A stretch of 64,000 nt of DNA, taken from the NCBI GenBank assembly GCA_000961765.1, contig LADT01000013.1:62001-126000 (forward strand), in the 5' to 3' direction. How positions within the stretch are numbered: position 1 is the first letter of the stretch; the number at the start of each line of letters is the position of its first letter. The position numbers and the translations under genes are program-made. The notes beneath the pieces were generated by a model. The model was not told where the DNA came from and did not search any database. It saw only the letters and a program-made list of their open reading frames with translations. This stretch comes from Clostridiaceae bacterium BRH_c20a. Lineage in GTDB: Bacteria > Bacillota > Peptococcia > Peptococcales > BICA1-8. Positions 1 through 64,000 of the stretch are shown one piece after another.

Positions 1-379
1 TCATGGTTCCCCGGGAGCGGAGATGCCTAGTTAGTGCCCGGGTATCAACACCTTCTAAACCCACAATTTTATGGGTTGCCAGGAAGTTCTCCAAGCTTTC
101 ATCAGCCTGCCAGTTATTATGGTAGGTACAGTTCTCCCTAACAATAAATCCCTTAACATGGGGTCTTGATGACTCATTATCTTCTAAATTTACTCCATAA
201 TTCCCGATTAAAGGATATGTCATGACAACTATCTGTCCCACATAAGAAGGATCGGTAATAACCTCTTGGTAGCCAACCATCCCTGTATTAAAAACTACTT
301 CCCCCTGTGTATTGCCCCGAAAGCCAAACACCTTCCCGGGAAAGCAAGTACCATCTTCTAATATCAATACGCCAGCCAA
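1..379 (-). CDS. carA: Carbamoyl-phosphate synthase small subunit, N-terminal part (runs off the window edge)
   Basis: Minus-strand translation from TTG at 379: [38 protein letters not shown]...[18 protein letters not shown], typical CarA N-terminus; not in the ORF track because it is truncated with a TTG start. Confidence 0.9.
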
Positions 380-383
380 TTAC

Positions 384-1547
384 TTAACCCCCTATTGCCT
401 TTGCCAACACTTCAATAACCTGGTCAATTTCTCCTTCATCTACCGTCAGAGGAGGTACAAATCTCAATACACTGTTCCCTACCGCGTTAATTAAAACCCC
501 ATTTTCCAGGCACTTTTCCACAATAGGCTGGGCATCAACTGACAAATCACAGCCAATCATCAAACCCATTCCTTTGACCTTAGTTATCTGGGGATACTCT
601 TTTTGTAATTGACTTAATTTCTCCTTAAAATATTGTCCTTTTTTAACTACTGCTTCTAAAAACTCCGGATTAAGTAAGACTGAAGTAGCCGCTAAACCTG
701 CAGCAGTGGCTAGAGGATTACCTCCAAAGGTAGCTGCGTGGTCACCGGGAACAAAAGCTTTAGCAACCTCGTCTTTAGCTAGCATAGCTCCAATAGGAAC
801 ACCACCGCCTAAGGCTTTAGCCAAGGTTACAATATCAGGACTTAGACCAAAATTTTGGTAACCAAAAGCTTTTCCGGTTCTCCCTAAGCCAGTTTGTACT
901 TCATCAATAATTAAGAGCACGTTATTTTTTCTGCAAATAGCTTCTACCCCTTGCAAATATTCCACGGAAGGGACATTTACGCCCCCTTCTCCCTGAATAG
1001 TTTCAAGCATCACTGCACAAGTTTTTTCAGTGACCGCATTAGAAAGAGCAGCTAAATCATCATAGGGTACATATTTGAAACCTTCCGGAAGTGGAGTAAA
1101 AGCTTTTCTGTATTTTTCCTGACCGGTAGCTGTCAATGATCCTATGGTGCGACCGTGGAAAGACTGCTCCATGGAAATAATTTCATAACGACCATTACCC
1201 CATTTTCTAGCCAGCTTAATTGCTGCTTCATTAGCCTCTGTCCCGCTATTGCAGAAAAAAGCCTTATCGCAGCAGGAATTTTCTACCAAAACTTTAGCTA
1301 GCTTTACCTGAGGCTCTATCCAATAAAGATTTGAACAATGAATAAGCTTTTCAGACTGTTCCTTTAAAGCGTCGCTAACCACCTTGGGGCAATGTCCCAA
1401 GGAATTAACAGCAATCCCAGCCACAAAGTCTAAATATTTATTACCTTCCGAATCCCAGACATAAGAGCCCTCACCTTTAACAAAAACCTTGGGTAAACGC
1501 TTATAGGTATTCATCACATACTTTAATCCTAATTCCACCATTTCCAT
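384..1547 (-). CDS. argD: Acetylornithine aminotransferase
   Basis: Class III aminotransferase motifs (NSGTEANEAAIKLAR, IIDEVQTGLGRTG); arg cluster context. Confidence 0.95.
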   Translation of the reverse strand: MEMVELGLKYVMNTYKRLPKVFVKGEGSYVWDSEGNKYLDFVAGIAVNSLGHCPKVVSDALKEQSEKLIHCSNLYWIEPQVKLAKVLVENSCCDKAFFCNSGTEANEAAIKLARKWGNGRYEIISMEQSFHGRTIGSLTATGQEKYRKAFTPLPEGFKYVPYDDLAALSNAVTEKTCAVMLETIQGEGGVNVPSVEYLQGVEAICRKNNVLLIIDEVQTGLGRTGKAFGYQNFGLSPDIVTLAKALGGGVPIGAMLAKDEVAKAFVPGDHAATFGGNPLATAAGLAATSVLLNPEFLEAVVKKGQYFKEKLSQLQKEYPQITKVKGMGLMIGCDLSVDAQPIVEKCLENGVLINAVGNSVLRFVPPLTVDEGEIDQVIEVLAKAIGG

Positions 1548-1554
1548 AGCTTCT

Positions 1555-2418
1555 TCACTCCTTTATTACCATAGTTCCGACACCTTTATCGGTAAAAACC
1601 TCTAAAAGAAGGGCATGGGGCAATCGTCCGTTAATTATATGAACTGTTTTGACCCCTCCCAATAAAGCCTCCATACAACACTCAATTTTGGGAATCATCC
1701 CACCATCTATTACTCCCGTTTCCATAAAGTGCCGTGCCTCTTTAAAGCTTAAAGCAGAAACAAGCTCCCCCTTACTATCCAAAACCCCTTCAACATCAGT
1801 CAGAAGAACAAGCTTATCAGCCTCTAGGGCACCTGCAATACTGCCAGCTACATAATCTGCGTTAATATTATAAACATCTCCATCCCCATTAGTACCTATA
1901 GGAGCTATTACTGGGATATGCCCCTGTTCTATAGCGCTGTAAATCAATTGGGGATTAATATGATCCACTTCGCCCACAAAACCTAAATCTATTTCTACCC
2001 CGTCCTTCTCAACAAGCTTTTTATTCACCTTAATCATGTCACCGTCAATTCCGCTTAAACCTAAGGCTTTACCACCGTTTTTCTGCACAAGGCCAACTAT
2101 TTCTTTATTAATTTTCCCCACTAAAACCATCTGGGCTATTTCCATGGTCTTTTCATCAGTTACCCGCATGCCGTTAACAAAATTGTATTCCTGTCCTGTC
2201 TTTTCCAACCAATAATTGATTTCCGGTCCACCGCCGTGGACAATAACAGGATTAATACCAACATATTTCATTAGCACAATGTCCATCATTACTTTATCTT
2301 TTAAGTCCGGATCAGTCATCGCATGACCGCCGTATTTAATTACAACTGTTTTACCGTAAAACTTTTTAATATAAGGCAGTGCTTCAATCAATATCTCCGC
2401 CTTTGCTAAAGGTTCCAT
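1555..2418 (-). CDS. argB: Acetylglutamate kinase
   Basis: VIKYGGHAM, VHGGGPEI, INADYVAGSIA; arg cluster. Confidence 0.96.
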   Translation of the reverse strand: MEPLAKAEILIEALPYIKKFYGKTVVIKYGGHAMTDPDLKDKVMMDIVLMKYVGINPVIVHGGGPEINYWLEKTGQEYNFVNGMRVTDEKTMEIAQMVLVGKINKEIVGLVQKNGGKALGLSGIDGDMIKVNKKLVEKDGVEIDLGFVGEVDHINPQLIYSAIEQGHIPVIAPIGTNGDGDVYNINADYVAGSIAGALEADKLVLLTDVEGVLDSKGELVSALSFKEARHFMETGVIDGGMIPKIECCMEALLGGVKTVHIINGRLPHALLLEVFTDKGVGTMVIKE

Positions 2419-2582
2419 TGGCTTCTCCTCCTAAAACACTTGAATAGTTACTGCAGGGCTCGGGGCTCCGTACCCAGTGCCCAGAAAAACACTTTTATTT
2501 AACCACGGGCCCTTCGGGCACACGGATGAACACGGTAAAAAATAGTCTATAGTCGATGGTCAATAGTTTATAGCTAATATAG

Positions 2583-2636
2583 GCTGAGGCAACCTCTTGG
2601 GTCGGGATTGCCACGCATTAAAGGCTCGCAATGACA
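2583..2636. repeat. Family E partial repeat
   Basis: GCTGAGGCAACCTCTTGGGTCGGGATTGCCACGCATTAAAGGCTCGCAATGACA. Confidence 0.75.
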
Positions 2637-2644
2637 ACATATAT

Positions 2645-2715
2645 CGATGCATCCCTTAAGCTAGACCTTTGAGTAGATGCGTCCTGTTATGTTCACAAGC
2701 ATGGGATGCATCCCA
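2645..2715. repeat. Family H (about 30-bp modular repeat) array H1
   Basis: GATGC|ATCCCTTAAGCTAGACCTTTGAGTAGATGC|GTCCTGTTATGTTCACAAGCATGGGATGC|ATCCC. Confidence 0.88.
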
Positions 2716-2812
2716 ATATCTCAACCTAATATAGATTCTATAAACTCGGTGACACGATGTCACGGTAGCACGTCAAGAGAGCTAGACATTCATGGTGACA
2801 CATTACTTTGGC

Positions 2813-4015
2813 TTACGTTCGGTAGGCGGCGTTTATCTTTACATAGTCGTAGGATAAATCACAGCCCCAGGCTTTTGCCTCAAACTCACCTAGCTTCAAA
2901 TCTACTGTTATTATAACTTCTTGTTTAGCTAAGATTTCACTTGCCTTTACCTCATCAAAGCTTAGGCCTGTGCCATTTTCCGCCATCAATAAATCACCTA
3001 TATATACATCAACCTTATCGGGGTCAACCTCTGCTCCCGAATAACCTAAGGCAGTCACTATCCGACCCCAATTGGCATCCTCCCCAAATATTGCTGACTT
3101 AACAAGACTTGATGAGCTAATACTAAGGGCTGCTTTGCGGGCATCTCCTAGTGAAAGGGCTCCACTTACCTTTACTTCTATAAGCTTTGTTGCTCCTTCA
3201 CCATCCTGAGCAATCATCTTGGCTAAAATAACCGATATCTCAGTAATTGCTGCCTGAAACACTTCATAATATTGATTATCCATGGTAACTACGGGGTTAT
3301 TTGCCATCCCATTAGCCATTAGAACAACCATATCATTAGTACTGGTATCTCCATCAACTGTAATCATATTAAAGGTAGCATTCACTGCTTCCTTTAGAAT
3401 CTTTTTTAGGCACTGTACTTCAACTGCTGCATCGGTTGTTATAAAGCCTAGCATGGTCGCCATATTCGGATGAATCATGCCAGAACCCTTAGCCATTGCA
3501 CCAATAGTTACTGTTTTTCCTCCTATTTCTAGCTGAACGGTAATCTCTTTTTTTACCAGATCAGTTGTCATAATTGCCTCAGCGGCACTAGGACCGCCTT
3601 CTCTTGAGAGAACTTCAGCTGCTTCTTTGATACCTATCTCTAGGGTATCAAGAGGCAGCGGAGCCCCTATAAGCCCAGTGGAGGCAACAACTACATCAGT
3701 ACTGTTTATCTTTAATACTTCTGCAGCCATTTCCGCCATTTTTGTAGCTGCATCCATTCCCTGCTGCCCCATACAAGCATTTGCTATTCCGCTATTAATA
3801 ACCATTCCTTGAGCCATCCCATTAGTAAGATGTTCCTCGGTAACCTTTAGTGGTGCAGCTTTAAATTTATTTATTGTATAAACAGCTGCTGTAGCTGCTG
3901 GAACTTCTGAATAAACCAGTGCTACATCCTTTTTTCCTTTTTTCCGTATTCCTGCAGCTACCCCCGCTGCCCAAAAACCTTGAGGTGCCGTAACCCCACC
4001 TTCAATTATTTTCAT
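2813..4015 (-). CDS. argJ: Bifunctional ornithine acetyltransferase / N-acetylglutamate synthase
   Basis: GVTAPQGFWAAG, MAKGSGMIHPNMATMLGF autoproteolysis region. Confidence 0.96.
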   Translation of the reverse strand: MKIIEGGVTAPQGFWAAGVAAGIRKKGKKDVALVYSEVPAATAAVYTINKFKAAPLKVTEEHLTNGMAQGMVINSGIANACMGQQGMDAATKMAEMAAEVLKINSTDVVVASTGLIGAPLPLDTLEIGIKEAAEVLSREGGPSAAEAIMTTDLVKKEITVQLEIGGKTVTIGAMAKGSGMIHPNMATMLGFITTDAAVEVQCLKKILKEAVNATFNMITVDGDTSTNDMVVLMANGMANNPVVTMDNQYYEVFQAAITEISVILAKMIAQDGEGATKLIEVKVSGALSLGDARKAALSISSSSLVKSAIFGEDANWGRIVTALGYSGAEVDPDKVDVYIGDLLMAENGTGLSFDEVKASEILAKQEVIITVDLKLGEFEAKAWGCDLSYDYVKINAAYRT

Positions 4016-4042
4016 TTTCTTATAACCTCCTGTTTTAAATTC

Positions 4043-4253
4043 AAGGTTAAGGTTTCGCTCACTTCATTCACTAGGTTAAGGTTACTAAAGGAGCATTTGT
4101 ATTTGAATCTAGCGAAGCGAAATCTTAATCTTAATCTTGGTCTTGATCTTGATCTTGATCTTGATCTTGATCTTGATCTTGATCTTGATCTTGACCTTAG
4201 CCTCAACCTCAACCTCAACCTCAACCTTAACCTTAACCTCAGCCTCAGCCCTA
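4043..4253. repeat. Family A (hexamer hairpin element) copy A1, with (CTTGAT)n tract
   Basis: AAGGTTAAGGTTTCGCTCACTTCATTCACTAGGTTAAGG ... TCTTGATx9 CCTTAGCCTCAACCTCAACC... Confidence 0.9.
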
Positions 4254-4254
4254 T

Positions 4255-5298
4255 TTACGGATAAATTGGCGAAAACCAAATTCCAGCCGTTTCCTCTAAA
4301 CCAAACATTAAATTCATATTTTGAATAGCCTGACCGGATGCTCCTTTTACCAGATTATCCAGTGTAGATATAATAATTATTCTTCCCGTTCTTTCATCAA
4401 ATACCGGTGCAATATCACAATAATTTGAGCCCTGGACCCACTTGGTTTGAGGTAGATTATTTAAATCTCGTATTCTAATAAAGGGACAATCCTGATAAAA
4501 ATCACCATATAATTTACCTAGCTCATCTTGGCTAAATGACTTAACTACCTCGGCATAGATAGTTGATAGCATCCCTCTGTTCATGGGTATCAAATGGGGA
4601 GTAAAGTTTATCTGTATTTTTGTGCCGCTTAGCAGACTTAACTCCTGTTCAATTTCTGGTGTATGCCTGTGGTTGCCTACTTTATACGCCAAAAGGTTAT
4701 CGTTCATATCAGGGTAATGGGTTTGTTGACTCAACGTTTTTCCCGCTCCGGAAATCCCTGATTTACTATCAATAATTATATTTTTTAAGTTAATAAGGTT
4801 ATTTTGCAGAAGGGGGGCCAAGCCTAAAATAATACTGGTAGGATAGCAGCCCGGATTTGCAACTATTGCACTTTTCTCGATCTTTTCTTTGTATATTTCC
4901 GGCAGACCATAAACACTCTCTGCCAATAATTCAGGATATTCATGTTCTAGCTCATACCATTCTTTATAGTCATTAACGCTTTTCAAGCGAAAATCTGCAC
5001 CTAAATCAATAACTTTTACCCCTTTTTCATACATTTTTTTTACCAAAGATACAGATTTTCCATGGGGCAAAGCCAAAAATACAACATCCAAACCTTCAGC
5101 AAAGGTATCGGAATTTATATCATCTTCAACTAAAGATATTAAGCCGGCTAAATGGGGATGCACCTTAGTTACTTCATTCCCGGCATTACTTCTGGAGGCA
5201 GCTTTTTTTATCTCTACATGAGGATGATTTAACAATAATCTTAATAATTCCCCCCCTGTATAACCCGTTACCCCCATAATTCCTGCCTTGATTTTCAT
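4255..5298 (-). CDS. argC: N-acetyl-gamma-glutamyl-phosphate reductase
   Basis: GVTGYTGGELLRLLLNHP, ANPGCYPTS, HRHTPEIEQ. Confidence 0.96.
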   Translation of the reverse strand: MKIKAGIMGVTGYTGGELLRLLLNHPHVEIKKAASRSNAGNEVTKVHPHLAGLISLVEDDINSDTFAEGLDVVFLALPHGKSVSLVKKMYEKGVKVIDLGADFRLKSVNDYKEWYELEHEYPELLAESVYGLPEIYKEKIEKSAIVANPGCYPTSIILGLAPLLQNNLINLKNIIIDSKSGISGAGKTLSQQTHYPDMNDNLLAYKVGNHRHTPEIEQELSLLSGTKIQINFTPHLIPMNRGMLSTIYAEVVKSFSQDELGKLYGDFYQDCPFIRIRDLNNLPQTKWVQGSNYCDIAPVFDERTGRIIIISTLDNLVKGASGQAIQNMNLMFGLEETAGIWFSPIYP

Positions 5299-5498
5299 TA
5301 CTATTTACCTCCATTTCCCTTTTGCTTTTTATAATTATACATATTATTGTATATATATGCAATAGCCAAAATTACTACCTCCGTAATTTTGACCGTTTAT
5401 TCGTGAGCGCGTGAGCTAGTGGGCGCGCTAATAGTAAATTCGTTTATTTATTATGTCTATCACCTTGCCCATCTATTCCTTTATGCCCACATAACGGA

Positions 5499-5523
5499 AA
5501 AAACTAGCTTCCGCTAGTTTTAA
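5499..5523 (-). terminator. Terminator downstream of the HD-GYP/CheW pair
   Basis: Minus strand AAAACTAGCggaaGCTAGTTTTTTCC. Confidence 0.7.
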
Positions 5524-5540
5524 AATATCTTTTATATATT

Positions 5541-5580
5541 TTTCTGTAGCACTGTAGCACTGTAGCACTGACATACTGTA
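5541..5580. repeat. Family G octamer array (CTGTAGCA)n
   Basis: CTGTAGCA CTGTAGCA CTGTAGCA CTGACATA CTG. Confidence 0.88.
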
Positions 5581-5611
5581 TATCCCATGAGCTCACACAC
5601 TGTTTCACTAA

Positions 5612-6649
5612 TCACAGTCCCAGCTTGTCCCTTTCTTTTTCCGATACTATCTCGTTTATAAATATCGTTCTTTCCTCTAGCAAATCCAGCTCAGGGAAAT
5701 CCATAAGCAATCCGCCAAATCTATCAGTAACCAGTTTTATAATAGGCCTGGTTGGAAAATTACTATGCAAGCCCACTACCACCCCTAATGAGTTAGTATT
5801 AATCCTAACCAAACTACCCACAGGATAAGGAACTATATTACGGGTAAAAGCTATGACCATTTCGGGATGAAACATTTTCCCGCTCTCAGCTACAATTCTT
5901 TCTATCGCTTGATAAGGATACATCCTATCCTTGTTATCCTCTGGTGCCACAAGACCATCATAGTAATTAGCAATAGCCGTAATCGCCCCAAATAAATGAA
6001 TTTCTTCAGATTTTAATCCTCTAGGATATCCTTTGCCATCATATCTCTCATGGTGCTGATATGCTACATGAGCACAGGCAATATTTATCTCTTTATTCTG
6101 ACGTATTAAATTAAATCCTAAGGTTGTATGCTCCTCTCCCTGGACTAGGCTTTTACCTATATCATGGAGAACCGCACCCATCGCTAAGTTTTTTAATTTT
6201 AGCTGGTCCAACTTTAAGACCATTCCGGTAACTATTGCTAAAACTGCCACAGAAATACTATGGTTAAATAACTGCAAGCTATTCGCTCTAATATCTAGTA
6301 AACTAACGAGAAGGTTTGAGGACGATGCTATGTCATCTATTATCTTATTTACTACTTCACTAACATATCTAATATCAATGTTTTTAGAAATTTTAGCCCT
6401 ATCCATTGAGAATTTAATCATCTTAACTGATTGAATGCGAACAGAATCATGAATCAAGTCTTCTGTATCTATAGGTCCTATAAGCTCATCCTCTACATAA
6501 ACGAAAGGTATCCCCAACTCCTCTAGCCTTTTGATATACATTTTTTTAAGGATAGTCCCCTTATGCAGAAGAATACGACCTGCATCATCATAAATAGGCC
6601 TAGCTAATTTCTGTCCTTCTTTTAAATTTTCTAAATCTATACCACGCAT
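5612..6649 (-). CDS. HD-GYP domain protein (putative cyclic-di-GMP phosphodiesterase)
   Basis: HDIGKS...HHERYDGKGYPRGL HD-GYP signature. Confidence 0.88.
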   Translation of the reverse strand: MRGIDLENLKEGQKLARPIYDDAGRILLHKGTILKKMYIKRLEELGIPFVYVEDELIGPIDTEDLIHDSVRIQSVKMIKFSMDRAKISKNIDIRYVSEVVNKIIDDIASSSNLLVSLLDIRANSLQLFNHSISVAVLAIVTGMVLKLDQLKLKNLAMGAVLHDIGKSLVQGEEHTTLGFNLIRQNKEINIACAHVAYQHHERYDGKGYPRGLKSEEIHLFGAITAIANYYDGLVAPEDNKDRMYPYQAIERIVAESGKMFHPEMVIAFTRNIVPYPVGSLVRINTNSLGVVVGLHSNFPTRPIIKLVTDRFGGLLMDFPELDLLEERTIFINEIVSEKERDKLGL

Positions 6650-6679
6650 AAGCCTCTTCCTTTTCCCATTTTCTGCATT

Positions 6680-7096
6680 CTAAAATATTTTTTCTAAGTC
6701 TAATAGAATTATCAGTCTATTATCAACCTTTGCTACACCATGTATATAATCATCATTAATCTGGGCGGAAATGTTAGAGGAATCATCTACCTGTTCATTG
6801 TTAATCCTTATTACTTCAGCTACCTCGTCTACTATTATTCCTAATGTCATATTTTTTACATTTACAACAATAATTCTAGTATGCCCATCTTTTTCTTTAC
6901 GTTCTAGGTTAAACTTAACCTTTAAATCCACAATTGGTATCACTGAACCTCTTAGATTAATTACTCCATCCATATATGCAGGCGTATTAGGCATTTTAGT
7001 TATAGCTTGCATTTTTACTATTTCGCTGACCTGCAAAATATCAATTCCATATTCAACCTTGTCTAGTTTAAATATTACATTCTGCTGCTCTGACAT
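6680..7096 (-). CDS. CheW-like chemotaxis adaptor
   Basis: Short CheW-domain protein: YGIDILQVSEIVKMQAITKMPNTPAYMDGVINLRGSVIPIVDLK. Confidence 0.9.
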   Translation of the reverse strand: MSEQQNVIFKLDKVEYGIDILQVSEIVKMQAITKMPNTPAYMDGVINLRGSVIPIVDLKVKFNLERKEKDGHTRIIVVNVKNMTLGIIVDEVAEVIRINNEQVDDSSNISAQINDDYIHGVAKVDNRLIILLDLEKIF

Positions 7097-7252
7097 ACTA
7101 TCCCCCCATCTCAGAAAATTGGTAGTTATCGGCTAAATTCCCCATTTATCAATCAAAATCCTTCTTTATTCTTTAAAAAATGTCTATGGAGTATCGACTA
7201 TCGACTATGGTCGTCTTACTAGCCAATAACCACTGACGCCCAATGGGCGCCC

Positions 7253-8137
7253 CTACGGTACATTCCCTAAATACACTTTACCAAGATGCCTCATTGCTAC
7301 CTCCCGTGCCTTTTCTAATGTCTTTATAGGTGTAGGCGGTAAATTCAACTGATAATTAGGAAAATATCTAGTCAAATGCAACGATATGCTGGGTGAAATT
7401 GATTTGAGCCATCTTGCCAGCTCTTCAATCTCCTCTAAAGCATCATTTTCTTCAGGAATTACTAAAGTTGTTACTTCAACATGACATTTGCTTGCTACCA
7501 TCTCCACCGTCTTTAGCACAGGGTCTAGCTTACCTTTGCACATTTTAGGATAAAAGGTTTGATTAAAAGCTTTGATATCTATGTTTGCCCCATCAATAAA
7601 AGGGAGTAATTCTTCCAAGGGTTCCTCATTTATATATCCATTTGAAACCAGTACATTTTTTAAATCTTTCTTTTTTATTTCCTTACACCCATCCAAAACA
7701 AACTCATACCACATTAAGGGTTCTGAATAGGTATAGGCAATTCCAATGCTCTCATTAACCTTATGTTTTTCGGCTAAATCAGCTAGTTCTTTGGGGGTAA
7801 TTTCATACTTGGTCGGATGTTCACCATGGGCAATTTCCCAATTTTGACAAAATGAGCATTTAAGATTACATCCAAAGGTACCTACAGAAAGTATAGAAAA
7901 GCCCGGAAAAAAGTCAAAAAGAGGTTTCTTCTCGATAGGATCTATGGCAAGAGCAGTACAAAGACCATAATTAATACTCCTTAAAATACCATTATAATTT
8001 AACCTTACTCTACATATACCCTTATTCCCCGGTGAAATCACACAACCATGGGGACAAAGAATGCATTGGACTACATCATTGTCCTTTTTGAGATAATACA
8101 TTGCTTCCTTAACCAACAAAATCACTCCCATTCTCAA
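7253..8137 (-). CDS. amrS: AmmeMemoRadiSam system radical SAM enzyme
   Basis: CNLKCSFCQNWEIAH CxxxCxxC motif, family-typical N-terminus; adjacent MEMO-AMMECR1 gene. Confidence 0.88.
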   Translation of the reverse strand: MRMGVILLVKEAMYYLKKDNDVVQCILCPHGCVISPGNKGICRVRLNYNGILRSINYGLCTALAIDPIEKKPLFDFFPGFSILSVGTFGCNLKCSFCQNWEIAHGEHPTKYEITPKELADLAEKHKVNESIGIAYTYSEPLMWYEFVLDGCKEIKKKDLKNVLVSNGYINEEPLEELLPFIDGANIDIKAFNQTFYPKMCKGKLDPVLKTVEMVASKCHVEVTTLVIPEENDALEEIEELARWLKSISPSISLHLTRYFPNYQLNLPPTPIKTLEKAREVAMRHLGKVYLGNVP

Positions 8138-8220
8138 GTCCTAGTGCATGGTGCTCGCACTCGGTGCCCGATGACCAGTGGCAGAAAAAGAATTTAAATT
8201 GGGGCACACTCGGATAGTAT

Positions 8221-8252
8221 GTGGAGATCGCCGCACTACGCTCGCGATGACA
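8221..8252. repeat. Family E partial repeat
   Basis: GTGGAGATCGCCGCACTACGCTCGCGATGACA. Confidence 0.7.
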
Positions 8253-8327
8253 GAATATATATAAGTCCATACTTTTTTACTGCACCGACAGGTGACATCC
8301 TATCCCGCAATGAGCCTCTAAAGCCTG

Positions 8328-8400
8328 TGTCAGACGCAATATGTTAACCCTTAAGTATTGTCAGACGCAAAATCTAAACAGTAGTGTATATCAAGCGCTA
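8328..8400. repeat. Family C (TGTCAGACGCA) array
   Basis: TGTCAGACGCA starts at 8328 and 8359, degenerate TATCAAGCGC at 8389 (steps 31, 30). Confidence 0.85.
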
Positions 8401-8424
8401 AAAATTGTCTTAGCAGTAATGTCC

Positions 8425-8481
8425 TCACTGGTCACTGGTCCCTGGTCCCTGGTCACCGGTCCCTGGGCCCTGGTCACCGAG
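8425..8481. repeat. Family B heptamer array B1
   Basis: CACTGGT CACTGGT CCCTGGT CCCTGGT CACCGGT CCCTGGG CCCTGGT CACC, period 7. Confidence 0.9.
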
Positions 8482-8485
8482 TACA

Positions 8486-9883
8486 TCAGTAGTATCTAAC
8501 CACTCTAAACCTCTCTAATTCCACATCTTCATGGGGTCGAATTCCCGCCTTTTGCTTTGCAATTGCTACCTGTTCCTCTACTATATCAATTCCCTCAAGC
8601 ATTGGTAATAAAAGTCCTTGTCGGGAACCTTTTTTGACGATTACACCATATATTTCCGGATCAAGCTCTTTCATGCTAGCTATTTTTTCTGGTTTTTCTA
8701 AGATATCTACTGAATAGGTTAATTGATCTAATTCATCCTCCTTTATCGGTTCAAATCTGGGATCCTCCAGTGCAGCCTTTAAGGAATTACTTTGTATCTC
8801 TTCAGCTAAAGTTTCCTTTGTTGCAGAAATGGTTCCAATACAGCCCCTAAGTTGTCCTTGTTTCTTGATGGATACAAATACACCTTTAGGACTCGAAAAC
8901 TCCTGGGGTACAGTTTCCGGCTTACTGTGTTTCCTGCCGGTACTTAGATAACTCTCCAGATTTTCCCGAGCCCATTTTACTGGCCAGCTCTCATTCTCTC
9001 TAATCCTATCGATATTATCCTTCTCATTTTTTATTATTTCCTTAAGTAAAAATCGGGTCTCTAATTCCGGTCCAGGCGTCAGAGTTGCAACAAGATATCC
9101 AACTCCAAAAGGCCCTTCATAAGAATATTTTTTGGACATAATCTCATGACCATCCAAAACGCCAAGCCCCATAATAACTGGCCTTAAACCGCACTCCCCT
9201 GCTTTATTGACTAATTGATTATCGATTGTTAAAACCCTCATAACATCGCCTTCTTCTAATGCCTGAACTAATATCTCATCAAATACCTTCCCTAGGGGTT
9301 CAAAACCAGCAGGGGCATTATGGGTCAAACGGTGGGATAAATCTGCGCTGACTACCACTACTACTTTACCAGGAAAACTATTTATTACTTCCTTTAAACA
9401 TATACCAAACTCATACAATTCATGAAAAGGAAGCATGCCCATGTTTACTGGAACAATAGGTGCGTTAATGCCGGCTTTATCAAAATAATAAAGGGGTATT
9501 AATATTCCATGATCCAACTCCAAATTAATCCCATAACCATGAGCATCAGAATCAGTTATCTCCGCAACCATCGCCTTTAATCCCCTGGCCCGTTTAACTA
9601 AACTTGTACTAAACTCTCCCCCAAAGGTTCTTTCTAAAGAAAGGGAAGTTCCGAATTTTTGCAAAGACCCTTTGACCTTTTTGGGACGGGATATAGTTAT
9701 AGCATCCTGAAAAACAGGACCATGGGGTGTAATAAATACTAATAGATCTGGTTCTAATTCTTTAATATCTAAAGCAATTTCCATCATTCCCTTGACTGTA
9801 CTCTCAGCTTTTCTCTCCTCCCCCTTTCCTACCTCCGGAATGATTATCGGAGGGTGGGGGCAAATTGCTACCATCTGCAGCAT
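8486..9883 (-). CDS. MEMO1-like (LigB/class III extradiol dioxygenase fold) - AMMECR1 fusion protein
   Basis: N-terminal MLQMVAICPHPPIIIPEVG...VVVVVSADLSHRLTH (MEMO-like); C-terminal GVFVSIKKQGQLRGCIGTI...EDPRFEP (AMMECR1 LRGCIG motif). Confidence 0.88.
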   Translation of the reverse strand: MLQMVAICPHPPIIIPEVGKGEERKAESTVKGMMEIALDIKELEPDLLVFITPHGPVFQDAITISRPKKVKGSLQKFGTSLSLERTFGGEFSTSLVKRARGLKAMVAEITDSDAHGYGINLELDHGILIPLYYFDKAGINAPIVPVNMGMLPFHELYEFGICLKEVINSFPGKVVVVVSADLSHRLTHNAPAGFEPLGKVFDEILVQALEEGDVMRVLTIDNQLVNKAGECGLRPVIMGLGVLDGHEIMSKKYSYEGPFGVGYLVATLTPGPELETRFLLKEIIKNEKDNIDRIRENESWPVKWARENLESYLSTGRKHSKPETVPQEFSSPKGVFVSIKKQGQLRGCIGTISATKETLAEEIQSNSLKAALEDPRFEPIKEDELDQLTYSVDILEKPEKIASMKELDPEIYGVIVKKGSRQGLLLPMLEGIDIVEEQVAIAKQKAGIRPHEDVELERFRVVRYY

Positions 9884-9917
9884 AAAAAAACCTCCTCTAT
9901 TTTTGGATAACTTTTCG

Positions 9918-9991
9918 GGTTACGTGACCGGTGACCAGGGTTCAGTGACCTGTGCTCGGTGATTCAGTGCTCTGTGCCCGGTAATCAGGGC
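9918..9991. repeat. Family B heptamer array B2 (diverged)
   Basis: TGACCGG TGACCAG GGTTCAG TGACCTG TGCTCGG ... TGCCCGG TAATCAG. Confidence 0.8.
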
Positions 9992-10080
9992 AAGGTCGTA
10001 AATATATTGATTGGTGACTAAGGAACTGGTGGACTGGTAAGACGACTATAGACTATGGTCTATGGTCTAGTCTACTAACA

Positions 10081-10156
10081 TGTCATTGCAAGCCCGTGAG
10101 GGCGTGGAAATCTCTTGGGTTAAGATTGCTTCAGTCGTACCTCCATCGCAATGACA
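10081..10156. repeat. Dispersed ATTGCGAG-type repeat (family E)
   Basis: TGTCATTGCAAGCCCGTGAGGGCGTGGAAATCTCTTGGGTTAAGATTGCTTCAGTCGTACCTCCATCGCAATGACA, terminal inverted repeat. Confidence 0.85.
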
Positions 10157-10285
10157 ATTAACTAAACCATTTTCATATTCTTCTATTTGTAACGCTATTA
10201 ATATTTTACCCATAATCCCAAATTTCCTGTTCTATTCTTCTTATCTATAGCCATATCTATTACTAAATAGCTATAAAAGACTATA

Positions 10286-10340
10286 CAGAATGTCAGTGCA
10301 CCGTGCTACAGTTCTATAGTTCTATAGTTCTACAGAAAAA
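10286..10340. repeat. Family G octamer array, variant (CTATAGTT)n
   Basis: GAATGTCAGTGCACCGTGCTACAG TTCTATAG TTCTATAG TTCTACAGAA. Confidence 0.82.
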
Positions 10341-10374
10341 TATTGTTTCTTCCCAAAGTCACTGGGAAATCCTG

Positions 10375-10466
10375 TGTCAGACGCACAATATTCACCCAGA
10401 AGTATTGTCAGACGCAATAAAATGCCCTCAAAGCATGTCAGACGCAATATCTTACCCAAAAGAAAT
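10375..10466. repeat. Family C (TGTCAGACGCA) array
   Basis: TGTCAGACGCA starts at 10375, 10406 and 10436 (steps 31, 30). Confidence 0.92.
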
Positions 10467-10467
10467 T

Positions 10468-10507
10468 CTGGTCCCTGGTCCCTGGTCACCGGGCACCGGG
10501 CACTGAG
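10468..10507. repeat. Family B heptamer array B3
   Basis: CTGGTCCCTGGTCCCTGGTCACCGGGCACCGGGCACTGAG. Confidence 0.85.
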
Positions 10508-10592
10508 CATTAATACCAGAAATTACCAGCTACCAATATGAGCCACGGACGCGCAATGCGCGCCCCTACAAAATAAAGCGGGGTGTTATGTA

Positions 10593-11333
10593 ATGAAATT
10601 TAAAGAAGCCTTAAATTTCAGAAAACTTCCGGTTATTGTCAGTCTATTAATTGTCTTCGTTTGTGTATCGAGTTTTAGCTTTTGGTTTTATCAGATAGGT
10701 AGCTATGACCAGCATATTGATGCCCTATCCTGGGTTGTGGCCAGCAAAAAAATTGTAATTGACCCCGGCCATGGCGGAATTTTCCCTGGTAAAGTAGGTA
10801 GTAACGGTTTAGTAGAAAAGAATATTAATTTAGAAATCGCAAAAAAATTATCTCAAATTTTTAGTGAATCCGGAGCTATGGTCATTATGACCCGGAACAA
10901 TGATTCTGACCTAGTCTCACCTAATACTAACGGCAGCTTTTTAACTAAACAGCGCTCTGATTTAGAAAATCGGGTAAAACTGGCCCACGACTATCAAACT
11001 GATTTATTTATTTCCATACATTCAAACAGTACTCCTTCCCAAATATGGGCTGGAGCTCAAACTTTTTATGATCCAGAGCATAAAGAAAGTGAGATCTTAG
11101 GGAAGGCTATCCAAGAAGAGATTATTAAACAGTTGAAAAATACAAAACGGCAGGCTTTAGTCCGTAGAGAAACCTATTTGTTTGATAAGCTGGAAATTCC
11201 GGCAGTAATTATTGAATGCGGATTTCTATCAAATCCCCAAGAAGCTGAACTACTCTCCCAGGAGGAATACCAGTATCGCATGGCATTTGCTATCTACTCA
11301 GGGGTTGTTAAGTATTTGGGGCGCGAAACATAA
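10593..11333 (+). CDS. cwlD: N-acetylmuramoyl-L-alanine amidase (CwlD-type)
   Basis: IVIDPGHGG, SIHSNS, PAVIIECGFLSNPQE Amidase_3 motifs. Confidence 0.9.
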   Translation: MKFKEALNFRKLPVIVSLLIVFVCVSSFSFWFYQIGSYDQHIDALSWVVASKKIVIDPGHGGIFPGKVGSNGLVEKNINLEIAKKLSQIFSESGAMVIMTRNNDSDLVSPNTNGSFLTKQRSDLENRVKLAHDYQTDLFISIHSNSTPSQIWAGAQTFYDPEHKESEILGKAIQEEIIKQLKNTKRQALVRRETYLFDKLEIPAVIIECGFLSNPQEAELLSQEEYQYRMAFAIYSGVVKYLGRET

Positions 11334-11409
11334 TTAATTATAGCCACGAATTCGTGTGCCTCAGAGGCTCCCTGCTTAAGGGACTTAGCCCATGGGATGT
11401 ATGATTTTA

Positions 11410-11454
11410 ATCTTGGGTCTTAGATTGCCACGCCCTAACGGGCTCGCAATGACA
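11410..11454. repeat. Family E partial repeat
   Basis: ATCTTGGGTCTTAGATTGCCACGCCCTAACGGGCTCGCAATGACA. Confidence 0.75.
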
Positions 11455-11516
11455 TCTTGTAATTTTTCGCGCCCACGAGCTAACGCGCCCACGTTTTAAC
11501 GCTCCAAGAGATAAAG

Positions 11517-11542
11517 AAAAAAACCTGGACAATGTCCAGGTT
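11517..11542 (-). terminator. Rho-independent terminator downstream of rpsI
   Basis: Minus strand AAACCTGGACATTGTCCAGGTTTTTTT hairpin + U tract. Confidence 0.85.
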
Positions 11543-11547
11543 TATCT

Positions 11548-11943
11548 TTATCTCTTTGAGAACTGTGGTGCTCTTCTTGCACCCTTTAAGCCGTATTTCT
11601 TTCTTTCTTTCATTCTTGGGTCTCTTGTTAAGAAACCTGCTCTTTTTAAAGCTGGACGCAAACTGGGCTCTGCTTTCAAAAGGGCCCTAGCTATTCCTAA
11701 GCGGATAGCACCGGCTTGACCGGTTGTGCCGCCGCCGTTTACTTTTGCAACTACATTAAATCTTACTTCAGTGTCGGTAAGTACCAACGGTTGTTTGGAA
11801 ATCATCTCTAATGTCTTCTTACCAAAGTATTCATCCAACTGACGGTTATTAACTACTACGTGACCATCACCAGGAATCAACCTTACTCTTGCTACTGAAG
11901 ACTTACGACGCCCTGTTCCATAATATTGCACTTGTGCCACCAA
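11548..11943 (-). CDS. rpsI: 30S ribosomal protein S9
   Basis: [16 protein letters not shown]...[17 protein letters not shown]. Confidence 0.98.
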
Positions 11944-12378
11944 TTACGCCTCCCTTCCCCATACTTCAGGTTTTTGAGCTTGATGTGGATGATCTGAACC
12001 ACGGTAAACTTGTAACTTACTATACATCTGTTTACCTAATTTAGTATGTGGTAGCATACCTTTAATTGCTACTTCAACAGCTAAATCTGGTTTAGTTGCC
12101 ATTAAGACCCTGTACTTAGTTCTTTTTAAGCCACCAGGGAAACGGCTGTGACGAATCAATTCCTTTTGATCTAACTTTTTGCCTGTTAAAACTACTTCCT
12201 TAGCATTGATGACGATAACATGGTCACCACAATCCACATTGGGAGTATAGGTCGGTTTATGCTTGCCTCTTAGTAAAGTAGCAGCAATTGTAGCTACTCT
12301 ACCTAGTGGTTTGCCAGCGGCATCAAGAATATACCATTTTCTTACAACCTCATTAGGCTTAGCCATATAGGTGCGCAT
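11944..12378 (-). CDS. rplM: 50S ribosomal protein L13
   Basis: [18 protein letters not shown]...[17 protein letters not shown]. Confidence 0.98.
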
Positions 12379-12511
12379 TTGTTATTTCCCTCCTTAGTTC
12401 AAAGGTAACTAATGTAATGAATTAATTTATTATTATTTAAGATCCGGGGCTCTGGATCACAAAATAACATAAAAAGACATACTAATAGTTTAATAGACTC
12501 TTACCCCCATG

Positions 12512-13276
12512 TCAAGAATAGAATACTTTTTTTAAGCATAATCCCTGGGGTGGGGCAGTTTTCCCCGCAAATGTACGGTCTTTATTATTCAGTGCTTCCT
12601 TAATCGAGTCTTCATCCCTTCGTCCTTTGCCTAGCTCCACTAAAGTACCGATAATTACTCTTACCATTTTGTACAGAAAACCATTACCTTGAATATGGAA
12701 TTCCCATATATTTTCATTGCTGACAATATCTAACGAATGAATTGTCCTCACAAAATTTTTAACATTTGTCCCACTAGCTGAGAAGCCCTTGAAATTATGG
12801 GTCCCCACAAAAAGCCTAGAGCCCTCCCGGATTTTTTCCATATCCAGTTTATAAGGAATATAATAGGAAAAACGACTGTGAAAAGCCGATGGAATTCGGT
12901 TATTATAAATTCGATAAATATAATACTTTCCCCGAGCATCATACTGGGCATGAAAATCAGGTCTTACTTCTTCTAGAACTTTTATTGCTATATCATTAGG
13001 CAGTTGGCCATTTATTACCATGGGGAGACGCTCCAGAGGAATATTGTTATTTATTTTGAAATTTATAACCTGTCCCTCGGCATGAACTCCGGCATCGGTA
13101 CGACCTGCACCTGTAATTTTTATAGGCTCCATTAAAGCCCGCATCAAACAACTCTCTAGTTTACCCTGAATAGTGGGAAGTTTTTTATTGAGCTGAGTTT
13201 GAAAACCATGATAATTTGTCCCATCATATTCAATAGTGGCCTTAATATTGCGCATCACTTTCACCTCAATGTGCAT
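12512..13276 (-). CDS. truA: tRNA pseudouridine(38-40) synthase
   Basis: IEYDGTNYHGFQ, GAGRTDAGVHA, NGFLYKMVR. Confidence 0.95.
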   Translation of the reverse strand: MHIEVKVMRNIKATIEYDGTNYHGFQTQLNKKLPTIQGKLESCLMRALMEPIKITGAGRTDAGVHAEGQVINFKINNNIPLERLPMVINGQLPNDIAIKVLEEVRPDFHAQYDARGKYYIYRIYNNRIPSAFHSRFSYYIPYKLDMEKIREGSRLFVGTHNFKGFSASGTNVKNFVRTIHSLDIVSNENIWEFHIQGNGFLYKMVRVIIGTLVELGKGRRDEDSIKEALNNKDRTFAGKTAPPQGLCLKKVFYS

Positions 13277-13320
13277 CAGTGCATTCGTGAGAAAAGCATG
13301 ATCATGCCAACGTGGCCACT

Positions 13321-13393
13321 AAGGTTAAGGTTTCGCTTCGCTAGGTTAAGGTTAAGTTTTTTCTCAACCTCAGCCTTAGCCTTAACCTGACCT
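13321..13393. repeat. Family A copy A2
   Basis: AAGGTTAAGGTTTCGCTTCGCTAGGTTAAGGTTAAGTTTTTTCTCAACCTCAGCCTTAGCCTTAACCTGACC. Confidence 0.92.
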
Positions 13394-13412
13394 TCAGTAT
13401 AGCAGTATTAGC

Positions 13413-14213
13413 CTACGCTGCAACCCTTGTGTAAATACTAAAGCCAAGAAAAACAATAGTTACAAACATTGCACCAGTGTCTAGAGATGTATACATGAGT
13501 TGTTTCATTCGGGTTCTATTTTCACCGCCCCGATAGCACCTTGCTTCCATTGCCATAGCCAATTCATCAGCTCGGCGAAATGCTCCTAAAAATAAAGGAA
13601 CAAGCAAAGGAATAAGTGCTTTAGCCCGCTGAATAATATTGCCGCTTTCGAAATCTGCTCCTCGGGCCATCTGGGCCTTCATAATCTTATCTGTTTCTTC
13701 AATCAGAGTGGGAATAAACCTAAGAGCTATTGTCATCATCATTGCCAGCTCATGGGCCGGAACCCCAATCCTTTTAAATGGATTAAGCAGCCTCTCGATA
13801 CCATCAGTTAAAGTCATTGGTGTAGTTGTTAAGGTTAATACCGAGGTAACAGTAACTAAAAGTATTAATCGTGTACCCATAAAGATACCCTGCTTAAGGC
13901 CCTCCCGGGTTACTACTAGAGGACCAATTTCTGCTACTACTGTTCCAGGAGTCATAAAAATATGAAGACTTACTGTTAAAATAATAATTATTAATAATGG
14001 CTTTAATCCTTTTAAATAATATTTAATGGGAACACGGGATAAAAGGATAATATTTAAAGAGAAAAGTAAAATAAAATAATACCCAATAGCATTATTTATG
14101 ATAAACAATGCTGTCATATATATTATTACCGTTAATATTTTAGTCCTAGGATCTAGCCTATGTATCAGGGAGTCTCCGGGAATATACTGCCCAATAGTTA
14201 TATCTTTAAGCAT
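13413..14213 (-). CDS. ecfT: ECF transporter transmembrane (T) component
   Basis: [28 protein letters not shown]; next to two ECF ATPases. Confidence 0.93.
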
Positions 14214-15075
14214 TTTCCCTCATCCCCATCCTCAATATTTTAATAATCTCCGCTTTTGCCTCTTCCATATTTAGCAAATCCGTTCTGACCTCATAGCCTT
14301 TAGCTTTTAAACTATATAGTAATGCAGAAACAGTGGGTACCCCTAAGCCTATAGCCTTGAGTATTTCCGGTTTTTGAAAAATCTCCCGGGGTGTTCCATT
14401 GAGTTCCACTTTTCCATCATGCATAACAACTAAACGATCAGCCATTTTAGCTACATCATCCATGCTGTGAGAAACTAGAATAATAGTAATTTTTAGTTTT
14501 CGATGAAGTTCTTTAATCTGAGCCAAGATCTCATCCCTACCTCGAGGGTCAAGTCCAGCAGTCGGTTCGTCAAGAACCAGGTATTTAGGTTCCATAGCCA
14601 GTACTCCGGCAATAGCTACCCGCCTTTTTTGTCCGCCGCTTAAATTAAATGGGGATTGATCTTTAATCTCCATATAATCCAAATTTACTACCTCCAAGGC
14701 AGCTCTTACTCTTTTATCTATTTCCGATGTTGAAAGGCCTAAATTTTGTGGGCCAAAGCTGACATCCTTCAAAACCGTTTCTTCAAATAATTGATGCTCG
14801 GGATATTGAAATACCAATCCGACTTTTTTGCGTATTTCTTTCAATTTGATGCCCTTTTGACTTATGTCCACACCATCAATTATTATTTGCCCTCGGGAAG
14901 GTTTTAATAGTCCATTTAAGTGCTGAACTAATGTCGATTTACCAGAACCGGTATGGCCAATCAATCCAATAAATTCACCTTCCTCAATGGCGAGATTAAC
15001 TTCCTGAAGAGAATGAGTTTCATATGGTGTACCGACCTGATAGGTATGATACAAGTCTTTAATCTCTATGGGCAT
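14206..15075 (-). CDS. ecfA2: ECF transporter energy-coupling ATPase
   Basis: Walker [23 protein letters not shown]. Confidence 0.93.
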
Positions 15076-15890
15076 AAGGCCACCACCATTTCTTCAATGG
15101 TCATAATATCTCTAGGGAATTCCGGAATTTCTTTATTTAAAAGATATGCAAGTACAGTAATTGCCGGGACATCTAGATGCAGCTTTTTTAATACGGAAAC
15201 CTGGGAAAAAACTTCTCTTGGCTTACCCTCAAGAACAATCTCTCCCGCTTCCATGACTACTACCCGGTCAGCATAAACTGCTTCCTCCATAAAATGGGTA
15301 ATATGGACTATTGAAAGTCCCTCTTCTTTGTTAAGCTTTTTAATAGTAGAGATAACCTCATCTCTGCCGGAAGGATCCAGCATAGCAGTAGGTTCATCTA
15401 ACACTAAATACTGGGGCCGCATAGCAATAATCCCAGCAATAGCGACTCTTTGTTTTTGCCCGCCAGAAAGAAGGTGGGGTGCCCTAGACTTAAAATCAGC
15501 CATACCCACGATATCAAGGGCCTCATCTACCCTTTGCCTAATCTTTTCAGGTGAAATACCCAAATTCTCCGGACCAAAGGCCACATCTTCTTCAACAGTA
15601 GTAGCTATTAGCTGGTTGTCAGGATTCTGAAATACCATACCCACCTGCTGCCTAATTTCCCACAACTGATTAGGGTCAGAAGTATCAAGACCATTGACCA
15701 TTACTTTTCCTTCAGTCGGTAAAAGCAGAGCATTTAAGTGCTTGGCCAAGGTTGATTTTCCAGATCCGTTATGGCCCAGGACAGCTACAAATTCCCCTTT
15801 AGCAATTTTTAAACTTAGATTATTAATAGCCGTTAATTCCTGGTTATTGCCCATACGGTATTTATGTGTAAGGTTTCTTATCTCAATCAT
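15066..15890 (-). CDS. ecfA1: ECF transporter energy-coupling ATPase
   Basis: [35 protein letters not shown]. Confidence 0.93.
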
Positions 15891-15903
15891 ACTCTCACCC
15901 TTA

Positions 15904-16080
15904 AGTAGTAATGCTAAGCATTACTAAGGTTTAGGTTTCGCTTCGCTAGGTTGAGGCTCAGTAGTAATGCTAAAGCATTACTAAGGCTAAGGTTTCGCTT
16001 CGCTAGGTTGAGGTTGAGAAAAACCTTAACCTTAGCCTTAGCCTTATTTAATAACTAAGGCTCTGCCTTAGTTATTAAAT
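15904..16080. repeat. Family A copy A3 (two tandem sub-elements plus palindromes)
   Basis: Two copies of AGTAGTAATGCTAA(A)GCATTACTAAGG..TAGGTTTCGCTTCGCTAGGTTGAGG, then CCTTAACCTTAGCCTTAGCC. Confidence 0.92.
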
Positions 16081-16120
16081 ACAGAGAAGCCAGGAATACG
16101 ATCCTGACCTCTAAGTTGAT

Positions 16121-16462
16121 CTATTCTACCAATTCTACAATAGCCATGGGAGCAGAATCTCCACGACGGGGTCCTGTTTTCATAATTCTAGTGTACCCGC
16201 CCTGCCTTTCGGCAAATTTAGGTGCAATTGTATCAAACAATTCTTTGACAACAGTTTCATCCAATAGATAGGCCATTGCCAATCTCCGGGCGTGCAAATC
16301 ACCACTTTTACCTAAAGTAATCATCTTCTCAGTAACTCTTCTCACTTCTTTAGCTTTAGGTTCAGTAGTTTCAACTCTTCCGTATTTTAGTAAAGAAGTT
16401 GCCATATTCTTTAACATTGCCCTACGCTGTGAACTAGGACGGCCGAGCTTTCTATAGCTCAT
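16121..16462 (-). CDS. rplQ: 50S ribosomal protein L17
   Basis: [25 protein letters not shown]. Confidence 0.98.
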
Positions 16463-16498
16463 ACCTTTTACCTCCTTTACCTGCCAGTTTGTTGTTCC

Positions 16499-17446
16499 TT
16501 ATTCCTCAGAGGCCCTTAAAATTAAACCAAGAGCTTTCATCTTGTGTTCTACTTCCTCTAAGGATTTCCTTCCTAAATTTCTTACTTTCATCATATCTTC
16601 TTCTGATTTTTGCGTTAACTCGTAAACGGTATTAATACCCGCCCGCTTTAAGCAATTATAGGAACGTACTGATAAATCTAACTCTTCAATAGTCATATCC
16701 AGGATCTTATCTTTTTCTTCTTCTTCTTTTTCGACCATTATTTCTACGTCACCCATGGTATCAGTCAAACCAACAAATAATTTGAGATGATCACTCAAAA
16801 TTTTAGCTGATAAACTGATAGCTTCATCTGGTCTGATACTTCCATCGGTTAAGATATCTAGTGTTAATTTATCGTAATCTGTTCGCTGTCCTACCCGGGT
16901 ACCCTCTATCCCAAAGTTCACTTTCTTTACCGGAGAAAATATAGCATCAATGGGAATAAGACCAATAACATCATCTTCTTTTTTATTCTTTTCCGCAGAA
17001 ACATAACCCCGGCCTCGTTCAATGGTCAATTCCATAAACAATTTGGCATCGGCGTTTAATGTAGCAATATGCAAATCAGAATTTAGTATCTCCACATCAC
17101 TATTAATCTTAATATCCCCAGCAGTAACAACACCTTCACCTTCAGCTTCTATACGAACAATCTGCGGTTCATCGGTATCCATTTTTATTGCTAGTGATTT
17201 TAAATTAAGAATTATATCAGTTACATCTTCCACAACCCCAGGGATTGTGGAAAATTCATGGAGAACCCCTTCGATTTTAACTGATGTTACCGCAGCACTG
17301 GGTAAGGATGATAATAGGATACGACGCAGGCAATTACCTAAAGTAGTACCAAAGCCTCTCTCTAGAGGCTCTACAACAAATTTTCCATAAGTATTATCAT
17401 CACTTGATTCTACACATTCTATTCTGGGTCTTTCAATTTCAATCAT
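16499..17446 (-). CDS. rpoA: RNA polymerase alpha subunit
   Basis: [36 protein letters not shown]. Confidence 0.98.
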
Positions 17447-17499
17447 TTATAACCCTCCTACTCATACCTGGCATAACCCCAAATCCAGGTAATGACTAT

Positions 17500-18174
17500 C
17501 TACCGGGAGTATAATTCGACAATCATTTGTTCTTGGACAGGCAAATCGATATCTTCTCTTGTAGGTAAGGCAACGACTCTACCATTTAGAGCTTCTTTAT
17601 CTAATTCCAGCCAAGCGGGGGGTGTTTTTTGCCCAAGATTCTCAACAATTTCCTTAATTACTGCAGAATTCTTGCTCTTTTCTTTCAGTTGAATAACATC
17701 ACCAACACTAATCTGCATAGAAGGAATATTAGCTTTATGTCCATTTAATGTAAAATGGTTGTGACGAACTAGCTGCCTTGCTTGAGATCTGGAGTTTGCA
17801 AAACCTAAACGGAAAACCACATTATCTAGACGTTTTTCTAAAATACGCAGTAGGTTTTCACCAGTAACCCCTTGTTGACGGTCAGCTTTTCCAAAGTAGC
17901 CTCTGAATTGTCCCTCTAATATACCATATACACGACGAACCTTTTGTTTTTCTCTTAACTGCATTCCGTACTCACTGACTTTAGTGCGGCGTTGACCATG
18001 TTGTCCAGGAGCATAATTTCTTCTATCAATAGCACATTTTTCGGAATAACAGCGATCACCTTTTAAATATAGCTTTAAGCCTTCTCTACGACATAAACGA
18101 CAAACTGGTCCTGTATATCTTGCCATTTCGCTTATAACACCTCCTAAACTCTTCTGCGTTTTGGTGGACGACAA
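17500..18174 (-). CDS. rpsD: 30S ribosomal protein S4 (the ORF may start too early; likely start is [16 protein letters not shown])
   Basis: [16 protein letters not shown]...[27 protein letters not shown]. Confidence 0.96.
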
Positions 18175-18542
18175 CCATTATGAGGAATAGGAGTAACATC
18201 CTTAATCATGTTTACTTCTAATCCAGCAGCCTGTAAAGAACGGATAGCCGCCTCTCTGCCTGCGCCAGGTCCCTTAACAGTACATTCTACTTCCCTCATA
18301 CCATGTTCCATAGCAGCCTTAGCTGCTGTTTCTGCCGCCATTTGCGCTGCAAATGGAGTACTTTTTCTCGAACCTTTAAAACCGATTCCACCGGCACTTG
18401 CCCAAGAAAGAGTATTACCATTAAGGTCGGTAATTGTAACAATAGTATTATTAAAAGTAGATTTGATGTGGGCTACACCCTTTTCAATATTTTTACGTTC
18501 TCTACGTCTAACTCTAGTTGCTGCACCCTTTGGTTTGGCCAT
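18144..18542 (-). CDS. rpsK: 30S ribosomal protein S11
   Basis: [16 protein letters not shown]...[18 protein letters not shown]. Confidence 0.98.
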
Positions 18543-18560
18543 TCTTAATTATCACCCCTT

Positions 18561-18929
18561 TTATTTCTTGCGTTTTGCGCCTACTGTTCTAATTTTTCCT
18601 TTACGAGTTCTAGCATTAGTTTTAGTCCGCTGACCTCTTACAGGCATTCCTTTGCGATGTCTAACACCACGATAACTGCCAATTTCAACTAAGCGTTTAA
18701 TGTTTAAGGAAATCTCTCTGCGAAGATCACCCTCTACCCGCATCCGACTAATAGTTTCTCTTAACTTAGCTACTTCTTCTTCTGTAAGGTCCCTAACCCT
18801 AGTATCAGGGTTAATACCTGCTTCAGCCAATATTTTTTGAGAAGTTGCTCTGCCAATACCGTAAATATAGGTAATACCTATTTCCACCCGTTTTTCTCTT
18901 GGCAGATCAACACCTGCAATTCTTGCCAT
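18561..18929 (-). CDS. rpsM: 30S ribosomal protein S13
   Basis: [26 protein letters not shown]. Confidence 0.98.
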
Positions 18930-18959
18930 CTAGTGCACCTCCCATTCCCAAATTGGCAC

Positions 18960-19100
<141 letters not shown>

Positions 19101-19316
19101 TTATTTGAATCGATACGTAATACGCCCACGCTTTAAATCATATGGTGAAAGTTCTACTGTTACTTTATCTCCGGGTAAGATTTTAATAAAGTTCATTCTT
19201 ATTTTTCCGGAAACATGAGCAAGAACTTGATGACCATTTTCTAATTTTACTTTAAACATAGCATTCGGAAGAGGCTCTATTACAGTACCTTCAACTTCAA
19301 TAACATCCTTAGACAT
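19101..19316 (-). CDS. infA: Translation initiation factor IF-1
   Basis: [52 protein letters not shown]. Confidence 0.98.
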
Positions 19317-19330
19317 AATGTGTGACCTCC

Positions 19331-19615
19331 TTATTCCATGTCAACTCCAGCCATAAGGCTCTCAAGAGCTTCACGGATGTCGGCATTGGTAACCTTGCTG
19401 CCACTTTCTAATCTTTCCCTAATTTTATCTGCTACTTTGTCAGTATACCATAAATGCCGGATATTCTTCTTTTTGGGATTTTGAATGCGTCTAATGTCAC
19501 CATCGACTACATAAATATATTCCTGATCCCAATCGAATATTAAATAAACCTGATCTTTATCACGACCAGCTCTTGATTTAACAAGTTGACCTTTTTTAAT
19601 TTCCCGGGTTGACAT
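19331..19615 (-). CDS. KOW domain RNA-binding protein
   Basis: [22 protein letters not shown]; conserved position between infA and map. Confidence 0.8.
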
Positions 19616-19624
19616 ACTATCACC

Positions 19625-20371
19625 TTAGATTTCCGTTAAAATTAAAGGACCTTTTTCAGTAACAGCAACCGAGTGCTCAAAATGGGCTGATAGTTGTTTG
19701 TCTTTAGTAACAACCGTCCAGTTATCCAGTAGAGTTTCTACTTCATAAGTCCCCATGTTTACCATAGGTTCTATAGCTAAGCACATGCCCGGTTTTAATC
19801 GTGGTCCCCGTCCAGGCATTCCGAAGTTAGGCAATTGTGGCTCCTCATGCATCTTTGTTCCTATACCATGTCCTACAAAATCTCTGACCACAGAATATCC
19901 ATTTTGCTCTACATAAGATTGAATTGCATGTGATATATCAGTAAGCCTATTATCTACCTTTACTTGTTCAATCCCTTTATATAAACACTTTTCTGTCACT
20001 TCTAATAAATGGGCAGCACCTTTTGATATTACTCCTACCGGCAGTGTAACTGCAGCATCACCATAATAACCATTAATGACTGCACCAATATCAATACTAA
20101 TAATATCACCAGTTTTCAAGGCTCTTAAACCTGGAATACCGTGTACTACCTCATCGTTTATAGAAGCACAAATGGTTGCAGGAAAACCATGATATCCTTT
20201 AAAGGCTGGTACAGCCCCTTTTTGGGTAATGTAATCCTCTGCTACCTGATCAAGTTCTTGGGTAGAAATTCCGGGAGCTACCGTTTTTTTTAGCTCTTGA
20301 TGGGTTTCGGCTACTATCCTGCCAGCATCCCGCATATACGAAAGCTCCCGGCCTGATTTCATTATGATCAT
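19625..20371 (-). CDS. map: Methionine aminopeptidase type I
   Basis: [27 protein letters not shown]. Confidence 0.97.
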
Positions 20372-20372
20372 A

Positions 20373-21038
<666 letters not shown>

Positions 21039-21041
21039 TTA

Positions 21042-22298
21042 TTATTTCATAAATCCTTCATAATGGCGCATTAACAGACTAGCCTCTAACTGTTTCATTG
21101 TTTCCAAGGCTACCCCAACTACAATCAAGAGAGCAGTTCCACCAAAATAAACCGGTAGTTGAGTAGTCGAAATCAAAATTGTCGGAAGTACTGCAATAGC
21201 CGCCAAGAAAAATGCACCTACCAAAGTAATCCTGTTCATCACTTTAGCAATATATTCTGAGGTTGGCCGACCTGGTCTAAGCCCAGGTATAAAACCGCCA
21301 TATTTTTTTATATTGTCTGCTACGTCCATTGGGTTAAAAGTAATTGCTGAATAGAAATAAGTGAAAAAGATAATAAACAGAGCATATAACAAATTATAAA
21401 AAAATGATTGGAAATTAAAAACATTAGTAATCCAGACTGCAAAACTGTTATCGGGAAACCATGATGCTATGGTGCCTGGAAACATTAAAATTGACATTGC
21501 AAAAATTACAGGTATAACACCGGCAGAGTTTACCTTAATAGGAATATGCGTACTCTGTCCACCATAGACCTTACGTCCTACAACCCGTTTAGCATACTGC
21601 ACGGGAATGCGGCGCTGACCCTCTTGGATGGCTACAATACCCACGATTACCACTAATGCAATAATTGCAAATAAAATTACAACAAGAATATTAGTAGTCC
21701 CTGCTTTAACATAGGCATAAATTGATGCTAAACCAGCTGGTAAGCTGGATACGATACCTGCAAAGATGATTAAGGAAATACCATTTCCTATACCTTTTTC
21801 AGTAATCATTTCACCCAACCACATTAAAAATGCTGTACCAGCTGTTAGAGTAAGGGCGATTAAAACAATGCTCCCAAAGGAAGTATCTACTAAAGCGCTC
21901 CTTAAGCCGAAGGAAATACCTATAGCTTGAATAAAACCTAATATTACTGTTAAATATCTGGTATATTCAACTATCTTTTTGCGTCCTTCTGCACCCTCTT
22001 TAGCCAATCTCTCTAGAAAGGGAACAACTACTGTTAAAAGCTGCATAATAATTGATGCGTTAATATAGGGAGTAATACTCATAGCAAAGATAGAAAAGTT
22101 TCTAAAAGCACCCCCGGATATAACGTCAAAAAAGCCTAAAAGCTGCCCCTCGCCCATGATATCTGCTATTACGTCTAGGTTTATGCCAGGAACCGGGATG
22201 TGAGCCCCAATTCTAAAAACCAGAAACATCATTAATGTAAAAACAATTTTTTGCCTTAAGTCCCCAATTTTCAAAGCACTTCGCAGAGCTTGTAACAT
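21042..22298 (-). CDS. secY: Preprotein translocase subunit SecY
   Basis: FRIGAHIPVPGINL; multi-TM; conserved order. Confidence 0.98.
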   Translation of the reverse strand: MLQALRSALKIGDLRQKIVFTLMMFLVFRIGAHIPVPGINLDVIADIMGEGQLLGFFDVISGGAFRNFSIFAMSITPYINASIIMQLLTVVVPFLERLAKEGAEGRKKIVEYTRYLTVILGFIQAIGISFGLRSALVDTSFGSIVLIALTLTAGTAFLMWLGEMITEKGIGNGISLIIFAGIVSSLPAGLASIYAYVKAGTTNILVVILFAIIALVVIVGIVAIQEGQRRIPVQYAKRVVGRKVYGGQSTHIPIKVNSAGVIPVIFAMSILMFPGTIASWFPDNSFAVWITNVFNFQSFFYNLLYALFIIFFTYFYSAITFNPMDVADNIKKYGGFIPGLRPGRPTSEYIAKVMNRITLVGAFFLAAIAVLPTILISTTQLPVYFGGTALLIVVGVALETMKQLEASLLMRHYEGFMK

Positions 22299-22753
22299 TA
22301 TATCACCTCTACTTTACCACCAGCTGCCTCGATTTTTTCCTGAGCAGCTTTACTAATGGCATTAACTTTAACCGTTAAAGGCTTTGTTACTTCACCTTTT
22401 CCCAGAACTTTGATACCACCATTTTTGATCTGTTTAACTATGCCGGCTGCTTTTAACACTTCCGGAGTAATTTCGGCATTTGCATCAAAATTTTCCAGCA
22501 GCGTCAGGTTAACTTCTGTAAAATCTATTTTAAATCTAGCATTAGTAAAGCCTCTTTTAGGCATGCGGCGTTGCAAAGGAGTTTGACCACCTTCAAAGTA
22601 TGGTCCTTTACCGCCTCCGGAACGGGCTTTTTGGCCTTTATGTCCTCTACCGGCAGTCTTTCCTAAGCCTGAACCTATACCCCTGCCCTTGCGTTTGGTT
22701 ACATGTCGTGAACCTTCTGCAGGCTTTAGCTCATGGAGTTTCACTGAAAACAC
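22298..22753 (-). CDS. rplO: 50S ribosomal protein L15
   Basis: [36 protein letters not shown]. Confidence 0.98.
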
Positions 22754-22761
22754 CTCCTGTT

Positions 22762-22950
22762 TTAAGCTTCAACTTCTTCAACTTCAACTAAATGGCTAAT
22801 TGCATTAACCATACCTCTAATAGCAGGTGAATCCTCATGAATAACAAAACTATTAGTTTTCTTAAGGCCGAGGGTTTTTACAACCTTGCGTTGCTGCTCA
22901 GGTCTACCTATAACACTTCTAACTAAAGTAACTTTGATTTTATTAGCCAT
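22762..22950 (-). CDS. rpmD: 50S ribosomal protein L30
   Basis: [26 protein letters not shown]. Confidence 0.97.
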
Positions 22951-22960
22951 TGTTATCCCC

Positions 22961-23461
22961 CTAACCCAGAATTTCTTCTACAGTTTTGCCCCTAAGTCTA
23001 GCAACATCTTCAGCCTTCTTTAATGAAGCCAAACCTTGTAGAGTAGCTTTTACTATATTTAGTGCAGTATCAGCACCTAATGATTTAGTTAGGATGTTTT
23101 TAATTCCAGCTAATTCAACTACTGCCCTTACTGCACCACCGGCTATAACACCGGTACCTTCAGATGCAGGTTTTAATAAAACTTTACCTGCACCAAAACG
23201 CCCTACAACTAAGTGAGGAATTGTGGAGTTGATAACGGGTACTTGAATTAAATTTTTCTTAGCGTCTTCTATCCCTTTACGAATAGCCTCAGGCACTTCG
23301 TTGGCTTTACCCATACCAACACCAACTCTACCATTTCCGTCTCCGACAACTACTAGGGCACTAAAACTAAAGCGACGTCCACCTTTTACAACTTTAGCAA
23401 CCCTGTTTATATTAACTACTTTTTCGCTTAAATCCAGCTTGCTAGCATCGATTCTCGCCAA
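22961..23461 (-). CDS. rpsE: 30S ribosomal protein S5
   Basis: [33 protein letters not shown]. Confidence 0.98.
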
Positions 23462-23487
23462 TTACCTTTCCCTCCTTCACAATCGAT

Positions 23488-23838
23488 TTAGAAGTCAAGA
23501 CCGGCTTCTCTGGCCCCTTCGGCGAGAGCTTTTATACGACCATGATAAATATTGCCGCCCCGGTCAAAAACAACTTTCTTAATTCCCTTTTCCAATGCTC
23601 TTTGAGCAACTATTTCACCGACTTTTTTTGCAGCCTCTACATTGCCGCCCAATCCTAGATCTAAAGATGAAGCCGCCGCTAGTGTAACGCCAGCTACATC
23701 ATCAATAACCTGAGCATAAACATTATTCAAGCTTCTATATACACTCAAACGTGGTCTCTCAGGAGTACCAGTAATAGTGTGTCTTAATTTCCAGTGTTTT
23801 TTAGCACGGATTTTTTTCTTGGGAGTTTTGGTAATCAC
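23488..23838 (-). CDS. rplR: 50S ribosomal protein L18
   Basis: [35 protein letters not shown]. Confidence 0.98.
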
Positions 23839-23880
23839 TTTTGCATCACTCCTTTCACCGAAAATAAGAGCTTACGCTAC

Positions 23881-24426
23881 TTATTTTTTAGCTCCAGCTT
23901 TACCTGCTTTTAGTTTGATTCTTTCGCCTTCATATCTGATGCCTTTCCCTTTATAAGGTTCAGGCTCTCTCACTGCACGAATATTAGCAGCTAATGTCCC
24001 AACATCCTCTTTGTTAATCCCTTTGACAACAATTCTGTTAGGAGCCGGAACTTCAATTTCCATGTCTTTACTTGGCTCGAATTCCACAGGATGAGAGTAT
24101 CCAACCTGCAAAACCAGTTTTTTACCCTGTAATTGTGCTCTGTAACCAACACCAACTAGTTCTAAATTCTTTTGGTATCCTTTTGTCACACCTTCAACCA
24201 TGTTGTTAACAAGGGTACGAGTTAGTCCATGTAAAGCTTTATGTTTATTACTCTCACTGGGACGATTAACCAAAATAGTACTATCCTCTATAACGATATC
24301 CATTTGCAGGTTGCCGAGGTCTCTTGTCAGTTCACCCTTTGGTCCCTTTACAGTAATAACATCGTCTTGTAAATTAACTTGAACTCCGTCAGGGATTATG
24401 ACGGGAAGCTTACCAATTCTGGACAT
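23881..24426 (-). CDS. rplF: 50S ribosomal protein L6
   Basis: [17 protein letters not shown]...[14 protein letters not shown]. Confidence 0.98.
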
Positions 24427-24460
24427 TTTTACACCTCCCGAGCTTAACTTTTATAATTAA

Positions 24461-24859
24461 TTACCATACATAACAAATAACTTCGCCGCCTAAACCGGTT
24501 TTACGAGCTTCTTTATCAGTCATAATGCCCTGAGAAGTGGAGATTATTGCAATTCCTAGTCCGCCAAGCACCCTTGGTGTTTCGTCCTTTTTGGAATAAA
24601 CTCTTAAACCAGGCTTACTGATACGCTTCAAACCTGTAATAACTCTTTCTTTGTTACTACCATATTTCAGATAGATCCGTATAACTCCTTGTTTTCCATC
24701 TTCAATATACTCAAAATCCTTAACAAAACCTTCTTTTTTAAGAATTTCCGCTAAAGACTTCTTAGTTTTGGAAGCAGGAATCTCTACTTTTTCATGCATA
24801 ACCATATTTGCATTACGAACTCTTGTTAAAAAATCAGCAATCGGATCAGTCATCACCAT
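24461..24859 (-). CDS. rpsH: 30S ribosomal protein S8
   Basis: [17 protein letters not shown]...[19 protein letters not shown]. Confidence 0.98.
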
Positions 24860-24889
24860 TTACAACGACCTCCTTCCATTCCATGAGGT

Positions 24890-25069
24890 TTACCAACTGG
24901 ATTTTGTGACTCCAGGTAATTGGCCTTTATAAGCAAGTTCCCGGAAACAAATCCGGCACAGACCAAATTTGCGCATATAAGCATGGGGACGTCCACAGAC
25001 CTTACATCTATTTACTACCCGCACTTGATATTTTGGAGCCCTTCTTACTTTCATCGACGTTTTAGCCAC
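24890..25069 (-). CDS. rpsZ: 30S ribosomal protein S14 type Z (GTG start, absent from the ORF track)
   Basis: Minus-strand translation [59 protein letters not shown] with CxxC...CxxC zinc motif. Confidence 0.96.
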
Positions 25070-25089
25070 TGTATTACCTCCTTATAATT

Positions 25090-25710
25090 TTAACTTGCAA
25101 ACGGCATTCCAAGGAGCTTTAACAGTTCTCTACCCTCTTCGTCTGTTTTAGCGGTAGTTGTAAAAACAACTTCCATACCGCGGATTTTATCAATTTTATC
25201 ATATTCGATTTCAGGGAATAGTAACTGTTCTTTCAATCCCATACTGTAATTTCCCCGACCATCAAAGGACTTAGGAGAAACTCCTCTAAAGTCACGTACC
25301 CTGGGTAAAGCTACATTGATAAGTTTATCAACGAACTCATACATCCGCTCACCCCTAAGGGTTACTTTAACACCAATAGGCATTCCAGCACGTAATTTAA
25401 AGGCAGCTATGGATTTCTTCGCTTTTGTAACAACAGGTTTTTGACCAGAAATAGTTGTTAAATCTATTAAAGCAGCATCTAGTGCTTTAGGATTTTGAAC
25501 AGCTTCTCCTAAACCAATATTAATGATAACCTTTTCTAGCTTAGGAATTTCCATTACGTTTTTAAAATTAAATTTCTGCTGCAAAGCTGGAACTACATCA
25601 TTAAGATATTTCTCTTTTAATCTAGCCATCCGGTTTTTAGTCTCCTTTCTGCCAGAGTTATTTATCAAAAACTTCTCCGCATTGATGGCAGCTGCGTACC
25701 TTATTACCAT
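25090..25710 (-). CDS. rplE: 50S ribosomal protein L5 (true start probably internal, [11 protein letters not shown])
   Basis: [43 protein letters not shown]. Confidence 0.96.
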
Positions 25711-26002
25711 CTGCCAATTCTTTTTTAGATATTCTTACACCCTCACCACATTTGGAACAATAAGGCATTACATTTGATACATGAATAGCTGCTTCCCTCT
25801 CAACAATACCTCCTTGAGGCATCTTTTGCGTAGGACGGGTGTGTTTTTTAATCAAACTAACACCTTCAACTACTACACGCAAATCATCGGGTAAAGCCTG
25901 CAATACTTTTCCTCTTTTACCTTTATCTTTGCCGGCAATAACAACAACATTATCACCTTTTTTGACGTGCAATTTTTTTTTCGCCATAATTTTCACCTCC
26001 AA
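25658..26002 (-). CDS. rplX: 50S ribosomal protein L24
   Basis: [25 protein letters not shown]. Confidence 0.97.
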
Positions 26003-26014
26003 AGGCTACATCTT

Positions 26015-26383
26015 TTAGAGCACTTCAGGAGCAAGAGATATTATTTTCATAAAGTCTTTCTCCCGCAATTCTCTAGCAACTGGCCCAAAGATACGGGTTC
26101 CTCTTGGACTTTTATCATCTTTAATGATTACAGCAGCGTTTTCGCTGAAGCGGATATGTGAACCATCGGGTCTTCTTAGGGCATGTGTGGTTCTTACTAC
26201 AACAGCTTTAACCACTTCACCCTTCTTAACAACGCCCCCTGGTGTTGCTTGTTTAACAGAAGCAATTATAATATCACCAATAGAAGCATACCGACGTTTA
26301 GAACCACCCAACACTCGGATGCACAATAGCTCTTTAGCCCCGGTATTGTCACCCACTTTAAGTCTTGTTTCTTGTTGAATCAT
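26015..26383 (-). CDS. rplN: 50S ribosomal protein L14
   Basis: [28 protein letters not shown]. Confidence 0.98.
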
Positions 26384-26421
26384 GCCAGGTTACCTCCTTT
26401 CGGCAACAGGTCTATATCTGA

Positions 26422-26682
26422 CTATAGAATAGGTGCCTTTTCTACTACTTCTAACACACGCCATCTTTTAGATTTACTTAAAGGACGTGTTTCCATGATT
26501 TTAACTTTATCCCCTACACCACAAGTATTTTCAGCATCATGTGCCATATATTTTTTTGTTAATTTAGTGGCTTTGTTATATAGAGGATGACGGAAATAGT
26601 TTTCTACAGCCACAGCAACTGTTTTATCCATTTTGTTACTAACTACTTTTCCGTAAAGGACTTTACGGTTTCCTCTTTCCAT
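26422..26682 (-). CDS. rpsQ: 30S ribosomal protein S17
   Basis: [27 protein letters not shown]. Confidence 0.98.
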
Positions 26683-26707
26683 CCGTACTAACCTCCTTTA
26701 GCTTATA

Positions 26708-26923
26708 TTAGGCCCTTTGCTCCTTTATTTCACGTTCCCGTAAAATAGTTTTTGCACGAGCAATATCCTTCTTGACATCTCTAATCCTCATTGGATTTTC
26801 AAGTTGTCCAGTGGCCATTTGGAAACGCAAATTAAAGAGTTCTTCTTTGAGGTTGTCAACCTTGCGTACTAATTCATCAACCGTTAAATCAATAAGCTTA
26901 TTAGCTTTCATTTGCGTCACCAC
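26708..26923 (-). CDS. rpmC: 50S ribosomal protein L29
   Basis: [44 protein letters not shown]. Confidence 0.98.
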
Positions 26924-27335
26924 CCATTTCCTCCCGCTTAATTATTTTGCATTTTACGGGCAATTTATGCATAGCCAAACGAAGAGCTTCACGGGCGATT
27001 TCTTCAGACACTCCAGCCAGTTCAAACATCACACGACCTGGCTTTACAACAGCTACCCAGTACTCTGGCGAACCTTTACCAGCACCCATCCGGGTTTCGG
27101 CAGGTTTAGCTGTTACAGGTTTATCTGGGAAAATCTTAATCCATACCTTACCACCCCGTTTAATATAACGGGTCATCGCAATACGGGCCGCTTCTATTTG
27201 GCGGTTGGTAATCCAAGCTGCTTCTAAGGATTGCAGACCGTATTCACCATAGGAAACAGCATTACCTTTTTGGGCTTTACCCTTCATTGTTCCTCTATGG
27301 GGCTTACGATATTTTACTCTCTTTGGAACTAACAT
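26901..27335 (-). CDS. rplP: 50S ribosomal protein L16
   Basis: [25 protein letters not shown]. Confidence 0.98.
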
Positions 27336-27338
27336 TGA

Positions 27339-28004
27339 TTATTGGCCCCCTTCCTTAGGTTGAACCTTCTTAGCCTCAGGAAGAACTTCTCCTTTATAAA
27401 TCCAAACTTTAACACCAATTTTTCCGTAAGTTGTATCAGCTTCTGCAAAACCATAGTCGATATCAGCTCTTAGGGTATGCAGGGGCACTTTGCCTTCACT
27501 GTACCATTCTGTACGGGCAATTTCAGCACCGCCCAAACGACCGGAAACAGCAATTTTAATACCTTCAGCACCCATCCTTAAAGATCTGGAAACTGCTTGT
27601 TTTGTAGCTCTTCTAAAAGCAATGCGGCGCACTAATTGTGCTGCTACACCCTCAGCTACTAGCTGAGCCTCAACATCTGGTTTCTTAACTTCTTGGATGT
27701 TAATGTTTACCTGCTTTTTGGTCATTTTTTCCAATTCGGTGCGCAAGGACTCTACTTCGGATCCATTACGCCCAATAACAATACCAGGTTTAGCAGTAAA
27801 AATAGTAACTTTTACTCTGCTATTGGCAGCTCTTTCGATTACGATATTAGCAATTCCGGAGTGGAATAATTTCGCTTTAATAAACTTACGGAGTTTTAAG
27901 TCTTCATGGAGGAGTTCTACATAGTTTCTATCAGCATACCATTTGGCATCCCAATCTTTGATAATACCAATACGCAACCCTTTAGGATTTACCTTTTGAC
28001 CCAC
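27339..28004 (-). CDS. rpsC: 30S ribosomal protein S3
   Basis: [25 protein letters not shown]. Confidence 0.98.
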
Positions 28005-28008
28005 TTAG

Positions 28009-28350
28009 TTATCCCTCCTTCTTTTCAGAAACTATCACTGTAATATGACTAGTTCTTTTGCGGATGGAATCCGCTTTACCCATTGCTCTAGGTTTAATCC
28101 GCTTTAAGCTTGGTCCTTGATCTACATAACAACGACTTACAACCAAAGAGTCAACATCCATTTCATAATTATTCTCTGCATTACTTGCGGCAGATTTTAA
28201 TACTTTTTCAATCAATTCCGCACCTTTGTTTGGTGTGAATTTCAAAATTGCATATGCATCATAAATACCTTTACCCCTGATAAGATCCATTACCTGACGT
28301 GCTTTCCGGGGAGATATTCTGATAAATTTAGCAACTGCTTTAGCTTCCAT
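28009..28350 (-). CDS. rplV: 50S ribosomal protein L22
   Basis: [20 protein letters not shown]. Confidence 0.98.
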
Positions 28351-28373
28351 AACAGGAACCCCCTCTCTGGTTT

Positions 28374-28658
28374 CTATTTAAGGGATGTAGATCTTTCAGT
28401 ATGGGATCCATGACCTTTAAAAGTCCTAGTAGGAGCAAATTCCCCTAATTTATGCCCAACCATATCCTCTGTTATATATACAGGAACATGTTTTCGCCCA
28501 TCATGAACTGCAATGGTATGACCTATCATCTCGGGAAAAATTGTAGAACTGCGTGACCAGGTCTTTAGAACCTTTTTCTCATTTTTTTCATTCATAGCTT
28601 CTATTCTTGTCAATAATTTTTTTTCAATATATGGTCCTTTTTTCAATGATCTACCCAT
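28374..28658 (-). CDS. rpsS: 30S ribosomal protein S19
   Basis: [16 protein letters not shown]...[17 protein letters not shown]. Confidence 0.98.
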
Positions 28659-28698
28659 GAGGATTGATTAGCCTCCTTTCGCGCAAGATAAATTTTGA

Positions 28699-29535
28699 CT
28701 ATTTCTTCTTGCGTGGTTTAACAATAAATTTGTCGTTCGTGTTATTCTTCTTGCGGGTTTTACCACCAATCGCAACCTTACCCCAAGGTGTCATAGGCGC
28801 TTTCCGCCCAACAGGAGCACGGCCTTCACCACCGCCGTGGGGGTGATCAACAGGGTTCATAACCACACCACGAACTGTAGGTCTCTTGTTTTTCCAACGG
28901 GAACGACCAGCTTTACCGATTGTAATATTCTCATGGTCTAAGTTGCCCACCTGACCGATAGTTGCTTTACAGTTTATGTGTACTAAGCGAACCTCACCGG
29001 AAGGTAATCTCAAATGAGCATAGTCCCCTTCTTTAGCCATTAGCTGAGCAGCGCCACCAGCTGAGCGGCAAAGTTGACCACCCTTTAATGGTTTTAACTC
29101 AATATTATGGATAACTGTACCTACAGGAATATTTTTTAACGGCAGAGCATTACCTACTTTAATATCAGAGTCTGCTCCGGATACAACCATATTCCCAACT
29201 TTTAACCCATTAGGTGCAAGGATATATCTTTTTTCACCATCAACATAATGAAGTAAAGCTATCCTTGCTGAACGGTTTGGATCATATTCAATAGTTGCAA
29301 CCTTAGCTGGAATACCGTCTTTATTCCGTTTGAAATCGATTATACGATAAGATCTTTTATGGCCGCCACCTTGGTGACGCACTGTCAAACGCCCCTGAGC
29401 ATTTCGGCCGGCTTTATTCTTTAGAGGTTCAACCAATGATTTCTCCGGTTTATCAGTTGTTATTTCTTCAAATGTAGAAACAGTCATCTGACGTCTACCG
29501 GGAGAAGTAGGCTTGAACTTTTTGATTGGCATCAC
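28699..29535 (-). CDS. rplB: 50S ribosomal protein L2
   Basis: [16 protein letters not shown]...[19 protein letters not shown]. Confidence 0.98.
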
Positions 29536-29574
29536 AGTTCCCTCCTTCTTGGAAAGTTACTAGTGACAATTTAT

Positions 29575-29765
29575 AAGGTTGAGGTTTCGCTTCGCTAGGT
29601 TGAGGTTAAGTAGTAATGCTTTAGCATTACTAAGGTTTAGGTTTCGCTCACTTTGTTTCGCTAGGTTGAGATTGAGAAATACTTTGAGTATCACTTAACC
29701 TTAGCCTTAACCTTAACCTTAATTGTTAACTAACCTTAACCTTAACCTCAGCCTTAACCTCGACC
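29575..29765. repeat. Family A copy A4, inside the S10 operon (rplW-rplB gap)
   Basis: AAGGTTGAGGTTTCGCTTCGCTAGGTTGAGGTTAAGTAGTAATGCTTTAGCATTACTAAGG...CTTAACCTTAGCCTTAACC... Confidence 0.92.
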
Positions 29766-29788
29766 CAGCATCTCACTTGTCAGCTAGT

Positions 29789-30076
29789 TTATAGTCCTTC
29801 AATAACTTCAATCTTGTCGCCTTCTTTTAAGGTAACAATAGCTTTTTTCCAGTTAGGTCTTTTTCCTTCATAACGACCCATACGCTTTACCTTGCCTTTA
29901 ACGACCATTGTTTTAACATCAAGTACTTTTACTTTAAATATTTCTTCAATGGCACTTTTGATGTCTATCTTATTTGCTTTCAAATCTACTTTAAATGTGT
30001 ATTTATTCTGTTCCATGCAAGCCACAGATCTCTCAGATACAATAGGCTTAACAACGATGTCGCGTGCATTTTTCAT
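29789..30076 (-). CDS. rplW: 50S ribosomal protein L23
   Basis: ARDIVVKPIVSERSV...KRMGRYEGKRPNWKKAIVTLKEGDKI. Confidence 0.97.
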   Translation of the reverse strand: MKNARDIVVKPIVSERSVACMEQNKYTFKVDLKANKIDIKSAIEEIFKVKVLDVKTMVVKGKVKRMGRYEGKRPNWKKAIVTLKEGDKIEVIEGL

Positions 30077-30717
30077 TACGCAAACACCTCCTCAACCTTA
30101 GCTACTGCTTCTTTAGTCAAAATTAGCTTATCATGCATTAAGATATCATAAACATTTAAACCTGTCGCTCCCAGTGACGTAACCCCCGGAATGTTCCTTG
30201 AGGATTTATCAACATTTTCTTCAAGCTCAGCTGTAACAACTAGAGCTTTAGAAGCTTTTAAGGCCTCTAGCACCTTAATCATTTCTTTTGTTTTTGGTTG
30301 CTCAAAGCTTAATTCATCTACTACAATTAATTCACCATCTAAGACTTTAGCAGATAATACTGATTTAAGAGCTAACCTTCTTTTCTTTTTAGGAATTGAG
30401 TAGCTGAAATCTCTAGGCTTTGGTCCAAAGATTATAGTACCACCCCGCCACAATGGGGAACGGATTGTACCCGCCCGAGCACGTCCTGTGCCTTTTTGTC
30501 TCCAAGGCCTGCGTCCACCACCCCTTACTTCTCCCCTTGATTTAGTATTAGAAGTGCCGCGGCGTAAACTGGCTTGCTGCATAACTACAGCTTCATGAAC
30601 TACACTCTCATTTGGCTCAATTCCAAAAACCTGATCATTCAACTCGATTTCTCCAACCTGAGAGCCTTCTTTATTATATAAAGCTACCTTTGGCATCGTA
30701 GTTCCTCCTTTCGTCAA
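30076..30717 (-). CDS. rplD: 50S ribosomal protein L4
   Basis: [26 protein letters not shown]. Confidence 0.98.
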
Positions 30718-30750
30718 ACGGCATTTATGCTTAAACGCTTGCCATTTGTA

Positions 30751-31377
30751 TTACTTAGACTTAACGGAAGCTTTAATTGTTAGTAAAGCTTTTTTTGGAC
30801 CCGGAACAGCACCTTTGATCAAAAGCAGATTGCGCTCCTTGTCAACTTTTACAATTTGCAGGTTTTGTACAGTAATCTTGTCATTACCCATGCGACCAGG
30901 CAACTTACGGCCTTTAAAAACTCTGTTTGGACCTAAAGCACCTAGCGAACCAGTACGACGATGATATTTAGAACCGTGAGCCATGGGCCCTCTGCTAAAG
31001 TTGTGTCTCTTAATAGCTCCAGCGAAGCCTTTACCTTTGCTGATACCCGAAACATCAACCTGTTCACCAGCTTCAAACACATCAACACCAATTTCTTGGC
31101 CAACCTTATACTCACTTGCATTATTCAGCCGGAATTCTCTCAAAAATCTTAATGGCTTAACTTGCGCCTTAGTGAAATGCCCTTTTAACGGTTTAATAAC
31201 CCGGGATTCCTTTTGTGCGCCAAATCCAACCTGGATAGCCTCATACCCATCAGTTTTAGCAGTCTTAGTTTGAATTACTACACATGGTCCTGCCTGAATT
31301 ACTGAAACCGGTACAGCTTTACCTTCTTCATTAAAGATTTGAGTCATACCAATTTTTCTTCCTAATAAAGCTTTCAT
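30751..31377 (-). CDS. rplC: 50S ribosomal protein L3
   Basis: [29 protein letters not shown]. Confidence 0.98.
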
Positions 31378-31419
31378 CTTTTTTTGCCACCTCCTACCGG
31401 ATTAGATGTTTGATATCCA

Positions 31420-31728
31420 CTAAAGCTTAATTTCGATATCTACACCAGCGGGTAGATCCAATCTCATCAATGAGTCCACTGTCTTTGCAGTAGGCTCTAA
31501 AATATCGATCAACCGCTTATGAGTACGCATCTCAAACTGTTCTCTGGAGTCTTTGTTAACGTGGGGTGACCTTAAAATAGTAAAAATATTCTTCTCCGTA
31601 GGAAGAGGAATAGGTCCCGAAACGTTAGCCCCCGTCTTCTTTGCAGTCTCCACAATTTTTTCAGCAGACTGATCCAGAATTTTGTGATCAAAAGCCTTTA
31701 AGCGAATTCTTATCTTTTGCTTTGCCAT
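31420..31728 (-). CDS. rpsJ: 30S ribosomal protein S10
   Basis: [23 protein letters not shown]. Confidence 0.98.
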
Positions 31729-32025
31729 AAAGATTCCCTCCTTTGCGCCCGAATTAAAATACGGACATTCTCAGCAAAAATTTCCTAGTCCACGGTGTCT
31801 GGCGTGTCACCATGGTAGCAACCTCCTGCCTCATCGCATGTCATGCACACTTTTACAATTATAGCACAGTGCTTGAAATTACGCTAGAAAAAAATTTATT
31901 TTATTCTAGGTATTTTTGTCTACTATTGTCTATCGTCTTGCCTGGATAACAGATACAGGGGCGAGGTAATCTCGCCCACTGATTCTTAAGTGTATAAGTG
32001 TGATTAGCGTGTAAGTGTTTAAGAT

Positions 32026-32061
32026 TATTCTGTAGCACTGTAGCACTTTCGCACTGTCATG
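32026..32061. repeat. Family G octamer array
   Basis: TTATTCTGTAGCACTGTAGCACTTTCGCACTGTCATG. Confidence 0.8.
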
Positions 32062-32112
32062 CAGACTAACTTGTTAGCCATCACACTGACCCAATATATT
32101 GCTTAGAAGAAA

Positions 32113-33306
32113 TTAGTCTGCACGGATTGCCGATACTACTCCTGCGCCAACAGTTCTTCCACCTTCACGAATAGCGAAGCGTAAGCCTTCTTCCATTGCG
32201 ATTGGAGTGATTAATTCGATATCCATCTTAATGTTATCACCAGGCATTACCATTTCAATTCCTTCTGGGAGTTGAGCTACGCCTGTTACGTCTGTTGTAC
32301 GGAAGTAAAACTGTGGACGATATCCATTAAAGAACGGAGTATGACGGCCACCTTCTTCTTTTGTTAATACATAAACTTCCGCATAAAATTTAGTGTGTGG
32401 TTTGATGGAACCTGGCTTTGCTAATACTTGGCCACGCTCAATCTCTTTTCTATCTACACCACGCAGCAATGCACCGATGTTGTCCCCCGCTTCTGCTCTA
32501 TCTAGAAGCTTACGGAACATTTCTACTCCTGTACATACTGTTTTACGAGTTGCTTCAGTCATACCTACGATTTCTAATTCTTCGCCAACCTTGACTGTTC
32601 CACGTTCTACACGGCCTGTAGCAACTGTTCCACGACCTGTAATACTGAAAACGTCCTCTACCGGCATTAAGAATGGTTTGTCTACTGCACGCTCAGGTGT
32701 CGGAATGAATTCATCTACTGCTTTCATTAATTCATGAATTTTTTCTGCCCAAGGACCTGTTGGGTCTTCTAAGGCTTTTAGTCCGGAACCTCTAATTACT
32801 GGAATGTCATCACCTGGGAATTCATACATACTTAACAATTCCCTTACTTCTAGTTCTACTAATTCTAATAATTCTTCGTCATCTACCATATCGGATTTAT
32901 TTAACCATACTACGATATGTGGCACACCTACTTGGCGAGCTAAAAGAATGTGCTCACGGGTCTGAGGCATAGGGCCATCAGCTGCACTTACTACTAAAAT
33001 TGCTCCATCCATTTGCGCTGCACCTGTAATCATGTTTTTAACATAGTCAGCGTGACCTGGGCAGTCAACGTGGGCATAGTGACGATTGGCAGTTTCATAC
33101 TCAACGTGAGCTGTGTTGATTGTGATCCCACGAGCTTTTTCTTCTGGTGCTTTATCGATCTCATCAAACTTTGTTGCTTTTGCATTCCCTGTTAAGGATA
33201 ATACAGATGTAATAGCTGCTGTTGTAGTTGTTTTACCATGGTCAACGTGACCGATTGTTCCAATATTTACGTGGGGCTTGTTTCTTTCAAATTTTGCTTT
33301 TCCCAT
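32113..33306 (-). CDS. tuf: Elongation factor Tu
   Basis: [21 protein letters not shown]. Confidence 0.99.
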
Positions 33307-33350
33307 CTTTAATTTCCTCCTTAATATTTAATAAGTCAATATTTTGGGTA

Positions 33351-33481
33351 TAGGTTAAGGTTTCGCTCACTTTGGTTCGCTAGGCTAAGGTTGAGAAGAT
33401 GCCTTGAAAACTCACTTAACCTTAACCTTAACCTGACCTGTAAATTACTCAAGAGCTAACCTCGACCAATAAGTTTTGACC
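33351..33481. repeat. Family A copy A5, between tuf and fusA
   Basis: TAGGTTAAGGTTTCGCTCACTTTGGTTCGCTAGGCTAAGGTTGAG...CTTAACCTTAACCTTAACCTGACCTGTAAATTACTCAAGAGCTAACCTCGACC. Confidence 0.9.
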
Positions 33482-33494
33482 AAAAAGCAAAAGA

Positions 33495-35579
33495 TTATCT
33501 TCCTTGCCTTTTAGCAACAATTTCTTCAGCAATACTCTTTGGAACTTCGTCAAAATGATTGAAATGCATAGTATAAATTCCACGACCTTGGGTTTTGGAA
33601 CGCAGGTCTGTTGCATATCCAAACATTGAGGACAGAGGTACAAAACCCCTAATCACCTGGGTATTAGCCCTTGGCTCCATGCCTTCTATACGACCCCGGC
33701 GAGAATTTAGGTCACCAATAACATCGCCCATATATTCTTCCGGTACAACTACTTCAACTTTCATTACAGGTTCTAAGATAACTGGTTCTGCTTTAATTCC
33801 CGCACTTTTAAATGCCATGGAACCAGCAACCTTAAAGGCTATTTCAGAGGAGTCAACCTCATGGTAAGAGCCATCAACCAAGGTAGCTTTAATATCAACA
33901 ACAGAATAGCCGGCTAAGATACCATTTTGCAAAGATTCTCTAATACCTGCATCAACAGGTGCAACATATTCTTTGGGAACTACACCACCAACGATTTTAC
34001 TTTCAAATTGATAACCAGAACCTGGCTCTAAAGGCTCAAAGACCACGACACAATGCCCATATTGACCTCTACCACCAGACTGCCGTACAAACTTACCCTC
34101 AGCTTTAACAGTCTTACGGATAGTTTCTTTATAAGCAACCTGAGGTTTACCTACTTTTGCATCAACCTTGAATTCGCGCAGCATACGGTCTGTTATGATT
34201 TCTAAGTGAAGTTCTCCCATACCAGCAATCAAAGTTTGACCGGTTTCTGCATCAGTATAAGTTTTAAAAGTGGGATCTTCCTCAGCCAGTTTTGATAAAG
34301 CAACACCCATTTTTTCCTGATCCGCCTTAGTACTAGGTTCAATTGCCACTTTTATAACAGGTTCAGGGAATACCATTGATTCCAAGATAATTGTATCCTC
34401 TTCTATACAAAGGGTATCGCCAGTCGTAGTATCCTTAAAACCTATAGCTGCTGCAATATCACCGGCATAGACTATATCAACTTCTTCTCTATGGTTTGCA
34501 TGCATCTGCAGAATACGACCTAGTCGTTCCCTTTTACCTTTTGTTGAATTATATACATAAGATCCGGCTTTCATAGTACCAGAATAAACACGGAAAAATG
34601 TCAGTCTTCCAACATATGGATCAGTCATGATTTTAAAGGCTAATGCACTAAATGGTTCCTTATCATCAGCCTTACGGAAAGCCTCCTCATCGGAGTCAGG
34701 CAGCATACCATGAATAGGCGGTATGTCTAAAGGTGATGGACAGTATTCAACAACCGCATCTAATAATAGATGGACACCTTTATTTTTAAAGGCAGAACCG
34801 CAAACAACAGGAATAACCTTAACATCAATTGTTGCTTTACGTAGTGCTGTCCTGATTTCTCCCTCAGTGAGCTCTTCGCCCTCTAAGTATCTCATCATCA
34901 GGTCTTCGTCACTTTCAGCTATAGCTTCCAGCAGTTTTTCCCGATATTTTCCGGCTACATCAACCAATTCCTCAGGTATATCCTCTTCATCACCTAGTTT
35001 ACCTAAATCATCTTTATAGTAAAATGCCTTGTATTTAACTAGATCCACAATGCCCTTAAACTCATCCTCACAACCAATAGGTAATTGGATAGGCACAGCA
35101 TTTGCACCTAATTTTTCTTGTATCTGACCGACAACATTCAAAAAGTCAGCGCCCACTCTATCCATTTTATTGACGAAGGCTATTCTAGGAACACCATATT
35201 TGTCAGCCTGACGCCACACTGTTTCGGATTGAGGTTCTACACCACCTACAGCACAAAAAACAGCTACAGCACTATCTAAAACCCTTAAAGACCGTTCTAC
35301 CTCTACTGTGAAATCCACGTGCCCTGGCGTATCAATAATGTTTATACGATTTCCCTTCCATTGGGCAGTAGTAGCAGCAGAGGTAATAGTAATACCCCGC
35401 TCCTGCTCTTGCACCATCCAGTCCATGGTTGCAGCACCATCATGCACCTCACCTATCTTATGCACACGACCAGTGTAAAAAAGAATACGCTCAGTGGTAG
35501 TAGTTTTACCGGCATCAATGTGAGCCATTATACCTATATTTCTTGTTTTATCTAATGGAAAAGCGCGAGCCACGTTCAA
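33495..35579 (-). CDS. fusA: Elongation factor G
   Basis: [25 protein letters not shown]. Confidence 0.99.
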
Positions 35580-35649
35580 GTCCTCCTTCAGCCTGTGTTG
35601 GCCACATAATCTTTAGGGTTACCCCAGTGAACAACTACCCTATATTATA

Positions 35650-36135
<486 letters not shown>

Positions 36136-36142
36136 TCATTCA

Positions 36143-36526
36143 TTATTTTTTACTTTGCTTTGGACGTTTTGTGCCGTACTTAGAACGACTTTGATTACGA
36201 TTTTGTACACCGGCAGCATCTAAAGTACCACGAACTAAATGATAACGAACACCAGGTAAGTCCTTAACACGACCACCTCTTACAAGTACCACGGAGTGTT
36301 CTTGTAAATTGTGTCCAATACCAGGAATATATGCGGTAACTTCAATACCATTTGTCAACCTAACCCTCGCCACTTTACGTAAAGCGGAGTTTGGTTTCTT
36401 AGGTGTAGTTGTATAAACTCTAGTACACACTCCTCTTTTTTGTGGGTTTTCCTTTAAAGCAGGAGCGGTAGATTTCTTTTTCATAACACTTCTACCTTTT
36501 CTAACTAATTGACTGATTGTTGGCAT
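36143..36526 (-). CDS. rpsL: 30S ribosomal protein S12
   Basis: [12 protein letters not shown]...[25 protein letters not shown]. Confidence 0.98.
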
Positions 36527-36628
36527 CCCCTACACCTCCTTCCTGACTCATCTTTGATGTTTTAAAAAATAGCTGGGAGTCGAGACTATAGTTAGCCTCG
36601 ACCCACTAACTTTAATTACCTGTAAATT

Positions 36629-36880
36629 TTACTTTTGGATTAGAATTGCAGCAGTTGCTGCACCTACTTCAATACCAAAAGCTTTACCTAGCTCTCTCAT
36701 GGAAGGAACCTTAATTATCTGGACACCTTTTTCTTTAGCCAGAGTCTCTAAAGGTTCTGTAACACGGTTTTCAGCATCCTTAGCAATATATAAAACAGCT
36801 GCTTCATTTTTTTGCAAAGCTTTGGTGGTTTGTTTGATGCCTATTACCTTGGGTACATTCCTCAATTCATCAACCGCCAC
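36629..36880 (-). CDS. L7Ae/L30e-family ribosomal protein (YbxF-like)
   Basis: GIKQTTKALQKNEAAVLYIAKDAENRVTEPLETLAKEKGV; conserved rpoC-rpsL position. Confidence 0.88.
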   Translation of the reverse strand: MAVDELRNVPKVIGIKQTTKALQKNEAAVLYIAKDAENRVTEPLETLAKEKGVQIIKVPSMRELGKAFGIEVGAATAAILIQK

Positions 36881-36936
36881 TTAACTCCCCCCATAATACA
36901 CACACTTGAACATTTTATCACCACATATATTTACTG

Positions 36937-39900
36937 TCAAGATTGAGGTTCTGATTCAAATTCTGGTAAGTTTTGTTCATTAGGTATAACTCTAAGGTTC
37001 CTGTATCTGCTCATCCCTGTACCAGCAGGAATCAGCTTACCAATAATTACGTTTTCTTTTAAGCCAAGTAGTGGGTCCGTTTTACCTTTAATTGCTGCAT
37101 CAGTTAAAACTCTGGTAGTTTCTTGGAATGATGCTGCTGATAAGAATGAGTCGGTAGCCAAGGAGGCCTTGGTAATACCCAACAATACCGGCTTAGCAGT
37201 TGCGGCTTCCGCCCCTAAAGCCTGTATACGATTATTCTCATCCTCGAAATCGAAAATATCCACTAATCCGCCCGGTAAAAGATCTGTATCACCAGGTTCC
37301 TCAACTTTAACTTTTCTAAGCATTTGTCGTACCATAACCTCAATATGCTTATCATTAATATCAACACCCTGCAAACGGTAAACCTTCTGTACTTCCTGCA
37401 AAAGATATGATTGAACACCTCTAATACCTCTAATCCGCAGGAGGTCATGGGGGTTAACAGAGCCTTCAGTGAGTTCAGTACCGGGTACAACCCGCTGTCC
37501 GTCCAGAACCCTAATTCTCGAACCATATGGAACGGGATAACTCTTAGTTTCACCATCGGTAGGTGTAACTTCAATTTCTTTACGGCTTTTTATCTCATTA
37601 ATTCTAACTATACCGTCAGTTTCAGCGACAATTGCCTGACCTTTAGGCTTTCTAGCCTCAAATAGTTCTTCAACCCGGGGCAAGCCCTGGGTAATATCGT
37701 CACCCGCTACACCACCGGTATGAAAGGTACGCATTGTTAACTGAGTACCAGGTTCACCAATGGATTGGGCAGCTATAATACCTACCGCCTCACCTATGTC
37801 AACATGGTGACCAGTAGCTAGATTGCGACCATAGCATTTGCGGCAAACACCATAACGGGTTTTACAGGTTAATGCTGTCCTTATTTCTATCTGTTGCAGC
37901 CCTGTACTAATGATATATTCGGACATGTCGTCAGTAATTATCTCATCAGCTTTTACTAAAACTTCGCCAGTCTCCGGATGGAGAATATCCTTAGCTGCGA
38001 ATCTGCCAGCAATTCTTTCTTCCAAAGGTTCAATTGTTTCATTACCGTTTTTAACATCATCTACTACTATGCCATCTACAGTTCCACAGTCATCTTCCCG
38101 TATTATTACATCCTGAGCAACATCAACCAAACGACGGGTCAAATACCCGGAATCAGCAGTACGTAAAGCAGTATCGGCTAGACCCTTACGAGCACCGTGG
38201 GTGGAGATAAAATACTCCAAAACTGTCAAGCCTTCTCTAAAGTTAGCCTTAATAGGTAATTCGATGGTTCTCCCCGATGGGTCAGCCATCAGTCCCCGCA
38301 TACCGGCCAGCTGACGAATCTGCTGGATATTACCCCGAGCTCCTGAGGTAGCCATCATGTAGATGTTATTAAAATGATCTAATGATTCTAATAAGGCTTT
38401 AGTTACTGCATCCGTAGATTTATTCCAAACATCAATTATTAATTGGTAACGTTCCTCTCCGGTAATTAAACCCCTTCTAAACTTCTGCTCGATAGATTCA
38501 ACTCTACCATCGGATTCCTTTATAATCTCTGTTTTTTCATCGGGCACAATAATATCACTAAGGCCAACGGTAATGCCTGCTTTAGTAGAATAAGTAAACC
38601 CAAGTTTTTTTATACCGTCAAGCATTTCAGCAGTAGCGCTTGAGCCTAATTTCCTAAAACATTTGGCAACAATTTTACCTAGCACTTTTTTTGTTACAAC
38701 TTCATTAATATAACCAACCCCTGAAGGAATAACCCCATTAAAGATTACTCTGCCTACAGTTGTTTCTAAACGGCCAACACCCTCACGGCGCACCTTGACT
38801 TTGGCATGAATATCAACATTATTTGTATTATAAGCCAACATTACTTCATTATAGTCTTTAAATATTTTCCCTTCCCCTAAAACCCCGTCTTTCTCAACTG
38901 TTAGATAATAAGAACCCAAGACCATATCCTGTGTTGGCGTACAAACGGGATGACCATCTTTAGGGTTTAAGATATTATGGGAAGAAAGCATTAAAATTCT
39001 AGCTTCCGCTTGGGCTTCTGCAGAAAGGGGCACGTGTACAGCCATCTGATCACCATCAAAGTCAGCATTATAAGCCGTACAAACAAGGGGATGTATCTGC
39101 AGTGCTCTGCCTTCAACTAAAACCGGCTCAAAAGCCTGAATCCCTAATCTATGCAGGGTAGGTGCCCGGTTTAAGAGTACAGGATGTTCTTTAATGACCT
39201 CTTCTAAGACATCCCAAACCTCGGTTTTAACCCTTTCAACCATCCTCTTAGCACTTTTTATATTATGGGCATGACCATCATTTACCAATCTTTTCATTAC
39301 AAAGGGTTTAAAAAGCTCCAAAGCCATTTCCTTAGGAAGTCCACATTGATGCATCTTCAAATCAGGACCTACCACAATAACCGAACGACCGGAATAATCA
39401 ACCCTTTTACCCAATAAATTCTGCCGAAAACGACCTTGTTTACCTTTAAGCATATCACTCAAGGATTTTAATGGTCTGTTGCCAGGTCCAGTAACAGGGC
39501 GACCCCTGCGTCCATTGTCAATAAGAGCATCTACCGCTTCCTGCAACATCCGTTTTTCATTGCGAACGATAATATCAGGTGCACCTAAATCCAAAAGCCT
39601 TTTTAGTCGGTTATTCCTGTTTATTACTCTGCGGTACAGGTCATTTAAGTCCGAAGTGGCAAATCGCCCACCATCAAGTTGAACCATCGGTCTTAATTCC
39701 GGAGGAATCACGGGCAGTACGTCCATTACCATCCATGTAGGATTATTACCAGACTTTTTCAGTGCTTCAACTACCTCTAAGCGGCGAATTGCCCTGATTT
39801 TCCTCTGGCCCGTTGTATCTCGGATTTCCTGTCGCAGTTCTAGATAGTGGGCTTCTAAGTCTATTTCAGCCAAGAGCTTTTGGATAGACTCAGCACCGAT

Positions 39901-40407
39901 ATCTGCTTCAAACCTGGCTCCATATTTTTCCTTATATTCTCGGTATTCTGTTTCTGTCAACAATTGTTTTTTCATTAAAGGAGTGTCCCCTGGATTAATG
40001 ACTATATAGGAGACAAAGTATATTACCTTTTCCAAAGACCTCGGTGACATATCCAGTAATAGTCCCATACGACTGGGAATACCTTTAAAATACCAAATGT
40101 GTGAACAGGGGGCAGCTAGCTCAATATGTCCTAACCTTTCCCTTCTAACCTTCGAGCGAGTAACTTCAACACCACATCGGTCACAAATTATACCTTTGTA
40201 TCGGACCCTCTTATATTTTCCACAGTGGCACTCCCAGTCCCGGGTTGGACCAAATATCTTTTCACAAAACAACCCTTCCCGTTCTGGTTTTAAAGTCCGA
40301 TAATTAATTGTCTCCGGTTTTTTCACTTCTCCGCTGGACCAGGCACGGATCAGTTCCGGAGAGGCCAAGCCAATCCGCATTCGATCAAAGTTATTAACAT
40401 CTAACAA
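36937..40407 (-). CDS. rpoC: RNA polymerase beta' subunit
   Basis: [23 protein letters not shown]. Confidence 0.99.
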
Positions 40408-40439
40408 GGGCCTCGCTCCCTTCCCTGAATCATTATTTC

Positions 40440-43400
40440 TTAATCAAGGGCATCTTCATCTTCTTCATCTAAATCAATATTCATATCTTCGAAATCTACA
40501 TCTTCCTCATCGTCCCCAATATCTTCACCAACAACTAGATTGCCGTCAGCTATTATTGCTCTTTCCTTCTCTTCTTCACTGGGAATATCTAAGCCTAACT
40601 CTTTGGCGGTCTCTGCAATGTCATCTTCAGCTTCTTGGATTTCAATTTCCTCATCATCTTCAGATAATATTTTCACATCTAAGCATAAGCTCTGTAATTC
40701 CTTGATCAATACCTTAAAGGACTCAGGCACACCCGGCTCTGGGACATTTTCACCCTTGACTATAGCCTCATAAGTTTTCACCCGGCCAACAACATCATCG
40801 GATTTGACAGTAAGTATTTCCTGGAGTGTATAGGCTGCCCCATAGGCCTCTAGAGCCCAAACCTCCATCTCACCAAATCGCTGACCACCAAATTGAGCTT
40901 TACCGCCTAATGGTTGCTGAGTAACCAGAGAATATGGACCTGTAGACCGCGCATGTATTTTATCATCGACCAAGTGAGCCAATTTAAGAACATACATATA
41001 TCCAACCGTTACCTGGTTATCCATAGCTTCACCAGTACGACCGTCCCTCAGAGTAAACTTACCACTTTTGTCAAAGCCAGCTTTTTCTAGCATTTCCATA
41101 ATATCGTTTTCTGAAGCACCGTCAAATACAGGGACAGACATATGAATCCCCAAGGCCTTGGCGGCCATACCCAAATGGGTCTCCATGACTTGCCCGATGT
41201 TCATCCTTGAAGGAACACCCAACGGGTTAAGTACTATCTCAACAGGAGTTCCATCGGGAAGGAAAGGCATATCTTCCTCCGCCATAATACGGGAAACAAC
41301 CCCCTTGTTACCATGACGACCTGCCATTTTATCCCCTTCGGAAATCTTTCTTTTTTGTGCAATATAGACACGAACAATCTGATTCACTCCAGGAGCAAGT
41401 TCATCGCCATTTTCTCTAGAGAATACTTTTACATCAACAATTTTCCCGGCCTCACCGTGGGGAACCCTTAATGATGTATCCCTAACTTCTCTGGCTTTTT
41501 CTCCAAATATGGCCCTTAGTAGTCTTTCTTCCGCCGTAAGCTCTGTCTCGCCTTTCGGTGTTACTTTACCTACGAGAATATCTCCAGGCCGAACCTCCGC
41601 ACCTACCCGGATAATACCCCTATCATCTAAATTTTTGAGAACATCTTCGCCAACATTGGGAATATCTCGGGTTATTTCTTCAGGGCCTAATTTAGTATCC
41701 CTAGCATCACACTCATATTCTTCAATGTGAATAGAGGTATAGTAATCCTCTTTCACCAGTTTTTTGCTTAATAAAATAGCATCCTCATAGTTATATCCTT
41801 CCCAAGTCATAAAGGCAACCAGAACATTACGCCCTAAGGCTAATTCACCTTTATCAGTGGAAGGACCATCAGCTAGAAGATCACCTTTTTCAACCCGTTG
41901 CCCACTTCTTACGAGAGGCTTTTGGTTGATACAGGTTCCTTGGTTTGATCTATCAAACTTTGTTAATTTGTAGTTATCTGTTTTCCCTTGGTCATTATTG
42001 ATAACAATTTCATTTGCTGTAACCTTTTGAACAGAACCGGATTCTTTAGCAATTACCATTACCCCGGAGTCGTAAGCAGCTTTAAACTCCATCCCTGTAC
42101 CAACTAATGGAGCATCGGTCCGTAAAAGTGGGACTGCCTGACGCTGCATGTTTGCACCCATTAATGCTCGGTTAGCATCATCATGCTCCAAAAATGGAAT
42201 CATAGCGGTAGCTATGGATACAACCTGCTTAGGGGACACATCCATATAGTCTACCCTGTGGGCATCAACAAAGATGATTTCATGGCCATGGCGAGCATTA
42301 ACCTTTTTATTGATAAAACGCCCTTCTTCATCCAAAGGAGCATTAGCCTGGGCAACGGCATAATTATCCTCTTCATCTGCAGTTAAATACTCTATTTCTT
42401 CGGTAACTTTTCCTTCTTCCTTATTAACCTTCCGATAAGGAGTCTCAATAAACCCAAATTCATTAATCCGGGCAAAGGTACTTAAGGAACTGATTAACCC
42501 GATGTTGGGGCCTTCCGGAGTCTCAATAGGACACATCCGTCCATAGTGAGAATGGTGTACATCACGAACTTCAAAGCCTGCCCGTTCTCTGCTTAATCCA
42601 CCGGGACCCAAGGCACTAAGCCTTCTTTTATGAGTCAGCTCTGCCAAAGGGTTAGTTTGGTCCATAAACTGTGATAATTGGCTGGAACCAAAAAATTCTT
42701 TAATGGCTGCTACTACAGGACGAATATTGATTAATACTTGAGGAGTAATTACATCCACATCCTGAATAGTCATCCTCTCCCGTACAACTCTTTCCATCCT
42801 AGAAAGACCAATACGAAATTGGTTTTGCAACAGTTCGCCCACAGAACGCAATCGACGATTGCCTAAATGGTCAATATCATCTGGACGACCTTCTTCTTTG
42901 ACAAGCTTTATTAAATATTTTATGGAAGCAACAATATCTTCCTTAGTAATATGCTTGATTTCTTTATCAATTTGAAGTTTCAGTTTTTTATTTAGTTTAT
43001 AACGACCAACTTTAGCTAAATCATATCTTTTGGGATCAAAAAATAAGGTTGACAATAAAGACCGAGCACTATCAACTGTGGGTGGTTCTCCTGGCCTTAG
43101 TCTCTTATATATATCAACTAATGCCTCTCCCTCACTTTCAGTATGGTCTCTTTCTAAAGTCATCCTAATTCTGTCATCACTATCAAAGAGTTCTAAAATT
43201 TGACCATTGCTACCATATCCTAATGCCCGTAATAACACTGTTGCCGGCAATTTCCTAGTCCTATCAATACGGACAAATATATTTTCGTTGACATCTGTCT
43301 CAAACTCCAGCCAAGCACCTCTATTGGGAATAAGTGTGGCATTGTAAAGTCTTTTGCCACTGGTGTCTATAGTTTCCGAATAGTATGCACCAGGAGAACG

Positions 43401-43808
43401 AACCAGTTGGCTGACAATAACCCTTTCGGCACCGTTTATTATAAACGTGCCTTTATTTGTCATCAACGGAAAATCCCCCATGAAAACTTCTTGCTCTTTA
43501 ACCTCACCGGTTTCTTTATTAATTAGTCTTACTTTTAAACGCAAGGGGGCAGCATATGTAACATCTCTTTCTTTACATTCATCCACATGATATTTGGGTT
43601 CCCCCAGAGTATAATCAACAAACTCTAGAATTAAATTTCCAGTGAAATCCTGAATGGGGGATATATCATGAAACATCTCCCTTAAACCTTCTTCAAGAAA
43701 CCACTGATAAGAGTTTTGTTGAATTTCTATTAAGTTAGGCATTTCCATAACCTCTTGGATCTGCGCAAAACTATGCCTTTGTCTAAGCGCACGAGTCGGA
43801 TTGACCAA
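40440..43808 (-). CDS. rpoB: RNA polymerase beta subunit
   Basis: [47 protein letters not shown]. Confidence 0.99.
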
Positions 43809-44197
43809 TTACTCTCACCCCTTAGCATTATTTAACGACAATATGCAATATAAAAGCAAGGCAGTGACCTCACTTATTAAATAAAGAAAATTACCTTAAC
43901 TATTTTTGCCATTATTCAACTAGTATATTCTTATTACAAATCCATTTGCCAAAGATTAACATGAAATCGCATTCTATAATGCTAGCACAACGATTTTGGA
44001 AAGTCAAGGGAGTATTTCGGGAACGTTATTGCGTGGGCTCGTGAGCGCGTGGGCACGAAAAACCGTAGAGGTACGTATTTCACTTCTGCATCTAAATTCT
44101 TCATCATACAGTTTCCGAAGCAAACGGGCAACAATGCTACATTTATTACATAATTTTATGACGCGCTCACGTGCCCACGAGAAGGCGAATTGACGTT

Positions 44198-44223
44198 AAA
44201 AAACACCCTTTCGGGTGTTTTTT
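44198..44223 (-). terminator. Rho-independent terminator downstream of rplL
   Basis: AAAAAACACCCTTTCGGGTGTTTTTT perfect hairpin with U tract. Confidence 0.88.
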
Positions 44224-44225
44224 AA

Positions 44226-44600
44226 CTACTTAATTGTTACAGCTGCGCCAGCTTCTTCAAGTTTTTTCTTAACTTCTTCAGCTTCTGCTTTTTCAACTTT
44301 TTCTTTAACTGGTTTAGGCGCTCCATCAACTAGGTCTTTAGCTTCTTTTAAGCCTAAACCAGTTAATTCACGAACCACTTTGATTACGTTGATTTTTTTC
44401 TCGCCGGCAGCAGTTAATATTACATCAAATTCAGTTTGCTCTTCAACAGCTTCAGCAACAGGAGCTGCGCCCACAGCTGCAACAGCAACAGGAGCAGCGG
44501 CACTTACACCAAATTCTTCTTCAAAAGCTTTAACTAATTCGGATAATTCTAATACAGAAAGACCTTTTACTAATTCAATAATTTCATTTACTTTAGACAT
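44226..44600 (-). CDS. rplL: 50S ribosomal protein L7/L12
   Basis: Typical L7/L12 sequence: [41 protein letters not shown]-like core. Confidence 0.98.
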
Positions 44601-44656
44601 TTATTTTTCCTCCTTATTATATACAACTAGTTTATTTTTTTGTTAGGCACTCTTTC

Positions 44657-45184
44657 TTACGCTTGTGATTCTTTGAGTTTTCTGACTTCTTCTAGAGCAT
44701 AACCCAGTTTTCTGATAGGTCCTTGAAGCACATTGACCAGACCTACGATTGGAGCTTGGAAAACAGAAGCGACTTGAGCTAGCAGAACTTCCCTTGGAGG
44801 AAGGTCAGCCAGAGCTTTTACCTGTTCAAACCCAATAACCTGGCCTTCTAAGATACCGCCCTTAATTTCCAGGTTTTTATGGTCTTTTGCAAACTTGGAA
44901 AGTATTTGTGCTGGCGAAACTGCATCCGCTAAACCAAAGGCTACGGCAGTAGGTCCTTGGAAGTATTCCTCTGTACCTGCAATGCCCGCTTCCTTAGCAG
45001 CGATTTTTAAAAGAGTATTTTTTACTACTCTATAATCTACACCTGCTTCTCTTAGTTTGCTTCTTAATTCGGTAACTTCAGCAACATTAAGACCGCGGTA
45101 ATCAGTAATAACTACAGATTTTGAATCATTAAATTTTTCAACCATCTCTACAACTATCTGTTTTTTAGTTTCGGGACTATCCAA
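44657..45184 (-). CDS. rplJ: 50S ribosomal protein L10
   Basis: SVVITDYRGLNVAEVTELRSKLREAGVDYRVVKNTL. Confidence 0.98.
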   Translation of the reverse strand: MDSPETKKQIVVEMVEKFNDSKSVVITDYRGLNVAEVTELRSKLREAGVDYRVVKNTLLKIAAKEAGIAGTEEYFQGPTAVAFGLADAVSPAQILSKFAKDHKNLEIKGGILEGQVIGFEQVKALADLPPREVLLAQVASVFQAPIVGLVNVLQGPIRKLGYALEEVRKLKESQA

Positions 45185-45224
45185 TAGTGTACACCTCCAT
45201 TCTTATTTTGGGTTAAAAATGTGA

Positions 45225-45301
45225 TTGGTCTATGGTCTATAGTCGTTAGTCTATAGTATAGTGCCTTTACAATAAGCTATTGACCATTAGCTATCGACTA
45301 A
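45225..45301. repeat. Family F heptamer array between the L10 leader and rplJ
   Basis: TTGGTCTATGGTCTATAGTCGTTAGTCTATAGTATAG...AGCTATTGACCATTAGCTATCGACTA. Confidence 0.8.
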
Positions 45302-45302
45302 A

Positions 45303-45415
45303 CTAAAATTGCCCCCGCTGACAATACGGAGGCAAGAAAACTTCAGGAATATTTTCCTAAAATTAGCCTCGGCAGGAAATTAAGCCAATAACGGCACCTA
45401 CTGTCTACAGCGAAA
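45303..45415 (-). ncRNA. Ribosomal protein L10 leader (autoregulatory leader of rplJ-rplL)
   Basis: Minus strand upstream of rplJ: CAGTAGGTGCCGTTATTGGCTTAATTTCCTGCCGAGGC...TTGCCTCCGTATTGTCAGCGGGGGC; position and sequence resemble the L10 leader family. Confidence 0.75.
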
Positions 45416-45497
45416 TATTATATTTTATTTACATCACTTAATATATATAATGTTTAATAATTTGTCAACTTTCACTGATAAACTATTCCACCAGCTC

Positions 45498-46232
45498 TTA
45501 GGATACCTTTGTTGTATTAACTTTTACACCAGGTCCCATAGTGGATGAAACAGTAATGCTTCTCAAATACTGACCTTTAGAACTGGCTGGTTTAGCTTTA
45601 ACAAGAACATCTATTATTGTCTGAAAGTTTTCCTGGAGTTTTTCTACATCAAAGGAAGCTTTACCGATAGGAACATGGATAATACTTGTTTTGTCTATCC
45701 TATACTCAATTTTACCGGCTTTAACCTCATTAACAGCTCTTTCAACATCAAAAGTAACAGTTCCGGTTTTGGGGTTAGGCATTAATCCTTTAGGACCTAA
45801 TATCCGGCCTAATTTTCCAACTGTGCCCATCATATCAGGAGTTGCAATAGCAACATCAAAACCAAACCATCCACCTTGGATTTTTTCCAGCATATCTTCA
45901 GCGCCTACAAAATCAGCACCTGCAGCCTCTGCTTCTTTAGCTTTTTCACCTTTGGCAAAGACTAAGACACTGCGGGTCTTACCGGTGCCGTGAGGCAATA
46001 CAACAGCACCACGGATCTGTTGATCAGCATGACGGGGATCCACACCCAATTTCACTGCAACTTCAATTGTTTCATCAAATTTAGCTTTAGCCATTGTTTT
46101 CGCCAATTCTAGAGCCTGCTGCGGTTCATAAACTGTCTGTTTTTCATATGTTTTTATAGAATCCAGGTAATTTTTACCATGTTTTGGCACCTTACATTCC
46201 TCCTTGTGGTATTTGCGGAAAAATCCTCCCAC
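45498..46232 (-). CDS. rplA: 50S ribosomal protein L1 (true start probably internal, after [14 protein letters not shown])
   Basis: [31 protein letters not shown]. Confidence 0.97.
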
Positions 46233-46233
46233 T

Positions 46234-46289
46234 TAATCTTAGGTTAAGGTTAAGATTTTTTCTCAGCCTTAGCCTTAGCCTTAACCTGT
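46234..46289. repeat. Family A copy A6, between rplK and rplA
   Basis: TTAGGTTAAGGTTAAGATTTTTTCTCAGCCTTAGCCTTAGCCTTAACC. Confidence 0.88.
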
Positions 46290-46303
46290 CCCCCGTTAGG
46301 GAC

Positions 46304-46732
46304 CTATCCTTCTACGATTTCGATACCCATACTGCGGGCGGTACCTTCTATCATTCTCATAGCGGCTTCAACCGAAGCTGCATTTAAGTCCTTCATCTTT
46401 TCTTCAGCTATTTGGCGAACCTTAGATATAGGAACCTTGGCAACCTTTTTACGGTTTGGTTCACCAGAAGCTCTTTCAATACCTGCAGCTTTTTTCAAAA
46501 GTACAGCGGCGGGGGGCGTTTTGGTGATAAATGTAAACGACCTGTCCGCAAAAACTGTAATTTCAACAGGAATAATTAAACCTATCTGGTTTTTTGTTCT
46601 CTCATTAAATTCTTTACAAAAACCCATAATGTTAACACCATGCTGACCTAATGCAGGTCCTACTGGTGGTGCAGGATTTGCTTTACCTGCATTTACCTGC
46701 AACTTTATAAAACCAATTACTTTTTTTGCCAT
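46304..46732 (-). CDS. rplK: 50S ribosomal protein L11
   Basis: [35 protein letters not shown]. Confidence 0.98.
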
Positions 46733-46808
46733 TTAGGGTACACCTCCTTAGACAAGTTGTGGTATAGCGGGGTTTAACCCTCCCACTAAAACAAAACAAA
46801 ATTATACT

Positions 46809-47333
46809 TTATACTTTAGCTACCTGTGTGAATTCAAGTTCAACAGGTGTCTCACGACCAAACATAGAAAGGAGAACTTTGACTTTACCTTTATCGGGAT
46901 ATATTTCCCCAATTATCCCCAAGAAGTTTTCAAAGGGACCGGAGTTAACCCGAATATTTTCCCCTACGTTTAAATCAATCCTAGCTTTAGGATCTTCTAC
47001 TCCCATTTGTTTCAAGAGGTTTTTCACCTCTGAATCATGTAAAGGTACCGGTTTTGAACCCGTACCAACAAAACCAGTAACTCCTGTGGTATTTCTAACT
47101 ACATACCAAGAGTCATCTGTCATTTTCATTTCTACTAATACATATCCCGGGAATACTTTGCGTTTGACAATCTTCTTTTTTCCATTTTTAATTTCCATTT
47201 CATCTTCCATGGGGACTAATATGCGAAAAATTTTATCACCCATGTTCATCGACTCAACTCGTTTTTCCAAATTAGCTTTAACTTTGTTTTCGTATCCCGA
47301 ATACGTATGAATAACATACCACTTTTTATCCAT
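46809..47333 (-). CDS. nusG: Transcription termination/antitermination factor NusG
   Basis: KWYVIHTYSGYENKVKANLEKR...VFPGYVLVEMKMTDDSWYVVRNTTGVTGFVG. Confidence 0.98.
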   Translation of the reverse strand: MDKKWYVIHTYSGYENKVKANLEKRVESMNMGDKIFRILVPMEDEMEIKNGKKKIVKRKVFPGYVLVEMKMTDDSWYVVRNTTGVTGFVGTGSKPVPLHDSEVKNLLKQMGVEDPKARIDLNVGENIRVNSGPFENFLGIIGEIYPDKGKVKVLLSMFGRETPVELEFTQVAKV

Positions 47334-47383
47334 AACACAAGGGCCCTATCACCAGGACCCCCACCCCCTCAACAAACCAATTC

Positions 47384-47608
47384 TTAGATTATTAACTCCA
47401 AGACAAAGCTAAGGGCGGAATCAACAACCCAGATCATTGCAGATACTATAACAACCGTAACCAAAACAACGGAAGTATAAGTAATTAACTCTGATTTATT
47501 TGGCCAATGTACTTTTTTTAGCTCATTTAATGAGCCTTTAGTATATTTTTTTAGTCTTTCCATTAGGCCCGGTTTTTTTTCAGCTTGTCTCACACTCATT
47601 TTCTCCAC
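47384..47608 (-). CDS. secE: Preprotein translocase subunit SecE
   Basis: Small single-TM protein, ELKKVHWPNKSELITYTSVVLVTV. Confidence 0.95.
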   Translation of the reverse strand: MEKMSVRQAEKKPGLMERLKKYTKGSLNELKKVHWPNKSELITYTSVVLVTVVIVSAMIWVVDSALSFVLELII

Positions 47609-47616
47609 TTCCCTAA

Positions 47617-47766
47617 CTACTTAGTTTCTTTATGAACAGTATGGGTTTTGCAAAATGGGCAGTATTTCTTAAGCTCAATTCTATCCGGGTTGTTTTTCTT
47701 GTTCTTGTTAGTACTATAATTACGGCGTTTACACTCAGTACACGCTATTGTAATACCTAAACGCAC
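47617..47766 (-). CDS. rpmG: 50S ribosomal protein L33 (GTG start, absent from the ORF track)
   Basis: Minus-strand translation [49 protein letters not shown]. Confidence 0.97.
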
Positions 47767-48145
47767 TGGCGCCACCTCCTAGTCGAATCTTACTAGATTA
47801 CTATTATTTAATCAGTACCTTATCTACTTTAGCACACCGGTTGCAGATGTGTCAACTGCAAATTAGCCGTTAGTTACTATGTACTGATGGTCTATGGTCT
47901 ATTGATAGAATTACTAAGTTATAATTAAATGTATTTTTGCCAATCGCCGGCTGAATTAGTCAAAAGCTAGCATAACATTATGCTTTTCATTGTAAATGTA
48001 ATGCTTTATCATATTTCCTCTATTTTTCTAAGTTATTCTACATAATTTTAAAAAACCTGTCAATTAGATAAGGGTGAATCATGACAGCATGACGTAATGC
48101 CGACTCGAAGACGTCACGCTAGCCATCTAAATCACCCTATACTAA

Positions 48146-48184
48146 AAAAAGAGCAAGATGTGATTACTCATCTTGCTCTTTTTT
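48146..48184 (-). terminator. Terminator downstream of the tRNA cluster
   Basis: AAAAAAAGAGCAAGATGtgattactCATCTTGCTCTTTTTT long perfect hairpin. Confidence 0.85.
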
Positions 48185-48185
48185 A

Positions 48186-48262
48186 TGGTGGCGGCGCAGG
48201 GATTTGAACCCCGGACACTGCGGGTATGAACCGCATGCTCTAGCCAACTGAGCTACGCCGCC
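48186..48262 (-). tRNA. tRNA-Met (CAT, elongator type)
   Basis: GGCGGCGTAGCTCAGTTGGCTAGAGCATGCGGTTCATACCCGCAGTGTCCGGGGTTCAAATCCCTGCGCCGCCACCA. Confidence 0.95.
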
Positions 48263-48292
48263 ATATATTTTATTAATCGCCTCAACTTGAGC

Positions 48293-48369
48293 TGGAGCCC
48301 ATAACCGGGATTGAACCGGTGAACCTCCGCCTTACCAAGGCGACGCTCTACCAACTGAGCTATATGGGC
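48293..48369 (-). tRNA. tRNA-Thr (GGT)
   Basis: GCCCATATAGCTCAGTTGGTAGAGCGTCGCCTTGGTAAGGCGGAGGTTCACCGGTTCAATCCCGGTTATGGGCTCCA. Confidence 0.95.
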
Positions 48370-48373
48370 AAAA

Positions 48374-48449
48374 TGGTTGCGGGAGAAGGATTTGAACCTT
48401 CGACCTTCGGGTTATGAGCCCGACGAGCTGCCAGCTGCTCCATCCCGCG
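48374..48449 (-). tRNA. tRNA-fMet (CAT, initiator type)
   Basis: CGCGGGATGGAGCAGCTGGCAGCTCGTCGGGCTCATAACCCGAAGGTCGAAGGTTCAAATCCTTCTCCCGCAACCA; C1-A72 mismatch and GGG/CCC anticodon stem pairs. Confidence 0.95.
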
Positions 48450-48547
48450 CTAATCTGAAATCAGTCGTCAGAAATCGGATATCAGAATTTAAACCATAAT
48501 TTATCTTTTTTTCCGACCTCCGACCTCCGACCTCCGACTTCTGTTCT

Positions 48548-48633
48548 TGGTGGAGGGGACAGGATTCGAACCTGTGAAAGCGCAGCTAACAGATTTACAG
48601 TCTGCCCCCTTTGGCCAACTCGGGAACCCCTCC
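48548..48633 (-). tRNA. tRNA-Tyr (GTA)
   Basis: Long variable arm class II tRNA, CAGACTGTAAATCTG anticodon arm. Confidence 0.95.
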
Positions 48634-48666
48634 ATGTTTTTACTATTAGGTTAATTTATTGGGTCA

Positions 48667-48760
48667 GTGTCTACATGAATGTCTAGCTTACATGACGTGT
48701 CCATATGATTGTCAATTTTACATGACGTGTCACGATGAATGCCATTCTACCGGGATGTGT
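48667..48760. repeat. Family H array H2, exact 30-bp period
   Basis: GTGT boundary at 48667, 48697, 48727 and 48757; cores GACGTGTC / GATGTGTC. Confidence 0.92.
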
Positions 48761-48851
48761 CATCGTTTTTTTCGGTGGCACGATCGCACGGTCATGCAGT
48801 TTAGCCTGTAAGCCATGGCACGGATATACCGTATAGCCCTTAAGAGAAAAA

Positions 48852-48927
48852 TGGAGCCGACGATGGGACTCGAACCCGCAACCTGCTGATTACAAGTCAG
48901 CTGCTCTACCAATTGAGCTACGTCGGC
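48852..48927 (-). tRNA. tRNA-Thr (TGT)
   Basis: GCCGACGTAGCTCAATTGGTAGAGCAGCTGACTTGTAATCAGCAGGTTGCGGGTTCGAGTCCCATCGTCGGCTCCA. Confidence 0.95.
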
Positions 48928-49058
48928 CCGGCTATCTGTTTTACTGACAAAATCTATTTTATATCAAATTCGGCCTCAAGTCAACACTTTTTCAGTGGTA
49001 ATTACTGGTTTGTCCAGATAAATACTGACTCCTACTAGCCATTAAATACTCCTATTTC

Positions 49059-49730
49059 CTAGTCCCGTTTTTCTAGATATCTTTCTAGTTTTCTTTTCAC
49101 CCTTTGTAGTGCATTATCGATTGATTTTACATGTCTTTTCAAGTCAACAGCAATTTCCTGATAGGATTTGCCTTCTAGATAAGACATCAGAACTTTCCAT
49201 TCTAATGAACTTAATATCTCACCCATTTTTTCTTCAATGTCGTCAAACTCTTCTCTGCTAATAATAAGTTCCTCAGGATCGGTTATTTTGGAACCGGATA
49301 TTACATCTAATAAGGTTCTATCAGAATCCTCATCATAAATAGGCTTATTTAAGGAAACATAGGAATTAAGCGGGATATGTTTTTGTCTGGTAGCTGTTTT
49401 AATAGCAGTTATTATTTGACGAGTAATACATAACTCCGCAAAAGCACGGAAGGAAGACAATTTATCATAGCGAAAATCCCGTATAGCTTTATATAAGCCA
49501 ATCATCCCTTCTTGAATAATGTCTTCACGATCAGCACCTATGAGAAAGTATGATCTAGCCTTTGCCCTCACGAAATTCTTGTATTTATTAATTAAAAACT
49601 CCAGAGCATAGGTATCACCGTCTTTTGCTATTTCTACTACTTTTTCATCATCCATTATCTCAAAGGTGTCGCAAAGATCCTGCTTTGCAGTAATAGTCAT
49701 GCTCTCGCCTCCACTTAAAAATTTCAACAT
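49059..49730 (-). CDS. sigH: RNA polymerase sigma-H (sporulation sigma factor family)
   Basis: REDIIQEGMIGLYKAIRDFRYDKLSSFRAFAELCITRQIITAIKTATRQKHIPLNSYVSL. Confidence 0.95.
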   Translation of the reverse strand: MLKFLSGGESMTITAKQDLCDTFEIMDDEKVVEIAKDGDTYALEFLINKYKNFVRAKARSYFLIGADREDIIQEGMIGLYKAIRDFRYDKLSSFRAFAELCITRQIITAIKTATRQKHIPLNSYVSLNKPIYDEDSDRTLLDVISGSKITDPEELIISREEFDDIEEKMGEILSSLEWKVLMSYLEGKSYQEIAVDLKRHVKSIDNALQRVKRKLERYLEKRD

Positions 49731-49853
49731 TATGCAATTGTCTGAATATTGCCCAGCCTTAAAAAACCCATATACTCTTTAGTTTGTCCACTTATCACAT
49801 TGATAATTATACCCGAGGTCATAAAAATAAGTCAAGGAAAGTTTAAATTGCAG

Positions 49854-50369
49854 CTATTTACCCCGCCGCCATTTTTCAAGAATCACTTTAACTTCATCAG
49901 TCAAATGTGAGTCTAAGCGGTATGGCCTGTACTGATTTTCTTTAAAAAAATTCCTATTATTTTCCACTGTTTCTTCTACTTCTGCTAGAAGCTCCCGAGA
50001 GGATATGCGGTATGCCCCTTTGCCCCAAATCATCTCCTGCTCAGTTTTATCCGAAGTAGCAACAAAAACCCTGCAGTTGATACAAAAGGTAGAAACGAGC
50101 TTTTCAATTACTAAATCTGCAGGTACACCCTCTCCTGAATATATTACCTCCACCTTTCCGCAATACTCCCTACGCTCAACACCACCTTTTACAAGATGGG
50201 CATCAAACACCACTATAACTTTTATGCCTTTATATCCCGAATAATTACTAATAATCTGCAATAATTTCAAACGAGCATGTTCAAAGTTTTTTTCTTTTAA
50301 TTTTATGAGCTCTGGCCAAGCATTTATGACATTATATCCATCAATTATTAATATTTCATCATGGGGCAT
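49854..50369 (-). CDS. NYN/PIN-like domain protein, YacP family
   Basis: ILIIDGYNVINAWPEL, VVFDAHLVKGG; between sigH and rlmB. Confidence 0.88.
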   Translation of the reverse strand: MPHDEILIIDGYNVINAWPELIKLKEKNFEHARLKLLQIISNYSGYKGIKVIVVFDAHLVKGGVERREYCGKVEVIYSGEGVPADLVIEKLVSTFCINCRVFVATSDKTEQEMIWGKGAYRISSRELLAEVEETVENNRNFFKENQYRPYRLDSHLTDEVKVILEKWRRGK

Positions 50370-50508
50370 TCTGTCTCCTCCACTTTTTTCTACTGGCTAA
50401 GACTTTTAGGTCAGCAAGCAAAACTCGCCCCAGCGAGTTTTACCGTCCTTTCGTGGGCGAGTGGGCGCGAAAACAAGATATAACGAAATTTATGGGTCGT
50501 CACGCCTG

Positions 50509-51261
50509 TTAAGCATTACTTCTTTGTCGTAATGCTTCATATAGAACAACACCAGTTGCCACTGAGGCATTTAGTGAATTAATTTTACCTTGCATAGGTA
50601 TGGTGACTAAAAAGTCACACTTCTCCTCAGTTAGTTTGCCGAGGCCACTGCCTTCACTGCCAACAACAACTACAAGGGGCCCTTTTAAATCCTGTTCATA
50701 AAGCACTTTTCCCTGCAAAGAAGTACCGACTATCCAGCAGCCTTCCTTCTTCAACTGCTCCATAGTCTGCACAATATTAGCCACCCGGGCAACAGGCACA
50801 TATTCTACAGCACCTGCGGAAGCCTTTGCTACCCCTTCGGTTAAAGGAACAGCTCTCCTTTTAGGAATAATCACCCCGTGAGCCCCTGCTGCATCTGCAG
50901 TTCTTAATATGGCCCCTAAATTATGGGGGTCTTCAATTTCATCCAATATTATAATTAAGGGATCCTCATTTTTTTCTCGTGCTCTCTCTACGATATCCTG
51001 CCATTCTACATAATCAGCAGCCGACGCTAGAGCTGCAACCCCCTGGTGATTCTCACCGGAAAACATTTTGTCCAAATGGCTTCTCTCAACCTGTTGAAGA
51101 GTAATTCTTTTTTGTTTTGCAAGCTTAACAATTTCTTGTATTGGTCCTTTTTCCGTTCCCGCGGCTATAAGTATTTTGTTTATTGATTTATCCGACCTTA
51201 AAAGCTCCAATACAGGGTTTCTTCCAAAAATCTCAGCCATTTTTTTACACTCCTTTGACAT
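50509..51261 (-). CDS. rlmB: 23S rRNA (guanosine(2251)-2'-O)-methyltransferase RlmB
   Basis: IILDEIEDPHNLGAILRTADAAGAHGVI, VVGSEGSGL SpoU motifs. Confidence 0.94.
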   Translation of the reverse strand: MSKECKKMAEIFGRNPVLELLRSDKSINKILIAAGTEKGPIQEIVKLAKQKRITLQQVERSHLDKMFSGENHQGVAALASAADYVEWQDIVERAREKNEDPLIIILDEIEDPHNLGAILRTADAAGAHGVIIPKRRAVPLTEGVAKASAGAVEYVPVARVANIVQTMEQLKKEGCWIVGTSLQGKVLYEQDLKGPLVVVVGSEGSGLGKLTEEKCDFLVTIPMQGKINSLNASVATGVVLYEALRQRSNA

Positions 51262-51294
51262 ACTGAATGTCAGTGCTACAGTGCTACAGAAGAA
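51262..51294. repeat. Family G octamer array (reverse orientation)
   Basis: TACTGAATGTCAGTGCTACAGTGCTACAGAAGAAT. Confidence 0.82.
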
Positions 51295-51343
51295 TCTTTC
51301 TGACGCCCAATGGGCGCCCCTACCAATTATCCTGCAATGCCTG

Positions 51344-51410
51344 TGTCAGACGCAGATTATTCACCCGAAAGTATTGTTAGACGCAAAAAATATCCCATTA
51401 GTTAGCAATT
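51344..51410. repeat. Family C (TGTCAGACGCA) array
   Basis: TGTCAGACGCA at 51344 and TGTTAGACGCA at 51375 (step 31). Confidence 0.88.
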
Positions 51411-51419
51411 GTCTTTTCT

Positions 51420-51454
51420 GGGCACTGGTCACCGGGTTACTGGACACGGGACCC
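51420..51454. repeat. Family B heptamer array B4
   Basis: GGGCACTGGTCACCGGGTTACTGGACACGGGACCC. Confidence 0.75.
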
Positions 51455-51484
51455 AATTAACTCACACGCTTACTCACTAACACA

Positions 51485-52228
51485 CTAACACACTTTCCCG
51501 CTGAACTTCTCTCTCATTTCCTTCACTTGTCCACAAGTAAATTTGCCTTCAGGACAAGGACCGGCTATACATCCCGGCCCTGCAGCTTTAAAAATATTTG
51601 GAGCAGCATTTTTGCATAAGCTAAGCATTTCCACAGCCAGAGCCCTGATTTCCCACTGGGCACGATTACAGCAGCGGAGATTAAAAAAATGCAAAAGCTG
51701 TCGAGCATTCATGGTTACAATCATTTTAGTTTCTGCAGCATTTGGCAAAATAAAACGGGCATCCTCGTTGGATTTTTCCCCTTTATCACCCAATTTTTCC
51801 AGCCACCCATCATACCAGCTCTGAATTGTCAGCATCTGCCCTCTATACTCTTCAATAGCCTCCACACCTAATTCCTGAATACTAGGAGGAATTATGTAAT
51901 TAAAGGTTTCGCCTTGCTCCCGGCTTTGTTCACTTACGTATCTCTGAGATTTAACACTAAAACTTGCGATCCGGTGACGGGTAATTTGAGCCAAAAGGCT
52001 CCGCGATATGCCTTCTATCCCAAAAGTAAATGCAACATGTTCAATAGGCGAAAGATGCTCCATATCTAGGAGTTTATCAATAAAAGATCCTTGCTCTTTT
52101 TCTTCTACCCCTTTTTGAAGTTCAGTTAAATCACTACTGGTATAACATAGTTTAGCACCCATTGCTACAATCTCTTCCGGCCCGGGAGTATATCTCAATA
52201 ACTCCACCTTTAAATTTACATTCCCCAT
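51485..52228 (-). CDS. thyX: FAD-dependent thymidylate synthase
   Basis: FGIEGISRSLLAQITRHRIASFSVKSQRYV. Confidence 0.96.
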   Translation of the reverse strand: MGNVNLKVELLRYTPGPEEIVAMGAKLCYTSSDLTELQKGVEEKEQGSFIDKLLDMEHLSPIEHVAFTFGIEGISRSLLAQITRHRIASFSVKSQRYVSEQSREQGETFNYIIPPSIQELGVEAIEEYRGQMLTIQSWYDGWLEKLGDKGEKSNEDARFILPNAAETKMIVTMNARQLLHFFNLRCCNRAQWEIRALAVEMLSLCKNAAPNIFKAAGPGCIAGPCPEGKFTCGQVKEMREKFSGKVC

Positions 52229-52268
52229 TTCAAACCTCCACCCTCCACTTTTTCACCGTTTCACTTTT

Positions 52269-52691
52269 TCACTGTTCCACTATTTCTTCTATTTGCGACA
52301 AAAATTCATCTATCCGGCTAAATTCACCTTTTAAAAATAGATAACCAATTAACGTTTCCAGCCCCGTACTTTTCCGGTATTCAGTTACCTCAGTATTTTT
52401 AGGAACGTGACCTGATTTTGCATTACGTCCCCTTCGAGCAACAGCCCGCTCTGTTTCTGTAAGTTGACCTTCGATCCTTTCGAGCAGCCTTGCCTGTAAA
52501 GTAGCATTGACCCTTTTGATAGCTTCCTTATGTAAATTTTGCACCCTAACATGACCCTTTTCTATTAGGCTATTCCGTACATACAGCTCATAAACACCAT
52601 CACCAATATAAGCTAAAGTTAAAGATGGCAGCTGAGTAGGGTCTCCCTGAAAAGACGAAAACATAAGAACACTTCCTTTAAACTTATCCAT
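52269..52691 (-). CDS. mrnC: Mini-ribonuclease III
   Basis: PSLTLAYIGDGVYELYVRNSLI; between cysS and thyX. Confidence 0.92.
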   Translation of the reverse strand: MDKFKGSVLMFSSFQGDPTQLPSLTLAYIGDGVYELYVRNSLIEKGHVRVQNLHKEAIKRVNATLQARLLERIEGQLTETERAVARRGRNAKSGHVPKNTEVTEYRKSTGLETLIGYLFLKGEFSRIDEFLSQIEEIVEQ

Positions 52692-52716
52692 AATATTATA
52701 TCATTAATCCTACAGG

Positions 52717-52740
52717 AAAAAACGGCTCCGCCGTTTTTTA
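52717..52740 (-). terminator. Hairpin + U tract between cysS and mrnC
   Basis: AAAAAACGGCtccGCCGTTTTTT. Confidence 0.6.
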
Positions 52741-52846
52741 GGTTAAGGTTTCGCTTCGCTAGGTTAAGGTTAAGGAAGTACCTAAAAAAAATGCTTAATC
52801 TTAGCCTCAACCTAGCGAAACAAAATGAGCGAAACCTCAACCTTAG
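52740..52846. repeat. Family A copy A7 with full inverted arms
   Basis: AGGTTAAGGTTTCGCTTCGCTAGGTTAAGG ... CCTAGCGAAACAAAATGAGCGAAACCTCAACC. Confidence 0.92.
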
Positions 52847-52871
52847 TTGGAAGTAATGTTCCTTTAAAACA

Positions 52872-54446
52872 TTACTTCCAACTAGTTCCCTGTGGTGCAT
52901 CCTCAATAATTATACCCACATTTTTCAACTCCTCTCTTATTAAATCAGCAGTTTTAAAATCTTTATTTTTTCTGGCAATTTGCCTAATATTGATTATCAC
53001 TTCCATTATTTTTTCTAAAAGATCCGCTGCCTCCCCCTCATGCTTCCAAAGGGTTCCCTTAGTGCCGTCTTCCAAAACTATTCCAATTTCCTGTAAATGG
53101 TCCCTAATACTATCTGCAGTTTTAAAATTCTTTGCTGCTCTAGCATTTTGCCGTAATATGATTATTAAATTCATCAAACCATCAATATTTCCAGTTCCGT
53201 TCACTTCTTTTCCTAGGGAAATTCCCAAAACAGCTAATAAATCGTCAAATACTTTTTGCGCCTCTCCTAAAGAAGTTTTATCCAACTGTGGCTCCCTTAA
53301 GTAAGTATTTACCTCCCGAGCTAAATCAAATAATACAGCTATTGCTAAAGCGGTGTTGAAATCGTCATTCATAGCCCCTTGGAATTCTATACAGGCTTTT
53401 TCAGCCGCCTGCCTTATTTTCTTTCCATTATCATATTGTCCCGAGATTTTTAACCCGTTTAAAAGCTGCGAATAAGAATTGGATAGCCTTTCTAGCCCTT
53501 TTTGGGCTACCCTCAATTTTTCATCATCAAAATCTAGCGGACTGCGATAATGGGTAGCCAACAGGTAAAACCTTATTACCATTGGATCAAATTTCTCCAT
53601 TATTTCTCTAAGTAAAAAGAAATTACCTAGAGATTTGGACATTTTCTCTTGATTTATAGTTATAAAACCATTGTGCAGCCAGTACCTAGCCATAGGTGCA
53701 TCCATTAAGGCTTCCGTCTGGGCAATTTCATTTTCATGATGGGGGAAAACTAAGTCATAGCCTCCTCCATGAATATCAAACTCCTCACCCAAATACTTGC
53801 AGGACATTGCCGAGCACTCTATATGCCAGCCCGGCCGTCCTTGACCCCAGGGGCTATCCCAAGCAGGCTCTCCTGACTTAGCTTTTTTCCATAATGCAAA
53901 ATCCAAAGGATCTTTCTTTCGCTGGTCAACCTCTACCCTTGCCCCCGATAGGAGGTCATCAATACTTCTACCGGAAAGCTTCCCATAGTCAACAAATTTT
54001 CTTACGGAGAAATAAACATCTCCCTCAACCTCATAGGCATATCCTTTTTTTTCCAAATTTTTAACAAAGTTAATTATTTCTTCCATATGTTCACTTACTT
54101 TAGGATGGATATCTGCTCTTTTTACCATAAGCCTATCTGCATCCGTAAAATACTCAGTTATATATTTATCAGCTAAAGCCAAAGGATTTTCCTCTTCTTC
54201 TTTAGCTTTGTTGATAATCTTATCATCCACATCAGTAAAATTTTGCACATAAGTTACCTTATAACCCAGATATTCCAAATACCTTCTAATAGTATCAAAT
54301 ACTACTATGGGCCTAGCATTACCGAGATGAATAAAGTTATAGGTGGTCGGCCCACATACATACATTCGTACGTGTCCTTCCTCCTTGGTTATGAAATGTT
54401 CTCTCCTCTTAGTTAAGGTATTATAAACGTGTAAATTATTATTCAT
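52872..54446 (-). CDS. cysS: Cysteinyl-tRNA synthetase with duplicated C-terminal domain
   Basis: [29 protein letters not shown]-terminus carries two consecutive copies of the usual C-terminal motif. Confidence 0.96.
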
Positions 54447-55104
54447 TTTTTTTACCCTCCAATTGATATACCTTTTCTTCGAGCCTTTGAACCTGCTTTT
54501 GCAAGCATAAAAGCATTTCTTGAACAGGATCTGGGAGATTATTGTGTTGCAAATCTATTTCATTTATTCTTTCTTTATTTAAATTTACTCCATCTTTAAT
54601 TACGACCCGCCCTGGTACCCCTACAACTGTACAATTCTCCGGAACCTCCCTTAGTACAACTGAGCCTGCCCCTATTCTTACATTATCCCCAACTTTAAAA
54701 GAACCAAGTACTTTTGCCCCGGTACTTATAACAACGTTATTTCCAATAGTCGGGTGTCGTTTACCCTTTTCTTTTCCTGTGCCTCCTAGAGTAACGCCCT
54801 GATAAATAGTAACATTATCTCCTATTTCTGCTGTTTCACCAATAACCACCCCTGCTCCATGGTCAATGAATAATCCTTCACCAATAGTGGCCCCCGGATG
54901 AATCTCAATCTGGGTAAGAAACCTTCCTACCTGCGAGATAAAGCGGGCTAAAACATACCATTTCATTTTGTAGAAAAAGTGACTGCTTCTGTGAAACCAG
55001 ATTGCATGTAATCCGGGATAATTTATTAAAATCTCTAAGATACTTTTAGCGGCAGGATCTCTCTCAAATACAACCTGTATATCCTTTTTTATTCTATTAA
55101 ACAT
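54439..55104 (-). CDS. cysE: Serine O-acetyltransferase
   Basis: [53 protein letters not shown]. Confidence 0.96.
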
Positions 55105-55149
55105 TATTATCTCCTCCTCTGTTTACTTATGGGTAAAGCTTTGTGGTCA

Positions 55150-55300
55150 GCATCCGATGAATGGCATTTTCCTGGGATGCATCTGCTATTAGGTCTTACT
55201 GCATGATGCATCTGATGATTGTGAATTTGTTTTGATGCATCCTTTAAGCTAGACCCGGGTGCAGATGCCACCTATGATACTAGCATGCATGGGATGCATC
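55150..55300. repeat. Family H array H3, five 29-30-bp units
   Basis: GCATC boundary (GCCACC at one junction) at 55150, 55179, 55208, 55237, 55267 and 55296; palindrome GATGCATC at most boundaries. Confidence 0.92.
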
Positions 55301-55345
55301 CCATAATATTTACCTTTAAGCAGATTCATGCCTTTTTTTGTACGC

Positions 55346-55790
55346 AAAAAAGTCCCTCATCTCCTACAGAGACGAAAGACTTCGCGGTTCCACTCTGGTT
55401 GAACAGTAATTATAATTACCGCTCCACTCATTCGGGCTTTTAACGGTGCCAACCGGAAAAACCTACGGTTTATTGGAGAGCCAACAAAAGGTTAAGGTTT
55501 CGCTTCGCTAGGTTAAGGTTGAGATAAGACCAGAAATTAAACCCGGACTAAACCTTAGCCTTAGTCTGACCAACAAAATTACTTAGAAGCTAACCTTGAC
55601 CAATAAGATTTGACCTAAAAGTTAAGTCAACCTTAACCTGTTATCAGGCGTAGCCAGATAACACTTCAGCTTTTCGATTCACGGGTGCACTTCACTTCTA
55701 CCGGAGCCTAGGTTTGCTTACAGCCGACGACAAACCCTCTCTGGAGGTTCAATAAAAACTACTCTCCCGGTCATTATCTTTACTTATTTA
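55346..55790 (-). promoter_or_regulatory. T-box leader, Cys (UGC specifier), upstream of cysE-cysS; interrupted by a repeat element
   Basis: Minus strand: stem I (GACCGGGAGAGTAG...CTCCGGTAGAAGTGAAGTGCACCCGTG), T-box AGAGTGGAACCGCGAAG, terminator AGTCTTTCGTCTCtgtaGGAGATGAGGGACTTTTTT. Candidate specifier UGC in GTGAAG-UGC-ACC matches the downstream Cys genes. Confidence 0.9.
55488..55640. repeat. Family A copy A8, inside the Cys T-box leader
   Basis: AAGGTTAAGGTTTCGCTTCGCTAGGTTAAGGTTGAG...CTTAGCCTTAGTCTGACCAACAAAATTACTTAGAAGCTAACCTTGACC...CAACCTTAACC. Confidence 0.92.
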
Positions 55791-55823
55791 GACTTTCGTC
55801 TATCGTCCATCGATTATTTTGTT

Positions 55824-55896
55824 TGTCATCGCGAGCGTAGCGCGGCGATCTCTTACCCAAGAGATTGCTTCAGTCGTACCTCCATCACAATGACAC
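55824..55896. repeat. Family E repeat
   Basis: TGTCATCGCGAGCGTAGCGCGGCGATCTCTTACCCAAGAGATTGCTTCAGTCGTACCTCCATCACAATGACA. Confidence 0.85.
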
Positions 55897-56025
55897 ATTG
55901 GATTAAAATCTGAGTATATTTCAAGTTGACTTGAATCTTAATAATAATTATATCTCGGCTTAATTCCTAGTGTCAAGGTATGAATTAAAACATAAGACAT
56001 TTCTATTAGACGATGGACTATTAGC

Positions 56026-57492
56026 TTATCGACTATTAGCCTTCTCTAGCGTATACTCTACCCGCTTTTCTACCAGTTCTGTACCTAGAACAGGAATAAT
56101 ATAATGAAGCTCTGGTCCGTGCATCTGCCCCGTCAAAGCTACTCTAATGGGCATAAATACATTTCTGCCTCCAAGTTTGGTTTCCTTGGTAATTGCCTTC
56201 AACGCCTTTTTAACTGCTTCTGGTTCTATTATATCCATTTCTTTGAGCTTTGTTCGTAAAGCTTCAATAACTTGAGGCACCTGTTCTTCCGTTAGCACTA
56301 GGCGGGTCTCCTCATTTTCAAACTCAACCTCTACCCCAACAAATATTTTCATGTAATCAAGAACTTCATTAACACAATGTATTTTTTCCTGAATAGAAGT
56401 TACAATCATTTCTACCCACCGGTATTGTTCTTCGTTAATGTCCTGAGGTAAATAGCCTGCTTCCCGAAGGAAAGGTAAGGCTAGCTTTACAATTTCTTTA
56501 GCAGGGCTTTGTCTAATATAGTAGCCGTTAATCCATTTTAACTTATCCATGTCAAATACAGCAGGATTCTTCGCAACTCTATCCAGAGAAAACTGTTCAA
56601 TTAACTGCTCCATTGTGAATATCTCTTCTTCGCCGCCAGATGACCAGCCCAATAAAACCAGGAAATTCACCACAGCTTCTGGCAAATAGCCCTGTTCTTT
56701 ATACTGAACAACAGAGGTAGCTCCATGCCTTTTGCTCATTTTGGATTTATCCTTACCCAGTATTAAAGAAATATGTGCAAATTTTGGTTTTCCCCAATCT
56801 AAAGCTTCATAAATCAAAACCTGCCGTGGAGTATTTGATAAGTGTTCCTCGGCACGAATAACATGGGTGATTTTCATTAAATAATCATCAACTACTGCTG
56901 CAAAATTATAGGTGGGAATCCCGTCTGATTTAATTATGACATAATCCCCAATACCGCTGGACTCAAAAATAACGGTCCCTCTAACTAAATCATCAATAAC
57001 AACGGGTTGGTTATCGGGAACCTTAAATCTTATAACCGGCTTACGTCCCTCATTAACATACTTTTCTTCCTGCCCTTTAGTTAGTTTTCTACAGCAGCCG
57101 CTGTAGCGCGGCAACTCCCCTTTTGCAGTAAAGGCCTGCCTTTGCTCCTCTAGCTCTTCCTCACTACAGTAACAAAGGTATGCCAATCCTTTTTCTATAA
57201 GTACTTGGGCATACTTAGTATATAAATCCAACCTCTCAGTTTGACGATAGGGTCCAAAGCTGCCTCCGACATCTGGTCCTTCATCCCAATCAATCCCCAG
57301 CCATTTTAGCGATTCATAAATATTAAGCTCAGACTCCCGACTAGACCTTTCTAAGTCGGTATCTTCTATCCGGAGCACCATTTTGCCGCCTAATCTTCTA
57401 GCCAGCAAATAATTAAAAAGAGCTGAACGAGCTCCCCCTATATGTAATGGGCCGGTAGGACTAGGAGCAAAACGAACTTTTATATTTTCCAT
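56026..57492 (-). CDS. gltX: Glutamyl-tRNA synthetase
   Basis: RFAPSPTGPLHIGGARSALFNYL, KMSKRHGA. Confidence 0.97.
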   Translation of the reverse strand: MENIKVRFAPSPTGPLHIGGARSALFNYLLARRLGGKMVLRIEDTDLERSSRESELNIYESLKWLGIDWDEGPDVGGSFGPYRQTERLDLYTKYAQVLIEKGLAYLCYCSEEELEEQRQAFTAKGELPRYSGCCRKLTKGQEEKYVNEGRKPVIRFKVPDNQPVVIDDLVRGTVIFESSGIGDYVIIKSDGIPTYNFAAVVDDYLMKITHVIRAEEHLSNTPRQVLIYEALDWGKPKFAHISLILGKDKSKMSKRHGATSVVQYKEQGYLPEAVVNFLVLLGWSSGGEEEIFTMEQLIEQFSLDRVAKNPAVFDMDKLKWINGYYIRQSPAKEIVKLALPFLREAGYLPQDINEEQYRWVEMIVTSIQEKIHCVNEVLDYMKIFVGVEVEFENEETRLVLTEEQVPQVIEALRTKLKEMDIIEPEAVKKALKAITKETKLGGRNVFMPIRVALTGQMHGPELHYIIPVLGTELVEKRVEYTLEKANSR

Positions 57493-57522
57493 TTAAATTA
57501 ACCTCCATCAATTAGTTACTAG

Positions 57523-58008
57523 TTACTGGTGACTGGTGACTTTAAAAACTGTGCATACCGCATAGCAAGCTATGCCTTGTCCGTTTCCAGCAAAGCCAAG
57601 ACCTTCTGTTGTCGTTGCTTTGACATTTACCAGATCTTTTTCGACTTTTAAACAGTGAGATATGTTTTCCTGCATTTCAAGAATAAATGGTGCTAGTTTA
57701 GGCTTTTCAGCTACAATTGTAGCATCAATATTATTTACCCGAAAGCCTCTATCTGCTAAAAGCTTATTTATCTCCGCCAGAAGCAGAATGCTAGAAATGC
57801 CTCGATATTTTTCATCAGTATCAGGAAAGTGCTTGCCAATGTCACCCAGCGCCAAAGCACCCAAGAGTGCATCCATGACAGCGTGCACTAAAACATCCGC
57901 GTCAGAGTGGCCCAATAATCCCATCTCATAAGGAATATTGACCCCACCTAGGACCAAAGCCCTTCCCGCTACAAGCCTATGTACATCATAACCAAATCCT
58001 ATCCGCAT
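57523..58008 (-). CDS. ispF: 2-C-methyl-D-erythritol 2,4-cyclodiphosphate synthase
   Basis: [51 protein letters not shown]. Confidence 0.97.
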
Positions 58009-58028
58009 GATTATCCTCCATTATTTAC

Positions 58029-58220
58029 AAGGTTAAGGTATCGCTTCACTTCATTACGCTAGGTTAAGGTTTCGCTACATTACATTTCGCTAGATTTTCT
58101 TTAGTTTTTTGAATCTTGCGAAGCGAAATCTTAATCTTATCTTAGCCTTAACCTCAGCCTCAGCCTCAACCTTAGCCTTAGCCTTGGCCTGACCTGCAAA
58201 ATTACTTAAGAGCTAACCTT
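58029..58220. repeat. Family A copy A9, between ispF and ispD
   Basis: AAGGTTAAGGTATCGCTTCACTTCATTACGCTAGGTTAAGG...CTTAGCCTTAACCTCAGCC...TGACCTGCAAAATTACTTAAGAGCTAACC. Confidence 0.9.
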
Positions 58221-58221
58221 G

Positions 58222-58965
58222 CTATTTTAGCCTCCTGGCTAAAATAGCATTTCCAATATCCAAATCTTCCGGAGTCGTAATTTTAATATTTTCATAGCTG
58301 CCAAGAACAACCCTTACATCTTTACCAATTAACTCTATAAGAGATGCATCATCTGTTCCACATATTCCTTGTTCATAGGCAAATTGATATGCCTTCAGGA
58401 GCAGTTCCCTATTAAAAACCTGTGGTGTCTGTACAGCCCATATTTCCCCCCGAGGAATAGTCTCTCTGACAGCTCCGGATATTACTCTTTTAATAGTATC
58501 CTTAACAGGTACGGCAACAATTGCTGCCTCTTTCTCTTGGGCAAGTGCTATAGCCTCAGATATTATATTCTGCGCAATAAGTGGCCGTGCACCATCATGC
58601 ACGACCACTAGTTCACATTGGACTGGCAGGGCTTTTAGACCTTCAAAAACAGAATCCTGCCTTTCTTTACCACCAACCACTACCTCAAGTACCTTATTAA
58701 AGTGATAGGGTTTAACAATCTCTTGATAACAAAAATTTACTTCATCTTGCCGCGAAACAACAATTATCCCATCAATTAAAGGGTGTTTTTCAAAAACCTC
58801 CAAGGTATGGACTAGTATTGGCTTGTCCATCAGGTTTAGATATTGTTTATTAACTTTTGTACCCATTCTGCTACCTTGACCAGCGGCAACAATAACAGCA
58901 ACAGTTTTAAACAATTCCTCCCACCTCATTATAACCTCTCTTTTCATCACCCTTAAGCTTAGCAA
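58222..58965 (-). CDS. ispD: 2-C-methyl-D-erythritol 4-phosphate cytidylyltransferase (start likely internal)
   Basis: VAVIVAAGQGSRMGTKVNKQYL, VVVHDGARPL. Confidence 0.95.
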   Translation of the reverse strand: MLSLRVMKREVIMRWEELFKTVAVIVAAGQGSRMGTKVNKQYLNLMDKPILVHTLEVFEKHPLIDGIIVVSRQDEVNFCYQEIVKPYHFNKVLEVVVGGKERQDSVFEGLKALPVQCELVVVHDGARPLIAQNIISEAIALAQEKEAAIVAVPVKDTIKRVISGAVRETIPRGEIWAVQTPQVFNRELLLKAYQFAYEQGICGTDDASLIELIGKDVRVVLGSYENIKITTPEDLDIGNAILARRLK

Positions 58966-60016
58966 AAATCATCCTTCCAGCCGCAGTTTGGAGCACGCTT
59001 GTAACCAAGACTGTAACCGTGTCACCTATCACGCGCCTGCCGTTTTCCACAACAATCATGGTGCCATCATCTAGATAAGCCACACCCTGACCAGATTCTT
59101 TACCATCTTTTAAAATTTGTACCGTCATTTCTTCACCAGGAAGAACTACCGGCTTTATTGCATTCGCTAATTCATTTATGTTTAATACTTTTACTCCCTG
59201 TAGCTCTGCAACTTTATTGAGGTTATAATCATTTGTCACTACATATCCATCTAAAACCTGGGCGAGTTTTACTAGTTTACTATCCACCTCTGCAATTTCC
59301 TCAAAGTCAGTGCTGGAAATTTGAACTGTAATATCCAATTCCTTACGTATTTTATTTAAAATATCCAATCCCCGCCGACCTCGATTTCGCTTTAGAGAAT
59401 CTGATGAATCAGCAATGTGCCTTAACTCCTCCAAAACAAAGTTGGGAATAACCAGTGGGCCCTCTACAAAACCTGTTTTACATATATCTGCGATTCTTCC
59501 GTCAATAATAACACTAGTATCCAAGACCTTATGCTTTGGCTTGCTTTCAAGTTTGTTTGCTTTATCCTTAGAACCAAACTTGAATATCGAAAAAATACTG
59601 AGTAGGTCTTCTTTTTTCTTAGCCCCTACACTCATTCCGATATAACCCAATAATAGACTGGCAAAAATAGGAATGTACGTGCCGACAAAAGGAATTCTTG
59701 AAAATGAGTTTCCTATAAAACTAGCAATTATAAGTGCAATAATCAAACCGATAGCACCACCCAAAAGATCCTGAATGGGCATTTTTTGCAGGCTTCCTTC
59801 AATCCAACCCGTCATTTGCAATACCCACTGGATTGCCCTAGGGGCTATACTGTAGCCAATTAGTCCTAAAATAACCCCCGGAAAAACCATTAAGGCTATT
59901 TTAATCTCATTGTTAGCGGGTAATGTAAAAAATTCACGGGAGACAAAGAAACCTAAATAAAGACCTCCTGCCGCACAAGCCAGTCCAATCCCTATTCTAA
60001 CTAGCTTTTTTATCAC
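58907..60016 (-). CDS. PIN/TRAM domain membrane protein
   Basis: N-terminal TM segments, then VLDTSVIIDGRIADICKTGFVEGPLVIPNFVLEELRHIADSSDSLKRNRGRRGLDIL. Confidence 0.92.
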   Translation of the reverse strand: MIKKLVRIGIGLACAAGGLYLGFFVSREFFTLPANNEIKIALMVFPGVILGLIGYSIAPRAIQWVLQMTGWIEGSLQKMPIQDLLGGAIGLIIALIIASFIGNSFSRIPFVGTYIPIFASLLLGYIGMSVGAKKKEDLLSIFSIFKFGSKDKANKLESKPKHKVLDTSVIIDGRIADICKTGFVEGPLVIPNFVLEELRHIADSSDSLKRNRGRRGLDILNKIRKELDITVQISSTDFEEIAEVDSKLVKLAQVLDGYVVTNDYNLNKVAELQGVKVLNINELANAIKPVVLPGEEMTVQILKDGKESGQGVAYLDDGTMIVVENGRRVIGDTVTVLVTSVLQTAAGRMIFAKLKGDEKRGYNEVGGIV

Positions 60017-60121
60017 TTTTTCACCCCCCTTCCAGAATATACAAACTTAGTTATCATTATACGATACTTTCGGGCTTGCTTTCAAGGAAAATAGCCTAAA
60101 AATAGCAAAGTCTATTTCCTA

Positions 60122-60148
60122 CAAAAAAAACGACCAGGCAAGCCTGGC
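60122..60148 (-). terminator. Terminator downstream of carD
   Basis: Minus strand GCCAGGCTTGCCTGGTCGTTTTTTTT. Confidence 0.75.
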
Positions 60149-60157
60149 AATTACAGC

Positions 60158-60634
60158 TTATGCAAATAACTCTTCTAACATATTTTTAATAGAATCTTCT
60201 TTTTCCTCTTTGGCCAGAACCAGCTCACTTATTAAAATTTGCCGTGCGTTCTCAAGCATTTTCCGCTCTCCTGTCGAAAGCCCTTTTTCTCTATCCCGCA
60301 AAGAAAGATTCCTTACAACTTCTGCAACTTCATAAATATTACCGCTTTTTATCTTTTCCATATTTGCCCGATAGCGTCTATTCCAGTTGGCAGACATGGA
60401 ATTGTCATTATCCTGGAGGATTGATATTACCCTAATTACTTCTTCAGGATTAACAACCTGCCGTAAGCCGTTTTCATTGACATTATCAATAGGAACCATT
60501 AACTTCATATTTCCAAAAGGCATTTTCATGATGTAGTAGCTACGTTTGTCACCCAGTACTTCTTTTTCTTCAATAGCCTCGATAATGCCAGCTCCATGCA
60601 TAGGGTATACTACTTTATCCCCAATCTTAAACAT
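60158..60634 (-). CDS. CarD family transcriptional regulator
   Basis: MFKIGDKVVYPMHGAGIIEAIEEKEVLG. Confidence 0.94.
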   Translation of the reverse strand: MFKIGDKVVYPMHGAGIIEAIEEKEVLGDKRSYYIMKMPFGNMKLMVPIDNVNENGLRQVVNPEEVIRVISILQDNDNSMSANWNRRYRANMEKIKSGNIYEVAEVVRNLSLRDREKGLSTGERKMLENARQILISELVLAKEEKEDSIKNMLEELFA

Positions 60635-60846
60635 TCTTTCACCTCCAGAATAAATATGAGCCTATTTTATCAAAAAAGGAGGATGTTGTCAAAATTTAAT
60701 AATTATATCATGGCATTTTAATAAAAGTCAACAACTTTTCACAAACTTTTAGCTAGAATTTCTTCCGAAAATCCTTAAAACAACGCCAATTTTACCCCAC
60801 AATGGTACATCCGCTGATTTTTATTTTATTATTTAAGCTTCATCCT

Positions 60847-60907
60847 TTAATCTTAATCTTAACCTTAACCTTAACCTCAACCTTAACCTTAACCTCAACC
60901 TCGCCTT
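60847..60907. repeat. Family A copy A10 (C-rich hexamer arm only)
   Basis: TTTAATCTTAATCTTAACCTTAACCTTAACCTCAACCTTAACCTTAACCTCAACC. Confidence 0.85.
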
Positions 60908-61015
60908 ATTAATGCTTATGCAATAGATAAATAGTTATGTTATTTCGTTGACATATTAACTTCCGCAGCTCTATAATACTAAATATAGGAGCCCATAAAG
61001 GGAGTTGATTTCGAA

Positions 61016-61411
61016 ATGAAGGATTCAATATGTAAAGATTTCCAGCAAACCGTTGCTGAATACCTTATTCGGCATCAGAGTATTTTAGATATCCTTTCAA
61101 AAACCCAGGAAACAAATGCCCGTGTTAATCGATCTGTTACTAAAGCTGTAACTCAATGCGGATGTGTAGATATAAATGGTAAAAAAAGCCCCTTAACCGA
61201 AGATGCTTCCTTTGAAAGCATGAAATCACTGCTTAGCAGTCAACTGACTGGCGAATTGTGCGAACACTGCAAAGGTGTAATTGAACAGGAAATAGGCAAA
61301 AATCTATTTTATCTAGCTGGTCTCTGCAATGCCTTAGGTCTCAGCTTTGAGGAAGTCCTTGATAAGGAACATAGGAAAGTTAAAACTTTGAGAATGTTTA
61401 ATTTGACATAA
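61016..61411 (+). CDS. Conserved hypothetical protein (small, Cys-rich; possibly the DUF1573-annotated family of Clostridia)
   Basis: 131 aa with a strong terminator after it; intergenic divergent position upstream of carD. Contains CGC and CEHC motifs. Family name from memory only. Confidence 0.6.
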   Translation: MKDSICKDFQQTVAEYLIRHQSILDILSKTQETNARVNRSVTKAVTQCGCVDINGKKSPLTEDASFESMKSLLSSQLTGELCEHCKGVIEQEIGKNLFYLAGLCNALGLSFEEVLDKEHRKVKTLRMFNLT

Positions 61412-61440
61412 AAGAAGTCCGGGAATCCGGACTTCTTTTA
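61410..61440 (+). terminator. Terminator of the 61016-61411 gene
   Basis: AAAAGAAGTCCGGgaatCCGGACTTCTTTT perfect hairpin. Confidence 0.85.
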
Positions 61441-61443
61441 TGT

Positions 61444-61656
61444 CAGGGACCAGGGCTCAGGGACCAGGGCTCAGGGACCAGGGCTCAGGGACCAGGGCTC
61501 AGGGACCAGGGCTCAGGGATCGGGGATCGGGGACCAGGGCTCAGGGATCGGGGCTCAGGGACCAGGGCTCAGGGATCGGGGATCGGGGATCGGGGATCGG
61601 GGATCGGTGAACAGGGACCAGGGATCAGTGATCAGGGATCAGTTACCGGTGCCCGG
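61444..61656. repeat. Family B heptamer array B6, about 30 units
   Basis: (CAGGGAC CAGGGCT)n ... (CGGGGAT)n CGGTGAA CAGGGAC CAGGGAT CAGTGAT, strict 7-bp register. Confidence 0.95.
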
Positions 61657-61727
61657 AAAAACCAGTTGGCTCTCCTGGGTGCAATGGAAAATTGCATCAT
61701 TTTCTTTTAAAAGTTAAATTGTCATTA

Positions 61728-61759
61728 GAAAAAATTTCCCCTAAGTATAACTTAGGGGG
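61728..61759 (-). terminator. Terminator downstream of disA
   Basis: Minus strand CCCCTAAGTTATACTTAGGGGAAATTTTTT. Confidence 0.7.
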
Positions 61760-61933
61760 TTCAAAAGTTGTAGATAGCAAGGCAGATTTTAAAGCCCAGG
61801 CCGCAGTCGTAATTGTTGGGGACATTCCTGTCCAAAAAACTCTCAAAAACTCGGCAGGTGTGTCCCCTTTCCATTTTACGTCGAGGACCTCGGCTTTAAA
61901 ATTAACGAAGCTAGATGCGGCTTTTCAACCCCC

Positions 61934-63013
61934 TTAAATATGTCTATCAAGGAATATCTGTTCCCGGAGGCGTCTTAGTCCATCCTTAATATTTCTGGCC
62001 CTCACTTCACCAATCCCCTCCACTTCATCAAGCTCTTCAGTAGAGGCATCCAAAATGCTTTGGAAGTTGGGGAAAGAAACCAATAAGTTATCTATTACCT
62101 GAGCAGGCAGACGGGGAATTTTATGTAATAATCTAACGCCTCTAGACGAAACAGAAATATCTACATTATTATGGGGTAGAGTATAACCCATTTCTCGAGC
62201 TATATTTGATAGCTCTAATAATTCCTCCGAGGACCATGTCCTTAGATTCTTCATTATTTCCTCCGGTTTTTTTTCTAGGCTGCGTTGATAATAATCCCTA
62301 ATTACACACAGGCCTTCCTCTTCTACATTAACCACCAGCTCTTCAGCCTGCATATTAATTAAACGTCCTTCTACCCCCAGTTCCGTAATATATTTCTCCA
62401 ATTCCTTAACAATGTTCATTACCATCTCTGTGCGCTGCAAAACCTTTGTTACATCAAATACAGTAACCAGATCATCATATTCCAATGCACTTAAATTGTT
62501 TAGTGCTCTATCTAAAACGTTTTTATACTTTTCTAATATCTGAATAGCTTGGTTGGCTTTTGTCAGAATAACACTGATATCTCTTAAGTAGTATTTAATA
62601 AAGCCGTTATATAACGTTATAACATTTCGCCTCTGAGAAATAGAAATAACCAGCTCTTCAGTTTGCCGAGCTACTCTTTCAGCTGTTCTATGTCTTATTC
62701 CCGTCTCAGTTGAAGGAATAGTAAATGCCGGAACCAATTGAGCATTAGCAATCAATATCTTTGAGGCATCCCGGTTTAGGATTATTGCGCCATCCATTTT
62801 AGCCAGCTCATATAAAAATGAGGGCGAAAAAGGAGTATTGATCTGAAATCCGCCCTCAACAATAGACATTACTTCCGGACTGTCCCCAACAACAATCAAA
62901 CCACCTGTTTTAGCCCGTAGAATATCTTCCAACCCCTGCCTCAACCTAGTTCCGGGAGCTACCATCTTTAAAGCCTCGATCAGCCTTTCCTCATATATTT
63001 TATTCATTTCCAA
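61934..63013 (-). CDS. disA: DNA integrity scanning protein / diadenylate cyclase DisA
   Basis: KMDGAIILNRDASKILIANAQLVPAFTIPSTETGIRHRTAERVARQ (DGA/RHR DAC motifs) and C-terminal HhH. Confidence 0.96.
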   Translation of the reverse strand: MEMNKIYEERLIEALKMVAPGTRLRQGLEDILRAKTGGLIVVGDSPEVMSIVEGGFQINTPFSPSFLYELAKMDGAIILNRDASKILIANAQLVPAFTIPSTETGIRHRTAERVARQTEELVISISQRRNVITLYNGFIKYYLRDISVILTKANQAIQILEKYKNVLDRALNNLSALEYDDLVTVFDVTKVLQRTEMVMNIVKELEKYITELGVEGRLINMQAEELVVNVEEEGLCVIRDYYQRSLEKKPEEIMKNLRTWSSEELLELSNIAREMGYTLPHNNVDISVSSRGVRLLHKIPRLPAQVIDNLLVSFPNFQSILDASTEELDEVEGIGEVRARNIKDGLRRLREQIFLDRHI

Positions 63014-63016
63014 TAA

Positions 63017-64000
63017 TTAACCCCCCAGTACAAAATCCAATGCCTCCCGAACAGTTTTTACTCCAATTAACTCAATTGGAGACTCCTGCTTATTTGTAGT
63101 ATTACCAAAAGGTACAACTGCTTTTCGAAAACCTAATTTAGCTGCCTCAGCTAAACGCTTCTCCAAATAATTTACCGCTCTCACTTCTCCCGTTAAGCCA
63201 ACCTCTCCAATTACAACAATATCCTTATCCGCAGCAAAGTTTTTATAACTTGAAGCAACAGCTAAAGCAATCCCCAAATCAAGGGCGGGTTCATCAATCT
63301 TCAGACCACCTACTATATTTATATATGCATCATGGTTACCTAAATTCAAACCTACTCTTTTATCTAAAACAGCCATAATCATAGCTACTCGGTTATAATC
63401 TGTCCCTGTAGTCATCCGCCGAGGCTGCCCAAAAACTGTTTGAGATACGAGAGCCTGAAGCTCAATAAGCAGAGGTCTAGTCCCTTCCATACAAGGCACC
63501 ACAATGGAACCTGAGCTTTCTAAAGGACGTTCCGCTAAAAAAGCCTGGGATGGATTGGCTACCTCTTTTAAGCCGTCTCCGGTCATTTCAAATATTCCCA
63601 ATTCGTTAGTTGAGCCAAAGCGATTCTTGAGCCCCCGCAAAACCCGGTACTGGTAATGCCTTTCTCCTTCAAAATATAAAACAGCATCTACCATATGCTC
63701 CAAAACTCTAGGTCCCGCTACAGATCCGTCCTTGGTTACATGGCCCACAAGAATTACTGGGATTCCCCAGCCTTTAGCCCACTGTAATATTCTCCCCGTA
63801 CATTCCCTTAGCTGACTGACACTTCCAGGAGCCGAGGAAACTTCTGTTAAATAAACAGTCTGAATAGAATCTAAAATAATAAAGCCAGGCTCAGACTTTT
63901 GAATCTCTATTTCAATTTTTTCTAAATCTGTTTCAGCTAGAATCAGCAAGTTACTATTATCAACACCTAATCTTTGTGCCCTAAGCTTAATCTGATGGCA
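63017..64000 (-). CDS. radA: DNA repair protein RadA, C-terminal part (runs off the window edge)
   Basis: The ORF track starts at 63949, but the frame stays open to 64000 (...CHQIKLRAQRLGVDNSNLLILAET), as in RadA; Lon-like C-terminal domain. Confidence 0.94.
   Translation of the reverse strand, partial: CHQIKLRAQRLGVDNSNLLILAETDLEKIEIEIQKSEPGFIILDSIQTVYLTEVSSAPGSVSQLRECTGRILQWAKGWGIPVILVGHVTKDGSVAGPRVLEHMVDAVLYFEGERHYQYRVLRGLKNRFGSTNELGIFEMTGDGLKEVANPSQAFLAERPLESSGSIVVPCMEGTRPLLIELQALVSQTVFGQPRRMTTGTDYNRVAMIMAVLDKRVGLNLGNHDAYINIVGGLKIDEPALDLGIALAVASSYKNFAADKDIVVIGEVGLTGEVRAVNYLEKRLAEAAKLGFRKAVVPFGNTTNKQESPIELIGVKTVREALDFVLGG

What the first reader, a model, noticed from the sequence alone, without database searches (positions are those of the whole stretch)
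55150..55300. Five tandem 29-30-bp modules separated by the palindrome GATGCATC upstream of cysE
Seen: boundaries at 55150, 55179, 55208, 55237, 55267 and 55296 (steps 29, 29, 29, 30, 29). The GATGCATC-like core is constant while the interior of each module differs. This is an iteron- or mini-CRISPR-like layout (8-bp palindrome + about 21-bp interior), but no cas genes are present. The array lies between the T-box terminator and cysE, so it is transcribed when the switch reads through.
Basis: partly seen in the sequence, partly recalled or inferred. Interest (0 to 1): 0.72.

Follow-up and report, generated by a model that had tools for sequence, protein, structure and literature searches.

The report
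Dispersed modular repeat upstream of cysE
The stretch in front of cysE is one copy of an apparently undescribed family of small, scattered, non-coding repeats, built from 29-base modules and found only in one little-known group of Clostridia; it behaves like other bacterial hitch-hiking intergenic repeats and is not a CRISPR or a cysE-specific switch.

Summary
The array is real. Exact GATGCATC lies at 55176, 55205, 55234 and 55293, with degenerate boundaries at 55147, 55264 and 55323, so there are six 29-30-bp modules, one more than reported. It is not unique to cysE: the genome has 134 GATGCATC against 6 for the reversed control, 41 pairs at array spacing against 0, and about 25 related loci, one of them in this window (2646-2741). 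The interiors are not unrelated spacers; they are recurring module types that align across copies in a fixed order (77-80% mean column identity). An asymmetric module motif points inward from both sides (>>><<<), with ends GGCATC...GATGCC. Three of four family-mates carry the elements; a scan of about 85,000 species genomes found the strict pattern in two of these only, plus one unrelated tandem repeat. Sites turn over: iscS-thiI holds a 179-bp copy here but only a short gap in three relatives. Best reading: a new family of non-autonomous BOX/BIME/MITE-like modular intergenic repeats, one copy of which sits in the cysE leader after the T-box terminator. CRISPR, iteron and regulon readings fail. 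A selected RNA structure lacks covariation support. The mobilising enzyme and any host function remain unknown.

The parts
55149..55332 (+). Whole element copy (six modules B1 A1 B2 A3' B3' A4'; + is the orientation in which the family was aligned, antisense to cysE)
   Evidence: Sequence; alignment with six other copies
55147..55154 (.). Left half-core TCAGCATC (terminal boundary; GGCATC in other copies)
55155..55175 (+). Module B1 interior
55176..55183 (.). Core GATGCATC (exact)
55184..55204 (+). Module A1 interior TGCTATTAGGTCTTACTGCAT
55205..55212 (.). Core GATGCATC (exact)
55213..55233 (+). Module B2 interior
55234..55241 (.). Core GATGCATC (exact); module direction switches after it
55242..55263 (-). 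Module A3' interior CTTTAAGCTAGACCCGGGTGCA (type A, reversed)
55264..55271 (.). Degenerate core GATGCCAC
55272..55292 (-). Module B3' interior (type B, reversed)
55293..55300 (.). Core GATGCATC (exact)
55301..55322 (-).
55323..55332 (.). Right terminal boundary GATTCATGCC (GATGCC in other copies)
2646..2741 (+). Second copy in the window: three-module right-half form A3' B3' A4' (cores 2646, 2676 GATGCGTC, 2705; right end approximate)
55365..55783 (-). T-box leader of cysE (context)

Best explanation
The array is one copy of a dispersed, lineage-specific family of small non-coding modular repeats. A full copy is about 180-200 bp: five or six interiors of about 21 bp separated by the palindrome GATGCATC, ending in half-palindromes (GGCATC...GATGCC), with the asymmetric module motif facing inward from both ends. 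Copies spread to new intergenic sites as non-autonomous units, presumably moved by an enzyme supplied in trans that reads the palindromes or the ends (inferred; the enzyme was not found), and afterwards gain or lose modules. The cysE copy sits between the T-box terminator and cysE, so it is transcribed on read-through, and it most likely has no dedicated role in cysE control. Shown: dispersal, shared module order, lineage restriction, presence/absence differences between relatives, different module number at cysE. Inferred: movement in trans, direction of the changes, lack of dedicated function.
For: About 25 related loci in the genome; 41 core pairs against 0 in control and 134 cores against 6. 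Ordered alignment of copies. Single inward switch of module direction: 39 >< steps against 1 <>. Mostly intergenic: 56 of 67 copies overlap no ORF of 80 aa or more; flanks tandem 40, convergent 8, divergent 5. Orientation to tandem genes near random: 7/7 in the window's genome, 12/5 elsewhere. Unrelated neighbouring genes. Clean empty site at iscS-thiI in G001, G002, G004. At cysE: six modules here, two in G003 at the same place and orientation, none in G001, G002, G004. Few sites shared between genera among held loci. Restricted to one family.
Against: No target-site duplication at the four copies whose two ends could be placed. No autonomous partner or cognate transposase found: Y1_Tnp counts do not follow element load. 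The G004 loci held are an incomplete sample, so the rate of site sharing is only roughly known. Loss in relatives, instead of gain here, is not excluded for any single site.
Confidence: 0.77

Rival explanations
1. The modules are a selected array of protein-binding sites: a host DNA-binding or nucleoid protein binds the 8-bp palindrome at 29-bp steps and uses the elements for chromosome organisation or transcription control.
For: The palindrome is far better conserved than most interior positions and strongly over-represented; the spacing is tight, 28-30 bp.
Against: No functional theme among neighbours, no preferred orientation, sites mostly not shared between genera. Conservation of whole interiors in order points to copying of a unit. 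Compatible with the best explanation as a secondary role.
Confidence: 0.12
2. The element works as RNA: in the cysE leader and elsewhere it forms one long hairpin that stabilises transcripts or terminates them.
For: Both strands fold better than dinucleotide shuffles (z -3.3 and -4.4); the inward-facing layout allows opposite cores to pair.
Against: Almost no compensatory change: 0 of 37 pairs in G004 copies, 1 of 33 in the window genome's copies. Arms of one copy pair no better with each other than with arms of other copies (p 0.41 and 0.85, small samples). Interiors pair only slightly better than shuffled (mean z -0.5 to -0.7). No Rfam family.
Confidence: 0.08
3. It is a cysteine- or cysE-specific regulatory array acting with the T-box.
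For: Lies in the T-box leader; another copy lies upstream of cysK.
Against: About 25 copies lie beside unrelated genes; absent at cysE in three relatives that keep the T-box leader; no array upstream of the cysK orthologues of G001, G002, G003.
Confidence: 0.02
4. CRISPR-like or iteron-like array.
For: Regular short palindromes with interiors of about 21 bp.
Against: Interiors are shared between loci in fixed order; the strict repeat is only 8 bp; copies are dispersed beside housekeeping genes with opposed directions inside each array; no plasmid match; viral pattern matches are unrelated tandem repeats.
Confidence: 0.01

Closest known systems
BOX elements of Streptococcus pneumoniae (boxA-boxBn-boxC; PMC3049150)
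   Same: Small non-coding intergenic repeats made of modules, with variable module number between copies, lineage-restricted, thought to be non-autonomous; one BOX copy is reported to form a composite with T-box riboswitches
   Different: BOX has three dissimilar modules with terminal inverted repeats and target duplications; here the modules are 29-bp units sharing an 8-bp palindrome in an inward-facing array, with no target duplication seen
REP/BIME elements and their RAYT transposases (PMC2817692)
   Same: Mosaic arrays of regularly spaced palindromic units, extragenic, many copies per genome
   Different: BIME units alternate in orientation, REPs carry a GTAG-type tag and copy number follows a cognate RAYT; here direction switches only once, there is no such tag, and the genome richest in elements has only a Y1_Tnp fragment
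Prokaryotic MITEs (review PMC10969869)
   Same: Short, non-coding, dispersed, inverted ends (GGCATC...GATGCC)
   Different: No target-site duplication and no parent transposon identified
Foldback elements of eukaryotes (from general knowledge, not looked up)
   Same: Inverted halves built of short tandem units
   Different: Eukaryotic and far larger; an analogy of layout only

Membership tests
MITE | Short, non-coding, many dispersed copies | tested here: met
   About 180 bp, about 25 related loci, mostly intergenic
MITE | Terminal inverted repeats | tested here: inconclusive
   Only six bases GGCATC/GATGCC are shared at both ends; beyond that the end modules are of different types
MITE | Target-site duplication on insertion | tested here: not met
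   None at the four copies with both ends placed
MITE | Related autonomous transposon | tested here: inconclusive
   Only Y1_Tnp was tested; other families not tested
REP/BIME | Linked RAYT transposase whose presence follows repeat abundance | tested here: not met
   Y1_Tnp matches G000 19, G001 1, G002 0, G003 1, G004 one fragment; elements are most numerous in G004; no arrays in the Y1_Tnp loci sampled
REP/BIME | Units in alternating orientation | tested here: not met
   39 >< steps and 1 <> step in 67 elements
BOX element | Modular build with variable module number between copies | tested here: met
   Two to eight modules per copy; six against two at cysE in G000 and G003
BOX element | Homology to boxA/boxB/boxC sequences | not tested
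   No direct comparison with pneumococcal BOX sequences was made
CRISPR array | Near-identical repeats of more than about 20 bp with unique spacers | tested here: not met
   8-bp core only; interiors recur at other loci
CRISPR array | Adjacent cas genes | not tested
   Not searched with models; neighbours seen are gltX, cysE, cysS by sequence
Iteron array | Same-direction repeats beside a replication initiator on a replicon | tested here: not met
   Opposed directions, dispersed beside housekeeping genes, no plasmid match
Structured RNA family | Covarying base pairs or an Rfam match | tested here: not met

The most novel reading that the evidence does not exclude
The inward-facing >>><<< array is a joined pair of multi-site ends read by a dedicated, unknown recombinase or architectural protein that binds a ladder of GATGCATC palindromes at 29-bp steps: a new class of mobile repeat, unrelated to BOX, BIME or classical MITEs.
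Probability: 0.2. Interest if true: 0.62.

Novelty: new variant of a known kind. Interest (0 to 1): 0.42.

Why it matters
It adds an apparently undescribed repeat family with an unusually regular internal design (8-bp palindrome, 29-bp step, a single inversion of module direction) to the small interspersed repeats of Firmicutes. Its spread over several genera, a module-number difference at an orthologous site and a clean empty site make it a usable system for asking how modular repeats such as BOX and BIME spread and change length. For cysE it means the array should not be read as a regulatory part of the T-box leader without experiment.

Tried and rejected
CRISPR/iteron: rejected on shared interiors and dispersal. 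Selected RNA hairpin: no covariation, no within-copy arm matching, weak interior pairing. RAYT mobilisation: counts and neighbourhood do not fit. Cysteine regulon: one copy lies upstream of cysK as well as one upstream of cysE, but other flanking genes are unrelated (purE, purQ, uvrA, argB, thiI, trmB, hisA, spoIIIAF), no array lies upstream of the cysK orthologues of G001-G003, and three relatives lack the cysE copy. Phage or plasmid origin: three viral pattern hits are unrelated tandem repeats, no plasmid hit. L004 (Clostridiales GWF2_38_85) is a different tandem repeat that merely contains the 8-mer. Literature: searches for the 8-mer with 'repeat' and for modular intergenic repeats returned no paper recognisably on this family in the held library, judged from titles and abstracts.

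Full report
Observation. The sequence holds exact GATGCATC at 55176, 55205, 55234 and 55293, a degenerate core GATGCCAC at 55264 and a half-core TCAGCATC at 55147; steps are 29, 29, 29, 30, 29. A sixth module runs to GATTCATGCC at about 55332. In the whole genome (4.5 Mb, 92 contigs) the 8-mer occurs 134 times against 6 for the reversed control, and pairs at 18-26 bp separation 41 times against 0.

Not a single locus. Blastn of the array finds about 25 other loci in the same genome (29 matches at E<1e-3 including itself, a few of them parts of one locus). One is in this window at 2646-2741, a three-module form. Seven copies from the window's genome align with 77% mean column identity and eleven from G004 with 80%. 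The interiors are therefore a small set of recurring modules in fixed order: B1 A1 B2 A3' B3' A4' in the window's genome, and B1 A1 B2 A2' A3' B3' in G004.

Anatomy. Each module is the 8-mer plus 20-22 bp. An asymmetric motif near the middle (roughly [AT]G[TC]nA) gives modules a direction; within an element the direction changes once, inward-facing (39 >< steps, 1 <> step). The motif was read off the same data and copies share ancestry, so this describes the family and is not an independent test. Ends in the window's genome are GGCATC and GATGCC. Shorter forms occur: left half only (B1 A1 B2), right half only (A3' B3' A4') and a two-module form at G000:C17:56744.

Distribution. Among four genomes of the same GTDB family, G001 and G004 have the two-core pattern (29 and 120 pairs), G003 has copies with degenerate cores and G002 has none detectable. 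The rest of the 46 class members searched show no three-core pattern. A scan of about 85,000 species genomes for the strict three-core pattern hit only the two MAGs that share sequence with G001 and G004, plus one unrelated tandem repeat. No plasmid match was found, and the viral matches are coincidental tandem repeats.

Context and turnover. 56 of 67 collected copies overlap no ORF of 80 aa or more; flanks are tandem 40, convergent 8, divergent 5 (ORF calling was simple). Orientation to tandem genes is near random. Neighbouring genes are functionally diverse. Few sites are shared between genera: among held loci only cysE (G000/G003) and one G001/G004 site, though the G004 set held is incomplete. 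The iscS-thiI junction is a clean empty site: a few to about 30 bp in G001, G002 and G004, but a 179-bp copy in the window's genome (iscS named from the reading frame, not by a model). At cysE the T-box leader is visible by sequence in all five genomes, while the element has six modules in the window's genome, two in G003 in the same orientation and position, and none in the other three. No target duplication was seen.

RNA or DNA. Both strands fold better than dinucleotide shuffles, but that follows largely from the self-complementary cores. Predicted pairs show essentially no compensatory change; arms of one copy do not match each other better than arms of other copies (small samples); interiors pair only slightly better than shuffled. 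A selected RNA structure is not supported.

Mobiliser. The only transposase family tested, Y1_Tnp, is abundant in the window's genome (19 matches) but nearly absent from G004, which has the most elements, and the Y1_Tnp loci sampled carry no arrays. The enzyme is unknown.

Comparison. The family works like BOX elements (modular, variable length, dispersed, sometimes in T-box leaders; PMC3049150) and like BIMEs (PMC2817692), but it fails tested BIME features (RAYT link, alternating orientation) and the MITE target-duplication test. It is best called a new variant of the known kind 'small modular interspersed repeat', not a member of any of these families. The cysE copy is probably a passenger in the leader; that last step is inference.

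Noticed in passing
window 55365-55783 (-): The cysE T-box carries an insertion of about 200 nt with AGGTTAAGGTT(TCGCTTCGCT) repeats between stem I and the antiterminator, which lowers its Rfam score to just under the cutoff.
   Followed up: partly
window 61443-61642: Heptad-based tandem array (7/14/28-bp units, consensus TCAGGGACCAGGGC), 200 bp.
   Followed up: no
window 4122-4247, 8425-8479, 29694-29760, 60847-60901: Other short tandem repeats, several apparently intergenic (ATCTTG, CCTCAA, CTGGTCACCGGTCC, CTTAAC/TTAACC); CTGTAGCA octamers at 5544 and 32030. The genome seems rich in several unrelated short-repeat families, some lying beside GATGCATC elements.
   Followed up: no
G000 genome (e.g. 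L102, L106-L113): 19 Y1_Tnp (IS200/RAYT-like) matches in the window's genome against 0-1 in its four family-mates.
   Followed up: partly
L035:1473-1569: Another element copy lies upstream of cysK; with cysE this makes two cysteine genes, but the pattern does not hold in relatives.
   Followed up: yes
L051:1523-1763 (G000:C7): An unusually long copy with nine boundaries (eight modules), suggesting module gain or fusion of two copies.
   Followed up: no

Follow-up and report, generated by a model that had tools for sequence, protein, structure and literature searches.

The window analysed here is a stretch of 64,000 nucleotides from the genome of Clostridiaceae bacterium BRH_c20a (G000), and coordinates given without a prefix are positions within it. 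Its minus strand carries cysE, encoding serine O-acetyltransferase (54439-55104; TIGR01172), and cysS, encoding cysteine--tRNA ligase (52872-54446; TIGR00435), together with an upstream leader whose promoter on the same strand, TTGACA-18-TATAAT (55947-55976), agrees with the consensus at 12 of 12 positions. TTGACACTAGG is found at the corresponding place in the leaders of three relatives (G002, G004 and G005) belonging to the family of six genomes, G000 to G005, used for comparison, in which G001 is of the same genus as G000. The spacers from the promoter to stem I and from the terminator to cysE have both turned over between G000 and G001, and both contain other repeats in the window. The spacer between promoter and stem I (55795-55936) holds another dispersed repeat, 34 nt of which are 97 % identical to 10123-10156 and which has an inverted match to 8224-8261; this repeat was not seen in the G001 orthologue. 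A GATGCATCC repeat resembling 2646-2727 lies between the terminator and cysE (55234-55315), and copies of a 14-nt unit, TCAGGGACCAGGGC, and its variants stand in tandem at 61443-61610.

The cysE-cysS leader was matched by the T-box covariance model RF00230 over the full length of the model (positions 1-219 of 219), the match extending with its insert over 55365-55783 of the minus strand (90.9 bits, E 2.9e-20). The Rfam gathering score for this model is 93, and the cysE T-box, being 2.1 bits under it, is for that reason absent from the default scan of the window. The specifier UGC (Cys) lies at 55687-55689 within GAAGUGCACC, in the context GAA-G-UGC-A-CC. It agrees with the tRNA-Cys of the host genome, which has the anticodon GCA and the 3' end U73-CCA, and with the downstream cysE and cysS genes, so that both the cysteine specificity and the match of specifier to genes claimed in the initial annotation were confirmed. 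The T-box sequence AGAGUGGAACCGCG is present, and the bulge UGGA (55389-55392) of the antiterminator (55366-55397, minus strand, from the Rfam alignment) is exactly complementary to the U73-CCA of the host tRNA-Cys. Stem III was located at 55401-55424 by the Rfam alignment and by folding. An intrinsic terminator, consisting of a long hairpin and then a T run, was recognized at 55346-55382 from fold and sequence, on which grounds it competes with the antiterminator; it was not listed by a simple terminator scan. A degenerate stem I had been named in the initial annotation as a sign that the switch no longer functions, and stem I proved not to be degenerate, the core features being in place.

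Inside stem II, 196 bases are skipped by the Rfam alignment between the strands AAAAGCUGAA (55668-55675) and GUAGGUUUUU (55456-55463), which form an 8-bp lower helix with the GAA/GUA S-turn on top (GAA at 55665-55667 in the Rfam alignment, GUA at 55464-55466). Since the lower helix and the S-turn flank the insert, the latter stands where stem II would have its apical loop, and the IIA/B pseudoknot region CGGUUGGCACCGUUA (55441-55455, Rfam alignment) lies 3' of it, ahead of stem III. The insert had been thought to lie between a pseudoknot-like part and stem III, a placement that has to be corrected to the stem II apex, with the pseudoknot after it. The whole non-canonical segment measures 198 nt (55467-55664) and not about 150, because two flanking hairpins also belong to it: it is made up of hairpin A (55640-55664), a 150-nt family A arm (55490-55639) and hairpin C (55468-55488), all read on the minus strand. 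The terminal loop of stem II has 4-9 nt in compact T-boxes of the family. The S-turn and the IIA/B sequence are both present in the cysE leader. Of 21 compact T-boxes, 20 have an A immediately before the S-turn GUA; cysE of G000 has a C there, as has G001. According to the review PMC7583486, stem II contacts the codon-anticodon helix through a purine string in and beside the S-turn, and this string is intact in the cysE leader when the published assignment is mapped onto the sequence by eye.

The family A core GGTTTCGCTTCGCTAGG occurs in 50 exact copies in G000, 22 in G001, 35 in G005 and 3 in G004, and is absent from G002, G003 and four more distant genomes, with a count of 0 for the reversed control throughout. 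A query covering the insert gave 46 matches in G000, the best other match of the arm being 33352-33487 of the window (73 % identity over about 130 nt, E 1e-17). The part of the arm that can be aligned to another long family A copy runs from about 55490 to 55621, and the leading AGGTTAAGG block of the arm is extra sequence outside it. A sharp right end, ...GCGAAACCTTAACCT, is common to the arm and about 25 other copies, and the sequence beyond it is unrelated; with the number of cores in the genome, this shared end establishes a family A element inside the T-box, as had been proposed from the sequence at first reading. The genome has 19 matches to Y1_Tnp (PF01797), and family A is at most a candidate for a REP- or MITE-like mobile repeat. 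That the flanking hairpins might be a regular part of the repeat was considered and rejected for most copies, the repeat stopping before hairpin C in all but that of valS. A search allowing at most one mismatch to the pattern located hairpin A in three leaders and nowhere else, namely cysE of G000, cysE of G001 and valS of G000; hairpin C was located elsewhere only in G000 valS and G001 cysE. Copying of the whole apex between the T-box paralogues of cysE and valS would be a simple explanation, although an unproven one.

The specifier UGC and the bulge UGGA are kept in the cysE T-boxes of all six family genomes, in which the length and filling of the apex vary widely. The cysE apex measures 235 nt in G001 (family A and one more hairpin), 198 nt in G000, 133 nt in G004 (family A-like), 68 nt in G005 (three short hairpins), 66 nt in G002 (CACTAGC repeat) and 46 nt in G003. 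The cysE T-boxes outside the family are compact, with 217-241 nt in all in one set and 202-256 nt in another. The relatives free of family A, G002 and G003, thus have shorter apices of unrelated sequence, and not the unrelated sequence at the same spacing that would have spoken against an insertion. The valS apices have 6 nt in G003, 29 in G005, 35 in G004, 171 in G000 (family A) and 198 in G002 (mixed repeats), and those of pheS 114 nt in G000 and 117 nt in G001. The long apex of the G000 pheS leader (L022) is without family A, and its G001 orthologue (L241) has CACTAGC repeats there. The contig carrying valS of G001 ends upstream of the gene, so that its T-box is not visible and no apex could be compared; the stretch from this contig end to valS includes a domain V-like sequence that looks like a group II intron 3' end (L264:1890-2270). 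The initial view that T-boxes here are otherwise compact is therefore only partly right: it holds for the other T-boxes, with their loops of 4-9 nt, but not for cysE, valS and pheS, whose stem II apices are often enlarged across the family.

Repeat words were counted over 108 T-box matches from the six genomes: the enlarged apices, 1,501 nt in all, contained 40 of them, and the remaining 23,860 nt contained 3. This contrast is descriptive only, since the words were picked after the apices had been seen and T-boxes broken by inserts elsewhere could have evaded the search. The apex finder was unreliable under a score of 5 and missed the pheS apex of G004, and only scores of at least 5 entered the count. 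As the repeats found at this position differ among related bacteria, the tip of stem II looks tolerant of foreign sequence. Other arrangements were also noted. The leuS T-box of the relative G004 (L105:1501-1867) has in its stem III loop a complete tRNA-Ala(GGC) gene (L105:1744-1819) with an extended -10 (TGCTATAAT), and it is the sole scanned T-box locus in which a tRNA gene was seen. The leaders L207 and L229 each have two consecutive T-box-like segments (GGTGG/GGTTGG) and may represent partial tandem T-boxes, and three successive tRNA-Leu(TAA) genes with a spacing of 176 nt are present at L275:1554-1994.

The pairing of hairpin A is retained through changes on both sides in 5 of its 10 pairs in four genomes, and 97.5 % of cells are paired against 20-45 % when slid, figures that come from four sequences only; hairpin C also keeps its pairing and is nearly invariant, too much so to yield covariation information. 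The computed energy of the insert is -59.5 kcal/mol in the constrained leader and -58.2 kcal/mol alone, and imposing the canonical stem II on the full leader has a cost of 2.4 kcal/mol. Because these energies are additive, the insert behaves by energy as an independent domain, and the model thus favours the earlier suggestion that it could fold on its own. In the unconstrained ensemble the lower helix of stem II has a probability of 0.05 with the insert and about 0.35 without it, as given by folding models that take no account of the S-turn, the pseudoknot or transcription order, and about 32 of the 198 apex bases are expected to pair outside the apex. G000 and G001 are identical at 92 % of positions in the 5' part of the T-box core, 96 % in its 3' part and 91 % in the aligned apex, compared with 60 of 84 fourfold sites (71 %) in cysE. 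The same arrangement in a second genome of the genus led to the rejection of an assembly artefact. Selection on the arm itself was hinted at by the difference between apex and fourfold sites, but the same two genomes agree at 94 % of positions in another family A copy, also intergenic (a third is much rearranged), and with a copy so equally conserved no special constraint is claimed for the arm.

We regard the locus as most probably an intact transcriptional Cys T-box that senses uncharged tRNA-Cys, controls cysE-cysS and tolerates a repeat in a permissive apex, and as one of several of this kind in the family. The dispersed palindromic family A repeat and its two flanking hairpins would fill the place of the stem II loop, and the arm would fold on itself and project past the S-turn at the far end of stem II. 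With the arm self-folded there, specifier-anticodon pairing, the S-turn contact, the IIA/B element, stem III and the switching between antiterminator and terminator could proceed as in a compact T-box. The sequence itself shows the parts of the T-box, the identity and exact position of the repeat and its recurrence in relatives. The switch is likely to be still in use, and we infer that it is functional in vivo and tolerates the arm without requiring it. The C for A before GUA and the low probability of the lower stem II helix in the presence of the insert are considerations against an intact switch. They are also what would be expected of a decaying T-box, in which the insert had disabled the switch and cysE-cysS were expressed by readthrough or without tRNA-Cys control, and the RF00230 score under the gathering cut-off points the same way. 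That low score, however, was obtained for a match containing a very long insertion, and the specifier, UGGA, the terminator and the core are conserved in G001 despite an even larger insert, which makes decay highly improbable.

The arm might have grown in place from an older hairpin of the cysE leader, its resemblance to family A being due to chance. In G005 the counterparts of hairpins A and C enclose a short AGGTTGAGG...ACCT hairpin at this position, so that the three-hairpin layout may predate the long arm; but the match of about 130 nt to a dispersed copy, the right end coinciding with that of about 25 copies and the unrelated sequence held there by genomes without family A make such an origin quite unlikely. 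If the arm had instead been recruited, the enlarged apex of cysE (and valS) would alter the switch, for example by giving tRNA longer to bind while the leader is being transcribed, or through additional contacts with tRNA or a protein. The enlargement of the cysE apex in six of six family genomes (46-235 nt), and often of valS and pheS, when other T-boxes have 4-9 nt, the compensatory changes in hairpin A and the identity of the apex between G000 and G001 would all fit recruitment, which is nevertheless unlikely: the genomes fill the apex with unrelated sequence (family A, CACTAGC repeats, plain hairpins), the intergenic family A copy is as well conserved, and valS of G003 is compact. It is similarly doubtful that the stem II apex of cysE, valS and pheS is a recurrent docking site at which hairpin repeats are captured, passed between T-box paralogues and tune the switch, a reading for which the two flanking hairpins common to cysE and valS of G000 can be cited.

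Under the reading of an intact switch with a tolerated repeat, the natural insertions mark a point at which a T-box may take up to 235 nt with no visible loss of the functional core, and native compact and enlarged orthologues are available for testing the role of the stem II apex. A repeat-bearing T-box can drop below the standard annotation cut-off, so others may be missed. No description of a dispersed repeat inside the stem II apex was found in the literature, the coverage of which was incomplete, and novelty is thus unproven. In cyanobacterial RNase P RNA, also a functional RNA, hairpin-forming STRR repeats are tolerated at the end of a peripheral helix; they differ from the cysE insert in the RNA, the host group and the repeat family. 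The cysE leader is like other Cys-specific transcriptional T-boxes (RF00230) in its stem I UGC, stem II S-turn, IIA/B, stem III, UGGA, terminator and cysE-cysS genes, and unlike them in the 198 nt that replace a stem II terminal loop of 4-9 nt. The whole stem II region of T-boxes has been given as about 10-200 nt, with unexplained insertions in every domain (PMC7583486); in the cysE leader we count about 235 nt for this region, taking stem II through IIA/B. The closest precedent found is in Streptococcus pneumoniae, where a BOX repeat separates two trp T-boxes and was reported to be transcribed together with them and to be compatible with regulation (PMC3049150); in both cases a dispersed structured repeat lies within a T-box leader, but there it stands between two complete T-boxes and here inside a single one, at the apex of stem II.
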